This document shows positions 1 to 51,684 of a stretch of DNA of 51,684 nucleotides, in pieces. The notes beneath the pieces were generated by a model. That model was not told the DNA's origin. It searched no databases and saw only the letters and a program-made list of their open reading frames with translations. Position 1 is the stretch's first letter. Every line of letters begins with the position of its first letter. The stretch lies in contig JAMXLK010000079.1 of the NCBI GenBank assembly GCA_024281075.1, positions 1 to 51,684 on the forward strand. Reading direction: 5' to 3'. A program made the translations under genes and the position numbers. The stretch is from Vulcanimicrobiia bacterium (GTDB taxonomy: Bacteria; Vulcanimicrobiota; Vulcanimicrobiia; Vulcanimicrobiales; Vulcanimicrobiaceae).

Positions 1-1063
1 GTTTTGCATTGCGCGTCTGAAGCATGAAGAGCTTGCCGCGCTCCACCGTAAACTCCAGATCTTGAACGTCGCGGTAATGGCGTTCGAGCCTCGTTGCAAT
101 CTCGGCGAACTGCTCGTAAACCTTCGGCTGGCGTTTTGCAAGATCGGCGATCTTTTCGGGCGTTCGAATGCCGGCGACGACGTCTTCGCCTTGCGCGTTG
201 GTCAAATATTCGCCGAACAGCGCGTGCTCGCCCGTGTTGGGGTTACGGGTAAAGGCCACGCCGGTTCCCGAATCGTCGCCCATGTTGCCGAAAACCATCT
301 CCATGATGTTGACGGCGGTGCCCCAATCGTCGGGAATCTTGTTGTAACGGCGGTAATCCACCGCGCGCTTTGAGTTCCAGGAGTCGAACACCGCCTCGAT
401 CGAGCCCTTGAGCTGCCCGTGCACGTCTTGCGGGAAATCGTTGCCGCTTCGCTCGCGCACGATCACCTTGAACTCCTCCACCAGCCGTCTCCAGCTGGCC
501 GCATCGATTTCGGCGTCCATCGCAATGCCGAGCGACGTTTTCGTCGCCTCGATCCGTTCTTCGAAGTGCTCCTTTTCGATGCCGAGCACGACGTTGGAGT
601 ACATCATGACGAATCGCCGGTACGCATCCCAAGCGAAACGTTCGTTTGAGGTGAGGCGCGCAAGACTCTCGACGGTCTCGTCGTTCAGCCCGAGATTCAG
701 AATCGTGTCCATCATACCGGGCATCGAAATGCGGGCGCCGCTGCGAACCGAGACGAGCAACGGGTTCGCCACATTGCCGAAGCCTTTGCCCGTGCGCGTT
801 TCGAGCTCGCGCATCGCCGCGTCTATTTGCTCTTGCAAACCGTCCGGAAAGACGCCGCCCGTCTCATAGAACCGCAAACACGCCGCGGTCGTAATCGTGA
901 AGCCGGACGGAACCGGCAAGCCCGCGGACGTCATCTCCGCAAGCCCTGCGCCCTTGCCGCCGAGCATATTACGCATCGAGTTCGGATCCGATGCGTTACG
1001 CAACGCTTCGCCTTCGTCGAAGAAGTACACATACTTCGTTTTTCGTTCGGCCTGAACCGTCAT
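1..1063 (-). CDS. ppdK: pyruvate, phosphate dikinase, N-terminal part (cut by window edge)
   Basis: PPDK interconverts pyruvate, ATP and phosphate with phosphoenolpyruvate, AMP and pyrophosphate in the cytoplasm. About 354 N-terminal residues are visible and the reading frame runs off the left edge. The ATP-grasp (PPDK_N) region is unmistakable: GGKGAGLAEM near residue 35, then RSGARISMPGMMDTILNLG, then GNMGDDSGTGVAFTRNP. The ATG at 1063-1061 overlaps the glyS stop as ATGA, so translation is probably coupled. A glyS-ppdK neighbourhood is also known in other bacteria. The phosphohistidine and PEP-binding domains lie outside the window. Confidence 0.96.
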   Translation of the reverse strand, partial: MTVQAERKTKYVYFFDEGEALRNASDPNSMRNMLGGKGAGLAEMTSAGLPVPSGFTITTAACLRFYETGGVFPDGLQEQIDAAMRELETRTGKGFGNVANPLLVSVRSGARISMPGMMDTILNLGLNDETVESLARLTSNERFAWDAYRRFVMMYSNVVLGIEKEHFEERIEATKTSLGIAMDAEIDAASWRRLVEEFKVIVRERSGNDFPQDVHGQLKGSIEAVFDSWNSKRAVDYRRYNKIPDDWGTAVNIMEMVFGNMGDDSGTGVAFTRNPNTGEHALFGEYLTNAQGEDVVAGIRTPEKIADLAKRQPKVYEQFAEIATRLERHYRDVQDLEFTVERGKLFMLQTRNAK

Positions 1064-2406
1064 CGCTCCAACCTCTCTCGCAGATACGCGCCGAGGGTAT
1101 CGGCGGCGGTGCGTTCTTGTCGCATCGTATCGCGATCGCGCACCGTCACGCTGCCGTCGTCGAGCGTCTCGTAATCGACGGTGACGCAGAACGGCGTCCC
1201 AATCTCGTCCTGCCGCCGGTAGAGCTGCCCGATATTACCTTCGTCGTACTGCGTGCGAAACACCGGACGCAGCGCCGCTTCGATCGCGCGGGCGCGAACG
1301 ACGAGCTCCGGCTTGTTGCGAGCGAGCGAGAAGACCGCGACTTGAACCGGGGCGAGCAGCGGATGGAACCTCAGCACCGTTCGCTCCGTCTCCTTGCCGT
1401 TGGGATCTACGCTGCGCTCGCGCTCGTATGCGTCGATCAAAAACGTCAAGACCGTCCGATCCATACCGGCCGAGCTCTCGATCAACAGCGGCGTGTAGTG
1501 CGACTTCGTCGCTTCGTCGAAAAACTGCAGATCTTTTCCGGAGAGTTTGACGTGCGCATCCAGGTCGTACGTACCGCGATGTGCGATCGACTCCAGTTCG
1601 CCCCAGCCCCACGGGAAGAGGTATTCCACGTCGATCCCGGCCCGAGCGTAATGTGGACGCTCGGCCTCGGTGAGCTCGTAGAATCGCAACCGTTCCGAGG
1701 CGATCCCGTATTGCGCGTACCACGCCTTGCGGCGCTCGACCCACTCACGAAACGCGTCCATGTCCTTGCCGTCGTCGGGAACGAAATATTCGAGCTCGGC
1801 TTGTTCGAACTCGCGCAACCGGAACGTGAAGTTTCCGGGTGTGATCTCGTTGCGGAACGATTTACCGATCTGAGCGACGCCGAAGGGCGGCCGCTTTCGC
1901 GCGGTCTGATAGATATTCTTGAAGTTCACGAAGATGCCCTGAGCCGTCTCCGGCCGCAGGTATGCCATCGCCGACGTATCCTCCATCGGGCCGATCCACG
2001 TTCGCATCATCAGATTGAAGTTTCGGGGATCGGTAAACGAGTTTTTGCTGCCGCAGTCCGGACACTGTGAACGGTCTGACAAGTGGTCGGCACGGAAGCG
2101 GTGCTTGCAGACTTTGCAATCGATCATGACGTCATGGAATGCGTCGACATGCCCTGAGGCTTTCCAGACGAGCGGATGCATAACGATCGACGAGTCGAAC
2201 GCGACGACGTCGTCGCGCAGCTCGACCGTATCGCGCCACCAGGCATCCTTGACGTTACGCTTGAGCACGGCGCCCAGCGGCCCATAATCCCAAAAGCCGT
2301 TGATGCCGCCGTAAATCTCGCTGGACTGGAAGATAAACCCGCGGCGCTTTGCCAGCGCGGTGATTTCCTCCATGGTGACGCGCTGCGCCGACGTTGCCGC
2401 TTCCAT
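1060..2406 (-). CDS. glyS: glycyl-tRNA synthetase (dimeric class II type)
   Basis: This enzyme charges tRNA-Gly. The sequence has the single-chain GlyRS signature: an N-terminal SSEIYGGINGFWDYGPLG, a CxxC...CxxC zinc-like insertion (CKVCKHRF, then CPDC), RPETAQGIFVNFKN, and class II motif 2 KSFRNEITPGNFTFRLREFE. The C-terminal anticodon-binding domain is also present. Length is 448 residues from ATG 2406; an in-frame start at 2439 would overlap the upstream glycosyltransferase by 23 bases. The 10-base gap to that gene and the ATGA overlap with ppdK suggest one operon. This single-chain form differs from the two-subunit glyQS enzyme. Confidence 0.96.
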   Translation of the reverse strand: MEAATSAQRVTMEEITALAKRRGFIFQSSEIYGGINGFWDYGPLGAVLKRNVKDAWWRDTVELRDDVVAFDSSIVMHPLVWKASGHVDAFHDVMIDCKVCKHRFRADHLSDRSQCPDCGSKNSFTDPRNFNLMMRTWIGPMEDTSAMAYLRPETAQGIFVNFKNIYQTARKRPPFGVAQIGKSFRNEITPGNFTFRLREFEQAELEYFVPDDGKDMDAFREWVERRKAWYAQYGIASERLRFYELTEAERPHYARAGIDVEYLFPWGWGELESIAHRGTYDLDAHVKLSGKDLQFFDEATKSHYTPLLIESSAGMDRTVLTFLIDAYERERSVDPNGKETERTVLRFHPLLAPVQVAVFSLARNKPELVVRARAIEAALRPVFRTQYDEGNIGQLYRRQDEIGTPFCVTVDYETLDDGSVTVRDRDTMRQERTAADTLGAYLRERLER

Positions 2407-2416
2407 CGAGCCTAGG

Positions 2417-3568
2417 TTATGGCGCTTGGTCGAAAACACCCGCCGAGTAACGGCGTCCGCGCCACGTCACGCCGCGTCCGCCGTGCCACGCAACGAGCGA
2501 CGTCGCAAATATTACGAGCGTCATCGCCAGCCCGAGCGGCACCGCGAGGCCCGAGGCCGGCCGAAAGCGCATAGCGCGCATGGCAAACTCACCGGCGGCG
2601 AGCACGGCGCCCATTGCGAGAGCGAGCGCGGCCGCGGGCCACCACGCCGCACGCGCGATCAACACGATCAACAGCAGCGGCGAAAGCGGCGAGACGCACG
2701 CGATGAGCGTAACGCCCGCTACTGCGCGCGCCGTGTGCCCGCGCGCGCCCACTGCAAAATTCTTTACGAATCCTTGCCAAAGCTCGCCGAACGAACGGTA
2801 CATCCGCGTCCGCACCAGCGCGTTCGAGCCGGCCAAAACGGTGCGGAAGCGGCCATCGCGCTTGAAGAGCCGCGCCAACTCGAGATCCTCGGCAATCTCG
2901 GCGCGCACGGCGGCGTGACCGCCGATCGCATCGTACGCCGCCCGGCTCACGAGCACGTACTGACCGTTGAAGATCGCGGTGTCGGGCTTACGCGGATCGT
3001 TGACGTCGTCGAGCGCGCCGACGCCGAGTAGGATCACGAAGAGAATTGTGGGCAGAAAGAGCCGCTCGGCCAGCCCTACGGTTTCCTGATCGGTGAGCAA
3101 ACTCACGACGTCGTAGCCGCCATCGATCGCGTACTGCTGCGCCGACGCGGCGGCGAGCGAATCGTGGACGGTGTCGGCGTCGGTAAAGAGCAGCCATGCC
3201 GCACGGGTGTGCCGAACGCCTTGGGTTAACGCCCAGGACTTTCCGATCCAACCCGCTGGAATCGGCTGCCCCGCGACCACGCGCAAACCCCTCTCTTCGG
3301 CGGCAATACGATCGAGGATCGTGCGCGTTGCATCGGTCGACTGATCGTCCACCACGATCACTTCGCAATCGGGGTGGCGCGTGACCAAAAGCGAGCGAAC
3401 GCAGCGCTCGATGCGATCGGCTTCGTTGCGTGCGGGAACGATGATTGAAAGGCTCGGAAGTGACGGATCCGGTTCCCTCGTTTCGATGCTCGTACGCGAG
3501 CGGCGAATGATGTCAAACTCCCGCAGTGCGAAGAGCAGATTCGCGAGAACGAGTATAGCGGTTAGCAC
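2417..3568 (-). CDS. membrane-anchored family 2 glycosyltransferase
   Basis: A GT-A fold glycosyltransferase: LSIIVPARNEADRIERCV and VIVVDDQSTDAT at the N-terminus, a DxD-type FTDADTVH, and EIAEDLELARLFKRDGRF (the ED acceptor motif). There is one N-terminal membrane segment and hydrophobic segments in the last ~100 residues. The architecture resembles glycosyltransferases of hopanoid or carotenoid modification (HpnB/CrtQ-like), but no substrate can be read from sequence. The start is uncertain: GTG 3568 overlaps the upstream stop by 7 bases and leads straight into the membrane segment, while GTG 3619 would add 17 residues. No terpenoid gene is adjacent. Confidence 0.85.
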   Translation of the reverse strand: MLTAILVLANLLFALREFDIIRRSRTSIETREPDPSLPSLSIIVPARNEADRIERCVRSLLVTRHPDCEVIVVDDQSTDATRTILDRIAAEERGLRVVAGQPIPAGWIGKSWALTQGVRHTRAAWLLFTDADTVHDSLAAASAQQYAIDGGYDVVSLLTDQETVGLAERLFLPTILFVILLGVGALDDVNDPRKPDTAIFNGQYVLVSRAAYDAIGGHAAVRAEIAEDLELARLFKRDGRFRTVLAGSNALVRTRMYRSFGELWQGFVKNFAVGARGHTARAVAGVTLIACVSPLSPLLLIVLIARAAWWPAAALALAMGAVLAAGEFAMRAMRFRPASGLAVPLGLAMTLVIFATSLVAWHGGRGVTWRGRRYSAGVFDQAP

Positions 3569-3954
3569 TGCTTGCGCAAAAACTCGGTCACCGCGCGTTT
3601 GCCGGCGCGCGCGAGCCACGCCTCTTCTATGACCGCTTTGAGCTCTTTTGCCGTAATCTTATCGAGCCGGATCAGCACGGCCGGGTATCCGTCGAAGTGC
3701 GGCGTCGTAAAGTAAATTTTCGAATTGCTGCGCAGCAGCGCTTCCTTCATCTCCAGATCGTGCGTGCGCGCACCCAGGATTGCTCCTTTCGGCGCGGCAT
3801 CGCCGAGCGCGGCCAGATCCGAGTTCAGCAGCGGACGCTCCCAAACGAAGAACTTCTTGTTGACGATCCACGCGCGCCAGCCACGGCCGGTCATTTCCCG
3901 GCTCGTCCCGGGTAAGGACATCGCGTATTTTTCAACATCGCGCCATGCTGCCAC
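3562..3954 (-). CDS. MmcQ/YjbR-like (DUF419) protein
   Basis: A soluble protein of about 130 residues with the MmcQ/YjbR layout: an early WRDVEKYAMSLPGTSREM segment, a middle KKFFVWERPL strand, an LRSNSKIYFTTPHFDGYPAVLIRL core, and a final helix pair (ELKAVIEEAWLARAGK). The family has a CyaY-like DNA-binding fold and no settled function. GTG 3954 is preferred because GAGAG lies just upstream and the protein then begins where family members do; ATG at codon 13 is an alternative. It is the first gene of the run leading to glyS-ppdK. Confidence 0.75.
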   Translation of the reverse strand: MAAWRDVEKYAMSLPGTSREMTGRGWRAWIVNKKFFVWERPLLNSDLAALGDAAPKGAILGARTHDLEMKEALLRSNSKIYFTTPHFDGYPAVLIRLDKITAKELKAVIEEAWLARAGKRAVTEFLRKQC

Positions 3955-4026
3955 ACGCGCTCTCTTCGCGCGAGGGTAGGTTCGCTCATCGTTCGAACCA
4001 CGTGCATCGACAAGGAGCATACTAGC

Positions 4027-4500
4027 ATGTTGAAGCTCGACTTTCTGAAGCGGCTCGGCTTCCTCGCATTGACCGGGCCTTTGGCGGCACTTCAAAGCCC
4101 GGCAAAGGCCGACGCGGCACAGAACGATGATCCCCTCGTCGGTCTGTGGGAAGGCGACGTTCGCGCCGGAGGCACGTCCTATCGGTACGTCTACGCGATT
4201 TCGCGCGGCGCTTACGTTGCGACTGGCAGCGTCGACGAAAATTTTATGGGCTTCAAGTACGGCCCGACGATGGGCACCTATACGCGCAGCGGCAACGGCT
4301 CCTACCGCTACCGCGAACGCGGTTACGTGTTCGATCTGAAGGGCCGTAACGTCGGCAGCTTCAGCAGCGCCGGAACGTTTCGGCTGAGCGCCGACGGAAA
4401 TACGTTCACCTCACCGGGCACCTTCACCCAATACGACGCGCAGTCAAAAAAAACGTCGAGTGAGCCTTACTCCGTCACGGCAAAGCGCATCACGCCATGA
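4027..4500 (+). CDS. small exported protein, unrecognised, lipocalin-like pattern
   Basis: 157 residues with an N-terminal signal peptide (hydrophobic LGFLALTGPLAAL, likely cleavage near AKADA). The mature part opens with LVGLWEGDV and alternates short strands (YRYVYAISRGAYVATGSV, GTYTRSGNGSYRYRERGY, FSSAGTFRLSADGNTF), the pattern of a small beta-barrel. AAGGAG at 4012-4017, nine bases before ATG 4027, fixes the start. I do not recognise a specific family. It resembles in style the other small G-x-W exported proteins of this window and is transcribed divergently from the MmcQ-like gene. Confidence 0.8.
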   Translation: MLKLDFLKRLGFLALTGPLAALQSPAKADAAQNDDPLVGLWEGDVRAGGTSYRYVYAISRGAYVATGSVDENFMGFKYGPTMGTYTRSGNGSYRYRERGYVFDLKGRNVGSFSSAGTFRLSADGNTFTSPGTFTQYDAQSKKTSSEPYSVTAKRITP

Positions 4501-4501
4501 A

Positions 4502-4891
4502 CTATAAAGGACTGCCGAACCACCAATGATGTCCTTCGATATCACGCGCGCCGTAGTCGTACATTCCGTACGGCTGGGCTGCCGGCTTGCTGTCGATGTC
4601 CGCTCCACCTGCTCGAGCACGTTCAAAGTGAGCATCGACGTCGTCCACTTGCACGTACGTGCCTCCGCTTACACCCGGCAGTGCACGGGGAGAAAACAGC
4701 TCGTGGCTGGGGGACACGCGATGCAGCCAAATCACGGCATCACCTGCCCGGACCTCCGCGTGCACGGCAATGCCTTGGTCATTTCGTTCGATGCCGCCCG
4801 ACGAAAATCCGAAAGCCTCGACTAGAAAGTCATGCGCCTCCGGTATGTTCTCGTACACCAGAAGAGTTATCAGTCGATTGATGGCCGGCAC
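4502..4891 (-). CDS. VOC (glyoxalase/bleomycin-resistance-like) family protein
   Basis: About 129 residues with the VOC beta-alpha-beta-beta-beta signature: an opening strand LITLLVYENIPEAHDFLVEAFGF, a central GGTYVQVDDVDAHFERARAGGADI, and the closing strand YGARDIEGHHWWF. The ending is typical of the PhnB/glyoxalase-like subgroup often linked to small-molecule modification. The start is taken as GTG 4891 because AAGGAGAAGG precedes it closely; the open frame extends to 4945, but that extension lacks family-like sequence and contains one copy of a 19-bp repeat. It converges on the exported-protein gene with one base between stops. Confidence 0.85.
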   Translation of the reverse strand: MPAINRLITLLVYENIPEAHDFLVEAFGFSSGGIERNDQGIAVHAEVRAGDAVIWLHRVSPSHELFSPRALPGVSGGTYVQVDDVDAHFERARAGGADIDSKPAAQPYGMYDYGARDIEGHHWWFGSPL

Positions 4892-4915
4892 GTCCTTCTC
4901 CTTATGTTCCAAGTT

Positions 4916-4934
4916 GCAGTAATGCGGCGCCTCG
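4916..4934 (+). repeat. 19-bp direct repeat, copy 1
   Basis: These 19 bases (GCAGTAATGCGGCGCCTCG) recur exactly at 5116-5134, 200 bases downstream. This copy is in the leader of the VOC gene and lacks the left half that makes the second copy a hairpin. Confidence 0.8.
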
Positions 4935-4958
4935 CTTCCTTGCATGCATTTTGCCCCG

Positions 4959-5001
4959 TCCTTCGACTCCGTTCGCTTCGCTCACTTCGCTCAGGATGAC
5001 A
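4959..5001 (+). repeat. dispersed CTTCGAC...GCTCAGGATGACA repeat
   Basis: An imperfect palindromic sequence starting TCCTTCGACTC, with internal TTCGCT/ACTTCGCT units, and ending GCTCAGGATGACA. Its ends match those of the 26-base repeat inside two lipoprotein genes (25292-25317 and 38323-38348). Sequences of this kind are widely dispersed between genes in several bacterial groups. It lies between the two 19-bp direct repeats. Confidence 0.6.
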
Positions 5002-5106
5002 CATTGCGCGTTCGCTCAAGATGCAACGGAACCAAAGCCCGTTGCGAAGTCGCTTGAGATGTGGTATCGTCGCCAACGTATCAGGTCGTCGACACATCGA
5101 AACGCA

Positions 5107-5134
5107 CGAGGCGCCGCAGTAATGCGGCGCCTCG
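5107..5134 (-). terminator. hairpin downstream of rlmN, probable terminator
   Basis: A perfect 12-bp stem (CGAGGCGCCGCA / TGCGGCGCCTCG) closes a GTAA loop. It sits 18 bases past the rlmN stop on the minus strand. The following T-tract is weak, so termination is likely but not certain. Its right half (5116-5134) is the second copy of the 19-bp direct repeat seen at 4916-4934. Confidence 0.55.
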
Positions 5135-5151
5135 TTACTCTTAGTGGCGCT

Positions 5152-6243
5152 TCACGATGACACGGTAGCGTGATGCGCCTTCGGCTGTGTCTCTGCCTGT
5201 AATTGGCCGCAGGCGGCGGCGATGTCGCGCCCCATATTCTGTCGCACGGTAACCGGCACTCCCGCCGCATCCAGAATGGCGGCGAAATCCCAAATGCGCG
5301 CGTTATCGGTTGCGGCATACGGGCCGTCCGGCGTCGTGTTATATGGGATGAGGTTCACGTGGTAGAGCCGCCCAGTCATAAGCGCGGCCAGTTCGCGCGC
5401 GCACTCGTCGGCATCGTTGATGCCGGCAAGCATGACGTACTCAAAGAAAACCTTGCGATTCGTCTTTTGAACGTGGCGTTCGCAGGCGGCCATCAGCTCG
5501 GCGAGCGGAAAGCGGCGGTTGACCGGCATCAGCCTAGACCGCAGCTCGTCGTTGGGCGCATGGAGCGAGATCGCGAGATTCACCTGCACGCGTTCGTCGG
5601 AAAAGCGGTCGATCTTATCGACGAGGCCCACGGTCGAAATCGTAATGTGCCGGTGGCCGAGCCCGAAGCCGGTCGGATCGTTCAATAGTGCGACGGCATC
5701 CATCACCGCCTCGTAGTTATGAAACGGCTCGCCCATCCCCATGAACACGACGTTCGTAATGCGCTTCTTCCGGCCGGCAAGCGTCCGTGCGAAAAAAAGC
5801 GCTTGTTCGAAGATTTCGGCGGCAGTCAGATTGCGATTGAACCCGCCTTGCCCCGTCGCACAGAAGGCGCACGCGAAGGCACAACCGGCTTGGGACGAGA
5901 TGCAGACGGTCGTCCTATCGCCGTAATGCTCCATCAGCACGGCCTCGACTTCTTTGCCGTCGCGCAGCCGGAAGAGTCCCTTTGTCGTCTGCTCGTCCCG
6001 CGATCGTTGCAGAGCGATCGACTCGAGCGACGAAAACGCGATCCCGCGAACCGTCAGCGCCGATCGCAGCTCCTTGGGAAGCGTCGTTACGTCTGCGGGG
6101 CTGCTCAGCAGCTCTTTAGTCGCGGCATGGTAGAGCTGGCGCAACCGGTACGGCTTGAGATCGTATTCGGCAACGAACTCGGCGACGTCGCCAAAACGTG
6201 CGCGCGTTACGACGTCGCGCAACCAAACGTCGATGGGATTCAA
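5152..6243 (-). CDS. rlmN: dual-specificity 23S rRNA A2503 / tRNA A37 C2-methyltransferase RlmN
   Basis: A radical-SAM methyltransferase for A2503 of 23S rRNA and A37 of some tRNAs. The CxxxCxxC cluster is C121, C125 and C128 (CAFACAFC). The two catalytic cysteines expected in RlmN are C114, seven residues before the cluster as in E. coli, and C345 (AACGQL) near the C-terminus. VVFMGMGEPFHNYEAV and ISTVGL are also present. Length of 363 residues is normal. ATG 6243 overlaps the udg stop as ATGA, placing it last in a ybjQ-udg-rlmN operon. The paralogue Cfr is less likely given this context. Confidence 0.96.
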   Translation of the reverse strand: MNPIDVWLRDVVTRARFGDVAEFVAEYDLKPYRLRQLYHAATKELLSSPADVTTLPKELRSALTVRGIAFSSLESIALQRSRDEQTTKGLFRLRDGKEVEAVLMEHYGDRTTVCISSQAGCAFACAFCATGQGGFNRNLTAAEIFEQALFFARTLAGRKKRITNVVFMGMGEPFHNYEAVMDAVALLNDPTGFGLGHRHITISTVGLVDKIDRFSDERVQVNLAISLHAPNDELRSRLMPVNRRFPLAELMAACERHVQKTNRKVFFEYVMLAGINDADECARELAALMTGRLYHVNLIPYNTTPDGPYAATDNARIWDFAAILDAAGVPVTVRQNMGRDIAAACGQLQAETQPKAHHATVSS

Positions 6244-6902
6244 AAGAGACTCGCTTGCGTAATCTCGATTGCCGGTTCCGGAACCGGCGGCTCGTCGAGT
6301 TTGGCCCGCACCGCTTTAAGATCGGCCCAGACGAGACGCTTCACGGCGCCGATCTCGCCGCCGGTTTGCCGGAGAATGTACGCCGGATGAAACGTCACCA
6401 TCAGCGGCGTATCGCGCGGCCCAATATACCACTGCCCCCGCATGCGCGTGATCTGAAAATCGCGTCCCAAGAACGACTTCGCGGCGGGAGCGCCCAGCGC
6501 AAGAATTATCTGCGGCGCGATGATTTCGATCTGTTCGTCCAGGAACGGCCGGCAGTTTTCCATCTCGTCGGCATCGGGAGCGCGATTACGCGGACCATTC
6601 GGACCCTGCAGCGTCGGCCGGCATTTGACCGTATTGCAAATGTAGACGTCGCCGCGCGGAAGACCGATGGCCGCGAGCATCCGATCGAGCAGCTGGCCCG
6701 CCTTGCCGACAAATGGCCGGCCGAGTTGATCTTCGGTTTCGCCCGGTCCCTCGCCGACAACCATCAGCCGCGCGCACGGATCTCCCTCGCCGTAAACGTT
6801 GTTGCGCCGTTCGTAACCGATCGTGCACTTTCGGCACGCGGCAGCGGCAATCGAGGCTTGCGCGAGAAGCTCTGCCCGGCGCGCTCGCTCGTCGCGATCC
6901 AC
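6240..6902 (-). CDS. udg: family 4 uracil-DNA glycosylase (Fe-S type)
   Basis: Removes uracil from DNA. Family 4 motifs are GEGPGETED (residues 50-58) and FHPAYILR with catalytic-loop His172. Candidate 4Fe-4S ligands are C23 and C26 (CRKC), C94 (VKCRP) and C117. Spacing between the last two is a little long because of a Gly/Pro/Asn-rich insertion (LQGPNGPRNRAP). The product is 220 residues, close to the thermophilic UDGa size. It lies two bases after ybjQ and overlaps rlmN by four, so the three genes are surely cotranscribed. The symbol is the generic one for this family. Confidence 0.93.
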   Translation of the reverse strand: MDRDERARRAELLAQASIAAAACRKCTIGYERRNNVYGEGDPCARLMVVGEGPGETEDQLGRPFVGKAGQLLDRMLAAIGLPRGDVYICNTVKCRPTLQGPNGPRNRAPDADEMENCRPFLDEQIEIIAPQIILALGAPAAKSFLGRDFQITRMRGQWYIGPRDTPLMVTFHPAYILRQTGGEIGAVKRLVWADLKAVRAKLDEPPVPEPAIEITQASLF

Positions 6903-6904
6903 GT

Positions 6905-7243
6905 TCAGCGCCGGTCCTTACTGACCGCGACTGCGCGTCCGAATGCGACGACCTGGCACGAACCGTCGCTGCCCTCGGAGACGAAGAACTGCAAGCCGAT
7001 GACGGCGTTGGCACCCATGGCATCGGCTCTGCGTCTTAGCCCGTCGAGCGCTTCGTTCCGAAGCTGCTCGGCGTCGCTCAAGAACTCGGTGCTCGACAAG
7101 CCGATGAGCATGCCGAGGCTTCGAAACGTCGAGCGCAAGCGGTTGCGAGGGCGCGACGCGCTGCCCGAAACGTGTCCGTAACTGCGCACCAAACGATAGC
7201 CGTCGACCTCGTCGAACGTGACGACGTCGTCCCGTGCGATCAT
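6905..7243 (-). CDS. YbjQ-like heavy-metal-binding-domain (DUF74/UPF0145) protein
   Basis: 112 residues with the YbjQ pattern: VTFDEVDGYRLVRSYGHVSGSAS at the N-terminus, a long helix with EALDGLRRRADAMGANAVIGL, and a closing strand containing VVAFGRAVAV. The family forms pentameric assemblies of unknown role; its metal-binding name is by similarity only. The central segment (RNRLRSTFRSLGMLIGLSST) is somewhat divergent. First gene of the ybjQ-udg-rlmN operon, divergent from the GT9 gene. Confidence 0.8.
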   Translation of the reverse strand: MIARDDVVTFDEVDGYRLVRSYGHVSGSASRPRNRLRSTFRSLGMLIGLSSTEFLSDAEQLRNEALDGLRRRADAMGANAVIGLQFFVSEGSDGSCQVVAFGRAVAVSKDRR

Positions 7244-7312
7244 CGCGCGGCGGCGAGCCTCGCACGTACCGGAAAGCAGGCGAGTACGAATTGCTGGGCG
7301 GAATGAGCGGGC

Positions 7313-8287
7313 ATGCCGGAGGTTTCACCGTCGGTGCTGATCATCCGCCTCGATGCAATCGGGGATGCGCTTGCGCTTACGCCGCTGCTCGCGGCGTTCC
7401 GGCGCCACGCGTTTTCAGTCGACGTCGTGCTGCAGCCCGAAAATGCCGACGTCTTCTCCACCCTCGCGGCCCGCGAAATCGTTATCGCACGTTTCGCGCT
7501 GCGCTCGAGCGCTCGTTCGAATCTGGCGGCGATCGAGAAGCTCGGAGAAGGGCTGCAACGACGCGCGTATTCGCACGTTCTCGTCGCGACCGAAGATCCG
7601 GGCGGGTACCGGCTCGCCGCCGCAGTCGGCGCGCCGGTGCGCGTCGGATTCGTCAACGCCGGCGGCAAGCCGTTGAAAAATTTCTGGACTGCGCGATTGC
7701 TCACGCACACGATTGCGCGAAGCGCGGGGCTCGACCTCAGCGCTCCGCACGAGTGCCAAGTGCTCTTCGAGCTCGGAGCGCCGCTGCTGCGCGGAGAAGG
7801 GCCGACGCGGGATCTCGCGGACCTTCGCCCGCTCGTGCTGGAACGCGAGCCGGAACCGGACGACCGCATCGCAATTCAGATCACCGACAAATGGGAGCGG
7901 CTCGGCGTTGACATCGCCGACGTCGTCGACTTGATTCGCCGAGCCGGCGAGTATGGCGATCTGCATCTCTTATCGTCTCAACGCGAAGCGCCGTACGCCC
8001 AACGAATCGCGGATGCGACCGGCCACGCCGTCAGCTTCTTCGCCGAGTTGGCTCCGTGGAAAAGCGCGATCGCTGCCGCGACTGCCGTCGTGACGCCGGA
8101 TTCGGGCGCGCTGCACGTCGCGGGGATGACGGGTACTCCGGTTGTCGCAATCTTCGCGCCGCAGCGGCAATACGCGCTGCAGGTTGCGCGTTGGGCACCG
8201 TGGGCGGCGCCGCATCGCATCGTTCAATCGCTCGACGGGTGGCCCGCACGCGCTACCGAAGCGCTGGCGCAGCTTGTCGCGGCGTAA
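7313..8287 (+). CDS. family 9 glycosyltransferase (heptosyltransferase-like)
   Basis: 324 residues with a GT-B fold. The N-terminal LIIRLDAIGDALALTPLLAAF matches the heptosyltransferase start. The C-terminal nucleotide-sugar site is TPDSGALHVAGMTGTPVVAIF. Such enzymes add heptose or similar sugars to cell-envelope glycans. The acceptor is unknown and no other LPS-core gene is adjacent. ATG 7313 was used; GTG 7334, behind GGAGG, would begin directly at the conserved strand and is a reasonable alternative. The stop lies three bases from the convergent DUF2079 gene. Confidence 0.85.
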   Translation: MPEVSPSVLIIRLDAIGDALALTPLLAAFRRHAFSVDVVLQPENADVFSTLAAREIVIARFALRSSARSNLAAIEKLGEGLQRRAYSHVLVATEDPGGYRLAAAVGAPVRVGFVNAGGKPLKNFWTARLLTHTIARSAGLDLSAPHECQVLFELGAPLLRGEGPTRDLADLRPLVLEREPEPDDRIAIQITDKWERLGVDIADVVDLIRRAGEYGDLHLLSSQREAPYAQRIADATGHAVSFFAELAPWKSAIAAATAVVTPDSGALHVAGMTGTPVVAIFAPQRQYALQVARWAPWAAPHRIVQSLDGWPARATEALAQLVAA

Positions 8288-8290
8288 GCA

Positions 8291-9628
8291 TCATCGGCAG
8301 CTGCCGATACGCCGGTAGAGTTCGATTGCGCCGTCCCTGCGCACTAGAACGTACCGGCCGTCAGTGACGAGACGCGAAACCACGGGGCCGTACTCCTGCA
8401 GACGCGGTGAGTCGGGGAAATCGCGGTCTAACAAAACAAAGCATGCGTCGGTGATCTGCTCGGCCGTTTCCGGCAGAAGCCGCGCTGCGGAATCGTAAAG
8501 CGCCAAGTGCGTGTACGCTTCTTCTTGGGTCGCGACGCTCGCGTCGCGCGGCAGCATTCCCAAGAAACGATCCAGAGCCGCATCGCGCGGCTGCGGGGCG
8601 CGCAAATTGAGGCCCGGATGGAGCGGATCTGCAACCGCGAGTTCGACGACACAGAGTGCTGCGCAGACAATAAGCGCCGTGCGCCGGCGTGGAGCCGCTA
8701 AGTTTCCCGCGGCGCACGCAAATGGCGCCAAGACGTAACCAATCCACGCGCCGGCGTAGTGCGTTCCGAGCGTGAAGGTGGTAGGCATCCGCGAGAGCAG
8801 CACCTCGGCCAGCGGCGCGGCGGCGAGCCACATCAGATTCGATCGAAACGGCAGAAAGAGCAGCGGCACGAAGATGAGCAGCAAGAACCCGCCTCGCGCT
8901 GCAAGCTCGAGTGCCGGCGATTGCTGCAACGGGGCACCCCATGCGTAAAATCGCCAAGGCTGCCAGGATAACCCGGCGGCGGCGGCATGCGGGCGGATGA
9001 ATCCGAAAAACGCGATCAGCACCGCCACGCTCAACAAGCCGACGACCGCCGCCAAACGGCCGCGGGCCGTACCGCGATAGCGCCACGCGCCCAGCATTCC
9101 GGCGATCGCCAGAAAGACGGCTTGGTCTTCCTTAATAGAGAGGGTCACAACGGCAGCGACGGCCGCCGCCACGATCAAACCCGCATCGAACGCATAGAGC
9201 GTCCACGCGACCGCGGCGGGCGCGAAGCCGTTTTCGTGAAAGTCGCCGAAAATCAAGCCGGCGAGCGGCGGATAGAGCCAGGCGACGACCGCCGCCAGCC
9301 TCGCTGCCGTAACGTCGGAGCGCGCCCGGACGAGCGCGTAGATTGGCGGCGCTGTCAGCGCTCCCGCGATCGCTTGCAGCGCGACCAGCGTCAGCGGGGA
9401 GCGAACGAGTGCAACGACGACGCCGACCGGATAGAGAATCGGCGAGAAATGAAACGCCCAATGGCTTCCCTCGATCGGATTGCAAAAACAACCGAACGCG
9501 CTGCTTGCCGTTTGCGCGAAGATTCCGAAATCGACGAGATTGCGATGCGCGTCGTATTTGATAGACCCTAGCCACGTGAAGAGCGCCGCGTAAACGAGGC
9601 ACCCGAACCAAAGAAACCGGTCGCGCAC
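8291..9628 (-). CDS. polytopic membrane protein, DUF2079 family
   Basis: 445 residues with about ten hydrophobic segments and the DUF2079 start (KYDAHRNLVDFGIFAQTASSAF, then GSHWAFHFSPILYPVG), which resembles the catalytic loop of GT-C glycosyltransferases. The C-terminal ~90 residues are a soluble tail (LGMLPRDASVATQEEAYTHLA) as in other family members. The function is not established. It starts with GTG three bases after the cyclase stop and is the last gene of the prfB-osmC-cyclase operon. Confidence 0.85.
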   Translation of the reverse strand: MRDRFLWFGCLVYAALFTWLGSIKYDAHRNLVDFGIFAQTASSAFGCFCNPIEGSHWAFHFSPILYPVGVVVALVRSPLTLVALQAIAGALTAPPIYALVRARSDVTAARLAAVVAWLYPPLAGLIFGDFHENGFAPAAVAWTLYAFDAGLIVAAAVAAVVTLSIKEDQAVFLAIAGMLGAWRYRGTARGRLAAVVGLLSVAVLIAFFGFIRPHAAAAGLSWQPWRFYAWGAPLQQSPALELAARGGFLLLIFVPLLFLPFRSNLMWLAAAPLAEVLLSRMPTTFTLGTHYAGAWIGYVLAPFACAAGNLAAPRRRTALIVCAALCVVELAVADPLHPGLNLRAPQPRDAALDRFLGMLPRDASVATQEEAYTHLALYDSAARLLPETAEQITDACFVLLDRDFPDSPRLQEYGPVVSRLVTDGRYVLVRRDGAIELYRRIGSCR

Positions 9629-9631
9629 GCG

Positions 9632-10447
9632 CTACGGAACGGCGTGAACGCGAATCGGTCTATCGAAACCCTTGAGTGAGACCTCGCCCAGATCTCGGAA
9701 TGCCAAGCATTTTCCGATACAGAGTTCGGCGACGGCGTTAGAGACGAGCGTCTGCTGCGGATCCGCATGCGAACAGAGGCGGGCCGCTAAATGCACCGTT
9801 GAGCCGAACAGGTCATGGTTGGCTTCGACGGGCTCGCCTGCGGCGGCGCCGATCCGGATCATGAGCGACCCATCGCTGCATGCCTCCGCAATGCTCGCAT
9901 GAATTTGAATTGCACAGCGCACCGCAGCGGCGGCCGAGACGAACGCAGCCATGATGCCATCGCCGGTGTGCTTGACTTCGCGCCCGCCTGTGGCAGCCAG
10001 CGCATTGCGGACCGCCGCGTCGTGCTGCTGAAAGAGGCCGACGCAGGCATCGTCCCCCAATCGTCCCATTAGGGACGTTGAATCCACGATGTCGGTAAAC
10101 AGCACCGTTCGTGTGCCGCAATCACGCTCGCCGAGCTTCGTACCGGGCGTCAGCGCCGCTCCACCGGGATCGACCTCGCAGCCGCCCAGAAAATTCTCGG
10201 CAAGCTCCGGCGCCACTTCGATGATCTTTTGCGCGACCATCCCATGCGCTATGCGATGTACCGTAACTGCGGCCTCAGCATCGGGCGCGGTACATAAACA
10301 ATAGATTTTACCTTGAGCTTCGTTGAGCCAATACTTGTGATACTCGACGCCGTACTCGCCTTGCACTCTGACGTCGGCCATGTGCACGGATGCCACTGCT
10401 TCGGGGGTCGCGCCCGGCGAATCGTGAATGTCCATGAACATCGGCAT
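9632..10447 (-). CDS. DUF4242 (SCO4226-like) domain fused to class III nucleotidyl cyclase
   Basis: 271 residues. Residues 1-90 match the ferredoxin-like DUF4242/SCO4226 domain (MDIHDSPGATPEAVASVHM, HKYWLNEAQGKIYCL). Residues 112-271 are a class III adenylate/guanylate cyclase domain: metal aspartates D119 (LFTDIVDST) and D163 (HTGDGIMA), substrate-specifying K159 and D212, and R223 (AARL). The transition-state Asn of VNxAAR is His here (H219, STVHLAARL), so turnover may be low or altered. The protein is cytosolic with no membrane segment. Gaps to neighbours are three bases on each side. It could be a cyclase or a non-catalytic sensor. Confidence 0.88.
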   Translation of the reverse strand: MPMFMDIHDSPGATPEAVASVHMADVRVQGEYGVEYHKYWLNEAQGKIYCLCTAPDAEAAVTVHRIAHGMVAQKIIEVAPELAENFLGGCEVDPGGAALTPGTKLGERDCGTRTVLFTDIVDSTSLMGRLGDDACVGLFQQHDAAVRNALAATGGREVKHTGDGIMAAFVSAAAAVRCAIQIHASIAEACSDGSLMIRIGAAAGEPVEANHDLFGSTVHLAARLCSHADPQQTLVSNAVAELCIGKCLAFRDLGEVSLKGFDRPIRVHAVP

Positions 10448-10450
10448 CGC

Positions 10451-10951
10451 CTAGGTTCTTTCGATAGAAATCTGCGGCGGACGCGCGAGCGTTTGATAGA
10501 CGACGCAATAGCGCTCGGTGAGGCGCAGCAGCGTATCGAGCCGCTCTTGCGGCTCGTCGGTATCCAATTCAAAACGGACACGGATTTGCGAGAACCCCAC
10601 TGGCGCGGATTTTTCGACGCCGAGCGTTCCACGAAAATCGAGATCGCCTTCGACTTTCACGGCGCCCGTGCGCAACTCCATCTCCAGCGCGGTCGCAACC
10701 GCGGCGAGCGTCACGCCGGCGCACGCGGCCAAGGCCTCCAAGAGCATATCGCCTGAACACGCAGCCGTTCCGTCGCCGCCCGTCATCGGGTGCAAGCCGG
10801 CTGCCACTAATGCTTTGGCGGTCGAGACGTTACACGTGACGCCTTCGCCGACTCGCCCCTCGGCTCGCAGCGTTATGCACGCGCTCTCCGGCGAAGAGCG
10901 ATAGCGCTCCTTGAGCGGGGCTTGCAGTGCGCGAAGCTCATCGGTTTTCAT
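10451..10951 (-). CDS. OsmC/Ohr family protein
   Basis: A thiol peroxidase-like protein of 166 residues, expected to reduce organic peroxides. The two cysteines typical of the family are C77 (EALAACAGVTLAA) and the later ERYCVVYQTL cysteine. A DLDFRGTLGV strand and an SQIRVRFELDTDEP strand separate them. Start ATG 10951 lies eight bases after the prfB stop; the open frame extends upstream into prfB but that part is not family-like. Whether it is the OsmC, Ohr or YhfA type cannot be settled here. Confidence 0.9.
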   Translation of the reverse strand: MKTDELRALQAPLKERYRSSPESACITLRAEGRVGEGVTCNVSTAKALVAAGLHPMTGGDGTAACSGDMLLEALAACAGVTLAAVATALEMELRTGAVKVEGDLDFRGTLGVEKSAPVGFSQIRVRFELDTDEPQERLDTLLRLTERYCVVYQTLARPPQISIERT

Positions 10952-10959
10952 ACGCAAGG

Positions 10960-12082
10960 TTACGCCCGCTTCGGCGCCGACGAAAGCGGCTCCCGTTGCT
11001 GCAAATACGGCCAAACGAACGTATCGATGGCGCCGTCGAGCACTTCCGAAACGTTTCCCGTTTCGACGCCGGTGCGGTGGTCCTTGATGAGTTGGTACGG
11101 CTGCAGCACGTAGGAGCGAATCTGCGATCCCCATTCGTTCGCTTGCCGCTCGCCGCGCAGATCCGAAAGCTTCCGATCCCGTTCCTCTGCCGCGCGCACC
11201 GCGAGTCTCGCGCGCAGAATGTTGAGCGCGACCTCGCGGTTCTGCGCTTGCGACCGTTCTTGCTGCGAAGCGACGACGATGCCCGTCGGCACGTGAACGA
11301 CGCGCACCGCCGATTCCGTCTTATTAACGTACTGGCCGCCCGCGCCGCCCGATTTGAACGTTTCGATTCGCAAATCATCGGGCTTGATCTCGACGTCGAG
11401 ATGCTCGCCCGCCTCGACCTCGGGAATCACGTCGACCGCCGCAAAAGACGTGTGCCGGCGGTGCGCCGCGTCGAACGGCGAGAGTCGCACGAGCCGGTGC
11501 ACGCCGCGCTCGCTCTGGAGCAAACCGTACGCGTTTCGTCCACGCACGAAAAACGTTATCGACTTCAGTCCGGCCTCTTCCGCGGCCGATTCGTCGACGA
11601 TCTGAGTGCTGAATCCCTTTGCTTCCGCCCAGCGCAAGTACATGCGCGCGAGCATCGCCGCCCAATCGGCAGCATCGACTCCGCCTGCACCGGCAAAGAT
11701 GCTGACGATGGCATTGCGCGCGTCGAACTCGCCGCTGAAGCTCGCCGCCATCTCGAGGCCTTCCAACGATGCTGCCGCGGTGTCGATCGCGCGTTGCGCT
11801 TCAGCCTCGGCGGCCGAGTCGCCGGGAAAGAGCTCGAGCAGTTCGCGCGCCTCTTTGATGCCGCGAGCGACGGCGTCGGAAGACGCCGTCTCGTCACGCA
11901 GCTCGGCGAGCTCCTTCATCACGCGTTGGGCCGCTTCGGGATCGCTCCAAAAGTCTTGCGAGCGGGAACGCTCGTCGAGTTCGGCTATGCGGCGGCGTTT
12001 GCGTGAGTCGTCAAAGACGCTCCTTGAGGGCCGACAAGCGTTCCTCCAGGCGCGAGAGCTGCGTTAGTTGCGATTCGCTCAT
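10960..12082 (-). CDS. prfB: peptide chain release factor 2, +1 programmed frameshift
   Basis: RF2 terminates translation at UGA and UAA. The gene is read as 12082-12014 joined to 12012-10960, giving 373 residues (E. coli RF2 has 365). The first 23 codons end in CTT followed by in-frame TGA (12013-12011) and then C. An SD-like AAGGAG precedes CTT by three bases, the E. coli spacing. After a +1 shift the frame reads DDSRKRRRIAELDERS, QDFWSDPEAAQRV and onward. SPF (about 201-203) and GGQ (about 248-250) sit where expected. The shift autoregulates RF2 through slow UGA decoding. First gene of the operon running to DUF2079. Confidence 0.96.
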
Positions 12083-12175
12083 CGCGCGTCGACTTTTTCG
12101 GCGACGCCGCGACTCCCTTGTCGGCGCGCTCGTTCGTCGTGATACGAAGCGCAGCTATTACGACGGAGGTAGACC

Positions 12176-13159
12176 ATGTACGTTCAGCCGCTCGACGGCT
12201 CGATCAACGCCAACTCTCTGGCATCGCTTGCGAACACCGGAACCGAAGGCTCCGTGTTCGCGGGCGCCATGCCCGCCGCCGCGGGCGACGATATCTCGCG
12301 CTTCGTGCCGCCGTGGTCGAACGAAAGCGGCGAAGGCGCATACGGTAATGCATACTCCAACCCGAGTTCTTTGCAGGGCGTCTTCGGATCGCTCATGGGG
12401 ATGCTGCAACAGCTCATGGGCGTGCTGCAGTCACTCATGGGAAGCGGCTGCAACGCTCCCTACGGCCTAACCGGCGGCCCGCAGTACGCGTCGGCCAACT
12501 GTCCGCCGAACGGGCCGGGAAGCTGTCCGCCCTATCGCAACGAGCGCTACTTTCAAAATGCGACGGGCTCGAGCGACGGCGATCCGCACTTGTCGTTTAA
12601 CGGCGCCCGCTGGAACAATATGACGTCCCAGCCTGATTTGCTCAACTCCAACTCCTTTGCGGGCGGCTTTCAAATCTCGACGCAAGCCACGCCGCAGAAC
12701 GGGAAAGGCGTTTCTTGGAACCAATCGGCAACGGTCTCGCTGAACGACGGCTCGACGAAGATCAGCATGAATAACGATGGACATGCGACGATTGAAAACA
12801 ACGGCCAATCCGTTGCGATCCAAAAAGGCCAGACGCTGCAGCTCGGCAACGGTGAATCGGTCACGTACGAACAAAACGGCTCGCTCCGGGTCAACGCCGT
12901 AAACCAGAATGGCGGGCGCATTGAAACGACGCTCACGCCCGATGGCAAGGGCGTGAACGTGGACGTCAGCGCGCACGACGTCGATCTCGGCGGGACGTTG
13001 GTCAACGGTTGGGAAGAACGGCGCGAAGGCCGGGAACCCGCCGGACCATGGGGCGCGCCGTGGCCGATTCGTGATCCGATTGGGGGACCCAACTGGCCGC
13101 CGCCCGCGCCCTATCCACACCTTCCCAATCCACGCATTCCGACTCCGCTCGGCAACTAG
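12176..13159 (+). CDS. GDPH-motif protein, DUF1521/MIIA-like
   Basis: 327 residues without a classical signal peptide. Residues 65-90 are a Leu/Met-rich helix (LMGMLQQLMGVLQSLMG), followed by a Cys/Pro/Gly-rich linker. From residue 131 comes SSDGDPHLSFNG with GDPH at 135-138, then about 130 residues of beta strands (SATVSLNDGSTKISMNNDG, NGESVTYEQNGSL, VDVSAHDVDLGGTLV) and a Pro/Trp-rich tail. GD-PH followed by a hydrophobic strand is the cleavage site of metal-induced self-cleaving DUF1521 domains (NopE1) and of vWF-D domains. GGAGG six bases upstream sets ATG 12176. Secretion and self-cleavage are inferred. Confidence 0.72.
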   Translation: MYVQPLDGSINANSLASLANTGTEGSVFAGAMPAAAGDDISRFVPPWSNESGEGAYGNAYSNPSSLQGVFGSLMGMLQQLMGVLQSLMGSGCNAPYGLTGGPQYASANCPPNGPGSCPPYRNERYFQNATGSSDGDPHLSFNGARWNNMTSQPDLLNSNSFAGGFQISTQATPQNGKGVSWNQSATVSLNDGSTKISMNNDGHATIENNGQSVAIQKGQTLQLGNGESVTYEQNGSLRVNAVNQNGGRIETTLTPDGKGVNVDVSAHDVDLGGTLVNGWEERREGREPAGPWGAPWPIRDPIGGPNWPPPAPYPHLPNPRIPTPLGN

Positions 13160-13172
13160 GAGCCTAAAGCAC

Positions 13173-13200
13173 GAGCGCGCGGCAACGAGGCCGCGCGCTC
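13173..13200. terminator. intrinsic terminator after the GDPH protein
   Basis: An 11-bp perfect stem (GAGCGCGCGGC / GCCGCGCGCTC) with a six-base loop is followed by TTCTTGT on the plus strand. It lies between convergent genes and may serve both. Confidence 0.7.
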
Positions 13201-13224
13201 TTCTTGTATTGAAACGCCGTGATG

Positions 13225-14247
13225 CTATTTCTTAACGAGCGGTATTGACGCGATGCCGCGCGGATCGGGGATGCCGCTGATGGTTGAGAACGGCGACGTC
13301 GCGCCTTTTTTATAGCCGCTGACGACACCGTTTTGGTTCGATTGGAAGAAGTAGTCTGACTTCGTGACGCCGTTGAGCGTTGGACCGTTCTGTTCGATTC
13401 CAGCAGTAATCGTGTAGGCCGGCGTTGTGCTGCCGTAGTTATAGACCTGCACGTTCGAGCCGCCGAAATTGGAGACGAACATCATGTCTTTCTTGCCGAA
13501 CGTGATCATGATGGGGCCGTTCGTTCCGGAGAGGCCGGCATTTTGCGGCGTCGTGGAGCCCGCCGGGATCTCAAAGACCGTTGACGTATCGCAGGCAACC
13601 CAAACGTTGTCGGCGGCGTCGGTATCCATGCCTAAAGCCTGACCGTATGCGCTGAACGAGATCGTTTCGTACGGCGTGCTTTGGCCGGCGTGATACGCGA
13701 CGACGGTATTCGTGTCGAGATTGCTGGCAAAGACGTTGCCTTGCGAGTCGACCGCGATGCCATATGGCCCGGCGACGCCATTGGTAATCGTCATACTGGG
13801 CGTCGTCGCACCTTTCGGGTAGATCGTGATCGAGCCATAATTATTATTGCCGCCTAGTAAATTGGCGGCATAGAGGGTGCCGCTCTTATCCACGGCCAGG
13901 CCGAAGACGTAGTCGATTCCGCTGGTTATCGAGCCTTCGGGACTGGGGTTCGCTTTTTTGGGATTGTAGAGCAGTATTTGATTATTTTGAGGATCGGCGA
14001 CGAAGAGCACTTGCGCTTTCTTCGGCACCCGATGTACGAGCGGCCACGGACGCGGAACGAGCGGTACGGCGTACGGACCCTCGACGGCGGCGCCGTGTAC
14101 GTAACGGAACCCGCCTGTCTGATGCGTTGAGGGCATCATTGACGACGTCTGTCCCGGGCTCAGGTTCCCTTGGTTGCCGGAACAAGCCGCAAAGAAAACG
14201 ACGGCCGCGGCTCCGATCAGCACGCGGCGCGATGGCATTTCGAGCAT
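13225..14247 (-). CDS. beta-propeller-like (NHL/SMP-30-type) lipoprotein
   Basis: About 340 residues. A signal peptide (VLIGAAAVVFFAAC) ends in a lipobox, so the protein is a lipid-anchored exported protein. The mature part repeats a propeller blade pattern: QVLFVADPQNNQILLYN, GLAVDKSGTLYAANLLGG, GIAVDSQGNVFASNLDTN, GMDTDAADNVWVACDTST. Alternating YNYGSTTPAYTITAG and YKKGATSPFSTISG segments fall between blades. The ligand is unknown. GGAGGT five bases before ATG 14247 decides the start over the longer frame to 14346. Confidence 0.85.
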   Translation of the reverse strand: MLEMPSRRVLIGAAAVVFFAACSGNQGNLSPGQTSSMMPSTHQTGGFRYVHGAAVEGPYAVPLVPRPWPLVHRVPKKAQVLFVADPQNNQILLYNPKKANPSPEGSITSGIDYVFGLAVDKSGTLYAANLLGGNNNYGSITIYPKGATTPSMTITNGVAGPYGIAVDSQGNVFASNLDTNTVVAYHAGQSTPYETISFSAYGQALGMDTDAADNVWVACDTSTVFEIPAGSTTPQNAGLSGTNGPIMITFGKKDMMFVSNFGGSNVQVYNYGSTTPAYTITAGIEQNGPTLNGVTKSDYFFQSNQNGVVSGYKKGATSPFSTISGIPDPRGIASIPLVKK

Positions 14248-14415
14248 GATGGACCTCCGAGGCGATGAGTTGGGCCCAGCAGTTTCCGTTTCCGCGAGCG
14301 TGCGCCCTGTCAGAGAGGCCGCTAGAGCAGGGAGGTGGGCAGGCAACGCGAATGTGGGGGCTTTCCCTGCTAGCTAACCCCCCTTAGCTACTCTTATTAA
14401 AGAGGTTGACCTTTG

Positions 14416-15366
14416 ATGCATATGCACATGCGCGTCGCCGCAGTTTTAGGCTGTGTGGCGGCGCTCGCAATGGTCGGCTGCTCGACGAATAGCGGCATGG
14501 CGCCGCTCGGCAGCGCGACGCAATCGCAAAGCGCAAGTCACTCCGTCTCTGGCCCCGGGTGGCATTCGGAGAACGGCGTGCTGTACCACACTCCCCACTA
14601 TATGGTGACGCGTCAGAACGCGAACCACGGCATGCGCGGCAACATCGCTCTCTCCTATGGCGGCGGCCCCGTCCTCGTCACTCCGCACGTATATTTGATC
14701 CTCTGGGGCTTCAAGAAGTACGGCGATCCCGACAAGGTCGGCAAGCTTCTCAAAAAGTACGTCAAAGCCGAGGGCGGCAGCTCGTTCGACAACACGGTTA
14801 CGCAGTATTACATGACGTCGAACAGCACGACCACCTACATCACGAACCCGTCCAAGCAGTTGGGCGGCGTTTGGGATGACGAAACCAACACCGTCCCGAC
14901 GCATCCGACCGACTCTCAAATCGCGACCGAAGCCCTCAACGGTGTTTCGCATTTCGGCTACGATGCCGGCGGCTCGTACGTCGTTGCCACGCCCACCGGT
15001 CACAGCACGATTGGCTTCGGCACGTCGTGGTGCGCGTACCACAGCAACACGTTCTCCAACAGCCAGTACGTCGCTTACACGAACCTGCCGTACATGCCGG
15101 ATGCCGGCGGAAACTGCGGCGCCAACATTATCTCGCCGCCTGGCGACGAGAGCGGAACCGACGAAGGCGTGACCATCGTCGAAGGCCACGAGTATGCGGA
15201 GTCGGAGACCGACCCGACGCCCTTCAGCGGCTGGAACAGCTCATTCGGCGAGATCGGCGATCTCTGCGCCTGGTACGACATTCAGAACGATCCGTTCGGC
15301 AAAAAGTCGTACACGATGCAGCCGATGTGGAGCAACGCGAGCGGGTCCTGCGTCCACGGGATGTAA
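14416..15366 (+). CDS. lipoprotein with HE motif, remotely EXORDIUM-like, copy 1
   Basis: 316 residues with a lipobox (LAMVGC). The mature protein has VYLILWGFKKYGD, HPTDSQIATEALN, HFGYDAGGSYVVATPTGHS, WCAYHSNTF, NLPYMPDAGGNCG and DEGVTIVEGHEYAESETDP followed by GEIGDLCAW. The overall order recalls plant EXORDIUM/PHI-1 proteins, and HE...E could bind metal as in a peptidase; neither is proved. A paralogue follows in tandem at 15547. AGAGGT is nine bases before ATG 14416; TTG 14413 is one codon earlier. Confidence 0.82.
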   Translation: MHMHMRVAAVLGCVAALAMVGCSTNSGMAPLGSATQSQSASHSVSGPGWHSENGVLYHTPHYMVTRQNANHGMRGNIALSYGGGPVLVTPHVYLILWGFKKYGDPDKVGKLLKKYVKAEGGSSFDNTVTQYYMTSNSTTTYITNPSKQLGGVWDDETNTVPTHPTDSQIATEALNGVSHFGYDAGGSYVVATPTGHSTIGFGTSWCAYHSNTFSNSQYVAYTNLPYMPDAGGNCGANIISPPGDESGTDEGVTIVEGHEYAESETDPTPFSGWNSSFGEIGDLCAWYDIQNDPFGKKSYTMQPMWSNASGSCVHGM

Positions 15367-15404
15367 GGTCTAGCGCAAGCTAGCTCGCTTTTCGTAAGCG
15401 ATCC

Positions 15405-15435
15405 GAAGGAGTCGCCGCACCGCGGCGGCTCCTTC
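15405..15435 (+). terminator. hairpin terminator between tandem paralogues
   Basis: GAAGGAG-T-CGCCGC pairs with GCGGCG-G-CTCCTTC around a three-base loop, 13 pairs with one internal mismatch, followed by TTCATATA. It lies 38 bases after the first HE-motif gene. Confidence 0.65.
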
Positions 15436-15472
15436 TTCATATAAGCGCTCCGCTAAGCCCTATGCGAAGGGA

Positions 15473-15486
15473 GCGACTTAAGTCGC
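15473..15486. promoter_or_regulatory. 14-bp perfect palindrome upstream of HE-motif copy 2
   Basis: GCGACTTAAGTCGC is a perfect palindrome 60 bases before ATG 15547. Its position suits an operator for a dimeric regulator, but no regulator is identified and no second site was noticed in the window. Confidence 0.35.
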
Positions 15487-15546
15487 GATGAAGCAGCGGG
15501 GCAGTTCCCCGATTTCCCCCCTCGCTACTAAAGAGGTTTCCCGATC

Positions 15547-16491
15547 ATGCACAGACCCTCGCGATTTACAGCAGCGGTTCTAAGCGCTTTTGCGGCGTTC
15601 GCCGTGGCCGGCTGCGCGACGAATGGCGGCGTCACTCCGGTGACGCCGCAGCAGCAGCCGCAGGCTCGAGTTCCTTCCGGCCCTGGATGGGTCGAAAAGG
15701 ATGGCGTGCTCTACCACGTACCGCATTACATGGTGACCCGCAACTCGGCAGTCAAACCGCTCACGATCTCCCTCAACTACTACGGCGGCCCCGTTCAGAC
15801 GACGCCGGCGGTCTACATCATCTTCTGGGGATACCAAACGTACGGCGACCGTAACGGCGTGCAAAGTCTGTTGACGACCTACATGAGCAACATGGGCGGG
15901 AGCGGACATAACAATATCTACACGCAGTATTATCAGACGTCCGGCGGTACGACGACCTACATCACGAATCCGTCGAACCAGGTTCTCGGAACGTGGAACG
16001 ATCAGACGAATAAGGTGCCGCTGCATCCTACCGATTCGCAAGTAGCGGCCGAAGCGCTGCGAGGCGTTACTCACTTTGGCTACAACGGCAACGCTTCGTA
16101 CATCGTTGCGACGCCGCACGGACGCAGCACGAGCGGCTTCCGCACGCAATGGTGCGCCTATCACAGCAACACGTTCACGAACGGCAAGTTAGTATCGTAC
16201 ACCAACCTGCCGTATATACCCGACGCCGGCGCATCCTGCGGCTCGAACATCATTTCGCCGCCTGGGGACGAAAGCGGCGCCGATGAAGGCGTGACGATCG
16301 TCGGCGGACACGAACAAGGCGAATCCGTCACCGACCCGCAGCCGAACACCGGCTGGGACAATACGTCCTACGGCGAAATCGGCGACATTTGCGCGTGGAC
16401 GAATATCCAGAACGACCCGTTCGGAAGCTACTCGTACACGAGCCAGCCGATGTTCAGCAACGCAACGCATTCCTGCGTGCATTCCTACTAA
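15547..16491 (+). CDS. lipoprotein with HE motif, remotely EXORDIUM-like, copy 2
   Basis: 314 residues with lipobox AVAGC. It is collinear with the gene at 14416: VYIIFWGYQTYGD, HPTDSQVAAEALR, HFGYNGNASYIVATPHG, WCAYHSNTF, NLPYIPDAGASCG, DEGVTIVGGHEQGESVTDP, YGEIGDICAW. H, E, S and TDP of the HE motif are kept while HEYAE becomes HEQGE. Its leader shares a CCCCCCT-x-GCTACT...AAAGAGGTT block with copy 1, so the duplication included regulatory DNA. AGAGG is ten bases before ATG. Confidence 0.82.
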   Translation: MHRPSRFTAAVLSAFAAFAVAGCATNGGVTPVTPQQQPQARVPSGPGWVEKDGVLYHVPHYMVTRNSAVKPLTISLNYYGGPVQTTPAVYIIFWGYQTYGDRNGVQSLLTTYMSNMGGSGHNNIYTQYYQTSGGTTTYITNPSNQVLGTWNDQTNKVPLHPTDSQVAAEALRGVTHFGYNGNASYIVATPHGRSTSGFRTQWCAYHSNTFTNGKLVSYTNLPYIPDAGASCGSNIISPPGDESGADEGVTIVGGHEQGESVTDPQPNTGWDNTSYGEIGDICAWTNIQNDPFGSYSYTSQPMFSNATHSCVHSY

Positions 16492-16514
16492 CGTCGCGTT
16501 CTTCTCGTCATACT

Positions 16515-16546
16515 AAGAAGGCCGCTCCGCACGGAGCGGCCTTCTT
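16515..16546 (+). terminator. strong hairpin terminator after HE-motif copy 2
   Basis: A perfect 15-bp stem (AAGAAGGCCGCTCCG / CGGAGCGGCCTTCTT) closes on two bases, CA. The right arm ends in CTTCTT and CTC follows. Confidence 0.75.
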
Positions 16547-16621
16547 CTCACTAACGCCTTCCTAACTGAAGAGCGATTGACCGACGCGCTGCCTGGGAAG
16601 AATGGCGCGGAGGTATGATAC

Positions 16622-16843
16622 ATGGCTGAAGAACGAAAAATCGTAGAAGTCCAGGGCGACTCGGCGGGGCCGGTCGCATGGCTCATCGGACTCATCGTCG
16701 TCGTCGCCGCGGTGCTCGTGGTTCTGTTTTACTGGCATCCGTGGAATATGAACTCGACCACCAATAGCACGACCACGATCACGCAACCGGGCAACGGCAC
16801 GACGAAGAGCAACTCGTCGTCGAGCACGAACTCCTCGCCGTAA
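16622..16843 (+). CDS. small single-pass membrane protein
   Basis: 73 residues: a 17-residue charged N-terminus, one membrane segment (VAWLIGLIVVVAAVLVVLFYW), then a Ser/Thr/Asn-rich tail (NSTTNSTTTITQPGNGTT, KSNSSSSTNSSP) probably outside the membrane. A GGAGG sits at 16609-16613, eight bases before ATG. No family is recognised. Small proteins of this form may be membrane-complex accessories, but nothing here supports a role. Confidence 0.75.
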   Translation: MAEERKIVEVQGDSAGPVAWLIGLIVVVAAVLVVLFYWHPWNMNSTTNSTTTITQPGNGTTKSNSSSSTNSSP

Positions 16844-16863
16844 ACCCGACTCTTATCCCCATT

Positions 16864-17403
16864 TTGCGGAGCTCGTTTGCCGTCGTCGCCTTACTGGCCG
16901 AACTGGCGGCAACGAGTGCGCCTGCGGACCGCTATTTCGGCAAACTCAAGATGAGCGCATTGAGAATCCGCTACGAAACGATGCAGATCGAGCGGCGATA
17001 CTGGGCTCACGAGCTGCGGCCCGATGAGGCGCTGCATTTGCTCCTCCTCACCGAAGATGCATTTCACGCGTGGGGCTCAGCGTACCCGCAGGATCGTTGG
17101 CTCGCTTCCACGGGCTATAACATGGCGCAAGTCTACGAGCAGCTGCCCGGCGCGACCGCGCACGATCGCGCCGTAGCGTTGTTGGTCTATGTTACGTCGC
17201 ACTTCCCGAAGACCGCGTACGCGCAAAAAAGCCGCGATCAACTGCATCGTGGCGTTGCCGTGAAACCGATTCCAGCCTGGGCCGTCCGACCGTCGGCGAC
17301 GCCGTCGCACCAGGCCTCGATAGCGCCATCAGTCACGCCGTCGGCAGCGCCGTCCGCGAGCGCTACTCCGTATCCACCGGTTCGTCCGACGACGGCTCGT
17401 TGA
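16864..17403 (+). CDS. exported protein, unknown function, Ser/Thr/Pro-rich tail
   Basis: 179 residues read from TTG 16864, the only in-frame start before the hydrophobic SSFAVVALLAELAATSA segment, which looks like a signal peptide. The middle (residues 30-125) is helical and resembles a TPR-type segment (LHLLLLTEDAFHAWGSAYP, NMAQVYEQLPGATAHDRAVALLVYV). The tail is low-complexity PSVTPSAAPSASATPYPPV. Its last 41 bases overlap the 3' end of the convergent phosphoesterase gene. The start is uncertain and no Shine-Dalgarno is evident. Confidence 0.6.
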   Translation: MRSSFAVVALLAELAATSAPADRYFGKLKMSALRIRYETMQIERRYWAHELRPDEALHLLLLTEDAFHAWGSAYPQDRWLASTGYNMAQVYEQLPGATAHDRAVALLVYVTSHFPKTAYAQKSRDQLHRGVAVKPIPAWAVRPSATPSHQASIAPSVTPSAAPSASATPYPPVRPTTAR

Positions 17404-18769
17404 TCAAGCGCGAAGCTGGATACTTCGCCGGAATGTGCGTGAATGGCCGCGGCGGCTGGGTGAAGTCGAAGCTATCCGACAAGCTGTTGGCGCGCTCGTC
17501 GGTATATCCATCGACCGCCTTGCCGATGTACGGCAGACCGAAGGTCTCTTCGATGAACTTCAAGATGCTGCCGTACTCGTAAAGCGTATGTGATACGTAT
17601 CCGCCGGGGCCTTTGCCCTTTCTGGCGTACGGCGAGATGATGAGGCACGGCACGCGGATTCCCAAACCACGATAATCGAGCTGTTGCGGCGATGCATTAT
17701 CGTACCATCCGCCCCAGTCGTCCCACAAAATGACGATCGCCGTGGTGGACCAATACGAACTCTCCCCGATCGCGTTGACCACCGATGCGACCCAGGACGG
17801 TCCGCGATCGCTATGGGCTTCGGGATGATCCGAGTCAGCTTTGGAGGGCGAGACCCAACTCACCGCCGCCAGCGTGCCGTCACCGGCATCGGTCAAGACC
17901 GTCGTCTCCGGCGCAATGACATTATTCTGCCAATCCGGTCCGTGGCGGACGTAATCGATCGCTTCGAACGGCGACCACATTCCGGCATATTTGTGCACGT
18001 GCGCGTAATATTTCCATGACACGCCGGCGCCGTCGAGGACCTGCGCGATCGTATTAAACTGATTGAAGCATGGAAACGGTCCTTGATCGGTATGCACGAC
18101 GCGGTCGGACGTTAAGTAAGAGCTGACCGTTCCGCGTGGTGAGTCGCAATCTTCGTACCGGCCGTTGGGAAAATCGACTTCGGCGCGCGCCGGACTATGC
18201 TTGAGGTCGTCGTTGCCGGCAACCAGCATAAGATGCGCGGTGAAACTGCCGCCGAACTCCGTCGGAAACATTGCGTCGGCGAGCACCCATTGCGTGGCCA
18301 TCGTCCAATACGGCGCGATTTCATGGCGGTCGACGTAGGCGTAGGCTTCGTAGGGTCCGTGCAAACCATAGGCAGAGAAGCCGTCCATGCGCCCGTTATC
18401 CCAGTCGGTCATCGAGGATTCCCAATCGTGCCGCAGATTCGGGCCGCGAAACGAAATTCGCCGAAGCGGCACCTGCGTGTCGCCCGAAGGGCACCCCGAT
18501 GAGACGGCGCGCACGGTTCGGTGAGTGTTGCCGGCGCTCGCCGCGCAGCCGAACGTCGGCGCGTTGGCGCCTGGAAAGCCCGCGAAGAAATTGTCGAAGC
18601 TACGGTTTTCCTGGACGATCACCACCACGTGCTTGATGTACTGGCTGGAGGAATTTCGCGCCGCCGCGGAAGGCGGGAGCGCGGAAGAGCTCCCGTCGGG
18701 AGTGCGAAGGGATCCACATCCGGCAATGCAAAGCGCGGCGAGCGCCACAATGACGAGCAGTCGCAACAT
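17363..18769 (-). CDS. PLC-like phosphoesterase lipoprotein, paralogue 1
   Basis: 468 residues with a lipobox (LCIAGC) and the phosphoesterase (PF04185, phospholipase C/acid phosphatase) core: IKHVVVIVQENRSFDNFF, GGSFTAHLMLVAGNDD, DSDHPEAHSDRGPSWVASVVNAIG, IVILWDDWGGWYDNA and GIRVPCLIISPYAR. Family members hydrolyse phosphate esters or phospholipids with a Ser/Thr nucleophile and bound metal. The usual DHV after GG-x-Y reads DNA here. AAGGAG before ATG 18769 sets the start over the frame open to 18841. One of four paralogues in the window. Confidence 0.88.
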   Translation of the reverse strand: MLRLLVIVALAALCIAGCGSLRTPDGSSSALPPSAAARNSSSQYIKHVVVIVQENRSFDNFFAGFPGANAPTFGCAASAGNTHRTVRAVSSGCPSGDTQVPLRRISFRGPNLRHDWESSMTDWDNGRMDGFSAYGLHGPYEAYAYVDRHEIAPYWTMATQWVLADAMFPTEFGGSFTAHLMLVAGNDDLKHSPARAEVDFPNGRYEDCDSPRGTVSSYLTSDRVVHTDQGPFPCFNQFNTIAQVLDGAGVSWKYYAHVHKYAGMWSPFEAIDYVRHGPDWQNNVIAPETTVLTDAGDGTLAAVSWVSPSKADSDHPEAHSDRGPSWVASVVNAIGESSYWSTTAIVILWDDWGGWYDNASPQQLDYRGLGIRVPCLIISPYARKGKGPGGYVSHTLYEYGSILKFIEETFGLPYIGKAVDGYTDERANSLSDSFDFTQPPRPFTHIPAKYPASRLINEPSSDEPVDTE

Positions 18770-18870
18770 TCCGCTCCTTTCTCGAAGCGAAATAAGATTT
18801 CGTGCCGTACGAGCAGGCCGCCCAGGAAGCTTACCGAGCAAGCCGAATTGCTGGAATTAGGAGGGTTGAT

Positions 18871-19386
18871 ATGACTAGGCTTGTTGCACTTTTTGCGCTT
18901 GCCGCGCTTGTTATTGTCCCATCCGTTGCCCGGCCGAATTCGATGGCGGCCACCATGGTGGGAGTAGGGCCGCACGGTTACGATTGGCTTCTCGGAACGT
19001 GGGCCTGCAAGAACTCCCTGCCGTCGGCAATGGGTGGACCCGCCGCGACCACGCTCACCGTCTCTCGCGCAACGAACGGCTCCCTAGCCGTACACGTCAA
19101 CGGCGCGAACTTCGACGCCGCCGGTTACGTCACGTACAATCCAAAGACCAAGACGTGGTGGAACCCGTCGGCCTTGGCGACGGGCGATACGAGCAGCGAA
19201 TCCTCGCAGCAGACGGGGAAGAAAACCGTGTGGAGCGGGCCGTTCTACGAAGCGGCCAGCGGTAAGAGCATGGCGATTCGCGATACCTATACGCTCGTGA
19301 GTCCGACGATCTATCACGACCTCTCCGAAGCGCAGGTCGGCGGCGCGTGGAAGACGGTCGGCAATATTACGTGCATTAAGTCCTAA
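18871..19386 (+). CDS. exported small beta-barrel-like protein
   Basis: 171 residues with a signal peptide (LVALFALAALVIVPSVA). The mature part begins YDWLLGTWACKNS and ends NITCIKS, with alternating strands between (TTLTVSRATNGSLAVHVNG, GYVTYNPKTKTWWNP, TVWSGPFYEAASGKSM). This looks like the DUF1579/nitrobindin type of barrel, with two cysteines that could join the ends. TAGGAGG before ATG 18871 rules out the earlier ATG 18802. Divergent from the phosphoesterase; no function assigned. Confidence 0.75.
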   Translation: MTRLVALFALAALVIVPSVARPNSMAATMVGVGPHGYDWLLGTWACKNSLPSAMGGPAATTLTVSRATNGSLAVHVNGANFDAAGYVTYNPKTKTWWNPSALATGDTSSESSQQTGKKTVWSGPFYEAASGKSMAIRDTYTLVSPTIYHDLSEAQVGGAWKTVGNITCIKS

Positions 19387-19502
19387 ACTTCCGCCAGGAT
19401 TACCGGCACACGATGTGCTACCTCGAACTGGCCGAGCGTCCGCTCGTCCGGGACGCCGATGCCACGCTTCATTAATGCCACGCTACATAACAGGAGAGCT
19501 AC

Positions 19503-19946
19503 ATGCGTTTTTTGACCATTTCGCTCGCAATAGCCGTCGCGATCGCATTCCCGGCTTGCGCGAGCAAATCGTCGTCGAACACGTCAACGACCACGAGTGA
19601 CACGAACGCAGCCGCCACATCGGCGGCGCCCGCCGATAATGCTACGGCCCAGCCGGCGAGCGGCGATATTCCATCCTATCCGGGCGCAACGACACAAGCG
19701 TCGGGAAGCGGTTCCAATATGGGGACGACAGCGTCGGGCACCGTTATGACGACCGACGACTCATTCGACAAAGTGTACGGTTGGTACCAACAGCATATGC
19801 CCTCTGGATCCGAGAAATCGCATATGACCGCACCGGTTCAAAGCGCCGTCTTCATCCTCGGTGATCCGAGCAGCGGTCAGAAGTCGGTGACGATCACCGT
19901 GCAGGGCAGCAAAACGATGATTTCCATCGCCAACGTCAAGAGTTAG
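19503..19946 (+). CDS. small lipoprotein with Ser/Thr/Ala-rich linker
   Basis: 147 residues. A signal peptide ends AFPAC, followed by a long low-complexity Ser/Thr/Asn/Ala linker and a C-terminal domain of about 90 residues (DIPSYPGATTQASG, TVMTTDDSFDKVYGWYQQHMP, SAVFILGDPSSGQKSVTITV). The C-terminal part looks like a small alpha/beta fold of the type that opens IPxYPGA, which I know only as uncharacterised. AGGAGAG precedes ATG 19503. Confidence 0.75.
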   Translation: MRFLTISLAIAVAIAFPACASKSSSNTSTTTSDTNAAATSAAPADNATAQPASGDIPSYPGATTQASGSGSNMGTTASGTVMTTDDSFDKVYGWYQQHMPSGSEKSHMTAPVQSAVFILGDPSSGQKSVTITVQGSKTMISIANVKS

Positions 19947-19959
19947 GCACTGATGAAAA

Positions 19960-19985
19960 CCGAGCGGCGAGGTTTCGCCGCTCGG
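19960..19985 (+). terminator. hairpin after the small lipoprotein
   Basis: A perfect 11-bp stem (CCGAGCGGCGA / TCGCCGCTCGG) with a GGTT loop lies 13 bases after the stop. No U-tract follows, so termination strength is uncertain. Confidence 0.5.
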
Positions 19986-20008
19986 GTAGGGTGGGGTAGA
20001 AGCGGTGC

Positions 20009-20566
20009 ATGAGCACCGCCGACCCTACCCTCTACTACGTCATTGGCGCAATCGTCGTCATCGCAATCGTGATCGTCGCGATTGTGGTGGCGCGCCGTGC
20101 GAAGTCGCAGCGCCTGCGCCAGCGCTTTGGGCCTGAATACGACCGGGTCGCACGCGCACGGGGTGACCGTGCCGAGGCCGAGCGCGAGCTTGCACGACGG
20201 GAAGACCGCGTCAAGAAATTCCGCCTCCAGGACCTTCCACCCGGCGCGCGCGATCGCTATGCGGAGGAATGGCGCGCGGTTCAAGCGCGCTTCGTCGACC
20301 AACCTAAAGAGGCATTAGTCCAAGCCGACGCGCTGATCACCAACGTGATGCGCGACCGCGGCTATCCCATGGCCGATTTCGAACAGCGAGCCGCCGATCT
20401 TTCGCCGGATCATTCGGGCGTCGTCGGCGATTATCGAACCGCTCATGAAATATCATTGCGCAGCGAGCGCGGCGGCGCCGCAACGGAAGACCTGCGCCAA
20501 GCCATGCTGCACTATCGCGAACTTTTCGAAGAGCTCGTCGAAAACAAGGAAAGGGCTAGATCATGA
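20009..20566 (+). CDS. single-pass membrane protein with coiled cytoplasmic region
   Basis: 185 residues: a membrane segment at about 9-28 (YYVIGAIVVIAIVIVAIVV), a basic charged helix (RQRFGPEYDRVARARGDRAEAERELARREDRV), then a soluble domain with WRAVQARFVDQPKEALVQADALITNVMRDRGYP and a Gln/Glu-rich end. The second half resembles the partner gene that starts inside its last codon (ATGA). This type is known in Actinobacteria as an uncharacterised protein. No function can be given. Confidence 0.8.
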   Translation: MSTADPTLYYVIGAIVVIAIVIVAIVVARRAKSQRLRQRFGPEYDRVARARGDRAEAERELARREDRVKKFRLQDLPPGARDRYAEEWRAVQARFVDQPKEALVQADALITNVMRDRGYPMADFEQRAADLSPDHSGVVGDYRTAHEISLRSERGGAATEDLRQAMLHYRELFEELVENKERARS

Positions 20567-20886
20567 ACCCACGCGACGATTCCGCATTTCTTCCCGCCGA
20601 ACGCATGGACGACTTGCGGGAGCGCTGGGCAGACATTCAGGCAGAGTTCGTCGACGATCCCCGCGCCTCGGTGAAAGAGGCTCACGCAATGGTCGCGGAG
20701 ATCGTCAACGACTTAACCGAACGGTTCACCAACGAGCGCGCCAGCCTCGAGAGCCAGTGGAATCGCGACGAGCAGCCCGACACCGAGGAACTGCGCATCG
20801 CCCTTCAACGCTACCGCGCCTTCTTCAATCGCCTGCTTGGGACGACCGAAGTATCGCCGCAGCGGTCTGCCGCGCCGTCGAACTAA
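20563..20886 (+). CDS. soluble partner of the preceding membrane protein
   Basis: 107 residues with no signal or membrane segment. RERWADIQAEFVDDPRASVKEAHAMVAEIV corresponds closely to the soluble region of the upstream protein, and EELRIALQRYRAFFNRLLG parallels its DLRQAMLHYRELFEELV. So the pair is a membrane-anchored and a soluble version of one helical domain, and they may form a complex. The ATGA overlap implies coupled translation. The stop overlaps the convergent propeller gene by four bases. Confidence 0.8.
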   Translation: MNPRDDSAFLPAERMDDLRERWADIQAEFVDDPRASVKEAHAMVAEIVNDLTERFTNERASLESQWNRDEQPDTEELRIALQRYRAFFNRLLGTTEVSPQRSAAPSN

Positions 20887-22025
20887 CGCTCCAGCGCCTG
20901 AACGTTGTTGTCGTTGTCGTCGTTGAAGTAAATCTTGGTATCGGACGCGCCGGTGCCGGTTGCAACGATGCCGAACAGCGCCCCGGCCGCACCTTTGTCG
21001 ACGTTGCGCACGTCGAGCAGTTTGCCGGAAGGCGACAACTCGATCAATAGGTTCTTGCCGTTCGGATCGAGCGTGTTACCGACCACGAGATTGCCGGTCG
21101 GGAGCAGTGCGGTACTGATCGGGCCGTTTAGCGGATCGCCCGAATAGACGATGCGTGCATCGCCCGCCGCGGGGCCCGAGAACTTCATGCCGTTGTCGAT
21201 AGCTTTGATGCCGTGTTGCGGAACCGACGAAACGTTCTTGAAGGCGACGATACTGTTGTTATCTCCGTCCGCGAAGTACAGGGTATCGATGGACGCATCG
21301 TAGGCAAGTCCGGATGGCGCCAGCGCCGTCCCGGGCTTTCCGTGGTTGACGGGGAAACCGGTCGCGATGACGTCGTAAGTAAATCCCGAACCCAGGTTGA
21401 TGCGTACGATGCTGCCGTTGCCGGCGTTGGTCTCGTAAAACGCGGGCGAGCCGGATGGCGGCTGTGCGAATACTTGGCCCCACGGTTGACTGAACGGCTT
21501 GCCCTTAATGTTGTCGATCAGCTTTCCGTTCGCGTCGATCACGGGATTGTCGTTGGCAACCATGACCGAGGCCCAAACGATGTCGGAGCCGTCGAGCGCG
21601 AGTGCGTCGCACCCGTGCAGCGCCTGGATTCCCGACACGTGCTTGGGTTTGGAGCCAGGCGCGGGATGAAGCGCGATGACGGATCGACCCGTCCCCTGCA
21701 CGTTCGACTTCCCGTTGAAGTTGCAGACGACCAAATCGCCGGCGGTGAAATCACCGGTCGTCGATGGCGCGATGGTTAACCCGTAGGGATTTTGGGCGCC
21801 GTTGACGGGATCGACCGTCGATCCAATAACGACTTGTTTTTTTAACTGCTTCAGAACGGACACGTCGGGCGACAGCGCGTCACCGAGCGGCGCATCCGGC
21901 GCGCTGACGGCTTTGAATCCCATCGGCGACATAGTAGAACCCGCGGCACTGCAGCCGCCGATTGCAAACGTCGCCGCGATTGCCGCGGCGACGCTGCGAA
22001 GCGCGTTAGATGGTCTGACGAACAT
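20883..22025 (-). CDS. beta-propeller-like lipoprotein
   Basis: 380 residues with lipobox FAIGGC. A conserved opening (VLKQLKKQVVIGSTVDPVNG) is shared with the gene at 26277. Blade-like repeats follow: GDLVVCNFNGKSN, GCDALALDGSDIVWAS, GLAYDASIDTLYFADGDNNSIVAF, ALLPTGNLVVGNTLDPNGKNLLIELSPSGKLL, ending NDDNDNNVQALE. It is expected at the cell surface or periplasm. GAGGAG before ATG 22025 sets the start. It lies downstream of the HiPIP gene with an 11-base gap. Confidence 0.85.
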   Translation of the reverse strand: MFVRPSNALRSVAAAIAATFAIGGCSAAGSTMSPMGFKAVSAPDAPLGDALSPDVSVLKQLKKQVVIGSTVDPVNGAQNPYGLTIAPSTTGDFTAGDLVVCNFNGKSNVQGTGRSVIALHPAPGSKPKHVSGIQALHGCDALALDGSDIVWASVMVANDNPVIDANGKLIDNIKGKPFSQPWGQVFAQPPSGSPAFYETNAGNGSIVRINLGSGFTYDVIATGFPVNHGKPGTALAPSGLAYDASIDTLYFADGDNNSIVAFKNVSSVPQHGIKAIDNGMKFSGPAAGDARIVYSGDPLNGPISTALLPTGNLVVGNTLDPNGKNLLIELSPSGKLLDVRNVDKGAAGALFGIVATGTGASDTKIYFNDDNDNNVQALER

Positions 22026-22036
22026 CGAGATCTCCT

Positions 22037-22312
22037 CTATTTTTGGTTGAATGCGATGCAGTAGCCGTTGGGGGAGATCGAGCCGTCGACTACCTGACAA
22101 CTTCCGTTAGACTGAGCGTCTTGACCCGGAATGAAGAACTTGCACTCCGAGCAGTGCATGTTGCCGTTGGGCGTCGTTTGATAGTGCATCGAGGCTTGTG
22201 ATGCCTTGGAACTATCGGCCCTAGCCCTGCCTGTCAGCGCTGAGGCCAGCGCAGGCAGAATAACCACGCCGCCGATGAACGATCGCCGGCTCAACGATTT
22301 CGATACGAGCAT
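22037..22312 (-). CDS. high-potential iron-sulfur protein (HiPIP) with Tat signal
   Basis: 91 residues. A twin-arginine signal (SLSRRSFIGGVVILPALASA) is followed by a short mature chain. The HiPIP cluster pattern is C54, C57, C72 and C85 (MHCSECKFF, GSCQVV, GYCIAF). HiPIPs are periplasmic one-electron carriers best known from phototrophs, but also found in respiratory bacteria. GGAGG eleven bases upstream favours ATG 22312 over earlier in-frame ATGs. The next gene on the strand, 11 bases on, is the propeller lipoprotein. No partner reductase is visible. Confidence 0.9.
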   Translation of the reverse strand: MLVSKSLSRRSFIGGVVILPALASALTGRARADSSKASQASMHYQTTPNGNMHCSECKFFIPGQDAQSNGSCQVVDGSISPNGYCIAFNQK

Positions 22313-22384
22313 GTCGCAATTGGCCTCCATCAGCATGATTGGATCCATGGTACGAGTCAGTCGTGAAGAAAGCCTGAAACGCAA

Positions 22385-23314
22385 TTAGAGCCCGTCGATT
22401 AATTCGAAAAATGTCGACAGTTCGATATTGCCGCCCGAAACGACCGCGACGATCGGGGCTTCTCCAATCGTGCCATCGAGCGCCGCGGCCACGGCAAGCG
22501 CACCGGCCCCTTCGGCGATGACTCGGGTTTTCTCGGCGAGTAAGCGCAGGGCGCGCTTCGTTTCGTCGAGGCCGACGACGATGGAGCCGTCGACGATCGG
22601 GCGCAGCCGCTCCCACATCTGCGGAAAGCAGTTTTTACCGCCCGCGCCGTCGACGAATGACGACTGCCATTGCGTAAATACCGACGGCTTGCCGGTTGCA
22701 AAAGAGAGTGCAAGCGGCGCCGCGGTCTCCGGCTCCGCGCCGAAGATATGCACGTTCTCTTTGCGCGATCGTACGCCTAACGCAACGCCCGTTAGGAGCC
22801 CGCCGCCGCCGACCGGAGCAATCACCGTCGCGACCTCAGGCAAATCTTCGACGATCTCCAAGCCGATCGTCGCATTTCCGGCGATGAAGTCGTCATTGTC
22901 AAACGGAGAGATGAACGTTCCCTCGATGCCCGGAAATGCGTGGCGTTCCATCGCTTCCCACCATGCATCGTAGGAGACTTCGATTAGTTGCGCACCGAGC
23001 GCGCGCATGCGCTGCAACTTCGTTGGGGGTGCCGTATCGGGCGCAACCACCGTGCACGGTACGCCCTCGAGACGCGCAGCATAAGCGAGGCCTTGGCCCG
23101 CGTTGCCGGCACTCGCCGTCCACACGCCGAGCGAACGACGCTCGGAAGGCAGCATTGCAACGGCGTTGAGAGCGCCGCGCAGTTTAAAGGAATTGATCGG
23201 CTGTAGATTCTCGAGCTTGAGAAAGATCGGCGAACCGCCACTCTCCAGCTTAACTAATGGCGTCCGAACTACTATTCCGGCAATTCGTTTCCGAGCCGCT
23301 TCGATCGCATCCAC
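22385..23314 (-). CDS. PLP-dependent threonine/serine dehydratase-like enzyme
   Basis: 309 residues of the fold-type II PLP family. Schiff-base Lys44 lies in NSFKLRGALN. The Asn-loop is TASAGNAGQGLAYAA and the phosphate loop is VGGGGLLTG. SGGNIE closes the active site. Members deaminate threonine or serine to 2-oxoacids. There is no C-terminal ACT-like regulatory domain, so this is the short catabolic or racemase-like form rather than biosynthetic IlvA. The start is GTG 23314. It is one of few metabolic enzymes in an otherwise exported-protein region. Confidence 0.9.
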   Translation of the reverse strand: MDAIEAARKRIAGIVVRTPLVKLESGGSPIFLKLENLQPINSFKLRGALNAVAMLPSERRSLGVWTASAGNAGQGLAYAARLEGVPCTVVAPDTAPPTKLQRMRALGAQLIEVSYDAWWEAMERHAFPGIEGTFISPFDNDDFIAGNATIGLEIVEDLPEVATVIAPVGGGGLLTGVALGVRSRKENVHIFGAEPETAAPLALSFATGKPSVFTQWQSSFVDGAGGKNCFPQMWERLRPIVDGSIVVGLDETKRALRLLAEKTRVIAEGAGALAVAAALDGTIGEAPIVAVVSGGNIELSTFFELIDGL

Positions 23315-23326
23315 GCCGATAGAAAT

Positions 23327-23373
23327 CGCGTGCCGGTCCTTCCTCGTACCCGTGCAGCTCGGACCGGCACGCG
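23327..23373 (-). terminator. long-loop hairpin, probable terminator of the small lipoprotein gene
   Basis: A perfect 13-bp stem (CGCGTGCCGGTCC / GGACCGGCACGCG) with a 21-base loop. On the minus strand it starts nine bases after the stop of the 23382-23816 gene and is followed by ATTTCTAT. It lies just upstream of the dehydratase start. Confidence 0.55.
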
Positions 23374-23381
23374 TTACTTTC

Positions 23382-23816
23382 TTAGAGCGTGTTCGTTATC
23401 GGTAGACTTACAGCATTACCCTGGCCGCCGCGTCCTTTGAATTTGGCCGTGCACGATCCGGCTGTGGAGCCGGCCGCGACCGAGTAGTGCCGATTGTTGA
23501 TCTTCGTTAGCGTAGCGACACCGCTAGACGCGCAATCGTCGCTCTCGGTGATTTGGTAGTGATTTCCTTGGCGGCCGACCGTAACTTCGGTCGGACCCGG
23601 ATTGCTGGAGTCGAACGTGATGGGGCACGGACTCACCGCCATGCTACCTTCCTGGCAGCGTGGAGTCTTGTCGTTGTTTTGTAGACGTTGTGTTGCGCCG
23701 GTGCCCGAATTTGCAGGTAGACTGCTCACGGAGGGCGACTGCGCAGTGCTGCAGCCCGCGAGAAGAAACGACACGCCGAGAAACGCCGCAACGGCGTAGA
23801 GTGAACCGAACTTCAT
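23382..23816 (-). CDS. small Cys-containing lipoprotein, paralogue of 44316-44768
   Basis: 144 residues with lipobox LLAGC. The mature part matches the gene at 44316: C..GS-AVSPCPITFDSS, EVTVGRQG, ESDDCASSGVATLTKI, YSVAAGSTAGSCTAKFKG and a final LPITNTL. Four cysteines are shared in order, suggesting two disulfides in a small Ig-like beta sandwich (by pattern only). GAGGAG precedes ATG 23816. No function known. Confidence 0.8.
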   Translation of the reverse strand: MKFGSLYAVAAFLGVSFLLAGCSTAQSPSVSSLPANSGTGATQRLQNNDKTPRCQEGSMAVSPCPITFDSSNPGPTEVTVGRQGNHYQITESDDCASSGVATLTKINNRHYSVAAGSTAGSCTAKFKGRGGQGNAVSLPITNTL

Positions 23817-23972
23817 TAATATGCTCCTCGTGTAGACGGTTATCGGGTCGCTTTCCCGCTATTGGCGCAGGAAGCGTCATCTCGGAGGAGCCCACGTTTT
23901 CCCCGAGTGGAGGCCCCGTACGCGAAGGGCCTACAAACTCCTGTTGCCAGAATGGCTTGGTCGTTTACGAGC

Positions 23973-24001
23973 GCGGGCGCGGCTGCCAAAGTCGCGCCCG
24001 C
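23973..24001 (-). terminator. GC-rich hairpin after the 24015-25004 gene
   Basis: GCGGGCGCG pairs with CGCGCCCGC around an 11-base loop, starting 13 bases past the stop of the minus-strand propeller gene. No clear T-tract follows. Confidence 0.4.
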
Positions 24002-24014
24002 TGCGTTGCTCCAA

Positions 24015-25004
24015 CTATGGTCCGAGGGCTATGCCGATCGGCAGCGCGAGGTACGGCCCGCTAACGACTTGTTTCGGCGTTTGTTTTCCTTTGAGCGCAT
24101 CGAAGACAAAGATCGAGGGCGGTCCGTCGACGCTCGACCCGCTCGTCGAGTAGAGCACCGAACCGGCGAGCGCGACGCCGACCGGGTTCTTTAAGGGCGG
24201 GTTACTCGAGGAGATCGTGCGATCCGGCTTGCTCTTGCCATTCGCGTTCGGTGAATATGCCAGGATGTTGTTGTCGCCGGCGTTGGCCGCGTACAGCTCC
24301 CCGTTCGATTTGCTGACGGCCATGCCGGTTGGAGAGCTTTGCTGGCCGGTTCCGACAATCGCTCGATCGAGCGTCGGATTCGTTACCGGCGTGGTGAACT
24401 CGCTGATTTCGTTCGAATCCGAAACGTAGAGATTGCCCGCGGAGTCGACCGCGACGCCGTTGACGTCCGGATGCCCGTCGGGCAATGCGATGCGCTGCAA
24501 GGTTTGCGCGTTACCCTTTGCGCCCGGCGCGTATACGGCAACGTAGCCATTTGTGAAACCGCCTACGAACTCGTGGCCCGCACGATCGACGGCGACGCAA
24601 CTCGGCACGAACGGCAGCGATAACTCGCGCTTGGGTTGATCGTGCCCTGTGGCGCCTTTCGCATAGACGAAGAGCGATTCAGCATCCTGATCGGTTACGA
24701 ACAGGCTTCCGCGGGAGCCGATCGCGATCGGGCCCGGATTATACGAAAGCACCAGCGACGAGCCCGCCGGCGATTGCAGCGTACCGTCTGCGTTGCGTAC
24801 GTAACGAAATACGGATTTGCCGTACCAGTCGCTGAGGTAGACTGCGGTTGTTCCGGCGTCGGGTTTAAACTGCTGCAACAGCGATGGGTTTTGCAGCGAA
24901 GGGGTCGACGTATTCGGCAGCGAGCCGCCGCCGCTGCAACTCGCGAGTGCGGCGGCAGCGGTAACAAAAGACAACGTTAACGGGAGCGATCCTCGGTAAA
25001 ACAT
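24015..25004 (-). CDS. NHL-type beta-propeller lipoprotein
   Basis: 329 residues with lipobox LASC. Clear propeller blades: GPIAIGSRGSLFVTDQDAESLFVYAKGA, CVAVDRAGHEFVGGFTNGYVAVYA, GVAVDSAGNLYVSDSNEISEF, GMAVSKSNGELYAANAGDNNILAYS and GVALAGSVLYSTSGSS. Six or so blades fit the length. GGAGG seven bases before ATG 25004. Unlike the 20883 and 26277 genes it has no LKKLKK opening, so it belongs to a separate subgroup nearer the gene at 13225. Confidence 0.87.
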   Translation of the reverse strand: MFYRGSLPLTLSFVTAAAALASCSGGGSLPNTSTPSLQNPSLLQQFKPDAGTTAVYLSDWYGKSVFRYVRNADGTLQSPAGSSLVLSYNPGPIAIGSRGSLFVTDQDAESLFVYAKGATGHDQPKRELSLPFVPSCVAVDRAGHEFVGGFTNGYVAVYAPGAKGNAQTLQRIALPDGHPDVNGVAVDSAGNLYVSDSNEISEFTTPVTNPTLDRAIVGTGQQSSPTGMAVSKSNGELYAANAGDNNILAYSPNANGKSKPDRTISSSNPPLKNPVGVALAGSVLYSTSGSSVDGPPSIFVFDALKGKQTPKQVVSGPYLALPIGIALGP

Positions 25005-25149
25005 CGTGCGCCTCCAATCCGATTAGCTCCGTCGCTGTTTTTACTCACTCGATGTAACCCTTGGGACCCCGCGCTTGGTCGGCCGCCGCACGTACGATGA
25101 ACTCGACGCGCGGCGACGAACATTCTCATACGACGTTAATCGTCTAGGA

Positions 25150-25171
25150 GGCTCCAAACTGGCTTGGAGCC
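25150..25171 (+). other. hairpin in the leader of lipoprotein paralogue A
   Basis: GGCTCCAA and TTGGAGCC pair over a six-base loop about 50 bases before ATG 25220. It may be an untranslated-leader structure or the terminator of an upstream transcript. No riboswitch consensus was recognised. Confidence 0.3.
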
Positions 25172-25219
25172 GCTAAGGCAGCCTAAAGCGACCACATCTA
25201 CTTTGAAAGGTGTAACGGA

Positions 25220-26257
25220 ATGAATTCGACTGGTCCCATGAAATCCGCCGGTGCTCTGCTTGCAATGGCGATACTGTCAGCGTGCGGCGGTGCCCTTCGA
25301 CAGGCTCAGGGTGACATAGGTGTGGCGCCGTCAACTGCCGGCGTCAATAGCGCATACAGATACGTCGGCAAGACGCTCTTCGTGAACGATCGGCCGGTAA
25401 CGGCAGCGCGTCTGAGCCCGATGCCGCGCTACGCGACATTCGTTCCCGATCACCATGCCAAGAAGCAATATGAGTACGTCTTCAACAACTATGGAACGTA
25501 TGCCAGCATCTTCAACTATCCGAAGAGCACGCAGCAGATCGGTTCCATCTACGGCGACGGCGGTCAAGGGTGCACGAACGTGCTCTATGGCTACGGGAAG
25601 AAGATCATGTGGAACGTCGGCGGCCAAAACGCGATCACGGAGTACAAGGTTCCCAGTACGCCGATAAAGACGCTCTCCGTCTCCTTCAGCTTTCCATCGA
25701 GCTGCGCCATGAACACCAGCGGCGACCTCGCAGTCGGCATCTTGTATAATTCGGGAACCGGCGGCGGCGACGTCGTGATCTTTAAGAAGGGGAGCGGCTC
25801 CGGCAACGCTTACAGCACGCCGTTAGTCGAAGAGTACTTCAACGGCTACGACAACCAAGGGAACCTCTTCGCCGACGGTTGGAACAGCGGTTACACCTTC
25901 CAGCTCGTCGAGCTCCCGCACGGCAGCACGACGTTCAAAAAGATTACCACGAGCAATACAGTGCAGTTCCCCGGCTCCGTGCAGTGGGACGGCACGTACC
26001 TAGACGTCTTCGATCAGATCGCGAACGCAGAGTATCAGTATACCGTCAGTGGAACGACGGCGACCCTGAAGAACACGATACAGCTCCAGGGTTCCAGCGA
26101 TTGCGCGCAGACGTGGATCGTCAAGGGCCTCCTCTATTGCGGCGACGCGGGCAACAACAACGGCGAAGTCTTCAAATACCCGGCCGGCGGCTCACCGATT
26201 GCCACCTTTACGGGTAATTTCGACTTCCCGCTCGGCGTCACCGCAGCACAAAAGTAA
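25220..26257 (+). CDS. conserved lipoprotein, paralogue A of a three-member family
   Basis: 345 residues with lipobox ILSAC. After the tether comes YVGKTLFVNDRPVTAA, YEYVFNNYGTYASIFNYPKS, GGQGCTNVLYGYGKKIMWN, SSCAMNTSGDLAVGIL, VQFPGSVQWDGTYLDVFDQ, DCAQTWIVKGLLYCGDAGNN and a final FKYPAGGSPIATFTGNFDFPLGV. The blade-like repetition suggests a propeller. Residues ALRQAQGD just after the Cys are encoded by a dispersed repeat (25292-25317). Closest to the gene at 27647, with 35 identical bases at 25961-25995 and 28376-28410. Function unknown. Confidence 0.87.
   Translation: MNSTGPMKSAGALLAMAILSACGGALRQAQGDIGVAPSTAGVNSAYRYVGKTLFVNDRPVTAARLSPMPRYATFVPDHHAKKQYEYVFNNYGTYASIFNYPKSTQQIGSIYGDGGQGCTNVLYGYGKKIMWNVGGQNAITEYKVPSTPIKTLSVSFSFPSSCAMNTSGDLAVGILYNSGTGGGDVVIFKKGSGSGNAYSTPLVEEYFNGYDNQGNLFADGWNSGYTFQLVELPHGSTTFKKITTSNTVQFPGSVQWDGTYLDVFDQIANAEYQYTVSGTTATLKNTIQLQGSSDCAQTWIVKGLLYCGDAGNNNGEVFKYPAGGSPIATFTGNFDFPLGVTAAQK
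25292..25317 (+). repeat. 26-bp dispersed repeat embedded in a lipoprotein gene
   Basis: These 26 bases (beginning GCCCTTCGACAGG, ending GGGTGACAT) occur exactly on the other strand at 38323-38348. Both copies encode ALRQAQGD in frame immediately after the lipobox Cys region. Paralogue B at 27647 lacks it. Confidence 0.85.
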
Positions 26258-26276
26258 TTCTGCTGGAGCGGCGTTC

Positions 26277-27431
26277 CTACTGTTCGAGTTCTTGGAGCGT
26301 GTTCGTCCCGGTATCGGTATAGAACAGCACCGTATCGCTATCGCTGGTGCCCGACGCCTGCAGTCCGAAGATGTGAGCGGTTTTACTCGAGTCGATTGTT
26401 TTGGTCGCAAGTACTTTCCCACTCGGCGTCAACTCTACCAGCGTATTGCCGCCCTTAGTATTCGCAACGATGAGGTTTCCGTTCGGTAAGAGCGCCGAAG
26501 CTACCGGCGCATTGAGCGGCGAGCCGCTATAGACCAGCGTCGCGCACGTGGCCTTTGGGTGCGCGCACTTGAATTTCTTTCCACCGGGCTGTACGACGAT
26601 CTCGTTCTTCGCAAGTAGATTGCTCGCGTTCGAAACCGCGACGACCGTGTTGTCGACCCCATCAACGATATACAGCGTGTCGTTGCAGAGATTACCGGTT
26701 CTCGTGCCGTTGTATTGAATACCGGACGGACCCAAAATGCTCCAACCCGAGCCTTTATTGACCGCGAAGCCCGATATCACTTGGGTCATCTTCGCTTTTC
26801 CGCTGGTCACGGGGAGGAACGACAACTTAACAATTGCGCCGTTCTTTGAATTCGCAACGTAAATGTCTTCAGGAGCGTAAGCCAGCCCGCAGAATGCATC
26901 GGCATCGTTGAATGGAGCTGCGATCGGAGCGCGATAAGTCTGCTTGAGCACGCCCATCGGCGTAAACTCCGCAACGAGCCCGCTGGTCAGCCCGGCTCCG
27001 TAGACCTGATTTGTCGCGGTGATTGCATCGCCGTCGCAGCCCGCTAGCTTCGTGCTTTGCACAAAGGTCGCCGGATTCGAGTGCGGGTTTGGATCGAGCA
27101 CTTCAATCGTAGTGCCCTTGCCGGCAGCGCCCGAGGAGTCGGCGAAGTTACAAACGAGCAACTGGCCCTTTTTGAGGCCGAAGGTCGATTTGACCAACGC
27201 GATTGCGCGCGGACCCATGTCGCCATTGTTGGGATCGAGCGTCGAACCGATTTCGACGTTCTTCTTCAGTTTTTTCAAAATCGAGGTCGTATCGTCGGGA
27301 AGAATGGAACTCGCGCCCGGCGCAACGACTTGCGAGGTGTAAGTCGGAATCGCGGTATTTCCACCGCACGCCGACGTTGCAAAAAGCGCTCCTGCAGCGA
27401 GCAGCAGCACGCGATGGTAAGAAATTGTCAT
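26277..27431 (-). CDS. beta-propeller-like lipoprotein, paralogue of 20883-22025
   Basis: 384 residues with lipobox ATSAC. It shares the ILKKLKKNVEIGSTLDPNNG opening with the gene at 20883, then GQLLVCNFADSS, AEDIYVANSKNGAIVKL-like blades, NDTLYIVDGVDNTVVAV, LVYSGSPLNAPVASALLPN, GNLIVANTKGGNTLVELTP and a final TGTNTLQELEQ. Two extra cysteine pairs (FKCAHPKATC) are specific to it. It sits between lipoprotein paralogues A and B on the opposite strand. Confidence 0.87.
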   Translation of the reverse strand: MTISYHRVLLLAAGALFATSACGGNTAIPTYTSQVVAPGASSILPDDTTSILKKLKKNVEIGSTLDPNNGDMGPRAIALVKSTFGLKKGQLLVCNFADSSGAAGKGTTIEVLDPNPHSNPATFVQSTKLAGCDGDAITATNQVYGAGLTSGLVAEFTPMGVLKQTYRAPIAAPFNDADAFCGLAYAPEDIYVANSKNGAIVKLSFLPVTSGKAKMTQVISGFAVNKGSGWSILGPSGIQYNGTRTGNLCNDTLYIVDGVDNTVVAVSNASNLLAKNEIVVQPGGKKFKCAHPKATCATLVYSGSPLNAPVASALLPNGNLIVANTKGGNTLVELTPSGKVLATKTIDSSKTAHIFGLQASGTSDSDTVLFYTDTGTNTLQELEQ

Positions 27432-27646
27432 CCGAAGATCTCGCTCCTAATTCAGTGAGGACGAATCCGGCTCGAAGTGCTTCGTTCGTCGTCCAGAGCG
27501 AGCGGCCGCCCGTTGTACCTTTCGAGAGGTTGGCGACACCGGCCCGGTCAAGACGCTCTCCGAATCAGTCGGTGAGCCGGCGGTTCACCGATTGCTACCC
27601 GTATAAGGCGGCTTCGACCTGCCGCTACTCAAAAAGGAGCAAGGTT

Positions 27647-28672
27647 TTGAATACGACTGGTTTCGCGAAATGCGCGGGTGCTTTGCTTGCACTCGCGACA
27701 TTTTCGGCGTGCGGTGCCGCCTCAACGGTCGCGCCGTCATCCCCTGCGCTCGGCAGCTCATATGCATACGTCGGCAGAACGCTCTTTGTGAACGGCAAGC
27801 CGGTAACGGCAGCGCGGCCGCCGAGCGGCACGCTGCCCCGTTACGCAACGATCCTTCCGGATCGCCATTCGAAGGCGAAGTATGAGTATGTCTTCAGCTA
27901 CTACGGCACGTACGCTAGCATTTTCAACTATCCAAAGAGCGTGCAGCAGATTGGCTCGATCTATGGCGACGGCGGCCAAGGGTGCACGAACGCCCTCTAC
28001 GGCTACGGCAAAAAGATCATGTGGAACGTCGGCGGTCAAAACGCGATTACGGAGTACAAGGTTCCCAGCACGCCGATTAAGACGCTCTCCGTCAACTACT
28101 ATTTTCCGTCCAGCTGCGCAATGAATACCAGCGGCGACCTTGCAGTCGGGATCTTATATGCGTCCGGCGCGGGCGGCGGCGACGTCGTGATCTTCAAGAA
28201 CGGGAGCGGCTCGGGCAGGAGCTACACCACGCCGTTGGACGAAGAGTTCTTCGACGGTTACGATAACAAAGGGAATCTCTTTGCGGATGGTTTCACCGGC
28301 AATCGCTCGGGCTTCGCGCTCGTGGAGCTGCCCAAAGGCAGCAGCAAATTCGTGAAGATCAACACGAGCAACTCGGTGCAGTTCCCCGGCTCCGTGCAGT
28401 GGGACGGCACCTATCTGACCGTGTTCGATCAGGTCGCCAACGCGATGTATCAGTACACGGTCAGTGGAACGACGGCGACATTGAAAAACACCATACAGTT
28501 CCAGGGCTCAAGCGACTGCGCTCAAACCTGGATCGTTAAGGGCCTTGTCTATTGCGGCGACGCCGGTAACAACAACGGCGAGGTCTTCAAGTACCCCGCC
28601 GGCGGTTCACCGGTTGCCACCTTTACCGGCAACTTCGACTTTCCGCTGGGCGTGACGGCAGCGCAGAAATAA
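27647..28672 (+). CDS. conserved lipoprotein, paralogue B
   Basis: 341 residues from TTG 27647, chosen because AAAGGAG lies seven bases upstream and the signal peptide (CAGALLALATFSAC) follows at once; the much longer open frame upstream is antisense to the neighbouring gene. The mature sequence follows paralogue A nearly residue for residue (YEYVFSYYGTYASIFNYPKS, GGQGCTNALYGYGKKIMWN, FKYPAGGSPVATFTGNFDF). It lacks the ALRQAQGD insertion seen in A and C and has SAC-GAASTVAPSS instead. Confidence 0.87.
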   Translation: MNTTGFAKCAGALLALATFSACGAASTVAPSSPALGSSYAYVGRTLFVNGKPVTAARPPSGTLPRYATILPDRHSKAKYEYVFSYYGTYASIFNYPKSVQQIGSIYGDGGQGCTNALYGYGKKIMWNVGGQNAITEYKVPSTPIKTLSVNYYFPSSCAMNTSGDLAVGILYASGAGGGDVVIFKNGSGSGRSYTTPLDEEFFDGYDNKGNLFADGFTGNRSGFALVELPKGSSKFVKINTSNSVQFPGSVQWDGTYLTVFDQVANAMYQYTVSGTTATLKNTIQFQGSSDCAQTWIVKGLVYCGDAGNNNGEVFKYPAGGSPVATFTGNFDFPLGVTAAQK

Positions 28673-28685
28673 TGCGCGTTCGGCT

Positions 28686-28710
28686 CGCGGCGGCGCTCGG
28701 CGCCGCCGCG
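28686..28710. terminator. GC hairpin between convergent genes
   Basis: CGCGGCGGCGC pairs with GCGCCGCCGCG around a TCG loop, midway between lipoprotein paralogue B and soxR. It is placed to terminate both transcripts but lacks T-tracts. Confidence 0.45.
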
Positions 28711-28722
28711 CGCTGACCGTAG

Positions 28723-29160
28723 CTACTCGTCGAAATTCAGAAGTCGCGGTCCCGGGCCTTTCGCACTAAGCCGGTCGTCGGGATTTCGAAGCCAGCATTT
28801 GTCCAGCGATAAGCAGCCGCAACCGATACACTCACCCAGCTGATCGCGCAGCGCGGTAAGACGCGCAATCCGATCGTCGAGAGTGCGTTTCCAGCGGTTC
28901 GATAGGGCCGCCCAATTCCTGGCGGATATTGCACGGTCGGATGGCAGTGTATCGAGCACGCGGCGGATCTCCGTAAGCGGAATCCCGGCGCGCTGGCCGA
29001 TTTTTATCACCGCGATCCGACGCAGCTCCGGTCGCGCAAAGCGTCGCTGGTTGCCGTCGCTGCGACTGCTGCGGATCAAGCCTTTCGATTCCCAGAAGTG
29101 AATCGTCGAAATCGGGAGTCCGCTTCGCTCGGCGACCTCGCCGACGGTAAGATAATCCAT
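28723..29160 (-). CDS. soxR: redox-sensitive MerR-family regulator SoxR
   Basis: 145 residues. The N-terminal winged helix is LTVGEVAERSGLPISTIHFWESKGLI, then a dimerization helix. The [2Fe-2S] site is C111, C114, C116 and C122 (CIGCGCLSLDKC), with the exact spacing of E. coli SoxR. SoxR activates promoters with a 19-bp spacer when its cluster is oxidised by redox-active compounds. Start ATG 29160; the open frame extends 15 bases further. It is divergent from an SDR gene, and its operator lies between them. There is no soxS homologue nearby, as is usual outside enterics. Confidence 0.95.
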   Translation of the reverse strand: MDYLTVGEVAERSGLPISTIHFWESKGLIRSSRSDGNQRRFARPELRRIAVIKIGQRAGIPLTEIRRVLDTLPSDRAISARNWAALSNRWKRTLDDRIARLTALRDQLGECIGCGCLSLDKCWLRNPDDRLSAKGPGPRLLNFDE

Positions 29161-29165
29161 TGCTC

Positions 29166-29196
29166 TTGACCTCAACTATGCTTGAGGTTGTAAACT
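29166..29196 (+). promoter_or_regulatory. SoxR-type promoter and operator
   Basis: A -35 TTGACC (29166-29171) and -10 TAAACT (29191-29196) are separated by 19 bases, the long spacer typical of MerR-family targets. Inside is the dyad ACCTCAA-6-TTGAGGT (29169-29188); the core CCTCAACTATGCTTGAGG closely matches the SoxR box. It points toward the SDR gene. The start of transcription should fall near 29203. Confidence 0.88.
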
Positions 29197-29206
29197 CGTG
29201 CCCGTT

Positions 29207-29929
29207 ATGGAATGGTTTCAACCTGGACACGTAGCCATCGTCACCGGCGGCTCCCGCGGATTGGGCAAGGCGTTGGCTCGGGAGCTGCTCGGGAAAGGGC
29301 TCACCGTCATCGTCGACGGCCGCAGTCCCGACGCGCTCGAACGCGCGCGACGCGAGCTCTCGGAGATCGGTGACCTGATCGCGGTGCACGGCGACGTCGC
29401 CGATGCAGCCCACGTTCACGCGCTCCTGAAGGCAGCCGAAGGCGCCGGGCGGCTCGACTTACTCGTTAACAATGCGTCGACGCTCGGTAAAGTGCCGCTG
29501 CCGGCGATCGACGAGCTCGAACGCGAGACCTTTCGTACGCTCTTCGACGTCAACGTCTTTGCGCCGATTCACCTCATGCAGCACGCGCTTAAACTTATGG
29601 CGGGGTCAGATCTCAGCACGATCGTGAACGTCACGTCCGACGCGGGCGTGGAAGCGTATCCAACCTGGGGAGGATACGGCGCGACGAAGGCGGCGCTCGA
29701 ACACGTCTCCCGCGTGCTCGCCGCCGAACTCGAAGGCAGTTCGACGCGAGTGCTAGTCTTCGACCCGGGTGATATGAACACGGAAATGCACCGAGACGCG
29801 ATCCCGGATGCCGATCCGGCGGAACTCAGGGATCCCGCGGATTCCGCTCGAGCGCTGCTGCGAGCGGTCGAGGCGATGAAGGACGGATTCGAACGCGTGC
29901 GCGCTTCCGATATCGAAGCGGCCGCATGA
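29207..29929 (+). CDS. short-chain dehydrogenase/reductase under SoxR control
   Basis: 240 residues. The NAD(P) motif TGGSRGLG is at 13-20, NNAS at 88-91, catalytic Ser near 144 (NVTSDAG) and YGATK at 157-161. It should reduce or oxidise a carbonyl/alcohol; the substrate is unknown. ATG 29207 is preferred over GTG 29198 because the promoter's -10 box ends at 29196, leaving a leader of only a few bases. This implies a nearly leaderless mRNA. The ATGA overlap links it to queA. Confidence 0.92.
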   Translation: MEWFQPGHVAIVTGGSRGLGKALARELLGKGLTVIVDGRSPDALERARRELSEIGDLIAVHGDVADAAHVHALLKAAEGAGRLDLLVNNASTLGKVPLPAIDELERETFRTLFDVNVFAPIHLMQHALKLMAGSDLSTIVNVTSDAGVEAYPTWGGYGATKAALEHVSRVLAAELEGSSTRVLVFDPGDMNTEMHRDAIPDADPAELRDPADSARALLRAVEAMKDGFERVRASDIEAAA

Positions 29930-30927
29930 GCGCGGCGCCCGTTGTTTCGCACGGATTGGTGGAGGCGACCGAGCCTCCGGAATACCACGGCATCGCGCGT
30001 GACGGCGTGCGAATGCTCGTCACCGATCGGCACGCGCGTTCGCACTCCCAGGCACACTTCCGCGACTTGCCGTCGCTTTTGCGACCCGGCGATCTGATCG
30101 TCGTCAACGATTCGGCGACGCTCCCGGCGGCAATTCTCGCCAGGCGCAGCAGCGGCGTTGCCGTTGCGTTGCACGTCAGCACTAAAATTGAGGAGCGGCT
30201 TTGGCTGTGCGAACCGCGCGGGTCGGTCGATGCCGGAGAGATGCTCACGCTTCCCGACGGCGCAAGGGCGACGGCGATCGCGCCGATCGAACCGCAACGG
30301 CCCCGTCTTTGGTATTTTGCATTTCAGCTGGATGTGCCGATGTATACGTACCTTGCGCGGTTCGGAGCGCCGATTACCTACGCATATCTCGATCGGAGTT
30401 TTCCCTTGCGTGACTATCAGACGCTCTTCGCTCGCGAGATCGGCTCCTCCGAGATGCCGTCCGCCGCGCGGCCGTTTACGCAGAGAGTCGTCGCGCAGTT
30501 GCGTCATCAAGGAGTCGACTTCGCAACGATTACCTTGCACTGCGGCGTGGCAAGTTTCGAGACGCCGGAACGGCCCGGTATTGAACGCTTCAGGGTCCCG
30601 CATGAAGCCGCAGATCGCGTGAACGCGGCCCGCCGCGATGGGCGCCGTGTGCTGGCGGTCGGGACGACCGTCGTTCGAGCGCTCGAGAGCGCTGCAACGC
30701 GCGACGGCGTCATCGCTTCTCAAGGCTGGACGGATCTCTTTATCGATGAGACCCACAGGCCGAAGGCCGTTGACGCCCTCCTTTCGGGCTTCCACGCTGC
30801 AACGGCGACGCATCTGACGATGCTGCGCGCATTTATGGACGCAGAACTCCTAGAATCCGCATACGATGCGGCGGCTGACTATGGATACGCCTACCATGAG
30901 TTCGGCGACGTCCACTTAATCGAGTGA
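29926..30927 (+). CDS. queA: S-adenosylmethionine:tRNA ribosyltransferase-isomerase (QueA family)
   Basis: QueA transfers the ribosyl of SAM to preQ1-tRNA, giving epoxyqueuosine. Family motifs seen are LLRPGDLIVVNDSATLPA, SSEMPSAARPFT (PSA loop), ITLHCGVASFE, ERFRVPHEAADRVNAAR and VLAVGTTVVRALES. At 333 residues it is normal, but the PSA loop reads SSEMPSAARPFT rather than the classical EPSAAGLHFT, as in a divergent subgroup. No other queuosine gene is nearby. The ATGA overlap with the SDR puts it under the SoxR promoter at least in part. Confidence 0.85.
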   Translation: MSAAPVVSHGLVEATEPPEYHGIARDGVRMLVTDRHARSHSQAHFRDLPSLLRPGDLIVVNDSATLPAAILARRSSGVAVALHVSTKIEERLWLCEPRGSVDAGEMLTLPDGARATAIAPIEPQRPRLWYFAFQLDVPMYTYLARFGAPITYAYLDRSFPLRDYQTLFAREIGSSEMPSAARPFTQRVVAQLRHQGVDFATITLHCGVASFETPERPGIERFRVPHEAADRVNAARRDGRRVLAVGTTVVRALESAATRDGVIASQGWTDLFIDETHRPKAVDALLSGFHAATATHLTMLRAFMDAELLESAYDAAADYGYAYHEFGDVHLIE

Positions 30928-30987
30928 CCGCGCCCGTCAGACCGGCATATCCGGGAAACCGGACGCCCGCGAAGAACTAAGCGATCG

Positions 30988-31536
30988 ATGTCTACCTTGC
31001 CGTACAGAGCGCCGCGACTATTGCGCGCAATACCGATTGCATTCGTGATCTTTCTCATCGCGCGGACCTGCTGTTTTGCCGACGATGCCGCGACCTTGGA
31101 CTCGTGGAAAGACTCCTTTCACACCGTCTGGCAAGCCGACAGCTGTGAGGGCGAGTGGCAGACTTGGAACAAATATTGGGGGCAGGTGCACGCGTTCTAC
31201 TTTGGCGCGCGCGGATATGCCGGCTGGTTCGCTAACAGTCAAAAGCTCCTCGCACGCGTAACCGACCCCACCGCGAACGCTGCGGTGGCCGCTCAGCTCG
31301 CGTCACTCGGGCGACGGATCGGCGAAGAGTGGGCCAAACAGGATGCTTGCCGCAAGGTTCGCACCAGCGATACGTTCATGGAGCGAGCCACCGAAGGTGG
31401 CAAACCGGCGCTGCTCGATTGGCAGAACCAACTCGACAAAGCTGCCGCCGCCGACTCCGGCGACGGAGCTTCTATCGAGGCTGCCATCAAAGCGATCAAC
31501 GCTCAGCTGGACACGATCGGCGCCGCGCCGGTCTGA
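30988..31536 (+). CDS. exported protein, unrecognised
   Basis: 182 residues with a signal peptide (AIPIAFVIFLIARTCCFA). The mature protein is helical and Trp-rich: TLDSWKDSFHTVWQADSCEGEWQTWNKYWGQ, FYFGARGYAGWFANSQKLLARV, RRIGEEWAKQDACRKV. Three cysteines, of which the mature two may pair. No family is recognised, and no clear Shine-Dalgarno precedes ATG 30988. Its stop is eight bases from the convergent triple-repeat gene. Confidence 0.72.
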   Translation: MSTLPYRAPRLLRAIPIAFVIFLIARTCCFADDAATLDSWKDSFHTVWQADSCEGEWQTWNKYWGQVHAFYFGARGYAGWFANSQKLLARVTDPTANAAVAAQLASLGRRIGEEWAKQDACRKVRTSDTFMERATEGGKPALLDWQNQLDKAAAADSGDGASIEAAIKAINAQLDTIGAAPV

Positions 31537-31544
31537 GTGAAGCG

Positions 31545-32546
31545 CTACTGGCGCAATGCAGGCGTAGCCGCGATCACGCGCTTGCCGATGAGGCTTCCGC
31601 TGTTGTACTTCGTCGTCCAAGTGCCGTGGAAGCTCATCCCGTCCGATGCAAAACTGATCGTGAAAACACCCGTGCCGCGTGCGTCCCGCCAATTGCCGCT
31701 CAGCGAATGCGAACTGCTCGAAATCGTACCTTCCAAATGCCCGTTCTTGTAAGACCCGCTCACCGAGCGGCCTTGCTGTTCGAGGCTCAGCGTGTCGCCG
31801 GGGAAGGCTCCGCCGCTCGAAGCGATGTGCCAGAGTCCGCGCACGTCGAGCACGCCGCTCGTACTACTCATGCTCGGTGGGGCGTTTCTGACGCTTCCGG
31901 TGACGGTGCCGGCAGGCTCGCTCCCGGGGGTCAGGCCCCACGTGCCCTGAAAACTTCTGCTGTCGTCGGCGAACTGCAATTTGAGCCAGCCGTTACTATT
32001 CGGCCCTTTCCATGTGCCGTCGAAGGCATTGGACGTCGTCATCGTCCCGTTGAGTTGCGTTCCCGGCCCAAAGTTGCCGACGACGTCTAATCCCAACTGA
32101 CGCAACGAAATGTGACGGGCCGCAAATGCGTCGCTGCCGTTAACCGTCGTGTGGTAGGTTCCCGTGACGTTGGGAAAAGCCGCGCGCGATCCGTCAAAAT
32201 GCCCGCTGGGTCTACTGCCCGGACGGCCCCAGTCGCCGGAAAATCGATTTCCATCAGGTGCGAAAACGATCGTCATCCAACCGTTACCTCGGGCGTCGCT
32301 CCACGTGCCGTTGACCTGCAAGCTACCCGGCTCGAACTTTCCCGCAATCGTCCCGCCCCCGCCATAGGTACCGGTAATATTCGAACCATCTTGCCGCAGC
32401 CTGAAAGTGCCCGTCGCAAGCGGCTCCCCCGTAGCCGCGACCGACCAGTTACCGGTCACATTCACGGTGTTTTGCGCCTGCGCACCGGCACTCGCCGGGA
32501 TCAGAACCATCGCAATGCTCAGAAAAGCGACGAAACTCTTCATCAT
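31545..32546 (-). CDS. exported protein with three tandem beta-barrel-like repeats
   Basis: 333 residues with a signal peptide (FVAFLSIAMVLIPASAGAQA). The mature protein is three repeats of about 100 residues, each with the same order: G-W/Y start (NVTGNWSV, NVTGTYHT, DVRGLWHI), a strand L-x-L-x-Q-x-G, then NGTW.DARGNGWMTIVF, DGTWKGPNSNGWLKLQF or SGNWRDARGTGVFTISF, and a close in FSGDWG, FQGTWG or FHGTWT. Each repeat may form a small barrel or they may combine in one. GGAGG in the leader and a double ATG mark 32546. Confidence 0.82.
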   Translation of the reverse strand: MMKSFVAFLSIAMVLIPASAGAQAQNTVNVTGNWSVAATGEPLATGTFRLRQDGSNITGTYGGGGTIAGKFEPGSLQVNGTWSDARGNGWMTIVFAPDGNRFSGDWGRPGSRPSGHFDGSRAAFPNVTGTYHTTVNGSDAFAARHISLRQLGLDVVGNFGPGTQLNGTMTTSNAFDGTWKGPNSNGWLKLQFADDSRSFQGTWGLTPGSEPAGTVTGSVRNAPPSMSSTSGVLDVRGLWHIASSGGAFPGDTLSLEQQGRSVSGSYKNGHLEGTISSSSHSLSGNWRDARGTGVFTISFASDGMSFHGTWTTKYNSGSLIGKRVIAATPALRQ

Positions 32547-32666
32547 AGACAATCCTCCACAAGACAGCCGTGGAAATACCATTTCTTCCCCAATTGGGGC
32601 AGGGGCAAACGAGCGCGTGCCGGGTCTGATAGTATGGGGTTGGGGGAAATCTCCGGGAGGTCACGC

Positions 32667-33470
32667 GTGCTTTGGTTGTACGATCTGCCAACTTGGCTCA
32701 TGGGCCTGTTCATTGTGGTTAGCTTCACCGCTCTCTCCGTCGCCGGCCTGTACGTAACGCGGCGCTTGGTAATCACAATAACCGGGCCGCGCCCGGGCCA
32801 TAATGAAGGCGTGGATGCGTACATCGCCGCGGCGGCGGTCTTCTACGGAATCGTCGCCGGCCTCATCGCCGTTGCAGCGTGGGAGCAATATTCGAATTAT
32901 GACGATAAAGTCACGCAGGAAGCCGGCACCGTTGCAGTATTGTACCGGGACGTAGCGACCTATCGTGAGCCTTACGGGTCACGTCTGAGGGAAGAGTTGC
33001 GAGCCTATACTCGAGCCGTCATTGACGGATGGCCGCAGTTGCAACACGGTATCGTTCCACCTCAATCCGCCCGTCTACTGAACACGTTTCAAGAAACGTT
33101 CTACTCCTTTGATCCAAAGAACGAACGCGAACGGATCATCCATGCCGCCGCTATTGACGAATTCGAACGCATGATTGAGTTTCGGCGCTTACGCTTGCAC
33201 GACAAAGACGCGGGGTTGCCGGCGGCCTTGTGGGCAGTGGTAATCCTTGGCGGAATCTTGACGGTTTTTCTTACCTATTTCCTTGCATTGGAGCGATTCA
33301 GAGTGCATGTCGCGATGACGATCGTTTCCGGCGTTTTAGTCTCGCTCCTCATTTTTATGATCGCGGCCGTCGACCACCCGTTCCGCGGGGGAGTCAGCAT
33401 CGGGCCCGACTCGTTCCAAATCGTTTACGATCAGCTCGAGTCGCAACGGATCACAATACAGCGCCCCTGA
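32667..33470 (+). CDS. DUF4239 (bestrophin-like) membrane protein
   Basis: 267 residues with four membrane segments: about residues 8-30, 48-68, 182-205 and 212-235. Between the pairs is a soluble helical region (EQYSNYDDKVTQEAGTVAVLYRDV, LREELRAYTRAVIDGW) with the DUF4239 layout. Bestrophin-like channel activity is only by analogy. GTG 32667 behind GGGAGG (six-base gap) decides the start; the longer open frame is antisense to the neighbouring gene. The next gene starts seven bases after its stop. Confidence 0.82.
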   Translation: MLWLYDLPTWLMGLFIVVSFTALSVAGLYVTRRLVITITGPRPGHNEGVDAYIAAAAVFYGIVAGLIAVAAWEQYSNYDDKVTQEAGTVAVLYRDVATYREPYGSRLREELRAYTRAVIDGWPQLQHGIVPPQSARLLNTFQETFYSFDPKNERERIIHAAAIDEFERMIEFRRLRLHDKDAGLPAALWAVVILGGILTVFLTYFLALERFRVHVAMTIVSGVLVSLLIFMIAAVDHPFRGGVSIGPDSFQIVYDQLESQRITIQRP

Positions 33471-33477
33471 CGAACGC

Positions 33478-34989
33478 ATGACGATCCTCAGGTGGTTGAT
33501 GGCGGCCGTTCTCGTTCCGCTAGCAGCCTGCGCCCGCGCTGGCGCGCCCGTCTCTTCGCCGCCGGCTCACGCCGCAAGCACGGTCGTCGATCGAAGCGTC
33601 ACTCCGTGCACGGTAAGTTACGACGGGGTGATTTGGTATCGAATCCCCGCCGGCGATTTTCCGGCCATTGACGTGCGCTTCGCAACGTGCGACTTCAACG
33701 TTTTAGGTCGAAATCTGTCTCCGGGTCGTCCGCACTGGTCGATACCATCCGGTCCGACGCAGACGCGATTCATTTTTACCTCTCTCGACGAGGTAATTTC
33801 GATGAAGGGCGTGCGAAACATCGAGCGAACGGCAGCCGCGCACCACGTGCCGGTCTCTTGGATGGTCGGCGATATCCGTCATATGGCTTACGCCGCCGAC
33901 TATAATGCGTTTCACGCTGCCAACGGCGACGATGCCCAGGCTCAGTTCTGGAGCAATCTGCACGCGGCGATGTCCGCGAAGCTTCCGTGGTACGTTCCGA
34001 GCGTCAGCATTCTTACAGCCGGCGTAGAACGCGACGTGCGGCGCGCGCTCTCATTTGGCGAGCACGCGTTCTGGGGAATTACATGGAACAGTCGCGGCGT
34101 CGACGGAACGTCCGACTACGGCGCGCCGTGGGGCACCTATTGTGCCGACGTCCATTCTTACAAGCGGCCGCAGCCCGACGGCGGTTGCAACTTCCTCGCC
34201 TTTGAATGGACGGCGCGCGATCTGACGCGTGCCTACCTTACCGGGCGCGAAGCGGCCTTCTCTACCGATCCCGACGATCTGCTGCAACGCGGCGGGTTTA
34301 CTCCAAAAAGCGCCGCTGCATACGTGCGAAAACTCGTCGACGCGTATGCGGCAGCCGGCCAGACGCAGCCGATTGTCATGACCGTTCAGGAAGAGCCGAT
34401 CGACGCCGTTATTCCCGCCAATGCAGTGGTGATGGATGCTTTGTTCGATGAAGTGGTGCGCGACGGAATGCATCTTGAAACACTCGGTCAGGCGGCTCGC
34501 GACGCTCGCGCGTTCTCAGCTGCGCCGCGGGCGGTTGCATTCCCGTATATATCCGGAGGCAGGGAGTTCGCGTCCAGTCTGCTCCACTGGGATACTCTTT
34601 ATCCCGCGACGATCGACTATCATGACTCGCGCGTCGGCATGACGTTCCTTTCAGGACACACGTTGCCAAGCCGGCTGTTTCGATACGCAGATTATCCAAT
34701 CTCGCGTTTTCGTCGCCCGATACCCGAAGTGCCGAGCCGGGAACTGCCGCTGCTTTTGGACGCGAGCATTAAGGACGGGTCGCTGACGTTGAAGTTCTCG
34801 GCGCCGCGGGCGCTACGCTTCGGCGCGGCAATCTGGAGCGATCCGTCGCAAACCAAGCTCGTCGGGCCCGGGGCTATCCGCGCCGGGCGTGCCGCTACCG
34901 TTTTGGTCTTTGATCTTAAACGCGGCACCAACTCCGTGCGCTACCGCTGTAGCGGCTGTCACGGCACGACGTTTACCTATTCGCTGTAG
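33478..34989 (+). CDS. large lipoprotein, unrecognised, possible TIM-barrel domain
   Basis: 503 residues with lipobox PLAAC. Two cysteines flank SYDGVIWYRIPAGDF. A central alpha/beta region (RFIFTSLDEVISM, VPVSWMVGDIRHMAYA, WYVPSVSILTAGVE, HAFWGITWNSRGVDG) reads like a barrel of the deacetylase or glycosidase type. There is a C-terminal beta domain (SLTLKFSAPRALRFGAAIW) with a final RCSGCHG. I cannot assign a family. It follows the DUF4239 gene by seven bases and may be cotranscribed. Its last 17 bases overlap the convergent hydrolase gene. Confidence 0.78.
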   Translation: MTILRWLMAAVLVPLAACARAGAPVSSPPAHAASTVVDRSVTPCTVSYDGVIWYRIPAGDFPAIDVRFATCDFNVLGRNLSPGRPHWSIPSGPTQTRFIFTSLDEVISMKGVRNIERTAAAHHVPVSWMVGDIRHMAYAADYNAFHAANGDDAQAQFWSNLHAAMSAKLPWYVPSVSILTAGVERDVRRALSFGEHAFWGITWNSRGVDGTSDYGAPWGTYCADVHSYKRPQPDGGCNFLAFEWTARDLTRAYLTGREAAFSTDPDDLLQRGGFTPKSAAAYVRKLVDAYAAAGQTQPIVMTVQEEPIDAVIPANAVVMDALFDEVVRDGMHLETLGQAARDARAFSAAPRAVAFPYISGGREFASSLLHWDTLYPATIDYHDSRVGMTFLSGHTLPSRLFRYADYPISRFRRPIPEVPSRELPLLLDASIKDGSLTLKFSAPRALRFGAAIWSDPSQTKLVGPGAIRAGRAATVLVFDLKRGTNSVRYRCSGCHGTTFTYSL

Positions 34990-36037
34990 GCGGGATCACA
35001 TGACGTGATCGCAGCCACGCGATCGTGTCCTCGGGATAAGTCGTGCCCTTAAGGGTGTGACCGGCCCCGGGGTAAAATCGCATCGTAAACTGGTGATTGC
35101 CGGCATGTCTTAAGTATGCGGACAATCGTTTGGACGAATCGGGAACATCCACCCTGATATCGGCCGTACCATACAGTGCAAGGGTCGGCGTACGTAATTC
35201 GTTGAGCGTCGAGGTTGGATCGTAGGCCAGCGAGCGGCGCAGCCCCGCTTGGAGCGCTTCGGGCGGCGGCATCGGCATGTCGATCATGAGGGAATGTTTG
35301 AACCACGGCTGGGCCTTCGCTTTGGTATAGATAGCGCCGGCATCTTGCCACGAAACGGTGCCGTCGAGCGCGCCTAACAGTGCGCGAACCATCGCGAGCG
35401 CCTCGGCGACGTGCTCTGGGGATTCGTGGTAGCGATGCATCTGCTGCGCGACTTCGAATTCGGAATTGACGCGCACCGATTCCGCGGCGGCGCTTTTGAG
35501 AATTACGAACGCGAGCTTTCGGTGCACCGCGACCAGCGGCGCGGTCCAACCCCCATTGCTGAATCCCCATATCCCAAGGCGCGCGCGATCGATGTGCGGA
35601 TGGTGTTCGTACGAATCGATGATCGCGTACACGTCTTGTGCACGATCTTGCGGACCACTCAGGAACCAGTTGCCCACCGACTCGCCGGTACCGCGCTGAT
35701 CGTAGCTGATGACGTTGATTCCGTTTGCCACGAAGAGCGGTACGATATACCCCATTTCCCGTGTCTCCGCGTCATTGCCGTGCACGAGAATAATCGTTGG
35801 ACGTGCGTCAGAACCGGCGTAGTAAAGCGACACGCCGAGACGTCCTTGAGGAGCGTCGACGATGCGTCGCTCTTCCTGCATCCCATGCGTGAGCTGCAGC
35901 TGGTCTCGGCAAGCCGGATAAAATTCGTTCACCGACGGGTCGGGCAATTCGTGTTCGATCCCGACGTAGACGGGATGTGCGTGACAGAGATACTGCCCTG
36001 GTGCGAAGAGCAGCATCAGCACAAAAACCAGGTTCAT
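34973..36037 (-). CDS. exported alpha/beta hydrolase
   Basis: 354 residues with an N-terminal hydrophobic signal (LVFVLMLLFAPGQYLCHA). Serine-hydrolase motifs are oxyanion HGNDAE (86-91), nucleophile S160 in GFSNGG, an Asp in ALYGTADIRVDV and His in GAGHTLKG. DQRGTGES resembles the proline iminopeptidase/esterase group. The substrate is unknown; a peptidase or esterase role is likely. Convergent with the 33478 lipoprotein, overlapping by 17 bases at the 3' ends. No strong Shine-Dalgarno before ATG 36037. Confidence 0.85.
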   Translation of the reverse strand: MNLVFVLMLLFAPGQYLCHAHPVYVGIEHELPDPSVNEFYPACRDQLQLTHGMQEERRIVDAPQGRLGVSLYYAGSDARPTIILVHGNDAETREMGYIVPLFVANGINVISYDQRGTGESVGNWFLSGPQDRAQDVYAIIDSYEHHPHIDRARLGIWGFSNGGWTAPLVAVHRKLAFVILKSAAAESVRVNSEFEVAQQMHRYHESPEHVAEALAMVRALLGALDGTVSWQDAGAIYTKAKAQPWFKHSLMIDMPMPPPEALQAGLRRSLAYDPTSTLNELRTPTLALYGTADIRVDVPDSSKRLSAYLRHAGNHQFTMRFYPGAGHTLKGTTYPEDTIAWLRSRHVIPPTANR

Positions 36038-36117
36038 GCCCCAGCTACCGTTATTTCTTAGCCGAGGTTTCGAAGCAGACCGCGGGATGTTTTTGGTTGC
36101 TCTCTAAGCATGTCAGA

Positions 36118-36363
36118 GTGGATGATGCAAAAAGACTGGCAGCCGCGCTGAACCTGCTCGTGAAAGAGCGGCAGTTTTCAAATTCGAAAGCGCGCGCCGC
36201 TGCGCGCCAAGATCCCGCCGTAAACTGGCCCGCAACCGCGCAGCTCAATGAGGACTTCAACCCCGAGGTTGACGGCATGGAATCGTTCGCAATGAACGAT
36301 GGGAGCATCTGTGCCTGGCAGCCGGGCCAGTTCCGCTACGCGGCTCAGCGCTCCCGATTGTAA
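36118..36363 (+). CDS. doubtful small ORF in a 338-base gap
   Basis: 81 residues from GTG 36118 (VDDAKRLAAALNLLVKERQF, SKARAAARQDP, DGMESFAMNDGSICAW). It is soluble with no recognised family and no Shine-Dalgarno. Apart from this open frame, the 36038-36375 gap between two minus-strand genes shows nothing I can name. It ends 12 bases before the 3' end of the Gly-rich gene on the other strand. Confidence 0.25.
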   Translation: MDDAKRLAAALNLLVKERQFSNSKARAAARQDPAVNWPATAQLNEDFNPEVDGMESFAMNDGSICAWQPGQFRYAAQRSRL

Positions 36364-36375
36364 GACGCGGCGATT

Positions 36376-37287
36376 TTACTGCCAGCTAAAGGTTATAACG
36401 CCGTTCCCGGTGGCGTTTTTCCAGCCGCGAAAGTCACGACGCATGGTAGCACCGGGCTCAATGTACGAAGAGCCGCCGCCGCCTCCACCGCCGTCACCGT
36501 TCACGCCCGAATCGACGCTTCCGCCGCCGCCGCCGCCGCCACCGCCATAGTAGCCGCCACCGGCGCCACCGCCGCCGCCACCATAGCCGCCGCCGCCTGA
36601 TCCGCCGGCGCCGCCGAGCCCCAGCGATCCATTCGCGCCGGGCGTTCCATAGGAGCCGCTACCTCCCGCAGCGCCGCCGGCGCCGCCGTTGTGTTGAGTG
36701 CCGCCGCCACCACCGTCATAAGGGCTGCTGCCCGTGCCGCCGGCGCCACCAGTCCGGCCGCCCCCGCTCCCGCCGCTGCCCGGCGAGTAGTAGCGGTAAA
36801 ATCCGCCACCTTCTCCACCTCCGCCGCCGGCGACGAGAATGCGATCTTGCAACTGGTTTCCGCCCTCGCGCACGTCCGAAGCGCCGCCGCCACCAGCGCC
36901 CGATGTCGAACCGTAGTCCAAACCACCCGCACCGCCGCCGTTGAAGCCTCCGGCAGTGTAGCTTCCTTGACCACCGACATAGACTGCCAGCGTCTCTCCG
37001 GAAGTGACGGGAATAGTCGCCTGCACCCGTCCTCCGAGGCCGCCGGTTTGGCCGCCGCCGCTCGCGCTGACGACGTCGACCCTCAGCGACGTTACATTCG
37101 GCGGAACTTTAAAGTGCTGGACTTTGCCGGTATAGGTGAACGTCTGATGATGCGCGAGCGGCTTGGCCAAACTATTGGAACTCGGCAGCGTGCCGGTCGA
37201 CGTCCCTCCGCCGCAGGCCGCTAGAAACGCAAATCCAGCGGCCATCCAAACCGTCGCCACGATTCGGCCGCAAAAATGTAAAGCCAT
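36376..37287 (-). CDS. glycine-rich lipoprotein, ALK/LTK-like Gly-rich domain
   Basis: 303 residues with lipobox FLAAC. An opening TYTGKVQHFKVPPNVTSLRVDVVSASGG forms a strand-rich entry, then GGLGGRVQATIPVTSGETLAVYVG. The rest is Gly-rich with GAGGGGASDVREGG and DRILVAGGGGGEGG, which match the core of the ALK/LTK Gly-rich domain family, where polyglycine helices pack. The tail ends NATGNGVITFSW. Codons are mainly GGC/GGT with GGA. GGAGGAG before ATG 37287. It is likely a surface or adhesive protein. Confidence 0.82.
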   Translation of the reverse strand: MALHFCGRIVATVWMAAGFAFLAACGGGTSTGTLPSSNSLAKPLAHHQTFTYTGKVQHFKVPPNVTSLRVDVVSASGGGQTGGLGGRVQATIPVTSGETLAVYVGGQGSYTAGGFNGGGAGGLDYGSTSGAGGGGASDVREGGNQLQDRILVAGGGGGEGGGFYRYYSPGSGGSGGGRTGGAGGTGSSPYDGGGGGTQHNGGAGGAAGGSGSYGTPGANGSLGLGGAGGSGGGGYGGGGGGAGGGYYGGGGGGGGGSVDSGVNGDGGGGGGGSSYIEPGATMRRDFRGWKNATGNGVITFSWQ

Positions 37288-37376
37288 GGGATGCTCCTCC
37301 GCGCGCTCGAGCGCGCTTCAAAAGCGTACCACTCTTTATGGCGGCGTTCAATCATGACGTAAGCGGCTAAAATATA

Positions 37377-38414
37377 CTATTTCTTCGCTGCCACCACACC
37401 GAGCGGGAAGTCGAAGTTCCCTGAGAACGTCGCAATCGGCGAACCGCCGGCCGGGTATTTGAATACCTCGCCGTCGTCGTTTCCGGCATCGCCGCAGTAG
37501 AGTAAGCCCTTCACGATCCAGGTCTGCGCGCAGTCACTGGAACCCGTGAGCTGGACGGTGTTCTTCAAGGTCGCCGTCGTTCCGCTGACCGTATACTGAT
37601 AGACCGCGTTGGCTAACTGATCGAATACGGTGAGATACGTGCCGTCCCACTGCACCGAGCCGGGAAACTCCGGAGAGTTGCTCGTTTTGATCGTAACGAA
37701 TTTGCTGCTGCCCTTGGGGAGCTCGACGAGCGCGAAGTAATAACTGCTGGTAAAACCGTCCGCGAAGAGATTCCCGTTAGAATCGTAGCCGTCGAAGTAC
37801 TCTTTGTTCAAGGGCGTGTTGTACACGGTGCCGGAGCCGGAAGCATTTTTGAAAATGACGACTTGACCGCCGGGACCATACGAGTTACCCAAGAGGACGC
37901 CCACTGCAAGATCGCCGCTGGTATTCATGGCGCAGCTGGACGTGAACGTGTAGGCGACCGATAGCGTCTTGAGCACCTGATTGCTCGGAACCTTGTATTC
38001 GGTAATCAGATCGTTCGTACGTCCGGCGTTCCAGATAATCTTTTTGCCGTAGCCGTACAAAGCGTTGGTGCAACCTTGGCCGCCGGCGCCATAGAGTTGG
38101 CCGATCATCTTCGTGCTCTTAGGATAGTTGAAGATGCTGGCGTACGTGCCGTAGTAGTTAATGACGTACTCGTAATCTTTCGATCTCGATTTTTTATCCG
38201 GCACGAGCTGGGTGTAACGCGGCATGGGGTTCACCCTCGCCGCCGTTACCGGCCTCCCGTTCACAATCAGCGTTCTACCAACGTAGGAAACACTGGGCGT
38301 AGCAGCTGACGGCGCGCCCGGAATGTCACCCTGAGCCTGTCGAAGGGCGCACGCCGAGATTCCGGCGAGTGCAACGACGGCACCGGCACACTTAAGTAAA
38401 CCAGGGGTATTCAT
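37377..38414 (-). CDS. conserved lipoprotein, paralogue C
   Basis: 345 residues with lipobox GISAC. It follows paralogues A and B throughout (YVGRTLIVNGRPVTAA, YVINYYGTYASIFNYPKS, SSCAMNTSGDLAVGVL, DCAQTWIVKGLLYCGDAGND, FKYPAGGSPIATFSG). It has a charged KKSRSKDYEY segment and a slightly longer GRTNDLITEYKVPSNQVLK. Residues ALRQAQGD right after the Cys come from the same 26-base repeat as in A. AAAGGAGC before ATG 38414 excludes the extended frame to 38558. Confidence 0.87.
   Translation of the reverse strand: MNTPGLLKCAGAVVALAGISACALRQAQGDIPGAPSAATPSVSYVGRTLIVNGRPVTAARVNPMPRYTQLVPDKKSRSKDYEYVINYYGTYASIFNYPKSTKMIGQLYGAGGQGCTNALYGYGKKIIWNAGRTNDLITEYKVPSNQVLKTLSVAYTFTSSCAMNTSGDLAVGVLLGNSYGPGGQVVIFKNASGSGTVYNTPLNKEYFDGYDSNGNLFADGFTSSYYFALVELPKGSSKFVTIKTSNSPEFPGSVQWDGTYLTVFDQLANAVYQYTVSGTTATLKNTVQLTGSSDCAQTWIVKGLLYCGDAGNDDGEVFKYPAGGSPIATFSGNFDFPLGVVAAKK
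38323..38348 (-). repeat. 26-bp dispersed repeat embedded in lipoprotein paralogue C
   Basis: Reverse complement identical to 25292-25317. It encodes ALRQAQGD starting at the residue after the lipobox Cys (SACALRQAQGD). Confidence 0.85.
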
Positions 38415-38647
38415 AAACCTTGCTCCTTTGAAGTAGGTGTCAGGCGTCGCGCTCGGCTTCTTACGATGTGACCCTTTGTTACCAATCAGCACGCCGAATA
38501 GCAACACTCGTGTCCTTCGCTTTTCGACGGTAGCAGAGACGTGCCTCCGCTGCGCCAAGCTCGTAAATACTTTCTCCGCTGGGATAGCTGACGGCGGCGG
38601 CGAACGTCGTTTGCGGTCGCTTGTTCAGCTCTCTGGAGGCATCGGAC

Positions 38648-40030
38648 ATGGGAAAGTTCGCACGTTACGCTCTTATCAGCGCCGCGGCTGCGCTTTTTGG
38701 CGGCTGCGCCGCGTCGCAATCGTCGATCGCTCCTAAGGCGGCCGCCTACCAATCGAACGCGGCCTCCCAATCTCCGATTCAACACGTCATTTTGATGGTT
38801 CAAGAGAACCGCACTTTCAACGACCTTTTTGCAACATATCCCGGCACCGACGGCACAACGACCGGCGTCATCAAGAAAAGCGACAAGTGCCACGTTACGA
38901 AAACGCACACTATTGCGCTTAAAGAGGTGCCGCTCGTCGTCCGCAAAGATTTGAATCATCGTTACCAGGCGTACCGGAGAGCATACGATAACGGCAACAT
39001 GGACGACTTCGACGACGTCAACTTTGGCCACGGCGTTCCTGAATGCACGTACCCCTATCAGTATACGAACCCGGCCGACATTGCGCCCTACTGGAGCCTC
39101 GCACAACGATACGCGCTCGCCGAGCATATGTTTACGACGCACGGCAGTACCAGCTTTGCGGCGCATCAGGATCTCATTCGCGGCAGCAGTCAAATCAGCG
39201 CCAACGCCGCGCTTATCAACGACCCGTCCGGAATACCGTGGGGATGCGACGCGCCTCCCGGAAAAACCAAAACGTCGCTCATAACTAAAGACGGCCGTTA
39301 CGAACCGGGACAAGGCCCGTTCCCCTGTTCGAACCAGTTCCCATCATCGTATAACTACGACACGCTTCGTGATCTACTCGACGCTCACGGCGTCTCTTGG
39401 AAATATTACGTTCTCCCGCTAAGGACGAACTTCGGCGGCCTCATGACCGCCTTCGACGTGGTTGCCGCTGTGCGATATGGACCCGAGTGGAAGACGAACA
39501 TCGTCACGCCGCAAACGAAAATTTTTGACGATATCCACAACGGAACGCTTCCAGCGATGTCATGGGTAATTCCCGAGAGGCACGACTCGGACCATCCCGG
39601 CGGAAGCATCGATAACGGGCCATCCTGGGTGGCAAGCGTCGTGAACGCAGTCGGGCAGAGCCCGTACTGGTCGTCGACGGCAATCATCGTCGTGTGGGAC
39701 GATTGGGGCGGATTGTACGATAATATGCCTCCAGCGCAGCATGGTTTCGGCGGACTGGGATTTCGCGTGCCGGCACTGATCGTGTCCCCGTACGCCAAAG
39801 CCGGCTACGTATCCCAGACTCACTACGAGTTCGGCAGCATACTCAAATACGTCGAGCATAACTGGAATCTTGGTTCGCTGGGCACAACCGACAAAACGTC
39901 CGCGAGCATCATCGATTGCTTCGACTATTCGCAGCGGCCGATCCAATTCCGAAAAATTGACGCAAAGTACTCCGAGCACTATTTCACGAGCCGCCAGCCT
40001 TCCGGATTACCGATCGACGACGATATGTAA
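38648..40030 (+). CDS. PLC-like phosphoesterase lipoprotein, paralogue 2
   Basis: 460 residues with lipobox LFGGC. Core motifs: IQHVILMVQENRTFNDLF, ADIAPYWSLAQRYALAEHMF, GSTSFAAHQDLIRGSS, DSDHPGGSIDNGPSWVASVVNAVG, IIVVWDDWGGLYDNM and GFRVPALIVSPYAK. Metal and nucleophile regions are intact; YDN replaces the common YDH. It is shorter in the loop after the first motif than paralogues 1 and 3, and closer to paralogue 4 (TYPGTDGTTTG). GGAGG eight bases before ATG 38648. Substrate unknown. Confidence 0.88.
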   Translation: MGKFARYALISAAAALFGGCAASQSSIAPKAAAYQSNAASQSPIQHVILMVQENRTFNDLFATYPGTDGTTTGVIKKSDKCHVTKTHTIALKEVPLVVRKDLNHRYQAYRRAYDNGNMDDFDDVNFGHGVPECTYPYQYTNPADIAPYWSLAQRYALAEHMFTTHGSTSFAAHQDLIRGSSQISANAALINDPSGIPWGCDAPPGKTKTSLITKDGRYEPGQGPFPCSNQFPSSYNYDTLRDLLDAHGVSWKYYVLPLRTNFGGLMTAFDVVAAVRYGPEWKTNIVTPQTKIFDDIHNGTLPAMSWVIPERHDSDHPGGSIDNGPSWVASVVNAVGQSPYWSSTAIIVVWDDWGGLYDNMPPAQHGFGGLGFRVPALIVSPYAKAGYVSQTHYEFGSILKYVEHNWNLGSLGTTDKTSASIIDCFDYSQRPIQFRKIDAKYSEHYFTSRQPSGLPIDDDM

Positions 40031-40045
40031 GCTCGTGCGGCGAGC

Positions 40046-41290
40046 CTACGGCGATAAAGAAAAGACGATTCCCGCGTCCTTCGTACCGCCGGCGGTTGTC
40101 GTGCCATAGAGCGTGCCGTTTACATCGGTGACGCCGCCATACGGGTATTTGCCGTCCCTCGGCGCGCCGAAGCTGTGGAGCACGCTTTCAGTGCCGGAGG
40201 GCGTGATCGAAAATACCGTTCCGCATCCATGGACGTTGCCGTATCGGACGCCGCATGAAACCGAACCACCGTTGGAGGTCGCACCGTAGAGCGTGCCGTT
40301 GACCTCAATAAGGCCACCGTATGGATATATGCCGTCGCCGATGCCGCCGAAGCTGTGGATGATGGTCTCCGAACCGGAGGGCGTGATCGAGAAAACCGTT
40401 CCACGGTTGTGAGTCCCCCCGCGCTTCGTCGTGCCGTACAGCGTGCCGTTGACGTTCAGCAGGGCTTCCTGCGTTGGGTATTCGCCGTCTCCCGCGCCCC
40501 CTTTGAAGCTATACAGAATGCTTTCGGCGCCGGAAGGCGTGATCGTAAAGACCGTTCCGCAACCGCCGCGTGAGCTGCAGTTCGCGCCACCGTAGAACGT
40601 CGTGCCGTAGAGCGTGCCGTTGACATTGAGGAGTTGCGCTTTCGGGTTTGCGCCGTCTGGTGCGCCGGCGAAGCTGTGCAGCACGGTTTCCTTACCATGG
40701 GTCGTGATTGCAAAGACCGTTCCATTGCCGCTGGTTCCACCGTTCGCGGTCGTACCGTAGAGCGTGCCATTGACGTTGACGAGGCCATATTCCGGCCCGA
40801 CGCCGTCGGAACCACCTGCGAAGCTGTGAAGCACCGTTTCCGCCCCCGCGAGCGTGACCTTGAAGACCGTTCCGCAATAGCACGACGCTACTCCGCCATG
40901 GACGGTCGTGCCGTAGAGCGCACCCTTCACGTCGGTGACGCCCGATCGCGGGTTTTTACCGTCTCCCGACCCGACTTCGAAGCTATGGACCACGCTTTCG
41001 CTGCCGGACGTCGTGATCGAGAAGAGCGTACCGCCGAAACAACGGTCATGGCACGGGCCGCCGCCGTATTCCGTCGTGCCGTAAAGCTTGCCCTTGAGGT
41101 AAATAAGAGGCCCCGCGTGCGGATCCCGGCCGTCGTATCTGCCTTTGAAACTGTAGAGCACGCTGTACCCCGTGCGCGCGTGCGTCTGCCGTGCAGCCGG
41201 CACGATGCTCGACGGCGCGCTTTCGCCTCCGCACCCTGCCACAATCACGGACAGAATTACTGCAAGAACGCTTTTCATACTCCGTAGCAT
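40046..41290 (-). CDS. GloVer-repeat (TIGR03803-type) lipoprotein
   Basis: About 414 residues with lipobox VIVAGC. At least seven tandem repeats follow the form VNGTLYGTTxxGG...GTVFxITPSG-E-VLHSF. NGTLYGTT, KGKLYGTT and KGALYGTT are all present. This is the Gloeobacter/Verrucomicrobia tandem repeat seen in exported proteins. The repeats probably form a propeller. Cys pairs recur in some repeats (GPCHDRCFGG, ASCYCG, NCSSRGGCG). The start is ATG 41290 or ATG 41278; both have weak ribosome sites. Confidence 0.88.
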   Translation of the reverse strand: MLRSMKSVLAVILSVIVAGCGGESAPSSIVPAARQTHARTGYSVLYSFKGRYDGRDPHAGPLIYLKGKLYGTTEYGGGPCHDRCFGGTLFSITTSGSESVVHSFEVGSGDGKNPRSGVTDVKGALYGTTVHGGVASCYCGTVFKVTLAGAETVLHSFAGGSDGVGPEYGLVNVNGTLYGTTANGGTSGNGTVFAITTHGKETVLHSFAGAPDGANPKAQLLNVNGTLYGTTFYGGANCSSRGGCGTVFTITPSGAESILYSFKGGAGDGEYPTQEALLNVNGTLYGTTKRGGTHNRGTVFSITPSGSETIIHSFGGIGDGIYPYGGLIEVNGTLYGATSNGGSVSCGVRYGNVHGCGTVFSITPSGTESVLHSFGAPRDGKYPYGGVTDVNGTLYGTTTAGGTKDAGIVFSLSP

Positions 41291-41348
41291 TCTCTTAGAA
41301 TCGAGGAAATGCTTCCCGGGCAGCCCAATACCGTTCTGGGAGGAAAAC

Positions 41349-42749
41349 ATGTCTGCGCAGCGGTTCTTCGTCGTCGCATTCCTGGGCCTCATCATAACCG
41401 CCGGATGTTCTTCTTCCGGTGGTACGCCGGTTGTTTTGAATCGCACGCTGCCGCAGAGCCGATCGGCGAGCCAATACATTAGCCACGTCGTCGTCATCAT
41501 CCAAGAGAACCGCAGCTTTGAAAATTTCTTCACCGGTTATCCCGGTGCGAATGCGCCGAGGTCGGGCTGTGCGATTCCGGAAAAACCATTGCCTCGTGCG
41601 GTCGCGCGCCGCATCTCGAACTCGGGTTGTCCCGTTGGAGACATCTCGGTTGCGCTGAAACCGATCACCTTCGATTCGGTCGACTTGGGGCACGATTGGC
41701 AATCGTCTCAGATCTCTTGGGATAACGGCAAAATGGATGGCTTCTCGAAGTTTTGCTGCAAGGGTGGACCATATCCGGCGTATTCGTACGTCAAGCGGTC
41801 TCTGATTAAACCGTACTGGGCCCTCGCGCAGCAGTACGTGCTCGCCGACGAAATGTTTCCGACGGAGTGGGGCGGGAGTTTCACCGGACACCTGACGCTG
41901 GTCGCCGGGACCGACGATATCAATCAATCGCCGTCCGAGGCTGAGATCAATACGCCGACAAGTGCGCCCTTCGATTGCAATTCACCGCCGGGCACAAAGA
42001 GCTCGTACGTAACGTCCAAACTGAAAGTGGAGATCGATAAAGGCCCGTTTCCGTGTTTTGACCAGTGGAACTCGATAGCGCAGGTTCTCGACGCGGCCGG
42101 CATTTCGTGGAAGTACTACGCGACCGAAAAGCGCGGCATCTGGGAGCCCTTTGGGGCGATGAGGTACGTACGGTACGGCCCCGATTGGAACAACATCGTC
42201 ACTCCGCACACCAAAATACTAACCGACCCGGGCAAAGGGAGGTTGGCATCGGTAAGCTTTGTTACTCCGAACATGAAAGACTCCGATCACCCGCCTCTCA
42301 AGAAGACCCAGGGAAGCGGCCTGGGCCCGTCATGGGTGGCATCGGTGGTCAATGCGATCGGAGAGAGTTCGTACTGGAACTCTTCGGCGATCATCGTCGT
42401 GTGGGACGATTGGGGCGGATGGTACGATAATGCGAAGCCGCCGCAACTGGATTATCGCGGGCTCGGTTTCCGCGTTCCCTGCCTCATCATCTCGCCGTAC
42501 GCCAAGAGCGGTTACGTCGATAGCACGCAATACGAATTCGCCAGCATTCTGAAGTTTATCGAAGGGGTCTACGGGACCGGAAGCATCGGGCCGGTGTCGC
42601 AAGGTTACACCGACAACCGCGCGACGAATTTGGATGCTGCTTTCGACTTCAATCAACCGCCGCGGACCTTCACTCCAATTGCTTCGAAATATCCGGCCTC
42701 GTATTTTCTGCACGAGCCGCCGTCGAACGACCCGGTGGACACGCAATAA
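41349..42749 (+). CDS. PLC-like phosphoesterase lipoprotein, paralogue 3
   Basis: 466 residues with lipobox ITAGC. Close to paralogue 1: ISHVVVIIQENRSFENFFTGYPGANAP, DLGHDWQSSQISWDNGKMDGFSKF, GGSFTGHLTLVAGTDD, DSDHPPLKKTQGSGLG, GPSWVASVVNAIGESSYW, VVWDDWGGWYDNA and FRVPCLIISPYAK. GGGAGGAAAAC before ATG 41349. The tandem neighbour at 42756 starts six bases after its stop, so they may be cotranscribed. Confidence 0.88.
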   Translation: MSAQRFFVVAFLGLIITAGCSSSGGTPVVLNRTLPQSRSASQYISHVVVIIQENRSFENFFTGYPGANAPRSGCAIPEKPLPRAVARRISNSGCPVGDISVALKPITFDSVDLGHDWQSSQISWDNGKMDGFSKFCCKGGPYPAYSYVKRSLIKPYWALAQQYVLADEMFPTEWGGSFTGHLTLVAGTDDINQSPSEAEINTPTSAPFDCNSPPGTKSSYVTSKLKVEIDKGPFPCFDQWNSIAQVLDAAGISWKYYATEKRGIWEPFGAMRYVRYGPDWNNIVTPHTKILTDPGKGRLASVSFVTPNMKDSDHPPLKKTQGSGLGPSWVASVVNAIGESSYWNSSAIIVVWDDWGGWYDNAKPPQLDYRGLGFRVPCLIISPYAKSGYVDSTQYEFASILKFIEGVYGTGSIGPVSQGYTDNRATNLDAAFDFNQPPRTFTPIASKYPASYFLHEPPSNDPVDTQ

Positions 42750-42755
42750 GCCGCA

Positions 42756-44138
42756 TTGCCAAAAATATGTGCGGCGTTTCTGCTGCTCGCGTTCCTTACC
42801 GCTTGCGGAAGCGGCTCAACACTGCTGACGACGCCCGCCCGGCAATCATCTCGGCCGCTGGATTCGGCGAGGGACACGGGCAAGATCAAGCACGTCGTGC
42901 TCGTCATTCAGGAGAACCGCTCGTTCGACGACCTTTTCGCGACCTTTCCGGGCGCCGACGGCACGAGGCAGGGCTTGATGAAGTTGCCGAGTGGCGACGA
43001 CATCGTCGTTCCATTACAGCCGAAGAGCCTCGTTGAGCCCTGCGATTTCGGTCACGGATACAAGGGCTATCTCAAGGAGTACGACGGCGGCGCAATGGAC
43101 GGGTTCAATACCCAAAACGGCGGCCCGGGTTGTCCGGGTCCAAGCGGCATCAAAACGTACCAGTACGTCAATCCGCGAGAAATTGCGCCTTATTGGAGCA
43201 TCGCTCAGCAGTACGTGCTGGGCGACCATATGTTCTCGACGCAAGGCAGCGGAAGTTTTACCGGCCATCAGGATTTAATCGCCGGCGCGACGATCTTTGA
43301 CAAGGCGCGGACAAAGAGTCTCGTAGATTTTCCGTCGAGTAACCCATGGGGTTGCAACGGGAAGGACGGCACGAAAACCTCGTTTCTGCAAGCCGAACAA
43401 ACCGGGCTGACGTACCACTACCACAAGGGGCCGTTCCCGTGCATGCGTTACGAGACGCTGCGCGATCTGCTCGACGCTAAGGGCATCTCCTGGATGTACT
43501 ATTCGCCCCCTTCAGTGCATGCCACGGGCGCTCTCTGGAACGCCTTCGATGCGATTAAAGCGGTGCGCGAAGGCCCGGAGTGGCACACCAACGTCGCTCT
43601 TCCGCGCGATTTTTTCTACGACATACGCAAGCAGCGGCTCCCGGCCATGTCGTGGATCGTTCCGGATCTGCCTAACTCCGATCATCCCGGCCCGAAGTCC
43701 GATACTGGGCCGTCCTGGGTCGCAAACATCGTTAATGCAGTCGGACAAAGCCAATACTGGAACTCGACGGCGGTCATCGTCGTTTGGGACGACTGGGGTG
43801 GATTTTACGACCACGTCGCGCCGCCGTTCCAAGACCAATGGGGCGGCTTGGGCTTCCGAGTGCCGATGCTGGTCGTAGCGCCGTACGCCAAACTTGGGAG
43901 CGGATCGCACGGAGGCTACGTCTCGCATACCCAGTATGAGTTCGGAAGCATTCTGAAGTTCATCGAAACGGTATTCGACTTGGGGAATTTGGGAACGACC
44001 GACGTCCGGGCCACCAGCATGATCGACTGCTTCGACTTCTCGCAACCGCCGCGCAAGTTCACGACGATTCCGTCGAAGTACTCGCGCAGCTACTTCTTGC
44101 ACCAGCCGCCATCAGATCTGCCGGTAGACACGGAATGA
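42756..44138 (+). CDS. PLC-like phosphoesterase lipoprotein, paralogue 4
   Basis: 460 residues from TTG 42756, with lipobox FLTAC starting almost at once (KICAAFLLLAFLTAC). Core motifs: IKHVVLVIQENRSFDDLF, GSFTGHQDLIAG, NSDHPGPKSDTGPSWVANIVNAVG, VVWDDWGGFYDHVAPPFQ and FRVPMLVVAPYAK. It is the only one of the four with the classical YDHV-x-PP. The six-base gap from paralogue 3 and the weak ribosome site suggest coupled translation. Confidence 0.88.
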   Translation: MPKICAAFLLLAFLTACGSGSTLLTTPARQSSRPLDSARDTGKIKHVVLVIQENRSFDDLFATFPGADGTRQGLMKLPSGDDIVVPLQPKSLVEPCDFGHGYKGYLKEYDGGAMDGFNTQNGGPGCPGPSGIKTYQYVNPREIAPYWSIAQQYVLGDHMFSTQGSGSFTGHQDLIAGATIFDKARTKSLVDFPSSNPWGCNGKDGTKTSFLQAEQTGLTYHYHKGPFPCMRYETLRDLLDAKGISWMYYSPPSVHATGALWNAFDAIKAVREGPEWHTNVALPRDFFYDIRKQRLPAMSWIVPDLPNSDHPGPKSDTGPSWVANIVNAVGQSQYWNSTAVIVVWDDWGGFYDHVAPPFQDQWGGLGFRVPMLVVAPYAKLGSGSHGGYVSHTQYEFGSILKFIETVFDLGNLGTTDVRATSMIDCFDFSQPPRKFTTIPSKYSRSYFLHQPPSDLPVDTE

Positions 44139-44315
44139 CGGCCGCCGGCCGGTTGCCCGCAGGATAGGCTGACAAGGTGCAGGACGCACGCCTGCTGCTA
44201 CAGTCGCTTCTACAGTCTTTGTCGTGCGTTGTGGCCCGGCATCGTGCGGGGTATCATCCGTAGCGCAAGGGGTATCATTCCCACGTTGCTCTCAGCTTCA
44301 CACTAGGAGAAAACA

Positions 44316-44768
44316 TTGTCTACATTGAGTTTTCTAGGCCGGCCTGTCGTCGCCGGCATGGCGCTGCTCACGGCAGCAGCGATCCTGGGCGGTTGCAGCG
44401 GCTCGCAGTCCGGCGTTACGCCTCAGACCTCGACGCAGGTTCCGCAAGCGCGCTCTCCGATCGTGCCCAACAAAAATTGCACCTCCCAAGGTCATATCAA
44501 GGTGTCGCCTTGCTCCGTCACGCTGACGGTCTCGGCACCCACGGCGACCGTAACGGTCAAGACCAACAAACATAACTCGGTTTCCGAACAAGACAATTGC
44601 GGCGGAGCGTCCGGCATCGCGACCGTCACTCAAAATCCGACGGATCCCTCCCAGTACATCGTCGCAGCCGGCGCAACGACAGGATCCTGCTCGGCGACGT
44701 TCACGGCTACGAACAAGCACGGTAAAGTGAAGGGTACGGCTACCCTCAGCATCACGAACTCCGTGTAA
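44316..44768 (+). CDS. small Cys-containing lipoprotein, paralogue of 23382-23816
   Basis: 150 residues with lipobox ILGGC, read from TTG 44316 behind AGGAGA. The mature part shares with the 23382 gene: VSPCSVTLTVSAP, ATVTVKTN, EQDNCGGASGIATVTQ, YIVAAGATTGSCSATFTA and a final LSITNSV. Four cysteines line up. A small beta sandwich is likely. The 177 bases upstream (44139-44315) show no gene. Confidence 0.78.
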   Translation: MSTLSFLGRPVVAGMALLTAAAILGGCSGSQSGVTPQTSTQVPQARSPIVPNKNCTSQGHIKVSPCSVTLTVSAPTATVTVKTNKHNSVSEQDNCGGASGIATVTQNPTDPSQYIVAAGATTGSCSATFTATNKHGKVKGTATLSITNSV

Positions 44769-44791
44769 ATCTCTCTCGAATCTCGTCGACC

Positions 44792-44834
44792 GCCCGCTTC
44801 GCGCTGAGCCAAATGCGAAGCGGGCTTTGTTTTT
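44792..44834 (+). terminator. strong intrinsic terminator after the small lipoprotein
   Basis: A perfect 11-bp stem (GCCCGCTTCGC / GCGAAGCGGGC) with a 12-base loop is followed by TTTGTTTTT. It is the clearest Rho-independent terminator in the window. Confidence 0.88.
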
Positions 44835-44837
44835 AGA

Positions 44838-45224
44838 CTACTGTGAAACGATCACCGTCCCTTTCATGAACGTATGAATCATGCAGTGGTACGGAAACTT
44901 TCCTACACGCTTAAACGTGTGGCTAAAACTGTGGCCGGGCGCTAGATCGCCGGAATTGAAAGAGCCACCATTTGCCGTGACCGTGTGAGTGACGTTCTGG
45001 TGGTTCGTCCACTTCACGGTTGTCCCAACCTCGATTTTTACTGTGGCAGGGTGAAAGGCGAATCCGGAAATGCTCACGCCTACCGTGGTAGCGGGTTGAA
45101 CGATGGCTGGCGTTACCGAGCTTATGTTTCCGGTACTGCCCATCTTCCCACACGCGCCGACTGCGGCGATGCCGATGATTGCAAGCGCCGCTAAAGGCGA
45201 TCCCGGCCCTCGAAAACGTATCAT
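44838..45224 (-). CDS. cupredoxin (plastocyanin/azurin-like) lipoprotein
   Basis: 128 residues with lipobox AVGAC, then a blue-copper domain. VGVSISGFAFHPATVKIEVGTTVKW is the usual cupredoxin start. Type 1 copper ligands are H80 (NVTHTVT), C114, H117 and M120 (YHCMIHTFM), with the C-x2-H-x2-M spacing of plastocyanin. It probably carries electrons in the periplasm. AGGAG lies six bases before ATG 45224. With the HiPIP it is one of two small exported electron carriers here. No oxidase is adjacent. Confidence 0.92.
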   Translation of the reverse strand: MIRFRGPGSPLAALAIIGIAAVGACGKMGSTGNISSVTPAIVQPATTVGVSISGFAFHPATVKIEVGTTVKWTNHQNVTHTVTANGGSFNSGDLAPGHSFSHTFKRVGKFPYHCMIHTFMKGTVIVSQ

Positions 45225-45404
45225 AAAAATCTCCTATTTCGTATCTTATGACTGGATTTTGGGATACCGGAAATTCGTGAAAAAAGAATAAAACGGACCC
45301 AGGGCTGAACAAAGCAGACGCTAGCACGAAAGCTGCCCGGAATCGCCGGGTTGCGACTCGAAAAGATTGCTTAAGTGAAAAACCCCGGATAAGGAGCCTT
45401 CAGC

Positions 45405-45797
45405 GTGAAGCGAAACCTCGTATTGCCGGTGACGTCGCTGCTCGCGATCCTTCTTGCGTCATTTCACCTTGTTGATGACATCGTATACGGCTCGGAAAAA
45501 GGCGTGGTGTCAAATCTTCTCATCGTAGCGATTCTTGCTGTTTGGCTCTATGGTACGCTGATGCTGCCCGCAGGTCGCGTGGGGCATATTATTATGCTCA
45601 TCGGATCGGTACTCGGGTTGACCATTTTTTGGGTCCACCTAAACGGCACCGGGGGCCTGGCAGGCATCGAGATCGCCAAATTGAGCGGCGCCTTTTTCTT
45701 CGTTTGGACGCTTCTCGCACTCGCGGTCGTTTCGCTTTTGTCGCTCGCGCTTTCAGCACATGGTTTATGGAGTTTGCTGCGCTCAAAGGCGCTATAA
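45405..45797 (+). CDS. small four-helix membrane protein
   Basis: 130 residues with four hydrophobic segments (VTSLLAILLASFHLV, LLIVAILAVWLYGTLML, IIMLIGSVLGLTIFWV, FFFVWTLLALAVVSLLSLAL). Charged residues are few, with HLVDDIVYGSEKG in the first loop. AAGGAG nine bases before GTG 45405 fixes the start. No family is recognised. The 180-base leader before it (45225-45404) has a small CCCGG-AATCG-CCGGG hairpin, but no riboswitch could be recognised. Confidence 0.78.
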   Translation: MKRNLVLPVTSLLAILLASFHLVDDIVYGSEKGVVSNLLIVAILAVWLYGTLMLPAGRVGHIIMLIGSVLGLTIFWVHLNGTGGLAGIEIAKLSGAFFFVWTLLALAVVSLLSLALSAHGLWSLLRSKAL

Positions 45798-45841
45798 TGC
45801 GCGGCACCTCAACATCCACCGGCTAAACGAGGAAGTTTTTT

Positions 45842-46426
45842 ATGCGTCTTACTTATCTTGCTGTCGTTGCTTTTTCGATGGCGATCGCCATCAGTGCGAT
45901 GCCTGCAGCCCGTTCTTCCCAAGACACGCCGAAAACCGTCAAGGCGCCGGATCTCTCCGGCCTGCATGATTTCGACTTCTTTGTCGGCACGTGGAGCACG
46001 CACAGCCGCAAGTTGAAGGAGCGTTGTGCCGGCAGTAACGATTGGGAACAATTCGATGGCACGATCCGCAATTACAGACTGATGAACGGCCGCGCGAACG
46101 TCGACGATACCGAGTTCGACATGCCGGAGGGCATTTATCGTGGTGTGGCGCCGCGGGCATACGATCCCCAAACGGGGCTCTGGGCAATCTGGTGGATTGA
46201 TGGCCGCAATCCGGCCGGTCCCGTCGATCCACCGGTCAAGGGCCGCTTCGTTCATGGCGTTGGGACTTTTTACGCCGACGACACGCTGCGCGGCAAGCCG
46301 ATCAAGGTACGTTTTGTCTGGTCGCATATAACCGCGACGACCGCGCATTGGGAACAGGCTTTCTCGTGCGACGATGGCAAGACGTGGGAAGTGAACTGGA
46401 TCCAGGTGATACACAAAATCAAATGA
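45842..46426 (+). CDS. exported DUF1579-like protein
   Basis: 194 residues with a signal peptide (VVAFSMAIAISAMPAARS). The mature part starts LHDFDFFVGTWSTHSRKLKERCAGSNDWEQFDG and continues with ARAYDPQTGLWAIWWIDGR and WEQAFSCDDGKTWEVNW. This is the DUF1579 layout (small lipocalin-like barrel). Two cysteines (AGS and SCDD regions) may pair. GAGGAAG is seven bases upstream. Role unknown; the preceding membrane protein gene ends 44 bases before it. Confidence 0.82.
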   Translation: MRLTYLAVVAFSMAIAISAMPAARSSQDTPKTVKAPDLSGLHDFDFFVGTWSTHSRKLKERCAGSNDWEQFDGTIRNYRLMNGRANVDDTEFDMPEGIYRGVAPRAYDPQTGLWAIWWIDGRNPAGPVDPPVKGRFVHGVGTFYADDTLRGKPIKVRFVWSHITATTAHWEQAFSCDDGKTWEVNWIQVIHKIK

Positions 46427-46480
46427 AGATAACCACAACGGAACGCTGAACCGTGTACGCGTTGACGCTGTAGCTCACGA

Positions 46481-47449
46481 ATGAGCGGATTTGCTCCTCC
46501 CGTTCTTTTCATCGGCGCGGCTGCACTATTCGCCGGCTGCGGCGAAACGCAGGCGTCGATCGGCGCGCCGGCGGCGTTGACTCAAATCGGCGCGATCACT
46601 ACGCACGCCGAGCGCGGCGGACCGTGGATACTGCCGGAAGCGAAGAACGGCCCTTTGATGTACGTCGCCACCGGCGACAACGTATACGTTCTTTCTTATC
46701 CGCACGGCAAGCTCGTCGGCAGCCTGAACGTTAGCGGCAGTAACTTGTGTTCCGACAAGAACGGGGACGTGTTTGTCCCGACGGGCGGCTATGTCATATT
46801 GGAATACGCGCACGGTGGCACATACCCGATTCAGACGCTCCATGGCGGAGACATTCCCTTAGGCTGCGCCGTCGATCCGACCACCGGCAACTTAGCCGTA
46901 ACGCAAGAGGCATCGGGAGCCGGTAACGTCGTGATATTCCCGAACGCACAAGAACCCCCAACGGGCTACGGAGATCCAGACATTTATACCTTTGGTCTTT
47001 GCGGCTATGATGATCACGGAAATCTCTTCGTCGATGGCAACGGAACGGGAAACTACATCGCAGAACTGCCCAAGGGAAGCAGCACGTTCATAAAGTATGC
47101 GTTGGACAAAACTTTCGACACATTCGGCGCGATCCAATGGGACGGTCGTCATATTACGTTCGCGAACCCAACGACCTCGGACGTTTATCGCCTAAAGTTC
47201 GGCAAAACATCGTACAAAGTCATCGGTACCACGTCGTTGAACGGTTGGCAGACTAACTACACAGGGCATTGGCCATACATACAGACTTGGTTGCAGGGCG
47301 GCACGTTTATCGCTCAATCGAGCAGTCTCGCGCAGCTTGGCCTATGGCACTATCCGGCAGGCGGAAACGCTAAGAGAGTGACTGCGCCGTTCAAAAGCGG
47401 CAACGTGAACATTTACGGCGTCACCGTCAGCGTCGCGCCAAGCCGTTAA
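46481..47449 (+). CDS. lipoprotein distantly related to paralogues A-C
   Basis: 322 residues with lipobox LFAGC. Motif order follows the A-C family at lower identity: NVYVLSYPHGKLVGSL, LCSDKNGDVFVPTGG, CAVDPTTGNLAVTQE, LCGYDDHGNLFVDGNG, AELPKGSSTFIKY, FGAIQWDGRHITF and a final LWHYPAGGN. It is about 20 residues shorter. The pattern suggests a six-bladed propeller. No clear ribosome site before ATG 46481. Confidence 0.82.
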   Translation: MSGFAPPVLFIGAAALFAGCGETQASIGAPAALTQIGAITTHAERGGPWILPEAKNGPLMYVATGDNVYVLSYPHGKLVGSLNVSGSNLCSDKNGDVFVPTGGYVILEYAHGGTYPIQTLHGGDIPLGCAVDPTTGNLAVTQEASGAGNVVIFPNAQEPPTGYGDPDIYTFGLCGYDDHGNLFVDGNGTGNYIAELPKGSSTFIKYALDKTFDTFGAIQWDGRHITFANPTTSDVYRLKFGKTSYKVIGTTSLNGWQTNYTGHWPYIQTWLQGGTFIAQSSSLAQLGLWHYPAGGNAKRVTAPFKSGNVNIYGVTVSVAPSR

Positions 47450-47533
47450 ACAGCGGCGGATCTGCGACGCCGCATCGCGGCACGCACGAATGAAAACGAT
47501 ACCGCTCGAACGCGTTCCCGGTGCGGCGCCAGC

Positions 47534-48016
47534 TCAGCTTTTCTTGCAGGTTAAGCGCCCGATGCGAGTTTGACCATCTTCATGAAATGGGACTGCGACC
47601 GTGAACACGTTCTTTGCGAACGTTGTGTGCATCGCTCCGTACACGTTGCTCGCCGGATATTCATGCTTCCAGGTTGCGTTCAAGGGGTCGGAGTCGCCGG
47701 TCGTGCTGATGACATAACCACCTTTTTGTTCCACCTCAATCACAACGTAAGCATGTTGATTGGGATCCCATCGGAGGTATTCCGTCGATGGGTCGTCTTT
47801 TTGCTCCCGCCAGACAACCCAGCCTCCCTCGACTTTCACAACCGCCGTGTAGGGCTGATCGCCAGGTCCCGTATCGGAACACGTGTACCTGCCGACCAGT
47901 TGTTCCAGCATCTTGCTTCGCGCCTGATTCGTCGTCTGCGCTATTGCGACGCTGACCAGACCAACGAGAAATGCAAAGAAAGCAACAGTCACCCGTAACA
48001 GCCACGTCCCACTCAT
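47534..48016 (-). CDS. exported small beta-barrel-like protein
   Basis: 160 residues with a signal peptide (LLRVTVAFFAFLVGLVSVAIA). The mature part opens LEQLVGRYTCSDTG and closes RIGRLTCKKS, with strands YTAVVKVEGGWVVWREQ, EYLRWDPNQHAYVVIEV and KGGYVISTTGDSD between. It is similar in plan to the 18871 gene, including the end-to-end Cys pair. AGGAGG seven bases before ATG 48016 outweighs ATG 48022. Confidence 0.75.
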   Translation of the reverse strand: MSGTWLLRVTVAFFAFLVGLVSVAIAQTTNQARSKMLEQLVGRYTCSDTGPGDQPYTAVVKVEGGWVVWREQKDDPSTEYLRWDPNQHAYVVIEVEQKGGYVISTTGDSDPLNATWKHEYPASNVYGAMHTTFAKNVFTVAVPFHEDGQTRIGRLTCKKS

Positions 48017-48108
48017 GGTCATTCCTCCTGATCTGATGAAATGGCTTACGAAGCTACCGCAATGCTGTTACTTTCTTGGAAATACCTCTCGCGCGTGTAG
48101 ATTCGCCG

Positions 48109-48160
48109 CGCGCGAGGCCGCATTGCGCCAGCGAATTAGCGGTAGCCTCGCAGCACTAGG
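48109..48160 (+). repeat. solo copy of the inverted-repeat arm signature
   Basis: Contains CGCGAGGCCGCATTGCG at 48111, TTAGCGG at 48136 and CTCGCAGC at 48147. The first two blocks are 25 bases apart start to start, exactly as in both arms of the element at 51214-51684. It lies in the 258-base gap 48017-48274 before the GH18-like gene. Confidence 0.7.
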
Positions 48161-48274
48161 TGGTCGAATCCAGGCGTGTAGGGCTACACGAGGCGCCTTG
48201 TCGAAGATAAAATTTGAGTGCGACGGGGATGCACAGCTGACCGTCGATGCGTTCACGCTTAAGGGGCACAGCAC

Positions 48275-49231
48275 ATGAGAACTTCAAACTTTGGGCGCTA
48301 CGCGCTTGCCATTTGCGTGGCAATGCTCGCAGGGTGCGGCGGTGGGGTCCAATCACAACTAGCGCCGTCGGGCGGCGCCGCGCAGAGCGTGGTGACGGCC
48401 ACTTCACCGACAGGCTATATCGGCATTCTGGGGGGAGGGCCGGTTTACAAGCACATCCTGAAAAATATCAGGGAACTCAAGCATTCAGGGTTCAATGAAC
48501 TGATCGTCTGGAGCGTTGAGGTCAATAGCACGGGCGATTTGAACCTAAATGGCGAATTTCCGCTGACATCGCAGGGCGCCTATATCGGGAATGAAACATA
48601 CCCGTATTTTCCCGCGGATCTACAAACGATCAAGCGGGGCACGGTCAAGCGCGTCACTCTTAGCATCGGGTCGTCCAACTACGGCGACTGGGAGAATATC
48701 AAAGCGCTGGTCGATTCCCAGGGAACCGGACCGCACAGCATTCTCTACAAGGATTTCGCCGCGCTGAAGGCGGCGCTGCCGCTCGACGCGATCGATTTCG
48801 ATGACGAGAACGGCTATGATTCGTCTTCAACGATCAAATTCGCGGTGATGCTCGGTAAGCTCGGCTATAAGGTCACCATGGACCCTTATACCAACTCCAA
48901 TTACTGGACGTCGGTGGTGTCGCAAATCAACAAAAAGCGCGCCGGCACGGTGGATGCCATTCATTTGCAGACCTACGCTGGGGGGGAAGGCAACAGTCCC
49001 TGCTCGGGCTGGAACTTTGGCAGCGTGCCGGTTTATCCCGGCGTATCGGACCAACACTCCGCGCCACCCTATCTGACGCCGGCGCAGGTAAAGACAGCAA
49101 TGAAGAACTGGCATACGCAATGCGGCATCACCGGCGGCTGGCTGTGGATTTTCGATCAGATCGCCGGCACCAACCTGGTACGGAAATACGCCCACGCGAT
49201 CACCAGCGGCGTCGGCGAAGCGGCACGGTAG
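48275..49231 (+). CDS. GH18-like lipoprotein
   Basis: 318 residues with lipobox MLAGC. The mature domain shows GH18 features: GYIGILGG at the first strand, KRVTLSIGSSNYGDWENI (the SxGG-like second motif), and DAIDFDDE at 171-178, an exact fit to the catalytic DxxDxDxE. AIHLQTYAGG and GGWLWIFDQ supply later strands. GH18 enzymes cleave chitin or related N-acetylglucosamine glycans; some members are inactive lectins. Residue E178 is the expected acid. AAGGGG precedes ATG 48275. It lies between repeat copies, so transfer is possible. Confidence 0.72.
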   Translation: MRTSNFGRYALAICVAMLAGCGGGVQSQLAPSGGAAQSVVTATSPTGYIGILGGGPVYKHILKNIRELKHSGFNELIVWSVEVNSTGDLNLNGEFPLTSQGAYIGNETYPYFPADLQTIKRGTVKRVTLSIGSSNYGDWENIKALVDSQGTGPHSILYKDFAALKAALPLDAIDFDDENGYDSSSTIKFAVMLGKLGYKVTMDPYTNSNYWTSVVSQINKKRAGTVDAIHLQTYAGGEGNSPCSGWNFGSVPVYPGVSDQHSAPPYLTPAQVKTAMKNWHTQCGITGGWLWIFDQIAGTNLVRKYAHAITSGVGEAAR

Positions 49232-49656
49232 TGGCCTTGCGGACCGGCGATTTCTGAATTTTAGCGAACTACGTCAGTAACGGCAGCATCTCCACGCGGA
49301 AGGCGCGGCGCGCAAGGCACTCGCAGCGCAGAGCGCAACGGGCAATGATCCGCGCCGCAGCGCTGCCGCCAAAACTACCATTGACCGTGCGTTAGAGTCC
49401 GTCGCTTCCGGTCGCTCCACAATCTCCATTACACCAGGTGTCTACTCGATCGCCATAATAACCTCGCACTGCATGGCGCACTTTCGCGCGGCTGCGTTTG
49501 AGGGGATCACTCGGATTGTTCCAGTCAGCCTCGAACCCAAACCAAACCGGATGGGGTCATACATGAGGACCCATATCTCATTCCCGGCGACTACGTCATG
49601 ATCGATTTACCGCAAGACACAATGTCGGTTACCGCAGTGATGGACGATCGCAGGCA
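49232..49656. other. gene-free stretch with scattered repeats
   Basis: No supportable gene. It has GC-rich CTCGCAGCGC-type words near 49299 that resemble the terminal repeat. At 49571-49695 a plus frame reads HEDPYLIPGDYVMIDLPQDT and onward as if a remnant of a gene, but without a start or any recognised family. Confidence 0.5.
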
Positions 49657-49899
49657 GTGGGCCGTGGAGGTGCAAGGTCGACACGCTTTTGTGGAAAGAC
49701 GGCTTCGAACAGATCGGCGGCTTTTAGCCCGAGCAGCAAACGCAAACGCGGCTACGCATCCGAGGCGCGTGTAAAGCGCGGTGACCGCGTCGTCCGCGGA
49801 TTCAAAGAGCTGCAGGAGAAGCTCGGCCGGAACGATCCATGCCCGTGCGGCTCCCGACGGCGGTTTCAAGCGGTGCTGTATGCTTACGGGCCAATATGA
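49657..49899 (+). pseudogene. SEC-C zinc-motif gene fragment with frameshift
   Basis: The frame ends SEARVKRGDRVVRGFKELQ, EKLGRNDPCPCGS, which is the start of a SEC-C motif (CxCGSGxxFKxCC). After GS the frame drifts, but the next frame reads GGFKRCCMLTG, the missing CC half. One extra T near 49863 and a Gly-to-Arg change in GSG explain this. The upstream part is disrupted as well. It is either a decayed gene or an assembly error; the 5' end is not identifiable. Confidence 0.5.
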
Positions 49900-50012
49900 T
49901 GGCGTCGAGCGAGACTACTTCTTTCCGCGAGTGACCTACCAACGACGCGATTCTTCAGCAATTCTTCATGTATCTCGGATACGTTTCGACTTTCTAGGGC
50001 TGGAGGTGTCGA

Positions 50013-51158
50013 ATGTTGGACCGCGCAAACCTGGTTACGCTTACGTTTCTAAGCATCGCTGCGCTCGCTTTCGTAAGGTGCGCCCCCACGCAAACCGGAC
50101 CGCCAGTCACACCGAGTGCTCAATCGCAAATTCCGAGCCGCACAACCGTCCACGCGGCAGCAACGACGTCCACGCAATACTCGATTAAGGATCTTGGTGC
50201 TGTAGCGGGCTATTCCGAAAGCCAGGTCGGGCAAGGTACGATCACCGCCGGCGAGGGACTCAACAATCTCGGCCAAGCGGCCGGCTCGTCGTGGAATCCA
50301 GGCGCCGACCCTACCGCAACACTCTTCGACAACGGCACGGCGACTAATATCAACACGATCAAAGCCACCGCCTCGATGGCTACTGCGATCAACGATTCGG
50401 GGCAAGTCGTCGGGCAGGAGACGCGGTCAAATGACAAGTGTGGCTGTTGGCACGCGTTTCTCTATAGTAACGGTGCGATGACCAATATCGAGAACACTGC
50501 TATTTTCCCCAACGGCAGCGAGGCGTACGGGATCAACAAGTCCGGGCAAGTAGTCGGAGTGGGATTCCTCGATCCTAACGACGTCTCGTACCACGCGTTT
50601 CTCTATAGCGGCGGGCAGATGACCGATCTGAATCCGTTTAATGCATCGCAATCACTTGCCGTATCGATCAATGACTCAGGACAGATTATCGGCTCGTCGT
50701 CGGCCACTAATTCGACGCCCGCCGCGGCAACGTGGCTGTACTCCAACGGCACGTTCACGAACCTTTCCACGACAAATAGCGGCGCCTATATCAACAACAA
50801 TGGACAGATAGCCGGCCATAGCACGAGCACGAAGCACGCCGTGTTGTATAGCAACGGAACGTGGACCGATCTCGGCACGCTTCCCGGTACCACCAGCTCG
50901 GTGGCTAATAGTGTTAACCTCTCCGGGCACGTGGTCGGCTCCGCAACCTTTCCGGCGACCTATCATCCATTTAAATCGCCCCGGCCTGTCGCGATCGTCT
51001 TTACCAGCAGCGGACCGGTCGACCTAAACACGCTGATTCCAACGAATTCTGGATTCACGCTAACCTCCGCTCAAGCGATCAACAATTCCGGGCAGATTGC
51101 ATGCGACGCGAAGACCAGTACCGGCACGCCGCACGCGGTTCTCCTCACGCCGATGTAA
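50013..51158 (+). CDS. HAF-repeat extracellular protein
   Basis: 381 residues with an N-terminal signal (LVTLTFLSIAALAFVRC); the LAFVRC end is a weak lipobox. The mature part holds about seven HAF-type repeats: AINDSGQVVGQ, HAFLYSNGAMTNI, GINKSGQVVGVG, HAFLYSGGQMTDL, SINDSGQIIGSS, HAVLYSNGTWTDLGTLPG, and AINNSGQIACD with HAVLLTPM at the end. HAF repeats give a propeller-like exported protein. GGAGG six bases before ATG 50013. Confidence 0.88.
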   Translation: MLDRANLVTLTFLSIAALAFVRCAPTQTGPPVTPSAQSQIPSRTTVHAAATTSTQYSIKDLGAVAGYSESQVGQGTITAGEGLNNLGQAAGSSWNPGADPTATLFDNGTATNINTIKATASMATAINDSGQVVGQETRSNDKCGCWHAFLYSNGAMTNIENTAIFPNGSEAYGINKSGQVVGVGFLDPNDVSYHAFLYSGGQMTDLNPFNASQSLAVSINDSGQIIGSSSATNSTPAAATWLYSNGTFTNLSTTNSGAYINNNGQIAGHSTSTKHAVLYSNGTWTDLGTLPGTTSSVANSVNLSGHVVGSATFPATYHPFKSPRPVAIVFTSSGPVDLNTLIPTNSGFTLTSAQAINNSGQIACDAKTSTGTPHAVLLTPM

Positions 51159-51213
51159 AGCGCGGCGTGGCCCGAAGATCAGGCCGGCGAGGAGGCGTTG
51201 AAGGTTTAGCCCC

Positions 51214-51684
51214 CCGCGCTCGCGAGGCCGCATCGCGTTAGGGGCTTAGCGGCGTAGAGTCTCGCAGCTGCGCAGCCCAGCGCTGATCGTAACGCGTTAA
51301 ACGCCTCGCATTAATGCCTCGCAGCGCCTCGCAGCTTAAATCATTGCGCGAGGAGCTCAGCCGCCATGGGGGGCGGCATTTCAGATGGGCCTAACTCCTA
51401 TGCCCTGAAGCAGCGCCGCGGGATAGGAGTTGGACCCCTAAAATTGTGCACCCCCTCGGAGCCCGGCTGAGCTGCAAGGTTTCGCAGAGCGCACGATCCG
51501 AGCTGCCGACGCGTTAAGCGCCGCGATCTAAGCGCCGAGCCTCCAGAACTAAGTGCGAGGCAATGCGAGGCGCTGCGAGCGTAACTGCGAGGCTGCAATA
51601 CGGCGCGCGATCGGCGCCGGGCTGCGCAGCTGCGAGGCTTCTAGGCTGCTAATCCCCTAACGCGATGCGGCCTCGCGAGCGTGG
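51214..51684. repeat. ~470-bp imperfect inverted-repeat element (MITE-like), touching window end
   Basis: The outer 31 bases (51214-51244) match the reverse complement of 51654-51684 at 30 of 31 positions. Further in, CTCGCAGCTGCGCAGCCC (51261-51278) pairs perfectly with 51619-51636. Repeated GCCTCGCA words on the left (about 51303-51333) face TGCGAGGC words on the right (about 51554-51593). The centre AACTCCTAT / ATAGGAGTT (about 51392 and 51423) closes a long hairpin. No plausible coding frame lies inside. The 55 bases between the HAF gene and the element hold nothing recognisable. Confidence 0.85.

Follow-up and report, generated by a model that had tools for sequence, protein, structure and literature searches.

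A palindrome at a contig end of a Vulcanimicrobiia bacterium as a probable junction of two tandem casposons downstream of secA

The window analysed here is the entire contig C79 (51,684 nucleotides) of a Vulcanimicrobiia bacterium MAG of 2.47 Mb (164 contigs, 86.5% complete). Its last 471 bases form a large imperfect inverted repeat, which raises the question of what kind of element ends the contig. Casposons are transposons that use a Cas1 related to the enzyme that builds CRISPR memory, and the machinery of CRISPR adaptation has been proposed to derive from them. As described below, the repeat is very probably a junction at which two casposons, inserted in tandem, meet within an array growing at the 3' end of secA.

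Structure of the repeat at the window end

Positions 51214-51258 pair with 51640-51684 (45 nt, 91%), and 51258-51289 pair with 51608-51639 (32 nt, 91%). The whole 471 bp aligned with its own reverse complement at 65% over 491 columns (E 2e-42). The predicted RNA fold had an energy of -319.7 kcal/mol, compared with -212.1 (sd 6.0) for shuffled sequences (z = -18). With up to three mismatches, the 21-mer of the tip matched the window three times (48111, 51221 and 51657 on the minus strand), where 0.01 matches were expected. The inverted repeat is therefore real and far above chance. The sequence-only reading had described these bases as self-folding, with 31-nt tips alike at 30 of 31 positions and a perfect 18-nt inner block (51261-51278 with 51619-51636), and all of this was confirmed, the tips by direct reading. 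Its proposal of one repeat family also held. Rfam and tRNA scans of the window gave no match, and Pfam assigned most flanking genes to unknown families. A short palindrome of 32 bp (94% self-complementary) was also seen at 16515-16546.

The features of the junction are listed in Table 1. The tips of the palindrome are the inner, cargo-side ends of the terminal inverted repeats (TIRs) of two adjacent elements. The central AACTCCTAT/ATAGGAGTT, earlier taken for the closure of a loop, is instead a pair of outer transposon ends that flank a 14-nt spacer. Read in the sense of secA (minus strand), the centre runs from ...CCAACTCCTATCCC, the end of TIR B, through the spacer GCGGCGCTGCTTCA into GGGCATAGGAGTTAGG..., the start of TIR A. 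The two TIRs were 82% identical over 122 bp, and their outermost parts differed. The spacer measures exactly 14 nt between CCC and GGG, like the target-site duplications (TSDs) of the relatives G002, G083, G020 and G094. It matched the secA end of G004 at 11 of 14 positions (chance 0.0008 over the ends of 19 relatives). The assembly does not reach the 3' end of this genome's secA, as contig C129 stops inside the gene. The genes of the window are collinear, in inverted order, with 2297 to 2247 kb of the near-complete relative G010, and the right end of the window thus faces secA.

Table 1. Features of the window junction and of one complete element in a relative
Feature	Position	Strand	Details
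TIR of left-hand casposon A	51214..51405	-	192 bp; arms HMM match 51198-51454, E 5e-40
Outer end of TIR A, GGGCATAGGAGTTAGG	51405	-	inner end (left tip) at 51214
Presumed 14-bp target-site duplication, GCGGCGCTGCTTCA in secA sense	51406..51419	-	degenerate copy of a secA 3' end
TIR of right-hand casposon B	51420..51684	+	265 bp to contig end; arms HMM match 51682-51384, E 2e-52
Outer end of TIR B, GGGATAGGAGTTGGACCCC	51420	+	inner end (right tip) at 51684
Truncated, decayed inner-end fragment of a third TIR	48107..48160	+	81% over 36 nt to 51217-51252
DUF3466/HAF-repeat lipoprotein gene beside TIR A	50013..51158	+	PF11949, E 7e-11
Element of G094 (contig C118), adjoining secA	between TSDs at 15,920 and 1,227		PolB 10019-13444, HTH partner, Cas1 4804-6447

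Because the contig stops at 51684, the right edge of the repeat is also the end of the assembly, and it coincides with the boundary between TIR and cargo. An assembler would be expected to stop at this inner boundary if the two TIRs of element B were near-identical. The inner end of TIR A lies 56 nt past the stop codon of the lipoprotein gene, which is possibly casposon cargo. The match at 48109-48160 had been called a solo copy. It does belong to the family, but it is a fragment of an inner TIR end and not a full copy, with two mismatches in the tip 21-mer and a score below E 1e-3 with the arms HMM. Since it is oriented like TIR A, it would be a truncated remnant rather than the other end of A.

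No casposon protein remnants were detected in the window at E <= 0.01, and neither Cas1 nor PolB (the family-B DNA polymerase described below) was found in the MAG, which is 86.5% complete. The earlier remark that no transposase is present thus holds within the window; the casposase lies outside it, in the elements of relatives. The two elements at the window end would at one time have encoded such an enzyme or relied on one.

A small ORF at 49657-49899, 1.3 kb from the junction, carries a SEC-C-type motif (GRNDPCPCGSRRRF) and does not resemble a copied secA end. Lipoprotein genes with GTVYSITPSGxEKVLHSF-type or similar repeats and a common signal-peptide style cluster near the array, both at 41-51 kb of the window and at 2244-2265 kb of G010.

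Copies, target duplications and enzymes in related genomes

A search for further copies gave family matches in 17 of 60 related genomes. The tip pattern with at most three mismatches was found in 14 of the 18 genomes of the genus, where single matches with three mismatches were no better than a reversed-pattern control; the exact core pattern was confined to G000 and G010. Among named genomes, the exact tip 21-mer occurred at five loci, all in Candidatus Eremiobacterota. Viral contigs contained neither the tip nor a relative of Cas1-solo or PolB. Every clear copy in G010 lay at 2244-2260 kb, within 16 kb directly after secA, and a 400-kb scan around this region gave these copies and one weak match. 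A related sequence starting with GGG(n)ATAG follows secA in nearly all genus genomes with an assembled secA 3' flank, and several contigs break at this point. The TIRs of relatives are about 190-380 bp long, and most copies begin with GGG(n)ATA. As judged with a simple gene finder, the tips mostly stand right after stop codons, in the sense of the gene and usually in convergent gaps.

The TSDs of the relatives are 14 bp long and are exact copies of the last codons and stop of the genome's own secA. In G002, the central spacer GAGCCGCAGCGTAAG is that genome's own secA end, and exact 14-mers recur 16,375, 23,959 and 32,627 nt downstream of secA, the third followed by GGAG, so that four TSD copies stand in a row. 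Exact copies were also found downstream of secA in G083 (+7,319), G020 (+8,683 and +13,421) and G094 (+14,679). In all four genomes, CCC stands directly before each copy and GG or GGG directly after it. Since the secA ends of these genomes differ, each copy matches its own genome. G014 has the same 14-mer as G002, with one copy carrying a single mismatch. At a tolerance of three mismatches, shuffled targets were matched about as often as the real ones, and we therefore used only exact, flanked copies and the G014 copy. Target duplications are thus perfect at the insertion sites of G002, G083, G020 and G094 and degenerate in the window. In other genera, 16 of 24 secA genes lacked a TIR and were separated by 3-94 nt from the predicted gene that follows, as in empty sites; a TIR-like start was seen at 5 of the 24, with longer gaps or a contig end there.

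We compared the ends of the cassettes between these duplications. G094 has a complete element of 14.7 kb directly after secA (Table 1). Its TIRs are 98.4% identical over 378 bp, its TSDs are perfect, and it carries both PolB and Cas1. In G002, the ends of the cassette between the second and third TSDs were 89% identical over 237 bp, though 7.6 kb apart, and those of the cassette adjoining secA were 75% identical over 191 bp; the G083 TIRs were 75% identical over 322 bp. Across the TSD, the G002 junction at about 21.87 kb of C20 joins two arms of different TIR types (best match 16 bp, E 1.2), and the other G002 junction with clear TIRs matched over 45 bp (E 2e-5). Since ends in G002 match within a cassette and not across the TSD, each matching pair makes up the TIRs of one element, and a palindrome forms around a TSD where two elements meet. 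Some likeness across the TSD was found at the G094 and G083 junctions (83% over 226 and 48 bp); there and in the window, the neighbours are of the same TIR type. The ends of the third G002 cassette and of the secA-proximal G020 cassette did not match; for the former, this points to decay or a different element.

The Cas1 proteins of the G002 cassettes (553 and 537 aa) matched PF01867 with E 4e-38 and 6e-33. In a profile search against the PDB, the best match was the Methanosarcina mazei casposase (6OPM, E 2e-37), followed by CRISPR Cas1 (4N06, 6e-36). The solo Cas1 has a HADQRNRDSLALDAMEPVRP motif and keeps the Cas1 E, H and D/E positions in the alignment; in addition, it has a CxxC...CxxC segment (Zn-ribbon) and a C-terminal HTH-like tail. 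In the Cas1 tree, the solo clade stood apart from the CRISPR references (100/99), and with a single casposase reference on a long branch the tree cannot place it among casposon families. No other cas families were found among the scanned neighbours of the cassette Cas1. In the recurrent neighbourhood, Cas1 is accompanied by an HTH partner, by several small ORFs and by a protein about 1000-1140 aa long. This protein carries the exonuclease motifs DTET, NxxFD and YxxxD, followed in the order of polymerase motifs A, B and C by DFLSMYPT, KVLANSGAYG and YCDTDS. Four of eight such proteins gave weak matches to Pfam DNA_pol_B_2 (best 5e-4, below the cut-off), and the PDB matches were family-B polymerases, also weak. 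The protein is a divergent family-B DNA polymerase (PolB). In both G094 and G002, it lies between the same TSDs as Cas1. Further cassette genes, among the matches listed, encode Mrr-type restriction enzymes and an N6/N4 methylase. No HNH nuclease, which is reported in casposon families 2 and 3, was found in the best 25 of 60 Pfam families for 50 cassette proteins.

Cas1-solo or its remnants shared a contig with secA in nine genomes (G002, G004, G014, G016, G020, G029, G083, G084 and G094), and in all nine they lay on the 3' side of the gene. Among 149 genomes of the phylum, Cas1-solo matches above 50% identity fell within the window's own family. The elements of the relatives thus have a solo Cas1, PolB, TIRs and a TSD of about 14-15 bp, and they are inserted where a conserved gene ends on its 3' side; by these features they are casposons.

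Other explanations of the palindrome

The mobile element that the sequence-only reading had considered stands, but not as a single non-autonomous unit with its tips outward. That form was rejected because each TIR has its partner at the other end of the cassette rather than on the other side of the spacer: the repeat is a junction of two elements with the outer ends at the centre. A bidirectional terminator or 3'-UTR repeat, suggested by the tips following stop codons, was superseded by the TSDs and Cas1. The same placement, following the sense of the gene and chiefly in convergent gaps, together with a mosaic of short palindromic words, would fit REP/BIME-like extragenic palindromes placed by a RAYT between convergent genes and acting on mRNA ends or gyrase. 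This is very improbable, because the copies are few and regional rather than dispersed (all clear G010 copies are in one 16-kb region), the ends pair across multi-kilobase cassettes that contain Cas1 and PolB, and the spacers copy the genome's own secA end. The convergent setting would follow from cargo genes pointing at the TIRs. The other earlier suggestion, a large structured RNA whose transcript would span the entire palindrome, draws on the very stable predicted fold, but it is not supported: at the two G002 junctions with clear TIRs, the arms on either side of the spacer show little or no complementarity, ends 7.6 kb apart within a cassette show it strongly, and no Rfam family matches the window. 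We give it hardly any weight.

An integron-like cassette array with attC-type sites would likewise consist of gene cassettes parted by palindromic sites and anchored at one place, and GTTAGG-like words do occur in the palindrome. However, the matches listed for the scanned cassette proteins included neither an integron integrase nor any other tyrosine recombinase, the cassettes measure 4.7-16 kb with mixed gene orientation, and their ends are true TIRs with perfect 14-bp duplications, so that this origin is extremely unlikely. The window palindrome might instead be a scar in which the two TIRs of one casposon were joined by loss of the cargo, with no tandem junction. The window has no casposon genes, and its arms (82% over 122 bp) are closer than the across-TSD pairs in G002. 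Against this, loss of the cargo would leave inner ends facing each other, whereas the outer ends face across a TSD-sized spacer, and the two TIRs are unlike in their outermost parts. A scar is thus a very small probability beside a tandem junction.

Proposed insertion and comparison with known systems

The catalysis and the order of insertion are inferred from the casposon literature and fitted to the anatomy described above. The casposase (Cas1-solo with its C-terminal HTH) would bind an element, once excised, at its long palindromic TIRs and join the element ends across a 14-bp target formed by the last 11 nt of secA and its stop codon. Gap repair would copy the 14 bp, so that secA stays whole and a fresh target arises beyond the insert. 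Further rounds of insertion at the target would give secA-TSD-[TIR...genes...TIR]-TSD-[TIR...genes...TIR]-TSD, in which each internal TSD would be flanked by two facing TIRs, the palindrome of the window.

Published casposons have TIRs of 25-602 bp, TSDs with a median of 15 and PolB in all cases, target the 3' end of aEF-2 or tRNA genes, and occur in bacteria as family 3 (PMC4046053). The present elements resemble families 1-4 (PMC4046053, PMC9966878) in Cas1-solo, PolB, TIRs, TSD and insertion at the 3' end of a conserved gene. They differ in host (Eremiobacterota), in target (secA rather than aEF-2, tRNA or intergenic sites), in a PolB that Pfam recognises weakly, in that no HNH was seen in the best 25 of 60 Pfam families, and in arrays with up to four TSD copies (G002). 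MetMaz-C1 of Methanosarcina mazei has 14-bp TSDs, a casposase with a C-terminal HTH and ends TATATCCC, i.e. GGGATATA inward (PMC6977970), and its TIR GGGATATAGGTAACTC... and tandem insertion in vivo have also been described (PMC10359463). The 14-bp TSD and C-terminal HTH are shared with the present elements (PMC6977970, PMC10359463), the TIR starts are alike (GGGATATAGG there, GGGATAGG or GGGCATAGG here), and tandem insertion into the own TSD, observed there in vivo, is here read from genomes. The TIRs of MetMaz-C1 are 31 bp, whereas those here are palindromic and about 190-380 bp, and its target is tRNA-Leu or intergenic instead of secA. In CRISPR arrays (Cas1-Cas2), a Cas1 likewise inserts units in tandem at a single anchored site and the target is duplicated, but the units here are whole multi-kilobase transposons, the repeat is 14 bp, and no Cas2 was found among the scanned cassette proteins. 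A search of open-access journal papers found nothing joining casposons with Eremiobacterota or Vulcanimicrobiota, nothing joining cas1-solo with secA, and no natural casposon tandem arrays of this kind.

These results describe a group of casposons from a bacterial phylum about which little is known. Their target is protein-coding, their ends are large and palindromic, and they form tandem arrays in nature. A duplicated target recurring up to four times gives a layout like a proto-CRISPR array, and insertion polarity, decay and host tolerance (the duplication includes the stop codon) can be tested by genome comparison. Since assemblies break at such TIR pairs, MAGs probably show fewer of these arrays than exist. 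In G002, both PolB and Cas1 are present in the cassette nearest secA, Cas1 without PolB in the second, and fragments only in further ones, as if newer elements lay nearer secA. TIR likeness argues the opposite, since the proximal TIRs (75%) are less alike than those of the second cassette (89%). Polarised growth, with new elements always entering the secA-proximal target, is a tentative idea that we consider rather doubtful; if true, it would be a living, transposon-sized analogue of CRISPR array growth with Cas1 and without Cas2.

Several minor observations were made around secA and Cas1. A third sequence type, (GGGATA)GATACCGTATTTCGCGTCAAGCGTAATTCGC, follows secA in L074 and L078 (the secA ends of G013 and G005) and also stands at the fourth TSD of G002 (C20, about 5.6 kb); it is perhaps another casposon type. 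A group II intron reverse transcriptase/maturase (RVT_1, GIIM) adjoins a casposon TIR in G014 (C40, L065:612-1937). A second Cas1-solo group, 32-39% identical, was found at G029:C6:292815 and 308165, G065:C6:378147, G035:C3:3436, G001:C48 and G002:C18:21752, the last with a PolB-like gene beside it. In G016 (C74, L117 at about 2782-2930), an insert of about 130 bp with GTCATCCTGAGCGGAGTCGAGG-type repeats closes secA early, and a copy of the original secA end and then a TIR follow 3' of the insert.
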